Positions 1 to 33,066 of a stretch of DNA of 33,066 bases are shown here, piece after piece (the stretch's first letter is position 1; every line of letters starts with the position of its first letter). The translations under genes and the position numbers were made by a program. The notes beneath the pieces are model-generated. The model was not told the origin of the DNA. It searched no databases and saw only the letters and a program-made list of their open reading frames with translations. Source of the DNA: Fretibacterium sp. (GTDB lineage Bacteria; Synergistota; Synergistia; Synergistales; Aminobacteriaceae); contig JAAYOR010000184.1 of assembly GCA_012520235.1 (NCBI GenBank), positions 1 to 33,066 on the forward strand, given 5' to 3'.

Positions 1-292
1 ATTTAAATAAAACGGGGACGCGCCCCAATTCCCACATGCTTAACATAAGACCGAGCCCCAAACCTCCGCGTGCTCTGAAAAAGCTATGGAGTCCAAGGGA
101 CGCGTCGGTTGGCCTTCTTGCAGAAACGCTCAAACCGGCGGTTCCCTGAAAGCTTTGGAGCAAGGTCCGGGGAGATAAAGACTTAGATGAGGGACAAGAG
201 CTGACAATACCCGGGAGTTCTGCCGGGAGGAGATAAATAAGGGTTTGGAAGATGGGGGGTTGACGGTACGTTGCTGCCTACCCTCCTGCTTG
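1..292. other. Non-coding stretch downstream of gpmA
   Basis: No convincing gene is seen here. Short ORFs on the plus strand run into the antisense of gpmA and have no ribosome-binding site. A weak inverted repeat of CCCGG and CCGGG lies around 210-228 but has no T-run on either side, so no terminator is called. The left edge is cut by the window. Confidence 0.4.
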
Positions 293-1039
293 CTACTTCG
301 CCTTACCCTGGCTGGCCACGGCGGCTGCGGCTCGGGCGATGGCCTCCGGATCGCCCAGGTAGCGGTGTTTCAGAGGTTTCATGTCTGCATCCAGGGTGTA
401 GACCAGAGGGACGCCGGTGGGGATGTTCAGCTCTACGATGTCCTTTTCTGAGATGCCGTCCAGATGCTTGACCAGGGCTCTCAGGCTGTTGCCGTGTGCG
501 GCGATGATGATACGTTTGCCGGCCCGGATCTCGGGGACTATTTCCTGCTGCCAGTAAGGGACCACTCGGGTCACCGTATTCGCCAGGCATTCGCCCACCG
601 GGATCTCGGATGGAGAGAGCGCTGCGTAGCGAGGATCTTCGGCGGGAGAGCGCTTATCGCCCTTCTCCAGGAGGGGTGGCGGGACGTCATAGCTGCGGCG
701 CCATATCTTGACCTGATCATCGCCGTACTTCGAAGCGGTCTCCGCCTTGTCCAGGCCCTGAAGAGCCCCATAGTGGCGCTCGTTCAGCTTCCAGGAATGG
801 CGGATTGGGATCCACATCAGGTCCATCTCCTCAAGGGCTAGCCACAGCGTTTTGATGGCGCGTTTCAAGACGGAGGTGAAGGCGAGGTCAAAACAAAGCC
901 CTTCCTGTTTCATCAGGCGTCCGGCAGTCTTCGCCTCTTCGACACCTTTATCGGACAGAGGGACGTCTGTCCAACCGGTGAAACGGTTTTCCTTGTTCCA
1001 GGAGCTTTCTCCATGACGGATCAGTGTGATTTCGTACAT
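293..1039 (-). CDS. gpmA: 2,3-bisphosphoglycerate-dependent phosphoglycerate mutase
   Basis: This cytosolic enzyme interconverts 3- and 2-phosphoglycerate in glycolysis and gluconeogenesis through a phosphohistidine intermediate. The 248-residue product has the expected family length. RHGE lies at residues 8-11, with His9 the phosphorylated residue. TGWTDVPLS at 21-29, LNERHYG at 85-91 (acid/base Glu87) and AAHGNS at 180-185 (second catalytic His182) are all present. GAGGAG lies about 8 bases before the ATG, so the start is secure. The gene stands alone, divergent from the FAH-family gene. The C-terminal Ala-rich tail (residues 233-244) is a minor lineage feature. Identification is by motif and length; the dPGM family is distinguishable from the shorter cofactor-independent-like histidine phosphatases by the insert around residues 100-145. 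Confidence 0.95.
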
Positions 1040-1265
1040 GCTGCCTCACTCCTCATTTTCTTCTCATAAGCTGCACTCCTTTTTCCTTTCATAGGATATC
1101 AGAAGGAGGGGCTTTTTTACAGAGGAGAACGGCGGAATTAAGCGTTCGGTTTTGATTTGGGATGTCCTGAAGCGACGTCTTCAGGGAGATGTGGGGTCCT
1201 GGGGCACGATTTTGGAAAAAATTTAGTAAAATAGAGGAGAAGAAGGAATCGTTTTGAAACGGTCG

Positions 1266-1302
1266 CCGGAAGTCCGAGCTTCAGGGGACCGGATCTTTTT
1301 TT
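1266..1302 (+). terminator. Terminator-like hairpin in the leader of the FAH-family gene
   Basis: CCGG (1266-1269) and TCC (1273-1275) can pair with GGA (1286-1288) and CCGG (1289-1292), with a three-base bulge, and seven T residues follow at 1296-1302. This has the form of an intrinsic terminator, but it sits just upstream of the next gene's ribosome-binding site. It could end transcription entering from the left or act as an attenuator. The stem is short, so this is tentative. A second perfect 7-bp hairpin lies upstream (CCTGAAG 1166-1172 with CTTCAGG 1179-1185). Confidence 0.35.
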
Positions 1303-1319
1303 AAGAAAGGATGCGTGTC

Positions 1320-2090
1320 ATGAGCGAAGCGAAAAAGGGAAGCCGCATTGTGCGATTTGAGTACGGCGGCGTGGCGGAACCGGGATTGCTGCTTGAGGAC
1401 GGGAGGGTGGAGGTTCTGGACGCCGAGCTGCAGCCCACCGGGACGATACGGGAGGGCGCGCGCCTTCTGGCCCCCACGTCGCCTCATGCCATCTGGTGCG
1501 TGGGGTTGAACTATCGGGAGCACGCGAAGGAGACGAACAAAACCCCTCCGGAGGAGCCCTGCATCTTCCTGAAGCCTTTGACCTGTCTGGCGGCTCACAA
1601 TGAGACCATTCGCTTCCCCTCATGGGCGGGCAGGATCGATTATGAGGGGGAGCTGGCGGTGGTGCTTGGCAAGACCTGCCGGAACGTCCCGGAGGCTGAG
1701 GCCCTGAAGTTCGTCAGAGGATACGCCTGTTTCAACGACGTGACGGCGCGGACGCTGCAGGGTCGGGACGGCCAGTGGACCCGGGCCAAGAGCTTTGATG
1801 GTTTTGCCCCCATGGGGCCCTGCCTGCTCTACCAACCGGAGATGCCGCAGGACGCAATGCTGACCACGCGGCTGAACGGTGAGGTGGTGCAGCAGGGCCC
1901 CTTGAGCGATATGATATTTTCCGTGTCGCGCATTATCGCGCACATCAGCCGATTTGCCACGCTGCACGCCGGGGACGTCATCGCCACTGGGACGCCCAGC
2001 GGCATCGGGCCGGTAAAGGACGGGGACGAGGTGGAGGTGGAGATAACCGGGATAGGCGTGCTCTGCAACCGCTTTGTGGAGGAGGACTAA
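1320..2090 (+). CDS. Fumarylacetoacetate hydrolase family protein
   Basis: This is a probable divalent-metal-dependent C-C bond hydrolase, isomerase or decarboxylase of the FAH superfamily, which includes HpaG/HpcE-like hydroxyheptadienedioate isomerases and acylpyruvases. Numbering from this start, an N-terminal lid of about 55 residues precedes the core. LNYREHAKE lies at 63-71. The metal-binding acidic pair sits in DYEGELAVVLGK (107-118), FNDVTAR follows at 138-144 and GTPSGIG at 224-230. About 256 residues is normal for single-domain members. An in-frame ATG exists at 1311, but the AAGAAAGG motif at 1303-1310 abuts it; that motif is 9 bases before the ATG at 1320, which is why the latter is chosen. 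Substrate cannot be read from the sequence, and neighbours give no pathway clue. Confidence 0.88.
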   Translation: MSEAKKGSRIVRFEYGGVAEPGLLLEDGRVEVLDAELQPTGTIREGARLLAPTSPHAIWCVGLNYREHAKETNKTPPEEPCIFLKPLTCLAAHNETIRFPSWAGRIDYEGELAVVLGKTCRNVPEAEALKFVRGYACFNDVTARTLQGRDGQWTRAKSFDGFAPMGPCLLYQPEMPQDAMLTTRLNGEVVQQGPLSDMIFSVSRIIAHISRFATLHAGDVIATGTPSGIGPVKDGDEVEVEITGIGVLCNRFVEED

Positions 2091-2147
2091 CTCGGGCTCG
2101 GCGCGCTGCGCTTGGAATAAATCCGCTGGACGCAGGTAAAAAAATAA

Positions 2148-2173
2148 ATCCGCATAAGTAGGCGACCGGCTAC
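2148..2173. repeat. Outer inverted repeat, left arm
   Basis: This is a 26-bp segment whose exact reverse complement occurs at 3175-3200. It begins ATCCGCATAAGTAGG. A T/A-rich tract outside it is also partly mirrored on the other side. Together the two arms enclose the toxin-antitoxin pair. Confidence 0.9.
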
Positions 2174-2241
2174 TTTGGAGCCGCCAGGCTCCTAATGCCG
2201 AGTCGAGTAGCTTCGCTAAACCTTCGGTCCAGCTTATGTCA

Positions 2242-2271
2242 AAGCGAAGCCCCCACGGCTTCGCCTTCGAC
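2242..2271. repeat. Palindromic dispersed repeat, copy 1
   Basis: This 30-bp segment contains GCGAAGC and GCTTCGC as hairpin arms (2244-2250 and 2258-2264). It matches 33004-33033 at 28 of 30 positions. It runs directly into CGACTGAT and then the inner inverted repeat. A diverged second version of the same arrangement, hairpin followed by CGACTGAT and ACGCAGAT, follows at 2324-2377. Confidence 0.8.
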
Positions 2272-2295
2272 TGATTACGCAGATGGACGCAGATT
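2271..2295. repeat. Inner inverted repeat, left arm
   Basis: This is a 25-bp segment whose exact reverse complement is at 3124-3148. It contains the motif ACGCAGATGGACGCAGAT. From memory, motifs of this kind are scattered through intergenic regions of several unrelated bacterial phyla; that recollection was not checked. Confidence 0.9.
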
Positions 2296-2323
2296 TTTAA
2301 AAGAGATTTTTAATTTTTTTAAT

Positions 2324-2367
2324 CTATCAGTCGAGGTGAAACCTCGTGGCTTCACCTCGACTGATAG
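2324..2367. repeat. 17-bp perfect hairpin upstream of the toxin gene
   Basis: The arm at 2324-2340 (starting CTATCAGTCGAGG) is the exact reverse complement of 2351-2367, with a 10-base loop. It lies about 55 bases before the toxin ATG, so any promoter left of it would put this stem in the toxin mRNA leader. There is no T-run after it, so it is not called a terminator. It may be a diverged copy of the palindromic repeat at 2242-2271. Confidence 0.8.
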
Positions 2368-2421
2368 ACGCAGATTCGTTAAAGACAAAACCACGAATGG
2401 ACAGAAAAATGGATAAAAACG

Positions 2422-2661
2422 ATGGAGATCAAGTATTCCAAACAAGCGCTGAAGTTTTTAGCTGGACAGGATGTGTTTATGCGGCAGCGCGTTATTCGAG
2501 CCATAGAGAGGCTGCCCCTGGGCGATGTGGTCAAGCTTCAGAACGTGCGCGGATATAGGTTGCGCGTGGGGGATTGCAGGGTTATTTTTGATAGGGACGG
2601 TCATGTACTCTATATTGAAAAAATAGATACCCGCGGAGAAGTCTACAAAAGGAGGCGCTAA
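2422..2661 (+). CDS. RelE/ParE-family toxin
   Basis: This is a 79-residue basic protein of the RelE/ParE fold. RelE members cleave mRNA on the ribosome and ParE members poison gyrase; the sequence does not decide between them. Family hallmarks are the N-terminal strand IKYSKQALKFL (3-13), a helix with RQRVIRAIERLP (21-32), the central YRLRVGDCRVIF (45-56) and the C-terminal IDTRGEVYKRRR (68-79), with Arg48, Arg53 and Arg71 as candidate active-site residues. Only a weak GGA precedes the ATG. The toxin comes first and the antitoxin follows after 3 bases, a toxin-first order. The pair lies inside the inverted-repeat island, which suggests acquisition or mobility. Confidence 0.85.
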   Translation: MEIKYSKQALKFLAGQDVFMRQRVIRAIERLPLGDVVKLQNVRGYRLRVGDCRVIFDRDGHVLYIEKIDTRGEVYKRRR

Positions 2662-2664
2662 ACA

Positions 2665-2904
2665 GTGGACGCGATCAAAAAAAGAATCCTTGGTGCCGTC
2701 ACAGTGATGGATAGCGACGCTGCGGCAAGACTTTGGGAAATCATCTCTTTCGAGTTTTCGGATCTGGATGTGGACTGGGACGCAATCCCGACAGCTGAGC
2801 CTGACGAGTTTGATTTGGAAATGCTAAAAGCTATTGAAGAAGATAAAGATTGTCGGGAGTTTGTCTCATCGGAGGAAGCCAAAAAGATGCTAGGCTGCAT
2901 TTGA
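2665..2904 (+). CDS. Cognate antitoxin of the RelE/ParE toxin
   Basis: This is a 79-residue acidic protein read from a GTG. AGGAGG at 2650-2655, inside the end of the toxin gene, is spaced about 9 bases before the GTG, which supports both the start and translational coupling. No DNA-binding domain was recognised with confidence. The N-terminal 30 residues may form a small helical domain. The acidic middle (DWDAIPTAEPDEFDLEMLKA, 38-57) and helical C-terminus ending SSEEAKKMLG look like the toxin-wrapping segment of type II antitoxins. The antitoxin assignment rests mainly on this composition and on its position directly behind the toxin. Confidence 0.7.
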   Translation: MDAIKKRILGAVTVMDSDAAARLWEIISFEFSDLDVDWDAIPTAEPDEFDLEMLKAIEEDKDCREFVSSEEAKKMLGCI

Positions 2905-3037
2905 TAACTCAAACTTTGGAGCAAAAACTAAAGGAAATGGGACCCCAACCTTTTTGGGGCCCAACCCCCTGAATTCTTGTAGGCTCGAAGCTGTCAAGGA
3001 GTTCGTCACGCATCGTCACGCGAGAAAAATCGTGATA

Positions 3038-3070
3038 GGCCCCCCCGGTCAGCTGATGGCCGGGGGGGCC
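3038..3070 (-). terminator. Strong GC hairpin, possible terminator of the liv operon
   Basis: GGCCCCCCCGG (3038-3048) and CCGGGGGGGCC (3060-3070) are exact reverse complements around an 11-base loop. On the minus strand a TTTTT run follows about 7 bases beyond the stem, which fits an intrinsic terminator for livF some 170 bases downstream of its stop. On the plus strand no T-run follows. The distance to livF and the gap before the T-run leave doubt. Confidence 0.45.
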
Positions 3071-3123
3071 CATTTGATAATCCGCAGATGAACGCAAATT
3101 TTTTAAGGATTTTTAATCTTTTT

Positions 3124-3148
3124 AATCTGCGTCCATCTGCGTAATCAG
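3124..3148. repeat. Inner inverted repeat, right arm
   Basis: This is the exact reverse complement of 2271-2295 over 25 bp. It is also the right half of a local imperfect hairpin with about 3082-3102. Confidence 0.9.
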
Positions 3149-3174
3149 TTGGAGCAACCGGCACGGCATTCGGA

Positions 3175-3200
3175 GTAGCCGGTCGCCTACTTATGCGGAT
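3175..3200. repeat. Outer inverted repeat, right arm
   Basis: This is the exact reverse complement of 2148-2173 over 26 bp. Its outer flank, GTTGGTCGCCTGTTCG at about 3208-3223, reappears reverse-complemented at 33032-33047 near the window end. Confidence 0.9.
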
Positions 3201-3235
3201 ATTTTTTGTTGGTCGCCTGTTCGGTAAAACCCCCG

Positions 3236-3955
3236 TCAGCCTCCGAGGTAGGCGGCCTGGACGCGCGGGTCCTTCAGCAGGTCCTCGCCCCGCCCTTCGA
3301 TAGCGACGGCTCCCACCTCCAGCACGTAGGCCTTGTGAGCGATGTTCAGGGCGGCGAAGGCGTTCTGCTCCACGAGAAGGATTGTTCGCCCCTCCCGGTT
3401 GATGGTCTGGATGATGTCGAACACCTCCTCAACGAGAAACGGGGCCAGCCCCAACGAAGGTTCGTCCAGCATCAGGAGGCTGGGACGGCTCATCAGAGCT
3501 CGGGCCAGGGCCAGCATCTGCTGTTCCCCGCCGGACAGGGTGCCGCCCTTTTGACTGCGACGTTCCTTCAGGCGCGGGAAGAGGGCGTAGGCGTGCTCCA
3601 GGTCCTCCTCTATCCCGTCTGTGTCATCGCGCGAGTAGGCGCCCAGGTACAGGTTCTCCTCGACCGTCAGGTGAGGGAGGATGCGGCGGCCCTCAGGGCT
3701 GAGAGCGATGCCCATCTTCACCCGCTCTTCGGCCGGTCGGCCCTGAAGGTCCAGGGGCGGCTGACCCGGCGGCGTGAAGCTCAGGGTCTCCGCCGTGCAC
3801 CGTGTCAGTCCCATGATCGCCCTTATGGTGCTGCTCTTGCCCGCACCGTTGGCCCCTATCAGGGTCACTATCTCCCCCTTGCCGATGGAGAGACAGACGT
3901 CCCGTACCGCGTGGATGGCTCCGTATTTCACGTTCAGCCCACGGATCTCAAGCAT
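3236..3955 (-). CDS. livF: Branched-chain amino-acid ABC transporter ATP-binding protein LivF
   Basis: This is one of the two nucleotide-binding subunits that power import of branched-chain or related amino acids by the LivKHMGF system at the inner membrane. In 239 residues it has Walker A GANGAGKS (34-41), the signature LSGGEQQ (140-146), Walker B LLMLDEP (160-166) and LLVEQN (193-198). The Gln in place of the usual H-loop His is typical of LivF, not a defect. The ORF could be extended upstream by 14 codons, but the ATG at 3955 has AAAGGGGG within livG as its ribosome-binding site, and the product then starts like other LivF proteins. It overlaps livG by 8 bases, so translation is probably coupled. 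It is the last gene of the operon. Confidence 0.95.
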   Translation of the reverse strand: MLEIRGLNVKYGAIHAVRDVCLSIGKGEIVTLIGANGAGKSSTIRAIMGLTRCTAETLSFTPPGQPPLDLQGRPAEERVKMGIALSPEGRRILPHLTVEENLYLGAYSRDDTDGIEEDLEHAYALFPRLKERRSQKGGTLSGGEQQMLALARALMSRPSLLMLDEPSLGLAPFLVEEVFDIIQTINREGRTILLVEQNAFAALNIAHKAYVLEVGAVAIEGRGEDLLKDPRVQAAYLGG

Positions 3956-4742
3956 GGTCGGCCCCCTTTCCCGCAGCCTTCCCCAGGTACGCCTCAATCA
4001 CAGAGGGATTGTTCCGGATCTCGTCGGGCGTACCGCTCGCTATCAAAACCCCATGATCCAGGACGTGGATGTACTCACAGACATTCATCACGACCTTCAT
4101 ATCGTGTTCTATCAGCAGGATGGTCAGGTCGAACTCGTCGCGCAGCCGCCGGATGAAGAGCATGAGTTCCTTGGACTCGTTAGGGTTCATGCCTGCGGCG
4201 GGCTCGTCCAGCAGGAGGAACCTGGGCTCCGTGGCGAGGGCTCGGGCTATCTCCAGACGTCGCTGGGCGCCATAGGGCAGGGAGGAGGCCAGGTCGTCCG
4301 CGTGCTCGTCCAGCTCCAGCCGGGCCAGAAGCTCCAGAGAGCGAGCTCGGATAGCGCGCTCCTCCCTCATGAAGGAGGGGAACAGTGGCGGCATGAGGCT
4401 CATCCACCAGCGGCTCTTCTGGCGCACCCAGGAGCCGACCATGACGTTTTGGAGTACCGTCTCGTTCTGGAACAGGCGGATGTTCTGGAAAGTGCGGGAG
4501 ATGCCTGCCTTGCAGACCTCATGGGGCGGCAGGCCCGTGAGGTTCGCCCCCTCGAACTCGACGTGCCCCTCCGTGGGCCTGTAAAACCCGCTGATGACAT
4601 TGAAAGCTGAGGTCTTACCCGCACCGTTGGGGCCGATGAGGCCGATTATCTGCCCCTTGTCGATGGAGAACGAGAGGTGATCGACCGCCGTCAGGCCTCC
4701 GAAGCGCAGGACGATGTCCTTGAGCTCAAGGATCCGACTCAT
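3948..4742 (-). CDS. livG: Branched-chain amino-acid ABC transporter ATP-binding protein LivG
   Basis: This is the second ATPase subunit of the Liv importer and is paired with LivF. Its 264 residues include Walker A GPNGAGKT (37-44), the Q-loop Gln86 in TFQNIRLF, the degenerate signature LPYGAQRR (155-162) usual for LivG, Walker B LLLDEPAAGMNP (176-187) and the H-loop His213 in IEHDMK. The C-terminal segment GTPDEIRNNPSVIEAYLG is typical of the family. Its ATG overlaps the livM stop as ATGA, and GGAGG-type sequence lies just upstream, so livM and livG are likely translationally coupled. No missing residues are seen. Confidence 0.95.
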   Translation of the reverse strand: MSRILELKDIVLRFGGLTAVDHLSFSIDKGQIIGLIGPNGAGKTSAFNVISGFYRPTEGHVEFEGANLTGLPPHEVCKAGISRTFQNIRLFQNETVLQNVMVGSWVRQKSRWWMSLMPPLFPSFMREERAIRARSLELLARLELDEHADDLASSLPYGAQRRLEIARALATEPRFLLLDEPAAGMNPNESKELMLFIRRLRDEFDLTILLIEHDMKVVMNVCEYIHVLDHGVLIASGTPDEIRNNPSVIEAYLGKAAGKGADHA

Positions 4743-5806
4743 AGGCCCTCCCCTCCTCTCTCTGAGTTTTTTTCAAGTTTTTTACGGGAGGGAAAGAACC
4801 AGTCCCATGTGAACTCCCTCATTCCCATGATGCCCTCCCGGCGGAAGATGATGACGGCTATCAGCAGCACGGAGAAGAGGACCATGCGCATCCCCGGGAT
4901 CCCGGGGATGGAGAGGGAACCCAGCTGGATGGGGTTCTCGACGAACCGGAGCCATTCCAGCATGGTGGTCACCAGCACCGCGCCGATGACGCTCCCCGTG
5001 ATGGAGCCCAGCCCGCCCACGACGACGATCATCAGGAGGTTGTAGGTCTGAGTGATCATGAACATGCGCGGGTCGATGGTGGTTATCAGGTTCCCCATCA
5101 GGGCCCCGCCCAGTCCGCCTCCGAAACAGCCCAGGGTGAAGGCCAGGACCCGGATCCTGAAGGTATTCACGCCCATGGTTCGTGCGGCTGTTTCATCGTC
5201 GCGGACAGCCTTCAGGACGTTGCCGAAGTTGCTGTTCATCATGGAGACCATACAAACCAGGAAGATGCCCAGGCACCCGTAGCTCATCCAGAGGGTGGTG
5301 TGTGCGGGGATGCCCTTAAGCCCAAGGGAGCCGTTGGTCAGAGGGGTGAGGTTGGTGATGAGGATGCGGATGATCTCCGAGAAGCCCAGGGTCGCGATGC
5401 CAAGGTAGTCGCCTCCCAACTTCAGGATGGGCAGGGCTATGAGCCATCCGAATAAGGCCGCCACCAGCCCGGCGAGGATGAGGGATACCAGAAACGGAGT
5501 CTGGAGGTTCAGCAGCCAGGGCGCGATTGGCTCAAGGATCCACATGGCCTCCTTCTGGGCCGGGGAAAGGATCAGAAGCGCGGAGACGTAGGCGCCGATG
5601 GCCATGAAACCCGCGTGACCCAGGGAGAACATACCGGTCATGCCGTAGATGAGGTTCAGGCTGAGCCCCAGGATGGCGTTGATGGCGATGAGGTTCAGGA
5701 TGCGCAGCACATAGCCGTTGAGGTTGGAGGGCGCCCAGTTCAGGAAGCAGGCAAACAGAGCCAGGGCAAGGAGAGTGAGGGTGCCGTTGCGTATTTTGCG
5801 GCTCAT
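4739..5806 (-). CDS. livM: Branched-chain amino-acid ABC transporter permease LivM
   Basis: This is an integral inner-membrane permease of the BPD_transp_2 family and forms the translocation path with LivH. The 355-residue protein is strongly hydrophobic with about 9-10 predicted membrane segments. GLSLNLIYGMTGMFSLGHAG (47-66) is the conserved LivM signature near the N-terminus. The ATPase-contact loop is around RDDETAARTMGVN (202-214), and GGLGSITGSVIGA follows near residue 270. The C-terminal 30 residues are charged and probably cytoplasmic. The start has GGAGG 8 bases upstream and overlaps the livH stop by 4 bases (ATGA). Substrate specificity is set by the binding protein and cannot be read here. 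Confidence 0.94.
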   Translation of the reverse strand: MSRKIRNGTLTLLALALFACFLNWAPSNLNGYVLRILNLIAINAILGLSLNLIYGMTGMFSLGHAGFMAIGAYVSALLILSPAQKEAMWILEPIAPWLLNLQTPFLVSLILAGLVAALFGWLIALPILKLGGDYLGIATLGFSEIIRILITNLTPLTNGSLGLKGIPAHTTLWMSYGCLGIFLVCMVSMMNSNFGNVLKAVRDDETAARTMGVNTFRIRVLAFTLGCFGGGLGGALMGNLITTIDPRMFMITQTYNLLMIVVVGGLGSITGSVIGAVLVTTMLEWLRFVENPIQLGSLSIPGIPGMRMVLFSVLLIAVIIFRREGIMGMREFTWDWFFPSRKKLEKNSERGGEGL

Positions 5807-6705
5807 ATCTTATCCTCCAGTTTTTCCCCCATCAGCCCCGTGGGCTTGATGAGCAAGATGAAGATGAGAAGCACGAAGGCAAAGGCATCCTTATAGCCGG
5901 AGAGGTGCGGGAAGAAGGCGATGGACATGATCTCGACAAAACCGAGGATGATGCCTCCCACCATGGCGCCCGGGATGGAGCCGATGCCCCCGAAGACGGC
6001 GGCGATGAAGGCCTTGAAGCCCGGGAAGATGCCCATGAACGGCTCGACGCGGGGATAGCGCAGCGCCCAGAGGATGCCGGCCACGGCGGCCAAGGCAGAG
6101 CCGAGGGCGAAGGTCAGGGCAATGATGCGGTCCACGGAGACGCCCATCAGACGCGTGGTCTCGATATCGAAAGAGATGGAGCGCATGGCCAGGCCCGGCT
6201 TGGTCTTGTAGACCATCCAGAGCAGGACCCCCACCAGGAAGAACGAGATGACGGGCACCATGAGGCCGAGCGGGATGAGACGCACCTGCCCGACGACGAT
6301 CGGCTTCATCAGGAGCGGCGGTTGGACGACCGGCCTTGGGATGCCGGAGAAGACGACGATGGCGAGGTTTTCAATGAAGAAGGAGACGCCGATGGCGCTG
6401 ATGAGGGCTGAGATGCGGGGAGCGTTCCTCAGGGGGCGGTAAGCTATCCGGTCCACCAGAAGCCCACAGACGGTCACTCCGATGATGGAGATGCCGACCC
6501 CCAGAAGCCAGGGCAGCTTGAAGACCACTGTGGTGAAGTAGACAAAATAAGCCCCCAGCATGAAGATGTCCCCATGGGCGAAGTTGATGAGGCGCAGGAT
6601 GCCGTAGACCATCGTGTACCCCACGGCGATCAGGCCGTAGAGGGATCCCAGCCCCAGCGCATTGATGAAGTGCTGGACAAACATGTTTAAAGTCAAAAAA
6701 GCCAT
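5803..6705 (-). CDS. livH: Branched-chain amino-acid ABC transporter permease LivH
   Basis: This is the LivM partner permease and the first gene of the livHMGF transcript. The 300-residue hydrophobic protein carries the conserved GLIAVGYTMVYGILRLINFA (24-43), a hallmark of LivH, and the coupling loop around TTRLMGVSVDRI (184-195). GGIGSIPGAMVGG follows at about 243-255. The start is not certain: AGGAGG (6706-6711) abuts the ATG at 6705, a poor spacing. An in-frame TTG at codon 4 (6694-6696) would sit 9 bases from the same motif and may be the real start. The change would remove only three residues. Function is clear from sequence and operon. Confidence 0.94.
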   Translation of the reverse strand: MAFLTLNMFVQHFINALGLGSLYGLIAVGYTMVYGILRLINFAHGDIFMLGAYFVYFTTVVFKLPWLLGVGISIIGVTVCGLLVDRIAYRPLRNAPRISALISAIGVSFFIENLAIVVFSGIPRPVVQPPLLMKPIVVGQVRLIPLGLMVPVISFFLVGVLLWMVYKTKPGLAMRSISFDIETTRLMGVSVDRIIALTFALGSALAAVAGILWALRYPRVEPFMGIFPGFKAFIAAVFGGIGSIPGAMVGGIILGFVEIMSIAFFPHLSGYKDAFAFVLLIFILLIKPTGLMGEKLEDKI

Positions 6706-6995
6706 CCTCCTTTGTCCGGTCCCTGCCCTCAGCAGGTTTATTTTATAGTCTGTGGTCTGAGGGGAAGAACCCGGAGATGTGGATGAAAGCGGACGCGCAG
6801 CCTGCTAGGAAGAGAGGTGCCTGAAAAACAGGCGCCCATTGTTCACCGATTTTCACCACACCTTTTCTGACATGGTACTGAAACTGTCTTTTGTAAAGTT
6901 GGTGTTTACCTCCTTTCCTGCAAGAGACTGCTGCTCAGGCCGCACGAAGCACGCGGGGCCTGGCGGCAGCCTATGTTAAGAAAAAGCCCCTCACC
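6706..6995. other. Gap between glyA and livH with stem-loops
   Basis: No gene is seen. A clean 8-bp stem-loop (6816-6823 with 6829-6836, one G-T pair, AAAAA loop) and a larger interrupted one next to the glyA 3' end (6930-6941 with 6957-6970) may mark the end of the glyA message. Neither has a good T-run on the minus strand. A -10-like TATAAA(AT) for livH lies at 6740-6747 on the minus strand without a recognisable -35. Confidence 0.5.
6740..6747 (-). promoter_or_regulatory. Possible -10 element for livHMGF
   Basis: TATAAAAT on the minus strand lies about 35 bases before the livH start. The expected -35 position holds only a GTTCTT-like sequence. The glyA-livH gap of 290 bases makes a separate promoter reasonable, but this element alone is weak evidence. 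Confidence 0.3.
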
Positions 6996-8243
6996 TCAAA
7001 GCTCCCGAGGGTAGAGAGGGAAGGGTTCGATGAGGGCCAGGGCGTCCTTCCTGCAGGCTTCCAGCACGGAGGCGTCCTCGGGCGCTTCGGCGACTCGGGT
7101 CATGATGTTCGCGATGCGGATGATCTCCGGCTCCTTAAGGCCCCTCTGGGTCACGGCGGTCGTCCCGATGCGCACCCCGCTGGTGACGGAGGGCTTCTCC
7201 GGGTCGAAGGGGATCATGTTTTTGTTCAGGGTGATGCCGACGGTCTCAAGCGCGTCCTGAAAGAGCTTGCCCGTGATCTTCCTGGGCCTCAGGTCCACCA
7301 GGACGATGTGGTTGTCCGTGCCCCCGCTGACGATGCGGAATCCGTTCCGGGCCAAAGCGTCCGCCAGGGCCCGGGCATTGACGACGACCTGCTGCATCGT
7401 GGCGCGGAACTCAGGCGAGAACGCGTGCTGAAAGAGCCAGGTCTTGGCCGCCATGATGTTGAGGTGGATGGAACTGAGAGAGCCGGGGAAAACCCCGCGG
7501 TCAAGGGTCCTGGCATGTTGGGCCTTGCAGAGGATAAGGCCTCCGCGCGGACCGCAGAGGGTCTTGGTGGTGGAGGAGGTGACGAAGTCCGCGTGGGGCA
7601 CGGGGCTGGGCAGGACCTTGGCTGCCACCAGCCCCGCCACGTGAGCCATGTCCACCATGAACAGGGCGCCGGCCTTGTGGGCGATGTTGGCGATGCGCTC
7701 GTAATCGATGAGGCGCGGATAGGCGCTCCCGCCTGCGATGACCAGTTTAGGTCTGTGCTCCTGAGCCATGGCCTCAAGCTCCTCGTAATCGATGAGCTCC
7801 GTGTCCCTGTTCAGTCCGTAGGAGACGAACCGGTAGACCTTGCTCATGAAGTTCGCCGGTGAGCCGTGGGTCAGGTGCCCGCCGTGGTCCAGCTTCATGC
7901 CCAGCACGCAGTCGCCGGGCGTGAGGACGGAGGCGTAGACCCCATAGTTGGCGGAGGAACCGGAGTAGGGCTGGAGGTTGGCGTGCTCGGCGCCGTAAAG
8001 GGCCTTGGCGCGCTCAATGCCCAGCCGCTCCATCTTGTCCGCAATCTGAGAGCCGGCCTGGAAGCGTGCGCCGGGATACCCTTCGGTGGTCTTGTTGGTG
8101 AACACGCAACCGGAGAGCTCCAAAAGCTCCTCACAGGCCGTGCTCTCGGAGGCGATCATCTCGATGTTGTGTTTCTGGCGCTCCAGCTCCTCAAGGACAA
8201 TTCCGTAAAGTTCGGGGTCCGATTTCCTTGTCGCTTCAAGCAT
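6996..8243 (-). CDS. glyA: Serine hydroxymethyltransferase-family enzyme (glycine hydroxymethyltransferase)
   Basis: This is a PLP enzyme that interconverts serine and glycine with transfer of a one-carbon unit to tetrahydrofolate. Its 415 residues match the family length. Seen are EMIASES (28-34), TNKTTEGYPG (49-58), VDMAHVAG (197-204), the PLP lysine Lys227 in STTKTLCGPRGG (224-235) and TSGVRIGT (354-361) with the substrate-binding Arg. Two positions are unusual. The residue before the PLP lysine is Thr226 where bacterial SHMTs normally have His, and QPYSGSSAN (91-99) replaces the usual QPHSGSQAN. It may therefore be a divergent SHMT or a related aldolase. AAGGAG precedes the ATG by about 11 bases. 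It lies between livK and livH, consistent with amino-acid catabolism. Confidence 0.88.
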   Translation of the reverse strand: MLEATRKSDPELYGIVLEELERQKHNIEMIASESTACEELLELSGCVFTNKTTEGYPGARFQAGSQIADKMERLGIERAKALYGAEHANLQPYSGSSANYGVYASVLTPGDCVLGMKLDHGGHLTHGSPANFMSKVYRFVSYGLNRDTELIDYEELEAMAQEHRPKLVIAGGSAYPRLIDYERIANIAHKAGALFMVDMAHVAGLVAAKVLPSPVPHADFVTSSTTKTLCGPRGGLILCKAQHARTLDRGVFPGSLSSIHLNIMAAKTWLFQHAFSPEFRATMQQVVVNARALADALARNGFRIVSGGTDNHIVLVDLRPRKITGKLFQDALETVGITLNKNMIPFDPEKPSVTSGVRIGTTAVTQRGLKEPEIIRIANIMTRVAEAPEDASVLEACRKDALALIEPFPLYPREL

Positions 8244-8299
8244 CTATCCAGCATCTCCTTTATGTCGATACGAGCTGTCATAACAAAAACCCACAGGGC

Positions 8300-8329
8300 C
8301 ACCCCGGCTCAAGGAGGTGAACCGGGGTG
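8300..8329 (-). promoter_or_regulatory. glyA leader hairpin with an anti-Shine-Dalgarno loop
   Basis: CACCCCGG (8300-8307) and CCGGGGTG (8322-8329) form a perfect 8-bp stem. In the glyA transcript its 14-base loop contains CACCTCCTT, the same bases as the 3' tail of 16S rRNA. It is therefore complementary to the glyA ribosome-binding site AAGGAG about 50 bases downstream. Pairing of loop and ribosome-binding site could control translation; this is inference from complementarity only. Confidence 0.4.
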
Positions 8330-8350
8330 CACCCACGCGACCTTTGCATG

Positions 8351-8377
8351 ATAATACAAAACTCTCTCTGTTTTCAA
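8351..8377 (-). promoter_or_regulatory. Candidate glyA promoter
   Basis: On the minus strand TTGAAA (8377-8372) is followed after 15 bases by TATTAT (8356-8351). The spacing is short by about two bases. It lies upstream of the glyA leader hairpin and downstream of the livK terminator, where a separate promoter is expected. Confidence 0.4.
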
Positions 8378-8434
8378 GTCCAACTGTCGCCCAAGGGGAA
8401 GTTTTTTCCACGCCCCACTTTTCAGGCGAAGGGC

Positions 8435-8471
8435 ATAAAAAAGAGGGGCCGTGCACAAAATGCACAGCCCC
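8435..8471 (-). terminator. Intrinsic terminator of livK
   Basis: On the minus strand GGGGCTGTGCA (8471-8461) pairs with TGCACGGCCCC (8455-8445) through 11 bp including one G-T pair, with a 5-base loop. TCTTTTTTAT follows. This is a textbook intrinsic terminator about 80 bases after the livK stop and isolates livK from glyA-livHMGF. Confidence 0.9.
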
Positions 8472-8489
8472 GGAAGGTACAGCTCCCGG

Positions 8490-8523
8490 AAAACCGTTTG
8501 TCTGAGAAACCTCAGGCGGTTTT
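8490..8523. terminator. Second stem-loop after livK, symmetric A/T flanks
   Basis: AAAACCG (8490-8496) pairs with CGGTTTT (8517-8523) and CTGAG (8502-8506) with CTCAG (8511-8515), with an asymmetric internal loop. T-runs on both strands allow bidirectional use. It lies between the livK stop and the stronger terminator. Confidence 0.45.
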
Positions 8524-8552
8524 CATGGCTCTTGGCCGCTTATGGCCTTGGC

Positions 8553-9683
8553 TTAAAGCTCCGGCTTGATCGTGCCGAGGAAGACCTTCTTGCCGTCCTT
8601 GATCTCGACGATGCCCATCTCTTTCTCTGCGTCGTGGGTCTCGTTCATCGTGGTCATGCCCGTGACGGTGGGGACGTCTTTGGTCTGCTCCAGTGCGTCG
8701 CGGATCTTATCGGGCTCGGCGCTGCCCGCGCGCTGGATGGCGTCAATCATCAGGATGTAGCTGTCGTAGCCCAGGGCCGCGTTGACGTTCGGAGCCTTGT
8801 CGGGGAAGGCTTCTTTCCACTGCTCGGTGAACTTGCTGGCTATTTCGTTCATGTCCTGCATGGAGGGATCGTAGGCGAAGGTCGTGTGCAGGAACCCTTC
8901 CACCGCGTCACCGCCCAGGGTGACGATCTCGGGGTTGTCCATCGCGTCGCCACCCATGAAGCGGAAGGTCGCCCCCAGCTCCTTGGCCTGCTTCAGGATG
9001 ATCGCGCCTTCGGAGAAGTAAGAGGGTGCGAAGACGATGTCGGGCTCCTTAGCGATTATTTCCGTCAGCTGCGCGGTGAAGTCCTGGTCGCCCCCCTGGT
9101 ACTTGAGTTCGGCGACTATCTCCCCGCCCATGTTGGTGAAGGCCTTCTTGAAGAAGCTGCTCAGTCCCACGCTGTAGTCGTTGGAGACGTCGATGAGGAG
9201 CGCAGCTTTTTTGAAGCCCAGGTTCCTGATGGCGTAGGTGGCCGCTCCGGCACCCTGGTAGGGGTCAATGAAGCAGGCGCGGAAGTAGTACTTCTTGCCC
9301 TGGGTCACCAGTGGGTTGGTGCAAGAGGTGCCCATGACGGGGATGCCCGCCTTTTCCGCAACCTCGCCGCCGGCCATGGCCAGGGAGGAGCCATAGGTGC
9401 CGATTATCGCCACAACCTTGTCGTGGTCAACGAGACGGGTGACGGCGTTGGCAGCCTCCACCTTATCGGACTTATTGTCCACGACGACAAGCTCAACCTT
9501 CTTGCCCAGCACCTCCGGGTACATCTTGTGGGCCAGCTGCGTGCCCTCAAGCTCCAACTGCCCCCCGAAGGCGTTGGCTCCGGTCAGACAGTTGTAGACG
9601 CCGATTTTGATGACGTCGTCAGCCGCAAAAGCCGCCCCTGCCAAAAGAAAAACCGTTACCAACACCAACAAAACTTTACGCAT
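8553..9683 (-). CDS. livK: Branched-chain amino-acid ABC transporter substrate-binding protein (LivK/LivJ type)
   Basis: This is the periplasmic receptor that delivers amino acids to the LivHM permease. The 376-residue precursor starts with a classic signal peptide, Met-Arg-Lys followed by a hydrophobic stretch and cleavage after AAFA at about residue 20. The mature part begins DDVIKIGVYNCLTG, the usual first strand of a type I periplasmic-binding fold. It continues with VVVDNKSD, the ligand-binding IIGTYGSSLAMA and LGYDSYILMIDAI near the C-terminus. The ORF extends 24 codons further upstream, but the ATG at 9683 has AAGGAGT 10 bases before it and gives the signal peptide directly. It has its own promoter, leader hairpins and terminator, as expected for a binding protein made in excess over its permease. 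Confidence 0.93.
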   Translation of the reverse strand: MRKVLLVLVTVFLLAGAAFAADDVIKIGVYNCLTGANAFGGQLELEGTQLAHKMYPEVLGKKVELVVVDNKSDKVEAANAVTRLVDHDKVVAIIGTYGSSLAMAGGEVAEKAGIPVMGTSCTNPLVTQGKKYYFRACFIDPYQGAGAATYAIRNLGFKKAALLIDVSNDYSVGLSSFFKKAFTNMGGEIVAELKYQGGDQDFTAQLTEIIAKEPDIVFAPSYFSEGAIILKQAKELGATFRFMGGDAMDNPEIVTLGGDAVEGFLHTTFAYDPSMQDMNEIASKFTEQWKEAFPDKAPNVNAALGYDSYILMIDAIQRAGSAEPDKIRDALEQTKDVPTVTGMTTMNETHDAEKEMGIVEIKDGKKVFLGTIKPEL

Positions 9684-9709
9684 CCATAAAACACTCCTTT
9701 CATTTTTGA

Positions 9710-9753
9710 GCTCTACGTTCCCGGAACGCTTTGTGCTCCCGGGAACGTAGAGC
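9710..9753 (-). promoter_or_regulatory. 15-bp perfect hairpin in the livK leader
   Basis: The arms 9710-9724 and 9739-9753 are exact reverse complements (GCTCTACGTTCCCGG), separated by 14 bases. It is transcribed just before the livK ribosome-binding site and lacks a following T-run. It may stabilise the 5' end of the livK mRNA or serve as a regulatory structure or operator. Confidence 0.6.
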
Positions 9754-9756
9754 AAG

Positions 9757-9790
9757 GTCCCCCTACGCGCCTTTGCGTCAGTCAGGGGAC
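9757..9790 (-). promoter_or_regulatory. Second hairpin in the livK leader
   Basis: GTCCCC (9757-9762) pairs with GGGGAC (9785-9790), with inner ACGC and GCGT able to extend the stem. It lies between the promoter and the 15-bp hairpin in the presumed 5' untranslated region. Confidence 0.4.
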
Positions 9791-9832
9791 AGTCTTAATT
9801 GTAAGCTACCCCTGAGGAGCGTACAATCTGTG

Positions 9833-9860
9833 ATTATACCGGATTTTTAACTGCCTACAA
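9833..9860 (-). promoter_or_regulatory. livK promoter
   Basis: On the minus strand TTGTAG (9860-9855) precedes a perfect TATAAT (9838-9833) by 16 bases. The -35 overlaps the abgT stop codon. It would give a leader of roughly 140 bases holding both livK hairpins. The -10 is strong and the -35 matches only partly. Confidence 0.6.
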
Positions 9861-11444
9861 CAGGACGGAGACACCGGGGCCGAGTGGGAGCCGCAACAGG
9901 TACCACACGATGAGAAGCAGGGTGAACCCGATGATATAGAAGATCGTGTAGGGCATGGACATGGAGATGACCGTGCCGATGCCGACCTCCGGGTCGCTCT
10001 CCTTTTTGTACTGTTCCAGCAGGCCGATGATCACCGGCAGGTAGTAGGACAGAGGCGTGATGATATTGGTGGTGGAATCGCCTATCCGGTAGGCCACCTG
10101 AGTCAGAGCGGGTGAGAAGCCGACCTGAGCGAACATCGGGACGAAGATGGGCGCCAGGATCAGCCACTTGGCTGAGCCGCTCATCATGAAGAGGTTGAGG
10201 AACGTCACCAGCAGGATGAAGAGCAGGAGCAAGGGGATGCCGCCGAGGTTCAGGGCCTGCAGCGCCTCCGCGCCCTTTACGGAGAGGATGATATCAAACT
10301 TGCTCATGCGGAAAAGCGCGACGAAGAGCGAGGCGGGCAGGACGACGACCATGAAGCCTGTACTCCCGACAAGCCCTTTCTGCATCAGTTTGGGGATATC
10401 CTCGCTCTTGCGGATGACGCCGGCGCCTATTCCGTAAGCGCTTCCCACGAAGAAGAAGAAGAGGAACAAAAGCGGCATAATGCTGCTCAGAAGAGGCGAG
10501 CGCGGCAGGATGGATCCGTCCGGTGAGCGGAACAGCGAGCCTTGAGGCCAGGTCAGCCAGGTCACAGCGGCAACGTAAAGGATAAAGGCCACAAGGGCGA
10601 AGAACAGCCCGCGGTTTTCGGCCGGGGTGACGGCGTGTTTCTTCAGCTCTTCCTCGTCGCTTCCCTGTTCCTCGTCGCCCAGCATTTTGACGGTGTACTT
10701 CTCGGTGACGTAGACCATCAGGAAGGTCAGCACAAAGGTCGCGGCTATCATGAAGTACCAGTTGATCAGGGGGTGGACCGGGGTGTCGGGTGGGATGTGG
10801 GGGGCGGTTTCGATGGCGGACTTGGTAATGCCGGCCAATAGGGCGTCCGTACCCGCGATGAAGAGGTTGGCGGTGAACCCTCCGGTGGCGGCGGCGTAAC
10901 CGGCCGCGATGCCCACCCATGGGTTGCGGCCCAGGGCCTTGAAGACGGCTGCCGCGATGACGGGGGTGAAGATGATGCCCGCGTCCGAAGCGAGGTTGGC
11001 GTTGATGCCCACGAGGGCTACCACTGCCGTCACCAGGGCGCGTGGGGCGCCCAGGATGGTCTTGCGCATCAGGGCTGAGATCATGCCGGTCTGCTCCACG
11101 ATGCCGATGCCCAGCATCATGGTGAGGACCAGGCCCAGAGGGGCGAAGTTCATGTAGGTCTTGACGAAATCAGCCAGGAAGGTGCGCAGCGAGTCGTAGT
11201 CCAGCAGGTTGGTGACGGCCACGGTCGTCTCCTTTGGAGCTTCTCCGGCCTTTGCCACCATGTAGGTTACGGACGTGCCGTCCTTGGCGAACCACCAGGA
11301 GAGGAAGACCACCAGGAACGAGAGGAGTACGAACAGCCAGAAGGGGTGAGGGAACTTGTTTCCGACTACCTCGACGCCCCGGATGAACCGCTCGAAGGCA
11401 GTTCGTTTGACAACTTGCTTCTGCTTTGTGTCCACATCAGTCAT
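9855..11444 (-). CDS. abgT: AbgT-family transporter (p-aminobenzoyl-glutamate type)
   Basis: This is an inner-membrane transporter of the AbgT family. Characterised members import p-aminobenzoyl-glutamate or export sulfonamide-type antimetabolites. The 529-residue protein has about 11-13 hydrophobic segments with re-entrant regions. Family motifs are GINANLASDAGIIFTPVIAA (145-164), TGGFTANLFIAGTDALLAG (188-206), FMMSGSAKWLILAPIFVPMF (about 416-435) and GDSTTNIITPLSYYLP (about 453-468). A charged cytoplasmic loop, DEEQGSDEEELKK, lies mid-protein. AAGGAGG 8 bases before the ATG fixes the start. The M20D amidohydrolase gene lies just upstream on the same strand, the pairing seen in abg loci, which favours uptake and cleavage of an N-acyl or aminobenzoyl amino acid. 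Confidence 0.9.
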   Translation of the reverse strand: MTDVDTKQKQVVKRTAFERFIRGVEVVGNKFPHPFWLFVLLSFLVVFLSWWFAKDGTSVTYMVAKAGEAPKETTVAVTNLLDYDSLRTFLADFVKTYMNFAPLGLVLTMMLGIGIVEQTGMISALMRKTILGAPRALVTAVVALVGINANLASDAGIIFTPVIAAAVFKALGRNPWVGIAAGYAAATGGFTANLFIAGTDALLAGITKSAIETAPHIPPDTPVHPLINWYFMIAATFVLTFLMVYVTEKYTVKMLGDEEQGSDEEELKKHAVTPAENRGLFFALVAFILYVAAVTWLTWPQGSLFRSPDGSILPRSPLLSSIMPLLFLFFFFVGSAYGIGAGVIRKSEDIPKLMQKGLVGSTGFMVVVLPASLFVALFRMSKFDIILSVKGAEALQALNLGGIPLLLLFILLVTFLNLFMMSGSAKWLILAPIFVPMFAQVGFSPALTQVAYRIGDSTTNIITPLSYYLPVIIGLLEQYKKESDPEVGIGTVISMSMPYTIFYIIGFTLLLIVWYLLRLPLGPGVSVLL

Positions 11445-11470
11445 ATCATTGCCTCCTTATTACTTGTGTT

Positions 11471-11484
11471 CCATTAAGTAATGG
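11471..11484 (-). promoter_or_regulatory. 14-bp palindrome upstream of abgT
   Basis: CCATTA and TAATGG flank two bases, forming a perfect palindrome about 25 bases before the abgT start. It could be an operator for a dimeric regulator or a small hairpin. No flanking promoter was recognised with confidence. Confidence 0.3.
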
Positions 11485-11592
11485 TTTGGTAATGTTCTGG
11501 ATAATGCCGTCAGGAGCTCCACGCGCCCGGTTACTCCTGAGCTGCCCCTATCCCCCTGCTCTCTGTCCCTGTCTTGCCGCTGCGGGGGTGTG

Positions 11593-12786
11593 TCACTCGT
11601 CGTTCAGGAATCCGGCCGCGCAGGAGGCCAGGAAGCGGATTCCTGTGACGAAGCACTTTTCGTCAGGGGCAAACTTAGTGTTGTGCAGCACGGCTGTCTC
11701 CTCCATCGGCTGCCCCACGGGCCGACAGCCCAGCCAGGCCATCAGGGCGGGCCGTTCACGGGCAAAGAAAGCGAAGTCTTCCCCGCCGAGGTCCGGGTCG
11801 GGCGCCGTCAGGATGGCGTTTGGCTTGAGGGAGTCGGAGAGCCGCTGCGTCAGGGCAAAGAGTTCGGGGTCGTTGAGCAGGGGCGGGTAACCGCGCACAT
11901 AGCGCAGAGAGCAGTCGCCACCCAGGGCCCGGGCTATTCCGGCCGCCGTCCGCTCGATGAGCTTGGGCATGAGGTCCTGGGTCTCGGGGTCGAGGGTCCG
12001 TACCGTCCCCTCCAGCTCGACCCGGTCGGCTATCACGTTGTAGCGGTAGCCGCCCCGAATCGTGCCGAGGCTGACGACGGCGGAGTCGAGGGGGCGGATG
12101 TTGCGCGCGACGATGCTTTGAAGGCCACTGATGACCTGAGCGGCTATCATAATCGCGTCCACGCCCTGGTGCGGGGCCGAGCCGTGAGAGGTCTTGCCCG
12201 TGACGGTCAGATAGATGCGGTCGGAGGCGCCCATCAGAGCGCCGGGCCGGGTGAGGATCTGGCCGGTCTCGTAGAGCGGCCACACGTGGAGGGCAAAGAG
12301 CGCGTCCACGTGCGGATCCTCCAGCACCCCGTCCTCTATCATACCGGGCGCCCCCCCGATGGGGTTCAGCTCCTCCGCAGGCTGGAAGAGGAACTTCACG
12401 TTGCCCTTGAGCTCGGCTCTCAGCTCCGAGAGCACGCAGGCCGCCCCCAGCAGGATGGCCGTGTGGGTGTCGTGCCCACAGGCGTGCATGACGCCCTCAA
12501 CCTGAGAAGCGTAAGGCAGCTCCGTCTCCTCCTGCATGGGCAGGGCATCTATGTCTGCCCGGAGGGCGACGGTCTTTCCGTCGCTCCCTCCCCGAAGCAG
12601 CCCCACAACGCCATGTCCTCCGACACCTCGACGCACCTCAAGCCCCAGTGCTTCCAGCTCCGAGGCCACGAGGGCCGCGGTTTTTTCCTCCTCCTGGCTC
12701 AGCTCGGGATGCGCGTGGATGGTCCGCCGCCATCCGACGACTCTTTCCTCGTACTTCTGCGCCCCATGCGCGATTTTTTCGTGCAT
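11593..12786 (-). CDS. M20D-family amidohydrolase (N-acyl / aminobenzoyl amino-acid hydrolase type)
   Basis: This is a dinuclear-metal amidase of peptidase family M20D, which includes hippurate hydrolase, IAA-amino-acid hydrolase and AbgA/AbgB. In 397 residues the expected metal ligands are all present: Cys103 and His105 in MHACGHDTHTA (100-110), Glu138-Glu139 in PAEEL, His167 in ALHVWP and His368 in LHNTKF. RADIDALPM (76-84) and the dimerisation-domain motif GKTSHGSAPHQGVDAI (197-212) are also typical. AAGGAGG lies 7 bases before the ATG. It has its own promoter upstream and is followed after 148 bases by abgT, so the two are probably co-transcribed. The adjacent transporter suggests a p-aminobenzoyl-glutamate-like or N-acyl amino-acid substrate. 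Confidence 0.92.
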   Translation of the reverse strand: MHEKIAHGAQKYEERVVGWRRTIHAHPELSQEEEKTAALVASELEALGLEVRRGVGGHGVVGLLRGGSDGKTVALRADIDALPMQEETELPYASQVEGVMHACGHDTHTAILLGAACVLSELRAELKGNVKFLFQPAEELNPIGGAPGMIEDGVLEDPHVDALFALHVWPLYETGQILTRPGALMGASDRIYLTVTGKTSHGSAPHQGVDAIMIAAQVISGLQSIVARNIRPLDSAVVSLGTIRGGYRYNVIADRVELEGTVRTLDPETQDLMPKLIERTAAGIARALGGDCSLRYVRGYPPLLNDPELFALTQRLSDSLKPNAILTAPDPDLGGEDFAFFARERPALMAWLGCRPVGQPMEETAVLHNTKFAPDEKCFVTGIRFLASCAAGFLNDE

Positions 12787-12840
12787 GGCACAACCTCCTT
12801 CCTCAAATGGCTCCGTCCGGGGCTTTTACCCGAGCGGGCT

Positions 12841-12855
12841 CCTCTGCAACAGAGG
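12841..12855 (-). promoter_or_regulatory. Small hairpin in the amidohydrolase leader
   Basis: CCTCTG and CAGAGG flank three bases, in the presumed 5' untranslated region between the promoter at 12901-12929 and the gene start. No T-run follows. Function is unknown. Confidence 0.3.
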
Positions 12856-12900
12856 CTTCCGGCACGCCAAAAACAGGATGCCCCTTCGCAGCGTCACCCT

Positions 12901-12929
12901 ATTATATAACACAAAAAATGGAGTTTCAG
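12901..12929 (-). promoter_or_regulatory. Promoter of the amidohydrolase-abgT unit
   Basis: On the minus strand CTGAAA (12929-12924) is followed after exactly 17 bases by TATAAT (12906-12901). This is a good vegetative-type promoter placed right after the hom stop codon, giving a leader of about 105 bases. Confidence 0.65.
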
Positions 12930-12934
12930 AATCT

Positions 12935-13981
12935 TTAGAACAGGCCCGAGCGTCGGGCGTTCACGATATCCCGCAGTGCCGACGCGGCCGCGGAAACGGG
13001 GCTGGAGGCCCCTCCCAGGATCACCAGCTCTCCCAGGGTGTCCGAGAGGTAACGCACGGCCTTGTTTTTGTCGGATAGCCATCGGAAGGGGTGGGAGGCG
13101 TCGAGCGTCCGGGGCGCCACACTCGCACGGACGCCGTTTCCCTCCCGGCGGGCCTCTCCGATCAAGCGAAGCCTGCCGCCCCCTTCCAGAGCGCGGCGGA
13201 CTTCCGCTGGCGACACGTTTTGAATGCCGGTCACGGAAAGGTCTTGAAGCCTCAGGTGCGTGTGCATCGCTGCGTTGGCCACAATCACGAGCTTTGCCGC
13301 CGTGTCCCATCCCTCCACGTCCGCGCTGGGGTCGGTTTCGGCGACGCCGTCCTTTTGGGCCTCGATCAAGGCTTCCGAAAACGATGCGCCGCGCTCCATA
13401 CGGCTCAAAATAAAGTTCGTCGTACCATTCAGGACGCCCTCGACCAAAAGCACCTCGGAGCCCGCCAGGGCTTCCCTCGCGTTCAGGAGGGATGGCAGGG
13501 CCCCGCCCGCGGTGCAGCCGATGCCCAGCAACAAGGGGCGGCCCGAGGTCGAAGCTGACGCCAAAGAAAACAGCTCATCCCACGCGACCAAAAAAGGACC
13601 TTTGTTTCCTGTTACCACATGAAGGCCGTTTTTGAGAGCGGAGCGGATGTGGCTCAGGCCGGGTTCTCCGGTGAAGCGGTTGGTGGGGGTGAACTCGGCT
13701 AAGAGGTCAAAGGCCTTTCGGGACAGGAGCACCTCGAAGTTCAGGGAACGGTCGAAGCCGTGGACGCTTTCGAGGGGTTCTCCGCGGCGCGCCAGTTCAG
13801 ACAGCCGACCACAATCCAGTCCGTCGGGGGCGAAGAGTCCCCCACGGCTCGTCAAAACACAGGTCAGAGTAAGTTCCAGCCCCTCCGCAGCCAGGGAAGC
13901 TCGTTTTGCTTCCAGCAACTCCGCCAGAGCTTTTCCCACTCGCCCATAACCGACAATGCCCACGCGAAGCCGCGCCGTCAT
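12935..13981 (-). CDS. hom: Homoserine dehydrogenase, short form without ACT domain
   Basis: This cytosolic enzyme reduces aspartate semialdehyde to homoserine with NAD(P)H, on the way to threonine, methionine and isoleucine. The 348 residues contain the Rossmann motif GIVGYGRVG (8-16), VVTGNKGP (122-129) and the family signature GVLNGTTNFIL (182-192) followed by AETDPSADVEGWDTAAK (214-230) with the catalytic Asp226 and Lys230. Many bacterial enzymes carry a C-terminal ACT domain giving about 430 residues; here the protein ends after the catalytic domain, so threonine feedback through ACT is not expected. The ATG overlaps the stop of a 45-codon upstream ORF (ATGA), implying coupled translation. 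No aspartokinase or threonine gene is nearby. Confidence 0.92.
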   Translation of the reverse strand: MTARLRVGIVGYGRVGKALAELLEAKRASLAAEGLELTLTCVLTSRGGLFAPDGLDCGRLSELARRGEPLESVHGFDRSLNFEVLLSRKAFDLLAEFTPTNRFTGEPGLSHIRSALKNGLHVVTGNKGPFLVAWDELFSLASASTSGRPLLLGIGCTAGGALPSLLNAREALAGSEVLLVEGVLNGTTNFILSRMERGASFSEALIEAQKDGVAETDPSADVEGWDTAAKLVIVANAAMHTHLRLQDLSVTGIQNVSPAEVRRALEGGGRLRLIGEARREGNGVRASVAPRTLDASHPFRWLSDKNKAVRYLSDTLGELVILGGASSPVSAAASALRDIVNARRSGLF

Positions 13982-14115
13982 GTTCGAGGTCCCGTCGAAA
14001 AGCCGGGCGCGACGCCCAGCTTGTACTCGCTTTTGCAGGCGCAGAAAGCCGGTTTTAAGCTTGCCTCAGTCTCCGAAGCGAGAAGGGTAAGAAAGAGAGC
14101 CAACGTTTTTTTCAT
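13978..14115 (-). CDS. Small ORF (45 aa) overlapping the start of hom
   Basis: I do not recognise this peptide. It starts MKKTLALFLTLLASETEAS, which resembles a short signal peptide, and ends with a Cys-containing basic tail. GGAGG lies 6-7 bases before its ATG and its TGA overlaps the hom ATG by the ATGA arrangement. Three independent signs therefore support translation: ribosome-binding site, start and coupled stop. A hairpin (14148-14155 with 14170-14177) and a candidate promoter lie upstream. It could be a small exported protein or a translational enhancer of hom. It lacks the run of Thr, Ile or Met codons expected of a classic attenuator peptide. Confidence 0.5.
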   Translation of the reverse strand: MKKTLALFLTLLASETEASLKPAFCACKSEYKLGVAPGFSTGPRT

Positions 14116-14147
14116 TTCAAGCCTCCGGATTCTCTTCGCTGGGGAAA

Positions 14148-14177
14148 ATCTGAAGGGAGACAGCCGCCGCTTCAGAT
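14148..14177 (-). promoter_or_regulatory. 8-bp hairpin in the leader of the hom transcript
   Basis: ATCTGAAG and CTTCAGAT are exact reverse complements around 14 bases. The structure lies between the candidate promoter and the 45-codon ORF. Its role is unknown. Confidence 0.35.
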
Positions 14178-14193
14178 GCCCGAGTGTCGAAAC

Positions 14194-14222
14194 AGTATAG
14201 CTTAAAAATGAAAAATCCCAAA
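14194..14222 (-). promoter_or_regulatory. Candidate promoter for the hom transcript
   Basis: On the minus strand TATACT (14199-14194) is a good -10. The hexamer 17 bases upstream is TTTGGG, a weak -35. It is placed correctly for the 45-codon ORF and hom and is back to back with the plus-strand promoter at 14275. Confidence 0.4.
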
Positions 14223-14274
14223 GCAAAACGGGCGCACGTTTTTTACGACAGCGAATCCCTTGCCATCATCCACA

Positions 14275-14283
14275 TGGTATAAT
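14275..14283 (+). promoter_or_regulatory. Extended -10 promoter for the histidine phosphatase
   Basis: TGGTATAAT is a perfect extended -10 element (TGn plus TATAAT), which can work without a good -35. Transcription would begin near 14290. That rules out translation from the earliest possible TTG-type start at 14283 and supports the start at 14385. Confidence 0.6.
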
Positions 14284-14384
14284 TGCCTGAAAAGGTAGGC
14301 CTTTCCTGGAACGTGCGGCGTAAAAGCGCGGAAAGGCTTGTTTGTTGTTTGCATCGGTCGGCGTCGCACAGGGAGGTCAGATTT

Positions 14385-15053
14385 TTGTCGAAACCCACTT
14401 CAGAAGATCGCAGGAGAGATTTCAGAAAGAAGGTCATCCTGGCTCGTCATGGGCGCACGGAATGGAACGATGCGGGTCTCTTTCAGGGTCGGACGGACAT
14501 TCCTCTTAACGAGAAGGGGAAAGACCAGGCTAAAAGGCTGGCGCGCCGTCTGGCCTCCTGGCCCGTTCAGGCTGTGTACGCAAGCCCTCTGACGAGGGCG
14601 CTGGACACTGCCCGAGCCGTGGCTGCCCCTCACGCTCTGGAGCCCGTCGTCCTGAAGGGCCTTGAGGAGATCAATTTCGGGATCTGGGAAGGGCTCTCTG
14701 TGCCCTACCTCGCTGAGCAAGGCGCCCTCTCCGATTGGGAAAAGGACCCTCTTTTCAACGCTCCCGAGGACGGCGAGAGCTGGGAGGCCCTGAGCGAGCG
14801 GGTAGGGCAGGCGCTTGAGACCATTCAGAAGGACGGGTTTGAGCACGTCGTGGTCGTCTCCCACGGGGGTATCATGAGGGTCATCTACGCCCTCCTGGTC
14901 GGTCTGAGCCCCCACACTGTCTGGCGTCTCAGGGTCCACAACTGTGCTATGACCGGGCTGGAGATCTGCGAACATGAGACGGCTATCGTCTTCTCCAACG
15001 ACGACCTGCATCTCCGCGTCTCCCCCGAAGACGCTTCTCTGCCCGTCTGGTGA
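14385..15053 (+). CDS. Histidine phosphatase family protein (phosphoglycerate mutase-like)
   Basis: This is a probable phosphomonoesterase of the branch that contains alpha-ribazole phosphatase (CobC), broad-specificity PhoE-like phosphatases and phosphoserine phosphatases. Numbered from this start (222 residues), ARHGRTEWN lies at 20-28 with nucleophile His22, Glu95 is in LEEINFGIWEG and the second His160 is in VVVSHGG. The start is a TTG with GGGAGG 8 bases upstream. A longer in-frame ORF from 14283 is rejected because it lacks a ribosome-binding site and would begin ahead of the predicted transcription start. No cobalamin genes are present, so the substrate is open. It is 94 bases before the sigma factor and may be co-transcribed with it. 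Confidence 0.88.
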   Translation: MSKPTSEDRRRDFRKKVILARHGRTEWNDAGLFQGRTDIPLNEKGKDQAKRLARRLASWPVQAVYASPLTRALDTARAVAAPHALEPVVLKGLEEINFGIWEGLSVPYLAEQGALSDWEKDPLFNAPEDGESWEALSERVGQALETIQKDGFEHVVVVSHGGIMRVIYALLVGLSPHTVWRLRVHNCAMTGLEICEHETAIVFSNDDLHLRVSPEDASLPVW

Positions 15054-15147
15054 GGGGCGAGGTCGCGTCCTTTTTCCGGCTTCCGGCGCGCCAGTAAACT
15101 GAAAAAATTCATGTTGCGACCAAGAGGGCCGCATGGAGGCGAAAGCG

Positions 15148-15741
15148 ATGGCGAATGCCAGGCAAAGAGACCCGGGAGATGAAAAGGCTCGCCTGAGCCC
15201 GGAGGAGGAGCGTGAGCTCTGGCGGCTGAGCCGGGGGGGCTCCATGGAGGCGCGGGAGCGCCTCATCGTTGCCTATCGCCCTTTGGTGTTCTGGCTGGCC
15301 TCCCGTCTTCACGTGCGCCCATCCCTGAAACAGGACGTCATCCAGGAGGGGATGGTGGCGCTGATTGAGGCTACGGACCGCTTCCTTCCCGAGAGAGGTC
15401 TGTGCTTTTCCACCTACGCCTGTCACCGCATCCGTGGCCGCATGATCAACTTGTTGGAACGCTCCGAGGGGCGTGCGCCTATTCCGGTGCCGGACGAGTG
15501 GCTTGTCGTGGATCCGGAGCCGGAGGACGACAGGGCCCTATTTCTGGACGTTGCCGATTGCATCGCCAGGTTGGAGGGGCGGGAGGCTGAGGTGGTCTCC
15601 GCGCTCTTCTTTGAGGGCAAGCGCCCGGCAGAGGTGGCCGACGAACAGAAGCTGGACATCAGCCATGTCTACCGGTTGAGGCGCAGAGCTGTGGCCCGCA
15701 TCAGGGCCTGGCTGGGTCTCAACCGGGAACCCGCCCCCTGA
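15148..15741 (+). CDS. Sigma-70 family RNA polymerase sigma factor (regions 2 and 4)
   Basis: This is a small alternative sigma factor of about 197 residues. Region 2 spans the segment from LIVAYRPLVFWLASRLHVRP through DVIQEGMVALIEATDRF and CFSTYACHRIRGRMINLLER; the TYA and IRG core-binding and -10-recognition motifs are clear. An acidic linker (VVDPEPEDDRA) follows, then region 4 with EGREAEVVSALFFEGKRPAE and the helix-turn-helix DISHVYRLRRRAVARIRAWL. Region 3 is missing, so it resembles short group 3 or ECF-like factors; the region 2 style is nearer to the former. GGAGG lies 8 bases before the ATG at 15148. A start five codons earlier (15133) is possible but has a weaker site. Next comes a single-pass membrane protein and then bamA, so an envelope-related regulon is a fair guess. 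Confidence 0.88.
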   Translation: MANARQRDPGDEKARLSPEEERELWRLSRGGSMEARERLIVAYRPLVFWLASRLHVRPSLKQDVIQEGMVALIEATDRFLPERGLCFSTYACHRIRGRMINLLERSEGRAPIPVPDEWLVVDPEPEDDRALFLDVADCIARLEGREAEVVSALFFEGKRPAEVADEQKLDISHVYRLRRRAVARIRAWLGLNREPAP

Positions 15742-15918
15742 GGAGCGAGAGAACGAAAAAAGGAATGCGCTCCGTATTACAAAAAACCACAAAAGGCGGA
15801 GAGCATGGGATACATCTCTGCATGGGCTGGTTATTATCATCATTATATGTATAATCTTTAATTACCGCCGAGGCTTCGAGAACATGAGGCCTTCGGGCAT
15901 GGAAGGAAGCTGTCGGGC
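15742..15918. promoter_or_regulatory. Gap with -10-like sequence before the membrane protein gene
   Basis: An A/T-rich stretch at 15828-15865 contains TATAAT at 15850-15855. The position 17 bases upstream holds only CTGGTT, a poor -35. It may provide a separate start for the downstream membrane protein gene and perhaps bamA. No gene is seen in this gap. Confidence 0.3.
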
Positions 15919-16638
15919 ATGAGGGGCGAAAGGTCCGGAATGGAAAGGCGCATCGCCGCCATCGTGAGGTGGCTGGAGCGTTGTCTCAAGGAATATCGAG
16001 CGGGCTCTCTGGAGGGCGCGCTGATGGAGGCTGAGTGCGCGAGAGCGGACATCGAACACCTGCGCCGTGACGTGTGGGCCAGGATGGAGCAGAGGCAGGC
16101 GACCCTCTCAAGGAGAGGAAACCTCAGGGGCCTTCGGAGAAGGCTGCCAGGCGTGTTGGGCTCTGTTTTGCTGTTGTTGTTGCTCACAGCCTCCCCTCTG
16201 TCCGCCCCGAGCCCCAGCAACGACTTCAGCGAGCTTGGAGAGCCTCTACCCCCTCTGGACCTTCAGCCCTGGAGCGCCTCCTTGAGGGAGGTTGAGGTGG
16301 AGGCCGAACGGTTCTCGCGGGTGGATTTTTCCGAGTCCGCACCCACGACCCCACATGAGCTCACCCCTGAACTTGCACTCAAGCCCGGAGCAGGGTCTGA
16401 GAGAAAGCGGCAGAACGTCAGGGCAGTCGCGCAGGCTGAGAGCGGGAGGAGGACTGCTGTCTCTGCCCTTTCCGGAGCGAAGGCAATGAAAAAAAGCGTC
16501 ACTACGGCTCAGCCCTTATCTCCGCAGCCGGAGCCAGAAAAAACGGTGCCGTACGACCACATTTTTTCGCTGCTTCAGACGGGGTCCCGGGCCTTGAAAA
16601 ATGAGGAGCCGGCCATTAAGATTAAGATTGAAAAATAA
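15919..16638 (+). CDS. Single-pass membrane protein of unknown function, possible anti-sigma partner
   Basis: I do not recognise a family. The 239-residue product has an N-terminal part of about 76 residues rich in Arg and Glu and predicted helical (GMERRIAAIVRWLERCLKEY). One hydrophobic segment follows at about 78-95 (LGSVLLLLLLTASPLSA), then a Pro- and Ser-rich low-complexity tail of about 140 residues ending in basic residues. The positive residues just before the membrane segment suggest the N-terminus is cytoplasmic. A cytoplasmic helical domain, one membrane span and an outer tail, encoded right after a sigma factor, is the usual anti-sigma layout, but no zinc-binding or other anti-sigma motif is visible. 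An alternative start is Met8 at 15940. Low complexity makes homology search difficult. Confidence 0.65.
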   Translation: MRGERSGMERRIAAIVRWLERCLKEYRAGSLEGALMEAECARADIEHLRRDVWARMEQRQATLSRRGNLRGLRRRLPGVLGSVLLLLLLTASPLSAPSPSNDFSELGEPLPPLDLQPWSASLREVEVEAERFSRVDFSESAPTTPHELTPELALKPGAGSERKRQNVRAVAQAESGRRTAVSALSGAKAMKKSVTTAQPLSPQPEPEKTVPYDHIFSLLQTGSRALKNEEPAIKIKIEK

Positions 16639-16655
16639 GGGTTGGAAAACCCTTA
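16636..16655 (+). terminator. Small stem-loop at the end of the membrane protein gene
   Basis: TAAGGGTT and AACCCTTA form a perfect 8-bp stem with loop GGAA, starting at the stop codon. No T-run follows, so termination is doubtful. Beyond it, 16681-16740 is unusually A/T-rich and includes the palindrome CTTAATTAAG (16681-16690). This could be a regulatory site before bamA, although no clear -35/-10 pair was found. Confidence 0.3.
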
Positions 16656-16756
16656 AGGGAAACTCCGCTGATTGGAACCTCTTAATTAAGTATTAAGTGG
16701 ATTTAGCCTTAATCACTTTGGTTTTTTATTTTAAGCGTAAGTGAACCGACCGTATT

Positions 16757-16771
16757 GCGCCTCTCAGGCGC
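16757..16771 (+). promoter_or_regulatory. GC-rich hairpin in the bamA leader
   Basis: GCGCCT and AGGCGC flank three bases. The stem lies about 50 bases upstream of the bamA start, followed by an A-rich rather than T-rich run. Possibly an mRNA-stabilising structure. Confidence 0.3.
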
Positions 16772-16819
16772 ATCTTCAAAAAAGAGAGTTTGGGAACGAA
16801 CTGAAGGGAGAGGTGGCCT

Positions 16820-18589
16820 TTGATTCCGAACGGGAACAGCGCCGCGATGAGGAGCATGAAAAATATGTGTGTGGGTGTTCTGTTGTGCGCAGTGATGCTT
16901 ACCTGTTCTGCGGCCCTTGCCTCTGAGGCACCGACAGTTCTTTCCGTCGGGGTCACGGGCAACGAGCGAATCACGTCGGAGTACATCCTGGGGGTTGTGG
17001 AGACGGAGCCGGGCTCTCCTCTGGAGCGCGATATCCTTCAGAAGGATATCGAAGCCATCTACAACCAGGGCTTCTTCTCCTTCGTGGACGTAGAGCTGCG
17101 CCCCGAAGCCACCGGCGTGGCGGTTACCTATTCCGTGCGGGAGAACCCGGTCATCAACACCATCACCTTTACGGGCAACACCATCTATAAGAGCGAGACC
17201 TTGATGAAGGAGGTCTTCTCTCAGGTCGGCACGGTCTTCAACCGGGCTTTTTTCCGCAACGACCTTGACCGCATCCAGGAGCGCTACCACAAGGACGGTT
17301 ACGTGATGGTACGCATCGCCGATGTGAGGGTGGATGACGGGGATATCAACATCTACATCCTTGAGCCCAGGGTGGGCGAGGTCATCATCCAGGGCAACAA
17401 GAAGACGAAGACCCACGTCATCCGCCGCGAGATCAAGCTGAAGAAGGGCGACCTCTTCAACGTGGTACACTTCCGTCACCACCTGGGGAAACTCCAGGCC
17501 ATGGGCTACTTTGAGGACGTCAACGTCGGGTTTGACACCCCCGATGGTCAGGACGACGTGGTGGACCTCATCCTCACAGTCAAGGAGAAGAAGACGGCCT
17601 CCATCGGCCTGAACCTGGCTTACGGGACCGAGAGCGGGTTCAGCGGCGGGCTCACCTACGGCGACACAAACCTCTCCGGGCTAGGCTATAACTTTGAGGT
17701 GGGCTTTGAGGAGGGTGATGAGGCCCGATACTGGGGCAATATTTCCAGCCCTTACATGGACAAGGATACCTTCGCCTGGAGGATTGGGGTCAGCAAGTGG
17801 AACTATGAAGATCGCTTTTATCACTATCAGGGGAAAAAGCAGTTTGAGTACGACGAAAAGGCTCTATCCGCCTACGCGGGGCTGGGCAGGAAATTCGGAC
17901 GAGACGAGGAATGGAGCTGGTTCTTCACCCTGCGCTATCTGGACGTGAAATACAAAAACCTGCACAACGCCATCCCCGGCTACCACGACGACCTGATGAA
18001 GTGGAGCGGGACTAACGTGTCGGCCGAGCTCCAGTTCACCCTGGATCGGAGGGACCCCTACCTGCCCTACCCCAAGGGCTACGTTTGGGAGACTTACCTC
18101 GAACAGGCCCTGGAGGCCCTGGGCAGTGACTTCCAGTACCTGAAATACTGGACGCAGTTCCGCTATTATTACCCGCTGAACCAATTTATCGACGGTCTGG
18201 TGGACGTGGATAACATGTGGACGGAAGACTCCCCTATCCTTTTCGCGGCTCGTATCCGCATCGGCTCTTCCACGAAAGACGAGCTCCCTGCCTTTGCCCG
18301 CTACAGCCTGGGGGGCATCAACAGCCTTCGCGGCTATCACAGCCGTTCCTTTGAGGGTAGCAACGTCATCCTGGGCAACTTTGAGTTGCGCGTACCTGTC
18401 CAGCAGAATTTCTCTCTCGTCGGCTTCTACGACGTAGGACACGCCTCGGGGAGCCTGGATTGGGGCAACCTGAAGGATAACTATGGCATCGGGCTGCGGG
18501 TGAAGACCCCGATGGGCCAGCTCCGCCTGGACTATGCCACGGGCGGCGACGAGGACAGGACATACTTTGGCTTTGGAGAGATGTTCTAG
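16820..18589 (+). CDS. bamA: Outer membrane protein assembly factor BamA, three-POTRA form
   Basis: This is the Omp85-family protein that folds and inserts beta-barrel proteins into the outer membrane. A signal peptide ends at about residue 35 (SAALAS). Three POTRA domains follow at about 40-110, 111-185 and 186-258, each with the conserved final strand pattern (SFVDVEL, MVRIADVRV, YFEDVNVGF). The C-terminal 330 residues are the barrel, with the SLRGY form of the VRGF/Y motif and the terminal Phe typical of outer-membrane proteins. At 589 residues it is much shorter than the five-POTRA E. coli protein. The start is a TTG with GGGAG 9 bases upstream; ATGs at 16847 and 16856 are alternatives that keep the signal peptide. 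Its neighbours are lipid A genes, as in many diderms. Confidence 0.93.
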   Translation: MIPNGNSAAMRSMKNMCVGVLLCAVMLTCSAALASEAPTVLSVGVTGNERITSEYILGVVETEPGSPLERDILQKDIEAIYNQGFFSFVDVELRPEATGVAVTYSVRENPVINTITFTGNTIYKSETLMKEVFSQVGTVFNRAFFRNDLDRIQERYHKDGYVMVRIADVRVDDGDINIYILEPRVGEVIIQGNKKTKTHVIRREIKLKKGDLFNVVHFRHHLGKLQAMGYFEDVNVGFDTPDGQDDVVDLILTVKEKKTASIGLNLAYGTESGFSGGLTYGDTNLSGLGYNFEVGFEEGDEARYWGNISSPYMDKDTFAWRIGVSKWNYEDRFYHYQGKKQFEYDEKALSAYAGLGRKFGRDEEWSWFFTLRYLDVKYKNLHNAIPGYHDDLMKWSGTNVSAELQFTLDRRDPYLPYPKGYVWETYLEQALEALGSDFQYLKYWTQFRYYYPLNQFIDGLVDVDNMWTEDSPILFAARIRIGSSTKDELPAFARYSLGGINSLRGYHSRSFEGSNVILGNFELRVPVQQNFSLVGFYDVGHASGSLDWGNLKDNYGIGLRVKTPMGQLRLDYATGGDEDRTYFGFGEMF

Positions 18590-19850
18590 ACGGAGGCGCC
18601 GAAAAGCTCCGGCTGAAAAACTCAGGGCTGCGGCGATTGTCTTGGGAGCTGCGGCCCTTTTTTTAAATGTGCTCCCCTGCTCTGCGCTGGAGCTGGAGGG
18701 GCTGCCCGATTGGCTGGCTCCCGGGCCCCTCCGGAGCCTGGAGGCAGTCTGGGAGGAGATCCCGGACTCTCCGGACGTGGATCGTCTGAAGACCCTCCAG
18801 CTGGTGGCAGAGCGCCTCCTCTCAGGCTATAGCGTGACCGTGGTCGCCGGACGGGAGGGACCGTGCGTCACCCTCTCACCCCTCACAAAGCACGATTGGG
18901 ACGTGGCTCTGGAGCTCCCGGATCTCCGATCGCCCGTGGACCTCTGGTTTGAGCACGACGTCCGAGGGTTGGACGAGGAGCTACGGGAGCTGGTGCAGTC
19001 CCTACCTCTTGAAGGGCTCTCCTGGGCGGACTCCGCCCTGAGGGGCGAGATCAGCAAGCATGTTGAGGGGCGGCTGCCCGGTTGGGGGATTGCTCTGCAA
19101 ATTCGCCTTTCAGACGACAGAAATACGCTCTGCCTGTCCTTCCGGCCTAATCCGCCTCTCGTCCTTGCCGTGACCCCGACTCTATACTCGGGCACTCTAC
19201 CCGTCATGCTGCAGTCGGACCTCGCGGCCAAGCTGGCCCCCGGCCTCTCGCCCATCATCGGGCTCCCGGTTCCGTGGGTGGCCCGCCATAAGGGTGACAT
19301 CGAGGCTCTGGCTCAGGACTTTCTGAGCGAGCGCCACACGGTGTCGAACGTGCGGGCTAAGGCGAAGGTCTCCTTCACGCCCGGTCAGGTCTCCAGCGCC
19401 TTCGCCTCAGTGGACAGCGAGCGATTCCTCTTCAGAGTCTGGCTGGCTGCCACAGCGGGGATGAGAGGGAGCTATCCCGAGCTGGGTCTGACTCTGGGCT
19501 GGAACACGAGGCATATCACGGGCCTTGACCTGGAGCTCTACGGGGAGGCAGTAGCGGAGCTTGATGACTTCTCCCTGCTAAGACGGCTGGGAGCGCGTTT
19601 CCTGTTCTTCGGTGAGCTTCGGGTCGGTGCGGAGCTTGAATGGCCCGGCTCCGAGCTCTTTTATCGCCTTCAATGGGACGCCTGCCGCCTGAAGCGGCCT
19701 TACCTCTGGTGGCGCTGGGGGCCCGACTGGGGGCATGAGGGCGCTCTTGGTTATCGTTTCACCGAACACGTGTCTCTGGAGCTTTACTACAAGAAACAGA
19801 AGGGCTCGGACCAGGATCGGGTGGGCCTGAGAGGCGTCCTGTCGCTTTAG
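18567..19850 (+). CDS. Exported protein of unknown function between bamA and lpxD
   Basis: I do not recognise this protein. It has an Arg-rich N-terminus (RRRRRK), a hydrophobic segment and a likely cleavage near NVLPCSA, so it is exported. About 380 residues follow. The last 140 residues alternate hydrophobic and polar residues in short aromatic-rich strands (LELYYKKQKG, VGLRGVLSL), which suggests a beta-barrel or beta-rich end in the outer membrane. The gene overlaps the bamA 3' end. An ATG at 18534 gives a 56-base overlap; the TTG at 18567, with AGGA 6 bases upstream, is preferred. In many diderms this position holds skp, but the product is much larger than Skp and not helical. Co-location with bamA and lpx points to outer-membrane biogenesis. 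Confidence 0.7.
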   Translation: MALERCSRRRRRKAPAEKLRAAAIVLGAAALFLNVLPCSALELEGLPDWLAPGPLRSLEAVWEEIPDSPDVDRLKTLQLVAERLLSGYSVTVVAGREGPCVTLSPLTKHDWDVALELPDLRSPVDLWFEHDVRGLDEELRELVQSLPLEGLSWADSALRGEISKHVEGRLPGWGIALQIRLSDDRNTLCLSFRPNPPLVLAVTPTLYSGTLPVMLQSDLAAKLAPGLSPIIGLPVPWVARHKGDIEALAQDFLSERHTVSNVRAKAKVSFTPGQVSSAFASVDSERFLFRVWLAATAGMRGSYPELGLTLGWNTRHITGLDLELYGEAVAELDDFSLLRRLGARFLFFGELRVGAELEWPGSELFYRLQWDACRLKRPYLWWRWGPDWGHEGALGYRFTEHVSLELYYKKQKGSDQDRVGLRGVLSL

Positions 19851-19924
19851 CAAACCCCTGGGGCAGTCGGACGTTCTGACCGGCGCTCCTGTACGTTTTC
19901 ATCTCAACCTTGTGAGGTCTTTTC

Positions 19925-20959
19925 ATGACGACATTCACTCTTTTGGAACTGGCTCAGAAACTGAACCTGGAGCTTGTCGGCGATGGAACCCGGACGGTTC
20001 GCTCCGTGACGTCGCCTGAGGACGCCGGTACCTGCGGAGAGGACGCGCTGTGCGTCCTGTGGGATGAGGGCAAGCTTGAAGGGATGCCGGAGCGGCTCCC
20101 GATTCTGGCGCACCGCAGTGCCTTCAAGGGGATGAGGTCCGGCCTGGTCGCTGAAGAGCCGCGTGCGACCCTGCCGGAGCTCCTGTCGCTTTTTCTTCCT
20201 CCGCCGCCTGAGCTGAAGGGCGTTCACCCGAGCGCCACGGTATCCGCAGAGGCTCAGGTTTCGCCTGACGCCTGGGTGGGCCCCGGCTGTGTGGTGGAGG
20301 CTGGGGCTGTCATTGAAGCCGGCGCGCGTCTTGTCGCCGGAGTTTTTGTTGGTGCCGAGGCCTTTGTCGGGGCCGGCACGGTGCTGGAGCCTCATGCGGT
20401 CCTCATGGACGGCGTAAAGGTGGGAAAAAACTGTCTTCTGCACGCGGGCTGCGTCCTGGGCTGCGACGGGTTCGGCTTCCTTCCCTCGCCCGAGGGGCCC
20501 GTCAAGATCCCTCAGGTGGGTTCCGTGCTGGTGGGCGACTTCGTTGAGATTGGGACCTGCACCACCGTGGACCGGGGGACCATCGGGAACACCGAGGTAG
20601 GCAGCGGCACAAAGATAGACAACCATGTGCAGATAGGCCATAACGTAAAAATCGGCCGTAACTGCATCATCTGCGCCATGACCGGCCTTGCGGGCAGCTC
20701 CGTCCTGGAGGATGGGGTGACACTCTCGGTGCAGGTCGGGGTCACCGACCACGTGAGGATAGGACAGGGCGCGGTTCTGGCGGCCCGCACCGGGGCGACC
20801 AATGACGTCCCGTCCGGTGCGATCATGTCTGGGTTCCCTGCGCGTCCTCACATGGCAGCTAAGCGGGCTCAGATGCTGACCCTGGAGCTGCCCGATCTCT
20901 TCAAGCGATTGCGCCGCCTTGAGCGGCTCCTGGCTTCCTCGGACGGAAAGGAGAGCTGA
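19925..20959 (+). CDS. lpxD: UDP-3-O-acylglucosamine N-acyltransferase LpxD
   Basis: This enzyme adds the second hydroxyacyl chain from acyl-ACP to UDP-3-O-acyl-glucosamine, the third step of lipid A synthesis. In 344 residues there is an N-terminal uridine-binding-like domain (about 1-98) and a left-handed beta-helix of hexapeptide repeats from about HPSATVSAEAQV (101-112) to VRIGQGAVLAAR (277-288). The catalytic histidine is His239 in NHVQIGHNVKIG. GCDGFGF (179-185) and the C-terminal helix (from about 318) are also typical. GAGG lies about 8 bases before the ATG. lpxC follows after two bases, so the genes form an operon. No residue expected for activity is missing. Confidence 0.95.
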   Translation: MTTFTLLELAQKLNLELVGDGTRTVRSVTSPEDAGTCGEDALCVLWDEGKLEGMPERLPILAHRSAFKGMRSGLVAEEPRATLPELLSLFLPPPPELKGVHPSATVSAEAQVSPDAWVGPGCVVEAGAVIEAGARLVAGVFVGAEAFVGAGTVLEPHAVLMDGVKVGKNCLLHAGCVLGCDGFGFLPSPEGPVKIPQVGSVLVGDFVEIGTCTTVDRGTIGNTEVGSGTKIDNHVQIGHNVKIGRNCIICAMTGLAGSSVLEDGVTLSVQVGVTDHVRIGQGAVLAARTGATNDVPSGAIMSGFPARPHMAAKRAQMLTLELPDLFKRLRRLERLLASSDGKES

Positions 20960-20961
20960 GC

Positions 20962-21795
20962 GTGAAGCGGTTTCGCCGCCTCACCCGTCCCGTCGTCCTC
21001 TCCGGCAGAGGCCTGCATTCGGGGGCCGATTGTTCCTGCGTCATCGAGCCCTCCGAGACCGGGCTCTCTCTCTCCGCGGGCGGGGGGCCCGACATACCCC
21101 TGTATCTGCTAGCTCTTGCAGGGGACGGGAGGGGTTCGGACTGCATCTTCCCTGATGGGACGCGGATCCGCACCTGTGAGCACGTCCTGGCAGCTCTGGC
21201 TGGCACAGGGGTCTGGTGCGCCTCCATCCGGGTCGAAGGGCCCGAGATGCCGGCCTTGGATGGCTGCGCGCTGGAGGCGGCGGAACAGATCTTTGAATGC
21301 TCAGAGCAGGCGCATGGCCCTGCTCCCCTGGACCTGCCCTTTGCAGTCAAGGTGGGGGACACGGAGCGCTTTGTCGCGGCCTTCCCCGCCTCAAACCTGG
21401 CTTTGACCTGTGTTGTGAGCTACGATTCCCCCTTCATCGGAAGCCAGATCTTTGACTTTAAGGGGGGAGCGGAGTGTTTCCTCAAAGAGATTGCTCCGGC
21501 CCGGACCTTTGCCAAGGCCTCCGAACTGGAGACCTTGCGGGAGCAGGGCATGGCTCTGGGAGGGACTTCAGAGAACGCTATTCTGGTGGGCGAGGACGGC
21601 GTTCGGGCCAAGGGAGGCCTGCGCTGGTCTGACGAGTTTGTCCGGCACAAGGTTCTGGACCTCATCGGCGATCTGGCTGTCCTGGGGCGTCCTTTGAACG
21701 CTCATGTCGTGGCTGTCCGGGGCGGGCACTCACTGCATCTGCGCCTGGCGGAGCGCCTTAAGGCTCTTGCGGGGCCATCCGGCCATTCATCATAA
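20962..21795 (+). CDS. lpxC: UDP-3-O-acyl-N-acetylglucosamine deacetylase LpxC
   Basis: This zinc enzyme carries out the committed step of lipid A synthesis. Its 277 residues show both LpxC halves. GRGLHSG (15-21) comes first; EHVLAAL (73-79) supplies Glu73 and zinc ligand His74; FVRHKVLDLIGDL (226-238) supplies His229 and Asp233; GGHSLHL (254-260) supplies the catalytic His256. The start is a GTG with AGGAG 8 bases upstream, two bases after the lpxD stop. It is somewhat shorter than the E. coli enzyme (305 residues). LpxC and FabZ are separate here, unlike the fused protein of Bacteroidota. Confidence 0.94.
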   Translation: MKRFRRLTRPVVLSGRGLHSGADCSCVIEPSETGLSLSAGGGPDIPLYLLALAGDGRGSDCIFPDGTRIRTCEHVLAALAGTGVWCASIRVEGPEMPALDGCALEAAEQIFECSEQAHGPAPLDLPFAVKVGDTERFVAAFPASNLALTCVVSYDSPFIGSQIFDFKGGAECFLKEIAPARTFAKASELETLREQGMALGGTSENAILVGEDGVRAKGGLRWSDEFVRHKVLDLIGDLAVLGRPLNAHVVAVRGGHSLHLRLAERLKALAGPSGHSS

Positions 21796-21827
21796 AGCTG
21801 CACCAAGCCGAGGAGGTTTTCCGAGTC

Positions 21828-22313
21828 ATGGAATTTATGGATATCACCGATATCATGGGGATGTTGAAGCAACGGTACCCCTTCCTGATGGTGGACCGCA
21901 TCCTGGAGTACAGCGAAGATCACGTCGTGGGGTACAAAAACGTGACGATCAACGAGCCTTTCTTTCAGGGGCATTTTCCGGGCGACCCGGTCATGCCGGG
22001 CGTCATGATCCTGGAGTCTATGGGGCAGGTGGCCTCTATCATGGTCTCCGTGCGTCTGGGCAAGGATCTGGGCGGGAAGATAGCTTTTCTGGCCGGGGTG
22101 GACGGTGCGCGCTTCCGCAAGCCGGTCCGGCCCGGTGACCAGCTGCTGACGCGAGCGGAGCTGACGCGCCTGAGGGGACCTATCGGCAAGACGAAGGTGA
22201 AGGCCTACGTGGACGATGAGATTGTGGCGGAATGTGAGTTCATGTTCATGGTGGGGAACTCCCTGGACAAAGCTGACAAAAATGACAAAAAAGCCCCTGA
22301 GAGCGAGGAATGA
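21828..22313 (+). CDS. fabZ: 3-hydroxyacyl-ACP dehydratase FabZ
   Basis: This enzyme dehydrates 3-hydroxyacyl-ACP in fatty acid elongation and so competes with LpxA and LpxD for the same acyl substrates. The 161-residue hot-dog-fold protein has the catalytic His49 in FFQGHFPGDPVMPG (45-58) and Glu63 in ILESMGQ (61-67). RYPFLMVDR (16-24) is conserved. The charged C-terminal tail (KADKNDKKAPESEE) is an extension beyond the fold. GAGGAGG lies about 10 bases before the ATG; Met4 at 21837 is another possible start. It is placed between lpxC and lpxA, a common order in diderms. Confidence 0.95.
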   Translation: MEFMDITDIMGMLKQRYPFLMVDRILEYSEDHVVGYKNVTINEPFFQGHFPGDPVMPGVMILESMGQVASIMVSVRLGKDLGGKIAFLAGVDGARFRKPVRPGDQLLTRAELTRLRGPIGKTKVKAYVDDEIVAECEFMFMVGNSLDKADKNDKKAPESEE

Positions 22314-22319
22314 GGGTCG

Positions 22320-23135
22320 ATGAGCGTGCTTGTCCATCCCTCCGCACAGGTGGCTGACGGTGCGGAGCTGGCTGAAGGGGTTGTCGTCGGCCCTTACTGT
22401 GTGGTAGGCTCCAGGGTCTGCATCGGAGCGGGCTCCCGACTTGAAGCTTTTGTCCGAGTCCACGACTTTGTGACCCTGGGGTCGGACTGTTGCGTCCATG
22501 AGAACACCGTCCTGGGGGGAGCCCCTCAGGACCGCTCCTACAAGGGCGAGGAGACCTGGCTCCACATCGGCGACGGGAACATCATCCGCGAGAACGTCAC
22601 CATCAACCGGGGCACCGGCGAGGGAGGCGAGACAGTCGTCGGGGATCGCTGTTTTTTGATGGCCGGGGTACATCTGGCCCATAACGTGAGATTGGGGGAC
22701 GAGGTGACGCTGACCAACAACGTGCCGCTGGCCGGATATGTCACGGTAGGCAGCCACACGGTCTTTGGGGGTATGTCGGGGGCGCACCAGTTTACCCGCG
22801 TTGGAAGTTATTGCATGATCGGGGGGCTTTATCGCGTCATAAAGGACGTGCCACCCTATACCCTGGCCTCAGGCGACCCTCTGCGTCTCAAGGGCCTGAA
22901 CTCCGTCGGGCTCCGGCGCGCCGGCTTCTCTGCCGCGATGCGAAGGGATATCCTGAACTTTTACAGGAGGCTCTACCGAAAGGATGTTCTCTTCTCACAG
23001 TCGTTGAAGGAGGCCCTGGCTGAAAAGGAGTCGCTTGCGCCGGAGCTTCGGGTGATCCTGGATTTTTATGAGGGCAGCCGGAGAGGCGTCACTTTCTGGG
23101 ACACCTCGGGTCATTCGGCTCACGAGCCGGACTGA
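22320..23135 (+). CDS. lpxA: UDP-N-acetylglucosamine acyltransferase LpxA
   Basis: This is the first enzyme of lipid A synthesis and transfers a 3-hydroxyacyl chain from ACP to UDP-GlcNAc. The 271-residue protein is a left-handed beta-helix (about 1-185) with the catalytic His121 in GVHLAHNVRLGD. GGAPQDRSYKGEET (66-79) and IRENVTINRGT (89-99) are characteristic. A C-terminal helical domain with LRRAGFSAAMRRDI and FYRRLYRK (about 200-225) is as in other LpxA proteins. It begins 6 bases after the fabZ stop, with GAGGG just upstream. lpxB and lpxI/H are not in the window. No key residue is missing. Confidence 0.95.
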   Translation: MSVLVHPSAQVADGAELAEGVVVGPYCVVGSRVCIGAGSRLEAFVRVHDFVTLGSDCCVHENTVLGGAPQDRSYKGEETWLHIGDGNIIRENVTINRGTGEGGETVVGDRCFLMAGVHLAHNVRLGDEVTLTNNVPLAGYVTVGSHTVFGGMSGAHQFTRVGSYCMIGGLYRVIKDVPPYTLASGDPLRLKGLNSVGLRRAGFSAAMRRDILNFYRRLYRKDVLFSQSLKEALAEKESLAPELRVILDFYEGSRRGVTFWDTSGHSAHEPD

Positions 23136-23141
23136 AAAACC

Positions 23142-23212
23142 TGTCCCAGGGCGGCTGCCTCCGGCCCTGAACGAGGGGGCCGGAGCTCAGGGGCCAGACG
23201 GAAAATGGGACA
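23142..23212. repeat. Nested inverted repeats after lpxA
   Basis: TGTCCCA (23142-23148) and TGGGACA (23206-23212) form an outer stem. Inside it CTCCGGCCC (23159-23167) pairs with GGGCCGGAG (23177-23185). Together they can fold as a branched structure between lpxA and pgm. There is no T-run, so a terminator is not called. Confidence 0.5.
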
Positions 23213-23306
23213 CCTGACAGACTTTGTCCGAATCCAATGGCCCGGGTCGTAGCTCAGGAGTCGCCTGGGAAGCGGAACAGGATCAAATCAGGGAGGTGCT
23301 TTTGTC

Positions 23307-24947
23307 ATGGCAACGAATTTGTCCAGGGGAACCGGCCGCAGGCCGGTCAACATCCCCAGTCTCATCAGCGATTACTACACCCGAAGGCCGGATCCGGACG
23401 AGAGCCGGCACAAGGTGGCCTTTGGGACCTCGGGGCACAGGGGCTCTTCCACCTCCAACAGCTTCAACGAGGCCCATATCATCGCCATCACTCAGGCAAC
23501 GGTCGAACAGCGCAGGGAGGCGGGCGTCACGGGCCCCCTCTACATCGGGGCGGATACCCACGCGCTCTCCGAGCCCGCTCTGCGGACCTGCGTGGAGGTT
23601 CTGGCGGCTCAGGGCGTGACCCATATCCTTCAGGAGGGTTTCACCCCCACCCCCACTCCGGTCGTCTCGCGGGCTATACTGGCTTACAACCGGGAGAAGG
23701 GCGCGTCAGGCCAGGCCGATGGGCTCGTGATCACCCCCTCTCACAACCCGCCTGAGGACGGGGGCATCAAGTACGACCCTCCAAGCGGCGGCCCCGCTTC
23801 GCCTGAGATAACCTCGCAGATACAGAACCGTGCCAACGAACTGATCCGCGAGGGCGTGGAGCGCGTGAAACGCATTCCCTTTGAGCGCGCCGTCAAGATG
23901 GACACGACGGTCTTTTACGACTACGTCATGCCCTACGTCAGCGCTCTGTCCGACGTGTTGGAAATGGACGCCATCGCAGCCTCGGACCTCCGCATCGGCG
24001 TGGATCCGATGAGCGGGTCCGGTATCTTCTACTGGGACCCGATAGCCGACCTCTACGGGCTGAAGAACCTTGAGGTGGTCAACCGCAAGATAGACCCCAC
24101 TTTCTCCTTCATGCCGCCCGACCACGACGGCAAGATCCGTATGGATTGCTCCTCCCCCTGGGCCATGGCCAATCTCGTGGGACTGAAGGATCGTTTTGAC
24201 ATCGCTTTCGGCAATGACACCGACTATGACCGCCATGGCATCGTCACGCCTGAGGGCCTGATGAACCCCAACGCCTACCTTGCGGTCTCCGTGCAGCACC
24301 TCTTTACCACACGTACCGCCTGGCGTCCAGAGGTTGCAGTGGGCAAGACCCTGGTCTCCAGCTCCATCATTGACCGGGTGACGGCAGGCATAGGGCGCAG
24401 GCTCTGCGAGGTGCCCGTGGGCTTTAAATGGTTTGTCGACGGTCTGCTCGACGGCTCGATGGGCTTTGGAGGGGAGGAGAGCGCCGGCGCCTCATTCCTC
24501 CGCCGCGACGGCACCGTCTGGACCACGGACAAGGACGGCATCATCATGGACCTGCTGGCTGCGGAGATAACTGCCCTGACGGGAAAGAACCCCTCCCAGC
24601 ATTATGAGGAGCTGACTGCCAAGTACGGGAAGCCCTTCTACGCCCGCATTGACGCCCCAGCCACGCCCGCTCAGAAGTCGGCGCTCTCCAAGCTGTCGCC
24701 CGAGGCGGTCAAGGCGGACTCTATGGCGGGAGAGAAAATAACCGCGCGTCTGACCTGCGCACCAGGCAACGGTGCCCCCATCGGAGGCCTGAAGGTAACC
24801 ACTGAAAATGGCTGGTTTGCCGCGCGCCCGTCGGGCACGGAGGACCTCTACAAGATCTACGCCGAGAGTTTTAAGGATGAGGAGCATCTGAGGAAGATTC
24901 AGGATGAGGCCCGAAGCATCGTGACGGAGGCCGTCTCAAACGCCTGA
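23307..24947 (+). CDS. pgm: Alpha-D-glucose phosphate-specific phosphoglucomutase
   Basis: This enzyme interconverts glucose-6-phosphate and glucose-1-phosphate and so feeds UDP-glucose and polysaccharide synthesis or glycogen use. The 546 residues match the bacterial Pgm length. Motifs are [10 protein letters not shown] (39-48), the phosphoserine loop [14 protein letters not shown] (143-156) with Ser145, the metal loop [10 protein letters not shown] (302-311) with Asp304, Asp306 and Asp308, the sugar-binding GGEESAG (388-394) and the phosphate-binding RPSGTED (507-513). GGGAGG lies about 10 bases before the ATG. It is downstream of the lpx cluster and upstream of glycan genes, in line with a role in cell-surface sugar supply. 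Confidence 0.95.
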
Positions 24948-24989
24948 ACCTCCTAAGGCCTTCCCCCACTTCCTTCAGGTTTTGAAATT

Positions 24990-25193
24990 TTGAAGAGGAG
25001 AAAAGACAGGGGAGAGGCCTCAGGGCTTTTCCCCCTGCTTTTTGGGAGTGTGCTCCGAACGGCAGCCGCTCTGACCGATAGCAGCCTTTATGCTGTTGAC
25101 TTTTTACCCCCGGCCTTTTATGATCCTACCTGTGCGTCTGCGTCCGAAGCGGCTCCTCTGGAGAAAGCGGACGCGAAAAGGGTGGCTATTTGA
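24990..25193 (+). CDS. Possible small exported protein (67 aa)
   Basis: This is an unrecognised ORF from a TTG. The N-terminus is basic (KRRKDR) and followed by a hydrophobic stretch, SGLFPLLFGSVLRTAAAL, then a Cys-containing polar tail, which is signal-peptide-like. The ribosome-binding site is weak (AGG about 10 bases upstream). Support is limited to composition and to its position between pgm and the next small ORF ahead of a shared terminator. It may be a chance ORF. Confidence 0.3.
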   Translation: MKRRKDRGEASGLFPLLFGSVLRTAAALTDSSLYAVDFLPPAFYDPTCASASEAAPLEKADAKRVAI

Positions 25194-25218
25194 TGTTTTG
25201 GTGTAAGGAGGTGATGCA

Positions 25219-25389
25219 ATGGTCTATGGAGCGACAAAACTGATTTACTCCGAGGGCAAGCCCCAGTGGCTGACCCCGGAGGGCTCGTTTATCCCTGCCA
25301 GGTGTGACGAAGACGGAACCGTCTCCGGCAGCGTGTTGTTTTTGAGGGATCGCGCGAGAGCTGCCAGGGTGCGGCTGATCCGGCACTAA
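25219..25389 (+). CDS. Small protein of unknown function (56 aa)
   Basis: No family is recognised. The ORF codes for 56 residues beginning MVYGATKLIY and ending in a basic stretch (RDRARAARVRLIRH). The main support is an unusually complete ribosome-binding site: TAAGGAGGTGAT at 25204-25215 is fully complementary to the usual 3' end of 16S rRNA and lies 3 bases before the ATG as a whole, with its AGGAGG core 6-8 bases away. The middle (EGKPQWLTPEGSFIPARCDE) looks like a small beta-rich domain. It follows pgm on the same strand and is closed by the terminator at 25521. Translation is likely; function is unknown. Confidence 0.6.
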   Translation: MVYGATKLIYSEGKPQWLTPEGSFIPARCDEDGTVSGSVLFLRDRARAARVRLIRH

Positions 25390-25520
25390 GGTGGGCGCGA
25401 CGAGCTGAAGGCTTCAAAGTGGATGGGGTCTCCCCTCCCCACTCTTTATTCAAAGGAAATTCAGGGCTGATGCCCTTAAACCACGGTTTTTCCCGCGCAT
25501 AAAGATTTTTTGGAAGTCTG

Positions 25521-25564
25521 GAACGGACGAGGGGCCTCAAAGGGGCCCCTCGTCCGTTCGTTTT
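25521..25564 (+). terminator. Intrinsic terminator of the pgm-small ORF unit
   Basis: GAACGGACGAGGGGCC (25521-25536) and its exact reverse complement (25544-25559) form a 16-bp stem with a 7-base loop, followed by GTTTTAG. This very stable hairpin closes the long plus-strand envelope block. Confidence 0.88.
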
Positions 25565-25586
25565 AGTCCATGATGAGATGATGGGA

Positions 25587-25592
25587 TATAAT
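25587..25592 (+). promoter_or_regulatory. -10 element for the ArnT-like gene
   Basis: A perfect TATAAT lies just after the terminator and about 60 bases before the GTG start of the next gene. The -35 position holds TAGTCC, which is poor, and no extended -10 TGn is present. The location makes it a reasonable promoter. Confidence 0.45.
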
Positions 25593-25650
25593 GCAAGGGT
25601 GTGGCCAGCCCGACAGCTTGGAGCAGGTCGATATGACGTTCTGAAGAGCT

Positions 25651-27366
25651 GTGGAAAAAGGGAAAGGACGCCTGCCGAAAACACCTCTTCCGTTCGCTGC
25701 CCTCTTCCTTGACAGCAAAGATAAAAAAAGATACCGGGTGATGCCGTTGCGTCCGTCTGTTTCCAGACACAAAAAGTTTCTGCTGCTCTTCTGTGCCCTC
25801 TGCTACCTTTATTTCAGAGGGGTGGGTGATCATGGGCTGTTTGACCCTCTGGAGGGGCTCAACGCTTCGGTTTCCCTCAACATGGCTTCTCGGGGAGAGC
25901 CCTTTTACCCGATGGCCGGCGAACTTCCGTTTGCCGGCTCGACCCTGGGCTTCTGGTGGCTGAACGCCCTGTCGTTATGTGCTTTTGGGTGGAGTGAGTT
26001 TGCGACCCGCTTCTTTCCAGCCTGCGCCGCGCTGCTCATAGCTGTAGCTGCCGCCGTCATGGCCCGTCCTGAAGGGAGGAGGGCAGCCTATTATGCGGCG
26101 CTGGTCTCAGGCACGACCCTGTTGAGTTTTCTGCCCTCTCAGCTCTCCTCCGTCCACACCCTCTATGCCGCTCTCATGGGCCTTGCTCTGACGGGCTTCG
26201 TGCGGGGAAGGGGTGATCCGCGTTTCCGCCCCCTCGCCCATGCGGGCGCGATACTGGCTCTGGTCGTTTACGGGCCCGCCGGTTTTCTGCTGCCCTGGCT
26301 CACCCTGTTCCTCTACTCGCAGCTTGTAGACGACCCTGACTCGGTGCTGCCCTTTCTGCTCAATCGGCCAGGGCTCTTCATCACTGCAGGCATCGGCCTG
26401 GGGTACCTGCTCCTGCTCAAGGTCAAAAACCCGGTCATGCTCTCTCTTTTGGGCTACCTGCCCTCGTCCACCACCCTTTTACCATTCCTCCCCGTCATGA
26501 TGACAGGGTTCTTTCCCTGGTGCGGCTACCTTCTGCAGGCCTTTGTCTCAGCCTGCCCCCGCTCGATGGACGATCTGCTCAATCCAGAGGGGCCGCGCTT
26601 GTTCCTGCTCCTCTGGACAACGGTCTTTGCGTTCTCAGCCCTTCTCTCGGAGGACGCTCTGGCTCTCACTGCCTGTCTGCCGTCATTGGCCGTCCTGACC
26701 GCGCTGTATATGGACGAGTCGGTCACCCGGAACACCGTTGAAGGGGCTCAGAGAGCGACAGCCCTGAACCTGCTCCTGACGACGTTCCTGCTGGCGGGCG
26801 GTCTGCCTCTCCTCTTCTCGCTCTATCCGGAGCTTGGTGTGGCTTTCTCCTCGCTCCTGGTCTGGGTATTCTTCTCTCTGCTGTTTCTCTTTGCCTCCTG
26901 GTATTACGCCAGAACGAAGCAGCTTGTCAAGCTGTGGCGGCACACGGGGCTGATCGCGCTGCTCAGCCTCCTGCCTCTGGCCGGGGCGTTTGACCTGGTG
27001 GCCGAAGCGACCTCGCTGCGGTCCGTGGGGCTTTACCTCAGGGGTGAGCTCAAAAAGGGCGAAGTCGTCGTTCAGTATGCCATGAACCGCCCGTCCCTCT
27101 TCTTTTACACGGCTCACGACTCTGTCCTGACAGCAGCTGCTCCTCTGCCGGACATTCAGGGACAGCGCTCTCTCGGGGATCCGGAGCTGCACCGCCTGTG
27201 GAAGGAGACGGCTCGGGTGTACCTTCTGATTGACAGAGACCAACCTCTCTCTTCCCCTCTGCCCGAGTCGGTCAGCGACGTCTACAGGTCAGGACGGCTC
27301 CTGTTGCTCAGTAACAGGTCACATGCAGTCCCCGTTCAGGCGGCTCCGGTTTTGCCGACCCCCTGA
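25651..27366 (+). CDS. ArnT-like (PMT/GT83-type) integral membrane glycosyltransferase
   Basis: This is a probable inner-membrane transferase that uses polyprenyl-linked sugars to modify an envelope glycan such as lipid A or core. The 571-residue protein has about 11-12 membrane segments and a C-terminal soluble part of about 100 residues. The first loop, GLFDPLEGLNASVSLNMASR (59-78), resembles the ArnT/PMT acidic motif DPxE, and FGWSEFATRFFPA (about 112-124) matches the GxSExxxRLP-like motif. The KPPL motif of ArnT is replaced by GSTLGFWW. The start is uncertain: GTG 25651 has a weak AAGAG upstream, and Met31 (25741) would begin just before the first membrane span. The acceptor cannot be read from the sequence. 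The upstream lpx genes make lipid A a candidate. Confidence 0.75.
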   Translation: MEKGKGRLPKTPLPFAALFLDSKDKKRYRVMPLRPSVSRHKKFLLLFCALCYLYFRGVGDHGLFDPLEGLNASVSLNMASRGEPFYPMAGELPFAGSTLGFWWLNALSLCAFGWSEFATRFFPACAALLIAVAAAVMARPEGRRAAYYAALVSGTTLLSFLPSQLSSVHTLYAALMGLALTGFVRGRGDPRFRPLAHAGAILALVVYGPAGFLLPWLTLFLYSQLVDDPDSVLPFLLNRPGLFITAGIGLGYLLLLKVKNPVMLSLLGYLPSSTTLLPFLPVMMTGFFPWCGYLLQAFVSACPRSMDDLLNPEGPRLFLLLWTTVFAFSALLSEDALALTACLPSLAVLTALYMDESVTRNTVEGAQRATALNLLLTTFLLAGGLPLLFSLYPELGVAFSSLLVWVFFSLLFLFASWYYARTKQLVKLWRHTGLIALLSLLPLAGAFDLVAEATSLRSVGLYLRGELKKGEVVVQYAMNRPSLFFYTAHDSVLTAAAPLPDIQGQRSLGDPELHRLWKETARVYLLIDRDQPLSSPLPESVSDVYRSGRLLLLSNRSHAVPVQAAPVLPTP

Positions 27367-27391
27367 AGAACACAGTTTCAACCTGTATAGA

Positions 27392-27441
27392 CGAGGGTCT
27401 GAAAAGCTCCGCGGAGCCTCTCAGACCCTCGCGCCTTTTTT
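27392..27441 (+). terminator. Terminator of the ArnT-like gene, overlapping the convergent gene's stop
   Basis: CGAGGGTCTGA (27392-27402) pairs exactly with TCAGACCCTCG (27421-27431). A 12-base palindrome GCTCCGCGGAGC (27406-27417) sits inside, and six T residues follow at 27436-27441. The right arm codes for the last codons and stop of the convergent antiporter gene. Confidence 0.88.
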
Positions 27442-28728
27442 ACGCCTGTCGCCCAGCAGACGCACAAGGATGAGCAGGGTCGGAAAATAAAGCCACAGGA
27501 CGGCCTTGGCGTCCACGGAGAGCATGGCAAGGGGTCCCATCAGGGCAAGGTTCCAGGGGATGAGGTCCGGCAAAAGGGCAGCGGCGTCGGACAGGTCCAG
27601 TGCCAGGCGCCTGGGCTCCTCGTAGAGTGGGCCCACAAGCTGGTGGGTCAGAACGATCGTCAAAGTCTGGCTACCGCTGAAAATAGAGGCAAAGAAGCTG
27701 GTCGCCAGGGTGGTCTGAAACAGGGACAGGCGTTTGGAGACACGGAGAAGAAAGCCCTGAAGCTCGCGCAGCAGGCCGGCGGTCTTTAAGATGCCCGAGA
27801 GCCCGGAAGCCAGGGAAACCGTAATCAGAGCTTTACTCATGGAGATAAGCCCTCCTCCGGCCATCAGGATGGCTGTCCCTTCCATGACTTTAGGGTGATA
27901 GCCCAGGATGAGAGCCCTGATGAGCTCACCCGATGAGAGCCCCTGGATGGTCATGGCCAGGACCCCGGCCATGACGGTGCTGAGGCTAATGGAAAGTGGG
28001 ACGGAGACGCGCATGAGGGCCAGAAACAAGACGAGGACCGCAGGCGCAGCCGCCGGCCAGCTCAGGTTGAAGAGCTGGGGCAAGTCGGAGAGCGAGTGGG
28101 AGACGCTGCCGCCCAAGGGCCAGAACAGGGACACAAGGCCATAAAGCGCCCCAGCCAACAAAAAGGGCAGAAGGGCGCCGCGCAGCATGGCGCGAACGTG
28201 GTCGTGCAGGGGCGTGTTTGCCAGAGCGGCGACGAGGGCAGCGCAGGAGGAGACAGGGGAGCTTCGGTCCCCGAAGTAGATGCCCGAGAGGATAGCTCCT
28301 GCCGCTATCTCAGGCGGCACGCCTCCCTTGTGGGCCAGAGTCATAAGGACCACTCCAATGGTCCCGGTTGCGCCAAAGCTGCTCCCCAAAATGAAGGAGG
28401 CTGCAGAACTCAAAAGAAAGGCAAAGAGGACAAATGAATGCGGTTGCAGCACTGAGACCCCGTGGAAGACGAAGTAGGCGACGGTCCCGCAGGCGCGCCA
28501 GCTTCCCGTGAGGAGGCCGACCAGGACCAGTAGCCGCAGCACCACGCTCACCCTGGCCGTGCCCTGCAACATCGCCCGGAACACCTCGCGCAGGGGAAGC
28601 CCCCGGCGCAGAGCCACAGTAGCAAAGCAGGCAATCCCTCCCAACAGAGGCCAGGCCAGGGCCCAGCCCTTGAAAAGGGCAAGGCCCAGCCCCGCAATAA
28701 ACAGGAACACCGCTAACAGAAAATCCAT
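27421..28728 (-). CDS. Na+/H+ antiporter NhaC-family transporter
   Basis: This is a cation-coupled antiporter of the NhaC/MleN group in the inner membrane. The 435 residues form about 11-12 hydrophobic segments. Family motifs are FILGSSFGATGTIGVVLMTL (with GTIG) and IAAGAILSGIYFGDRSSPVS, the latter holding the conserved GDRxSP signature. The second half repeats the fold, with FFASIFSGSQTLTIVL near the C-terminus. The ORF runs 39 codons further upstream, but the ATG at 28728 has GGGAG just before it and starts directly with the first membrane helix (MDFLLAVFLFIAGLGLALFK). MleN-type members exchange organic acids rather than only protons, so the substrate is open. It is convergent with the ArnT-like gene. 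Confidence 0.85.
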   Translation of the reverse strand: MDFLLAVFLFIAGLGLALFKGWALAWPLLGGIACFATVALRRGLPLREVFRAMLQGTARVSVVLRLLVLVGLLTGSWRACGTVAYFVFHGVSVLQPHSFVLFAFLLSSAASFILGSSFGATGTIGVVLMTLAHKGGVPPEIAAGAILSGIYFGDRSSPVSSCAALVAALANTPLHDHVRAMLRGALLPFLLAGALYGLVSLFWPLGGSVSHSLSDLPQLFNLSWPAAAPAVLVLFLALMRVSVPLSISLSTVMAGVLAMTIQGLSSGELIRALILGYHPKVMEGTAILMAGGGLISMSKALITVSLASGLSGILKTAGLLRELQGFLLRVSKRLSLFQTTLATSFFASIFSGSQTLTIVLTHQLVGPLYEEPRRLALDLSDAAALLPDLIPWNLALMGPLAMLSVDAKAVLWLYFPTLLILVRLLGDRRKKGARV

Positions 28729-28883
28729 CGCACTCCCTCGCCTCAATGAGACTCTTTGCACGTCCTCTTTATTGTACGACACGGAGCTGAAGCCGTAGAG
28801 GCGTTTTTTGTGGACATTTAGGAGCATGATATGATAGAATTTCAAAAGAAAGATTTCTATTATAGAAGAAAAGACTTTCTTTC
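28729..28883. promoter_or_regulatory. Divergent promoter region of the antiporter and capsule-export genes
   Basis: The region is A/T-rich toward the plus-strand gene. On the plus strand TTGTGG (28808-28813) is followed after 16 bases by TATGAT (28830-28835), a moderate promoter. A perfect 13-base palindrome, TTCTATTATAGAA (28855-28867), lies just downstream and could be an operator. On the minus strand TACAAT (28781-28776 by position) has no clear -35. Confidence 0.4.
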
Positions 28884-31211
28884 ATGTCTAAAATTTCCGC
28901 TGAAAGCGGTTTTTCAGGAGACGGACAGGGGGGGTTATCTGTGTCCATGATGCAGAGAAAGATTCATGAAAAAACCCGGAGGAAGGCTCTCTCAAGAGGG
29001 AGCCTCTTCCTTTTTTGTTTTATCTGCTTCATCTGGAGCTGTTTCTGCGCACCTGCCTGGAGCGCGGAAGCCCAGGGCTCTTGGCCTCAGACTCAGAATC
29101 GGAGCCAGCCTCAACCCCAGCTCCGAAAACCTCAGAATCAAGGGGTTCAAGGTCAGGGAGTTCAGACCTGGCCTCAAGTCCCTCAGGTCCAGGGAGCCCA
29201 GACCCAGCAGACCCAGACCCCTTATCCAACACCTCCGGCCTTTGAGCCTCCTCCGGCACCTCCGCTCTCCGAGCAGGAAATAGAATACTATCTTGAACAG
29301 ATGCTGCTGGACGAGCCGGAGACGGCAAACAGCATGGGCGAGTTGATGCGACGGCTTCCTCGTTACGGCATGTCTTTTTTCAGGCAACCTTCCTCCTATG
29401 CCCCGCTGGAGTCCGTACCTGTGACCTCCGGCTACCTTCTGGGGCCGGACGATGAACTGGTCATCACCCTCTGGGGGATGGTGGAGGAGGCCTTTAACGT
29501 TACCATCAATCGCGACGGCATGGCCGTCGTCCCTCACATCGGGGCGGTACGGCTGGCCGGCTACACCCTTGAAGAGGCCAAGAGGGTCCTTAAGGCTCAG
29601 TTTGACCGTTACTTTACAGATTACAGCATGAACCTGTCGACCGGGGGCCTGCGTTCCCTCACGGTCTACGTGACGGGTGATGTCAAGCAGCCCGGAGCTT
29701 ACACCATCTCCTCCTTCTCCACCCTGGTGAACGCCCTCATTGCCTCAGGCGGCCCCTCGGACTCCGGCTCCCTGAGACGGGTCGAGCTGAAGAGGGGTGG
29801 CAAGACGATTCGGGTCTTCGACATGTACGACCTCCTGCTGAAGGGGGACAAGAGCAACGACGTCCGGCTGCTGCCTGAGGACGTCGTCTTTGTCCCGCCC
29901 TCGGGCCCTCTGGTGGCCCTGATCGGCGAAATTCAGCGCCCGGGTGTTTACGAGCTGAAGGGGGACACGACCGTCGAGGATATCCTGAACCTGGCGGGGG
30001 GGCTTTCCTTCCAGGCCTTCAAGGGCCGTGTTCAGTACTATAAGGTGGAAGGGCAGCGTTACCGCGTGGTCTTTGAGGGGGATGTCTCAGGCCTGGGCCG
30101 CACGCTTCTGTCAAATGGGGACGTGCTGCGCCTTTTCCCCGTTGTGGACGTCCCCACTGTGGTGCACCTCAGCGGCCCGGTCGGGCGTCCGGGTGTCTAT
30201 GGTGTCAAGCCTGGCCACACCCGCATCTCGGACATCATCTCTCAGGCCGGAGGACTTATGCCCACGGCTTCCGACCGGCTTGAGCTGACTCGCGTCACTC
30301 CGACCCTTCAGGGTCCTCTCACGCAGCGTTTTGAGGTGAACCTCAAGGCTGCTCTGGAGGGAGACGACTCTCAGAACCTGCGGCTGGAGCGCGGAGACTA
30401 CCTGCTGGTGCACATCATCCCCGACTGGGAGGCTCAGCGGGTGGTCAAAGTGAAGGGCGAGGTGATGCGCCCCGGCTCCTACGCCATCGTCAAGGGTGAG
30501 CGTCTGTCGGACCTCCTGAGGCGGGTGGAAGGGTTCACCTCCCGGGCCAGCCTGAAGGGCGCTATATTCACGCGTAAGGCAGTGGCTGAGGAACAACGCG
30601 TCGCCCTGAACCGCATGGCGGACCAGATGGAGAAGGATCTTCTGGATGCGAGCACGGATTTTGCGAGTTCCGGAGAAAATGTGAACAAGGATGCCTTTGA
30701 GGCTGAGCGCAAACAGCGTCTGGCTCTCATCTCCCGATTGAGAGAGGTGGACATCATGGGGCGGGTCATCGTCAAGCTTGACGTCCCGGACCTCCTTAAG
30801 GGGACCCCGTGGGATTTTGAGCTGGAGGACGGAGACGCTTTGTTTGTCCCCGAGGTCTCCTCAGTGATTAACGTGATGGGGGCCGTCTACACGACCTCCT
30901 CCCACGCCTACGTCCCCAGGATGGGGGTCAACGACTACATCAACGTGGCGGGTGGCTATCTGCGCTCCGCCCACAAGCGGATGGTCTACCTTTTAAAGAG
31001 TGACGGCACTGTCATCCGCCTGACGCGGAACACGGGCATGCTCTCGGACAAGCGCTGGAGAGCCCCCAAAGGCCTGTCCGCGACCCTGGAGCCCGGGGAC
31101 ACCATCGTCGCACCCGTGAAATACTCCGACCGGCAGTCCTTCACCTCCTTCAGGGACACGATAGACATCATCTACAAGGTGGCCCTTGCAGTGGGCGTCA
31201 TCCTGAAGTGA
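28884..31211 (+). CDS. Wza-like polysaccharide export protein with five SLBB-type repeats
   Basis: This is a probable outer-membrane channel component for capsule or exopolysaccharide export. The 775-residue precursor has a signal peptide (hydrophobic 40-58, cleavage near APAWSA), then a Gln/Pro-rich low-complexity linker (about 66-128). A polysaccharide-export domain follows (about 180-258; LGPDDELVITLWG). SLBB-like units begin near GDVKQPGAYTI (265-275), GEIQRPGVYEL (348-358), GPVGRPGVYGV (431-441), GEVMRPGSYAI (525-535) and a weaker GAVYTTSSHAY (666-676). The C-terminus ends with a helix-like segment (about 752-775), the position of the pore helix in Wza. Wza itself is about 380 residues with fewer such domains. 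The start is uncertain: 28884 has no good ribosome-binding site, and Met22 (28947) also gives a full signal peptide. A classic lipobox is not evident. Confidence 0.9.
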   Translation: MSKISAESGFSGDGQGGLSVSMMQRKIHEKTRRKALSRGSLFLFCFICFIWSCFCAPAWSAEAQGSWPQTQNRSQPQPQLRKPQNQGVQGQGVQTWPQVPQVQGAQTQQTQTPYPTPPAFEPPPAPPLSEQEIEYYLEQMLLDEPETANSMGELMRRLPRYGMSFFRQPSSYAPLESVPVTSGYLLGPDDELVITLWGMVEEAFNVTINRDGMAVVPHIGAVRLAGYTLEEAKRVLKAQFDRYFTDYSMNLSTGGLRSLTVYVTGDVKQPGAYTISSFSTLVNALIASGGPSDSGSLRRVELKRGGKTIRVFDMYDLLLKGDKSNDVRLLPEDVVFVPPSGPLVALIGEIQRPGVYELKGDTTVEDILNLAGGLSFQAFKGRVQYYKVEGQRYRVVFEGDVSGLGRTLLSNGDVLRLFPVVDVPTVVHLSGPVGRPGVYGVKPGHTRISDIISQAGGLMPTASDRLELTRVTPTLQGPLTQRFEVNLKAALEGDDSQNLRLERGDYLLVHIIPDWEAQRVVKVKGEVMRPGSYAIVKGERLSDLLRRVEGFTSRASLKGAIFTRKAVAEEQRVALNRMADQMEKDLLDASTDFASSGENVNKDAFEAERKQRLALISRLREVDIMGRVIVKLDVPDLLKGTPWDFELEDGDALFVPEVSSVINVMGAVYTTSSHAYVPRMGVNDYINVAGGYLRSAHKRMVYLLKSDGTVIRLTRNTGMLSDKRWRAPKGLSATLEPGDTIVAPVKYSDRQSFTSFRDTIDIIYKVALAVGVILK

Positions 31212-31224
31212 TGGAGAGGGAACG

Positions 31225-31518
31225 ATGCTGAAAAAAGCTTTTTTTACTCTGACACTGGCTGCAAGTCTGGCGTTTGCGCCCCTCCCGGCCCAGGCGGAGA
31301 CATTGACGCGCTACGAGTACAAGATGGTGAAGCTGGGGTCTCTCACTGCCCTGCAGAAAAAGAAGAACCCCCAGGCGGACATTCGGGAGATAGAAGGCCT
31401 TTTGAACGGCTACGGGGGCGAGGGCTGGGAGATTGTGAACATCTTCGCCGTCCGGACGTCCTTTGATCCCAACGTGTTTTTTGTCGTGATGAAACGGCCT
31501 CTTGCGGGTACGCCTTAA
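31225..31518 (+). CDS. Small secreted DUF4177-like protein
   Basis: This is a 97-residue precursor with a clear signal peptide (Met-Leu-Lys-Lys, hydrophobic core, cleavage after PAQA near residue 23). The mature part, RYEYKMVKLGSL then LNGYGGEGWEIVNIFAV, has the pattern of DUF4177 proteins, small alpha-beta proteins of unknown function. Most members I know of are cytoplasmic; this one is exported. It lies 13 bases after the export-protein gene and 14 bases before the sugar-transferase gene on the same strand, so it is part of the same operon. AGGG lies just before the ATG. A helper role in polysaccharide export is possible but unproven. Confidence 0.8.
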   Translation: MLKKAFFTLTLAASLAFAPLPAQAETLTRYEYKMVKLGSLTALQKKKNPQADIREIEGLLNGYGGEGWEIVNIFAVRTSFDPNVFFVVMKRPLAGTP

Positions 31519-31532
31519 GGAAGGAGAAAACG

Positions 31533-32972
31533 GTGAAAAAAAACTCTGCTGTCGGTGGAGATGCCGCTTTCCCTCCGACTCTGGTCTTGCTCAAAAAACC
31601 CTTTCTGGCTGTCCTGCAGGCTGCGCTGGACATCTTTATCTACAGCTTCTGCCTGACTTTCTTCACCTATCTCAGGGGCTCGCCCTCCGGCTTCTGGCCG
31701 GAGAGGCGGGTTTTCCTTTGCTCCCTGATCTTTGTGATCTTTCTCTTCAACTCCCTCTACTACTTCCGGAACTGGATGTTCTGGGACGAGATGAAGGCGG
31801 TGCTACGTTCCTCCATCATTGCCCTGCTCATCCTGGTGACTTATACCTTCTCCCTCAAGCTGACCCTCTCCCGCCTCATCCTCTATGCCTCCTTCCTGCT
31901 CTTCGTCCCTCTCTGTCTGCTGGCGCGCTATGTGCTGCGCCGCGCCGCCGTTGCGCTGGGCCTCCTGAGGACCCCCATGCTGGTCATAGGTGCGGGCAAG
32001 ACGGGGGAGCTGTACGCGCGGAAGGTGGCCTCCCACCCCTTCATGGGCTGCGTGATCGTGGGTTTTCTGGACGACGATGACGACAAGCAGGGGACGACGG
32101 TGGCGGGGCTCCCCGTCCTGGGGAAGCTCAAGGACTTTGAGAGGTTTCAGAGACAGTTTGGGGTGGAAGAGGTAGTCGTGGCCATCTCCACTGCCTCTCG
32201 CAAACTGCTGGCCCGCCTTCTGGACCTTGTGGAGATGCGCGTCAGGTGCGTGCATTACATCCCGGACATGTACATGCTCACCACCTTCTCGGCCTCCATC
32301 CGGGATGTGGATGGCGTTCCCCTCATCTCCGCCTCGCAGGGTTTGCTGAACCCCTTGAACCGCACCCTGAAACACGTCATGGACTACCTTGGAGCTCTTG
32401 TCGCACTATTGGTTTTCTCCCCTCTCTTCTGTTACATCGCCTGGAGGATCAAAAAGGACGACGGCGGAACGGCGTTCTTTGCCCATAGCAGGGTGGGAAA
32501 GAACCTGAAGCCCTTTAAGATGTACAAGTTCCGGACGATGATCCCAGACGCGGAGAAGGTCCTGCAGGAGATGTTGAAGGACGAGAAGTTGAGACAGGAG
32601 TTTGAGGTGGCCTTCAAGTTCAAGGACGACCCCAGGATCACCAAACTTGGGAGGTTTTTGCGCAGGACAAGCCTGGACGAGCTGCCGCAGCTTTTCAACG
32701 TCCTCAAGGGCGAGATGAGCCTTGTAGGACCGCGCCCCATTGTGATGAGGGAAGTGGAACTCTATTACGGGCAGAAGACGGCCCAGCAGATATTCAAGGT
32801 GACTCCGGGCCTGACAGGCTTCTGGCAAGTGAGCGGGCGTAATGACGTCCTGGACTACCAGCAGCGCATTGAGCTGGACCTCTACTACATCCGCAACTGG
32901 TCGCCATGGCTGGACATCGTGATCCTGCTCCGGACGGTGCAGGTGATCCTGACCAGCAAGGGCGCTTATTGA
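31533..32972 (+). CDS. wbaP: Undecaprenyl-phosphate sugar phosphotransferase, WbaP-like
   Basis: This is an initiating enzyme that loads a sugar phosphate (galactose-1-phosphate in characterised WbaP) onto undecaprenyl phosphate for capsule or O-antigen synthesis. The 479 residues contain four N-terminal membrane helices (about 22-136), a Rossmann-like middle domain with VIGAGKTGE (151-159), a fifth hydrophobic helix (about 282-305) and the catalytic domain. The catalytic domain has KMYKFRTM (329-336), [20 protein letters not shown] (365-384) with the Asp382-Glu383 pair, SLVGPRP (396-402) and the ending TSKGAY usual for WbaP. The start is a GTG with AGGAG 8 bases upstream. Sugar specificity cannot be read. 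More glycan genes are expected to the right of the window. Confidence 0.9.
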
Positions 32973-32988
32973 CTCAAACTTTGCTTAC

Positions 32989-33010
32989 GCCGAAGCGAAG
33001 CCGAAGCGAA
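32989..33010. repeat. Short tandem repeat
   Basis: CCGAAGCGAAG occurs as two adjacent copies directly upstream of the palindromic repeat copy 2, and overlaps its first bases. Confidence 0.6.
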
Positions 33011-33066
33011 GCCCCCACAGCTTCGTCTTCGACGAACAGGCGACCAACAAAAGACTATCCGCATAA
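33004..33066. repeat. Dispersed intergenic repeat, copy at the window end
   Basis: The first 30 bases (33004-33033) match 2242-2271 at 28 of 30 positions and can form the hairpin GCGAAGC/GCTTCGT. The rest (about 33032-33066) is the reverse complement of 3191-3223 apart from a variable 6-7-base stretch in the middle. The same two modules that flank the toxin-antitoxin island thus occur here without one. The window ends inside or at the end of the repeat. Confidence 0.85.

Follow-up and report, generated by a model that had tools for sequence, protein, structure and literature searches.

How diderm bacteria beyond the Proteobacteria sense trouble in their outer membrane is largely an open question. 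The window analyzed here, a stretch of 33,066 nucleotides of Fretibacterium sp. (Synergistota), raises it in a concrete form, with genes in the order SIG, MEM, bamA, OMP2, lpxD-lpxC-fabZ-lpxA (Table 1). The initial annotation had already placed a sigma factor gene and a single-pass membrane protein gene 5' of bamA and the lpx genes, and this was confirmed. Is this pair a sigma/anti-sigma switch tied to outer-membrane assembly, and how far does it extend beyond this lineage?

Table 1. Features of the locus, in positions of the window
Feature	Coordinates	Strand	Remarks
Histidine phosphatase gene	14412..15053	+	Directly 5' of SIG; Pfam His_Phos_1, E 7e-60
SIG	15148..15741	+	Short factor of the sigma-70 family with region 2 and a putative region 4, without region 3 (Pfam/NCBIfam)
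SIG-MEM intergenic gap	15742..15939		198 nt, longer than the usual median of 46 nt; contains TATAAT
MEM	15940..16638	+	232 aa; membrane protein with one span, may be an anti-sigma or a sensor; family conserved in Synergistota and Negativicutes
MEM N-terminal cytoplasmic helical hairpin	15940..16125	+	Residues ~1-62; AF2 helices, pLDDT 88-96
MEM transmembrane span	16144..16209	+	Residues ~69-90, after an Arg-rich stretch; AF2 helix runs through most of it
MEM conserved periplasmic C-terminal helix	16552..16596	+	Around SLLQTGSRALKN, then PAIKI; AF2 helix, fused residues 469-483
bamA	16847..18589	+	Pfam POTRA x3 and Omp85 barrel
OMP2	18534..19850	+	Start overlaps the end of bamA; predicted mini-Omp85
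lpxD-like acyltransferase	19925..20959	+	Hexapeptide repeats, position, gene order
lpxC	20962..21795	+	Pfam LpxC, E 1.5e-65
fabZ	21828..22313	+	Pfam FabA-like
lpxA	22320..23135	+	Pfam Acetyltransf_11 and hexapeptide repeats

The proteins encoded around bamA

The open reading frame of SIG covers 15133-15741, and the better start is at 15148, the same one chosen in the initial annotation, with a GGAGG at 15136-15140. SIG matched Sigma70_r2 of Pfam (PF04542, E 6.4e-15, 55.2 bits over a cut-off of 24) and TIGR02937 (81.3 bits, cut-off 42.9). The match to Sigma70_r4 (PF04545) was under the 24.1 cut-off (21.7 bits, E 1.4e-4), and a helical fold was confidently predicted there; the AF2 model had a pLDDT >90 across most of the chain. 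Region 3 gave no match in Pfam or NCBIfam, and the set consists of region 2 and the putative region 4, as in ECF (group 4) factors. Region 2 is not nearest to ECF factors: after the general TIGR02937, the nearest NCBIfam families were of the WhiG, SigG and FliA types, and the nearest sigma factor in the PDB was WhiG (6pfj, E 1e-23).

MEM begins at the ATG at 15940 (MERRI...), a start common to its relatives. The cytoplasmic hairpin is the most conserved part of the protein in the alignments, and the arginine-rich stretch followed by one hydrophobic span gives, by the positive-inside rule, an N-in/C-out orientation. The periplasmic part is made of a disordered low-complexity linker and then a conserved C-terminal helix (VPYDHIFSLLQTGSRALKN...). 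This helix is conserved in the alignment of both phyla, Synergistota and Negativicutes, and hhalign of the C-terminal profiles gave a P of 74%. The helical N-terminus, single span and low-complexity tail described earlier are found as stated, and the conserved helix near the end of the tail had been missed. We found no relatives of MEM in Pfam (searched to E 1 with the MEM of the window), NCBIfam or the PDB, which bears out the claim that it carries no known anti-sigma motif. The anti-sigma families of Pfam did not match the Negativicutes MEM, and MEM had no Pfam match to the RseA N-terminal, FecR or RsgI N-terminal domains. The ZAS motif HxxxCxxC is absent both from the N-terminus of MEM in the window and from the MEM alignment. 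The layout is that of RseA and MucA, namely a cytoplasmic N-terminus, one membrane span and an adjoining sigma gene.

OMP2, whose gene follows bamA, is a third co-inherited partner that the initial annotation had not noticed. It is predicted to be a mini-Omp85, with POTRA-like domains and a small barrel of ~10-11 strands. The AF2 model had a pLDDT of 94 and a pTM of 0.82, and all 50 Foldseek matches listed were Omp85 proteins (best E 1.6e-10), with low TM-scores (0.16-0.25) and a shorter barrel in OMP2. Neither Omp85 nor POTRA, nor any other family of Pfam and NCBIfam, matched its sequence. MEM and OMP2 are conserved families, both without a match in Pfam, NCBIfam or the PDB.

Gene order and promoter-like elements in two phyla

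Absence of the membrane protein beside the sigma gene in relatives had been named beforehand as one observation that would overturn the idea of a switch, and this was not what we saw. We found MEM on the same strand beside SIG in 169 of the 170 SIG loci read, with a median gap of 46 nt, a frequency indicating that the adjacency is not due to chance. The pair is conserved and it is lost as a unit. In Synergistales the run from the histidine phosphatase gene through SIG, MEM, bamA and OMP2 to lpx was kept in 35/36 loci, as far as the contigs reach, and SIG-MEM-bamA-OMP2 is found throughout Synergistota. The phosphatase gene is the head of the conserved run in this phylum and lies 5' of SIG in nearly all of its loci. 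Most Negativicutes have the arrangement tamB-SIG-MEM-bamA-OMP2-skp, so that the pair is not lineage-specific, contrary to what had been proposed, since the same module appears in another phylum. Besides, the MEM of one deep Synergistota family matches both profiles (Synergistota 2e-10, Negativicutes 1e-13), and OMP2 is homologous across the two phyla (hhalign E 2e-35). In the SIG gene tree, where branches are long, the factors of the two phyla did not form one supported clade; the cross-phylum claim rests on gene order, the MEM profiles and OMP2. A specific SIG match in 1 of 201 Armatimonadota genomes (UBA11051) has a Synergistota-like phosphatase neighbour and is probably a misbinned contig.

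The Negativicutes cluster is the same as the outer-membrane gene cluster of Antunes et al. (2016, PMC5007114), which comprises tamB, bamA, skp and lpx genes; the text consulted mentions hypothetical proteins and no sigma factor. No published description of the SIG-MEM pair was found in the literature searched.

Among 48 Negativicutes loci, 32 have the promoter-like sequence GAYTATA before MEM (expectation 1.8); it was present in 0/44 cases before SIG and in 2/26 before bamA of genomes lacking SIG. When 28 genomes were searched for the 29-bp form of this element, 25 had a single copy and 2 had two copies, and its reversed control gave 0. The Synergistota loci gave no shared promoter element, GAYTATA included. 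There, a TATAAT was present within 150 nt 5' of the phosphatase gene in 45/87 loci (7.3 expected), and judging from the sequence a housekeeping promoter at this place may serve to transcribe the operon. Given this TATAAT and the lack of GAYTATA, control of bamA by SIG is unsupported in Synergistota.

The element located immediately 5' of MEM in Negativicutes is what would be expected if MEM were merely a target of SIG or a positive partner, for instance a SIG-dependent envelope protein, with SIG controlled otherwise. We regard this as quite improbable, because in Synergistota the SIG-MEM gap is usually of a few tens of nucleotides with no such element, and nothing other than SIG readily suggests itself as a client of the cytoplasmic hairpin.

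Joint presence and loss around bamA

SIG, MEM and OMP2 were concordant, all present or all absent, in 76/76 bamA loci, the presence of OMP2 in genomes lacking SIG being scored near bamA only. On the BamA tree this state changed 9 times, and 8/8 independent pairs went in the same direction (p 0.008); there were at least 8 independent changes. As bamA sits between MEM and OMP2, no single deletion sparing bamA could have taken all three genes. In Negativicutes without SIG, MEM was absent genome-wide, and none of the complete loci or of the Negativicutes genomes tested had MEM without SIG. Both were kept in five Negativicutes genomes where the genes became unlinked, and where SIG now lies elsewhere MEM is still immediately 5' of bamA. 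Several apparent exceptions were discarded. Three Synergistota loci without SIG (L234, L235 and L237) are contig ends where MEM and OMP2 are still there; the Negativicutes genome G326 has a contig edge there, with a MEM tail and with OMP2; and the MEM match of G305 is a chance match to a 497-aa kinase-like protein.

These data weigh against the view that SIG does not regulate envelope genes and that the cluster is simply an old operon held together by linkage. The putative housekeeping-like promoter 5' of the phosphatase gene would fit it, and envelope gene clusters are generally conserved (Antunes et al. 2016, PMC5007114). However, linkage would not explain why, at least 8 times, the genes flanking bamA were lost jointly and bamA itself was retained, nor why SIG and MEM are both kept when unlinked, and we consider it very improbable. 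The joint loss and the adjacency to bamA in two unrelated double-membraned groups point to an undescribed switch through which gene expression would follow the condition of the outer membrane. The repeated losses together with OMP2, in which bamA stays behind, amount to a natural experiment and yield a small set of candidate genes.

Proposed mechanism and known systems

The reading that we favour, and hold to be fairly probable, is that of a trans-envelope module for gene control, made up of SIG, MEM and OMP2 around bamA, of the sigma/anti-sigma type and tied to outer-membrane assembly. It is suggested by the transmembrane anti-sigma layout of MEM (cytoplasmic helices, one span, periplasmic part), the SIG-MEM adjacency, the gene order in two phyla, the joint loss, the Omp85-like OMP2 and the element before MEM. 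Against it stand the lack of a known anti-sigma domain in MEM and a covariation at control level. Actually, APC-corrected mutual information over 74 Synergistota loci gave no excess for SIG-MEM over the BamA, OMP2 and phosphatase control pairs, and in mean-field DCA of 141 SIG-MEM pairs the signal was dominated by the phylum split. A fused SIG-MEM AF2 model, read without PAE or coordinates, had a pTM of 0.36 and did not establish an interface.

We infer SIG-MEM binding, the sign of the control, the signal and the regulon. In such a module the cytoplasmic hairpin of MEM would restrain SIG (or deliver it), and MEM would span the inner membrane once and cross the periplasm by its long flexible linker to the conserved helix. 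OMP2, the POTRA domains of BamA or an unassembled substrate might convey to this helix the state of outer-membrane assembly. A disturbance of assembly would make MEM release SIG, which would then drive envelope genes, in Negativicutes probably including the MEM-bamA-OMP2 unit by way of the conserved element 5' of MEM. More tentatively, diderm Terrabacteria could have in these three proteins an ancient sensor of outer-membrane assembly, one that has no sequence relationship to sigmaE/RseA and was repeatedly lost along with a change in BamA, and in which the mini-Omp85 OMP2 or the POTRA domains of BamA would read the C-terminal helix and transcription would directly track the BAM state. A sigma factor and a membrane protein that are tied as a pair to bamA in two phyla would be candidates for a system by which Terrabacteria in general control their envelope independently of sigmaE.

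MEM might instead be an inner-membrane-anchored assembly factor working with BamA and OMP2, and SIG would just set the amount of the unit. MEM and OMP2 flank bamA, MEM keeps its place when SIG has moved, its conserved C-terminal helix is periplasmic and the promoter-like element sits before it. However, conservation in MEM is highest in the cytoplasmic hairpin, a part that would have no role in assembly unless bound to something cytoplasmic, and MEM was not found without SIG in the loci and genomes tested; we judge this alternative unlikely.

Among known systems, the soluble anti-sigma RsiG of WhiG is a helical coiled-coil hairpin that binds c-di-GMP (6pfj, 7lq4; PMC8325347). WhiG is the nearest solved relative of SIG and a helical hairpin is again involved, but MEM is membrane-anchored with no sequence match to RsiG, and SIG lacks region 3. 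The sigmaE/RseA pair of E. coli (with DegS and RseP) also combines a sigma factor with a single-pass inner-membrane protein of helical cytoplasmic part and is linked to outer-membrane assembly, as sigmaE raises BAM (PMC8081527). In contrast, region 2 of SIG is nearest to WhiG/FliA and not to ECF factors, MEM has neither an RseA_N domain nor sequence resemblance to RseA, bamA lies here within the same gene run, and OMP2 has no counterpart. FecI/FecR/FecA shares the three-part logic of a sigma factor, a single-pass regulator with a periplasmic C-terminus and an outer-membrane protein with a periplasmic domain, although MEM has no FecR domain in Pfam and OMP2 is Omp85-like and not a TonB-dependent receptor. 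In SigI/RsgI of Clostridia, a sigma factor without the usual region set is paired with a single-pass regulator carrying an outside domain, and the N-terminus of RsgI is not known to be a helical hairpin. The atypical region set and the single-pass regulator are common to both, whereas MEM does not match RsgI_N and SIG has a putative region 4.

SIG and MEM in the window

The window is the entire contig C127, from a Synergistota genome of 2.33 Mb. The short sigma factor SIG carries region 2 (PF04542, 55.2 bits) and a region 4 scoring slightly below the Pfam cut-off; region 3 was not found with Pfam or NCBIfam, and the closest solved structure is WhiG (6pfj, E 1e-23). The SIG start proposed in the initial annotation is to be preferred to an alternative upstream ATG at 15133, because a GGAGG is found about 8 nt ahead of it. 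In the adjoining membrane protein, MEM, a helical hairpin and an arginine-rich stretch precede a single hydrophobic span; some 110 residues of low complexity come next, then a conserved C-terminal helix. No family in Pfam or NCBIfam matched MEM, nor did any PDB chain with a meaningful E-value. After MEM the order is bamA, OMP2 (a second outer-membrane protein), lpxD, lpxC, fabZ and lpxA.

Coordinates of the features in the window
Feature	Position	Remarks
SIG	15148-15741	sigma-70 regions 2 and 4, region 3 absent
SIG-MEM gap	15742-15939	198 nt, unusually long for Synergistota
MEM	15940-16638	ATG 15940 is the start common to relatives (MERRI/MEKRI)
OMP2	18534-19850	just 3' of bamA

Because SIG and MEM share one frame (TGA ends SIG and a TAA lies in the gap), it was possible to model the two as a read-through fusion, using 76 relatives, 16 of them fused. 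In this model, read by its pLDDT values and an overall pTM of 0.36, SIG was confident, the MEM hairpin reached pLDDT 88-96 and the C-terminal helix about 83, and the linker was disordered. The SIG-MEM covariation signal was not above controls. OMP2 was modelled with pLDDT 94 and pTM 0.82, the predicted fold consisting of POTRA-like beta-alpha-alpha-beta-beta units and about 10-11 barrel strands. Among the Foldseek matches listed all were Omp85 proteins (BamA, TamA, CdiB, Toc75), and their TM-scores were low. OMP2 belongs to no Pfam family; it is widespread and mini-Omp85-like.

Gene order in Synergistota and Negativicutes

In 41 Synergistota genomes (that of the window plus 40 relatives), SIG had a strong match in 36, and a match to MEM was present in 35. 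The order HPase (a histidine phosphatase)-SIG-MEM-bamA-OMP2-lpxD-lpxC-fabZ-lpxA was kept in 35 of 36 loci read, as far as contigs extend, which bears out the conserved gene pair that the initial annotation proposed to look for; where divergence hid MEM from BLAST, the open frame that separates SIG from bamA was taken for it. A sigma profile search found SIG in 157 of 188 Synergistota genomes, and in the deep families f11 and f12 it is also directly 5' of bamA. G006 (L221 / L076) gave no SIG, and all that could be recognised of its MEM was the C-terminal helix, inside an open frame of 1049 aa that lies 5' of bamA and possibly arose from sequencing frameshifts. Seven Synergistota loci (L061, L062, L066, L068, L072, L074, L075) have fliA some 6-10 kb 5' of SIG, placing the outer-membrane run near a flagellar cluster. 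A contig filed as Armatimonadetes (UBA11051; L154, L210) has a Synergistota-like phosphatase-SIG arrangement and looks misbinned.

Of the 80 loci obtained by scanning genomes with the sigma alignment, two were from Negativicutes (diderm Bacillota); in one, L156, the order is tamB-SIG-MEM-bamA-OMP2-skp. SIG was found in 120 of 150 Negativicutes genomes, and SIG-MEM-bamA in 21 of 22 loci read, the exception (L208) having SIG beside tamB. Both phyla together, a same-strand MEM stands at 169 of 170 SIG loci, with a median gap of 46 nt. MEM sequence identity between the two groups is low. The full-length profiles aligned with an hhalign probability of 96-97% and the hairpins alone with 92%, against <1% for swapped controls (hairpin vs C-terminus). 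At L219, a deep Synergistota locus, MEM matched both the Synergistota (2e-10) and the Negativicutes (1e-13) profile, forming a bridge between them. OMP2 profiles of the two phyla also align (E 2e-35). The sigma tree gave no support for a single clade of both phyla's SIG. In all loci read with SIG and MEM, OMP2 is just 3' of bamA (8270-9604 in L156).

Joint loss of SIG, MEM and OMP2

In the final set of genomes with bamA and without SIG (6 Synergistota, 26 Negativicutes), MEM and OMP2 were absent beside bamA in all cases, OMP2 being assessed within about 1.5 kb of bamA for most loci; both were there in 44 of 44 loci with SIG. The contig-edge locus L243 (G326) was excluded. The BamA tree required 9 changes of SIG, and supported branches force 8 of these. 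MEM and OMP2 changed with SIG in every one of the 8 independent pairs (p 0.008). Since SIG and MEM are upstream and OMP2 downstream of bamA, a single deletion sparing bamA cannot account for the joint loss. In five L208-type genomes SIG is by tamB and MEM-bamA elsewhere, and both SIG and MEM are retained. A genome-wide MEM search in 29 Negativicutes lacking SIG gave nothing but one weak match (G305), rejected as a kinase-like protein. BamA tends to be longer in Negativicutes lacking SIG (median 725 aa in L241-L267 vs 600 in L156 and L190-L209), the extra length being N-terminal.

The constant partner of SIG crosses the membrane once and has both its cytoplasmic helices and its periplasmic tip conserved, so the pair is most simply read as a candidate sigma/anti-sigma-type switch. 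That this pair is inherited together with a mini-Omp85 next to bamA suggests that what it senses is the outer-membrane assembly machine. SIG-MEM would work like sigmaE/RseA or FecI/FecR/FecA, but by the tests made is a member of neither. The accessible part of the literature on the Negativicutes outer-membrane cluster does not mention such a switch.

Promoter-like elements

In Negativicutes an element within the SIG-MEM gap is conserved; one large group has it as CCANAATCTGGNNNCTTNNCANGAYTATA. Of 28 genomes searched, 27 matched it, 25 once and 2 twice (the extra match has 3 mismatches); the reversed-element control gave zero matches. At 32 of 48 loci the core of the element, GAYTATA, stands ahead of MEM vs 1.8 expected, a count that, the loci being related, is not one of independent events. 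Ahead of SIG the core occurs at 0 of 44 loci, and ahead of bamA in 2 of 26 genomes lacking SIG. Where SIG and MEM are unlinked the element still precedes MEM, as GGTTCAC-N16-ACGATTATATA. The CGAT core, similar to a -10 sequence of the sigma-28 type, would suit the WhiG/FliA-like region 2 of SIG.

No such element was found in Synergistota. There, TATAAT precedes the phosphatase gene in 45 of 87 cases vs 7.3 expected, so the run may be read from a housekeeping promoter at that point. In the window, the SIG-MEM gap contains CATTATATG and TATAAT, and could be the site of an internal promoter.
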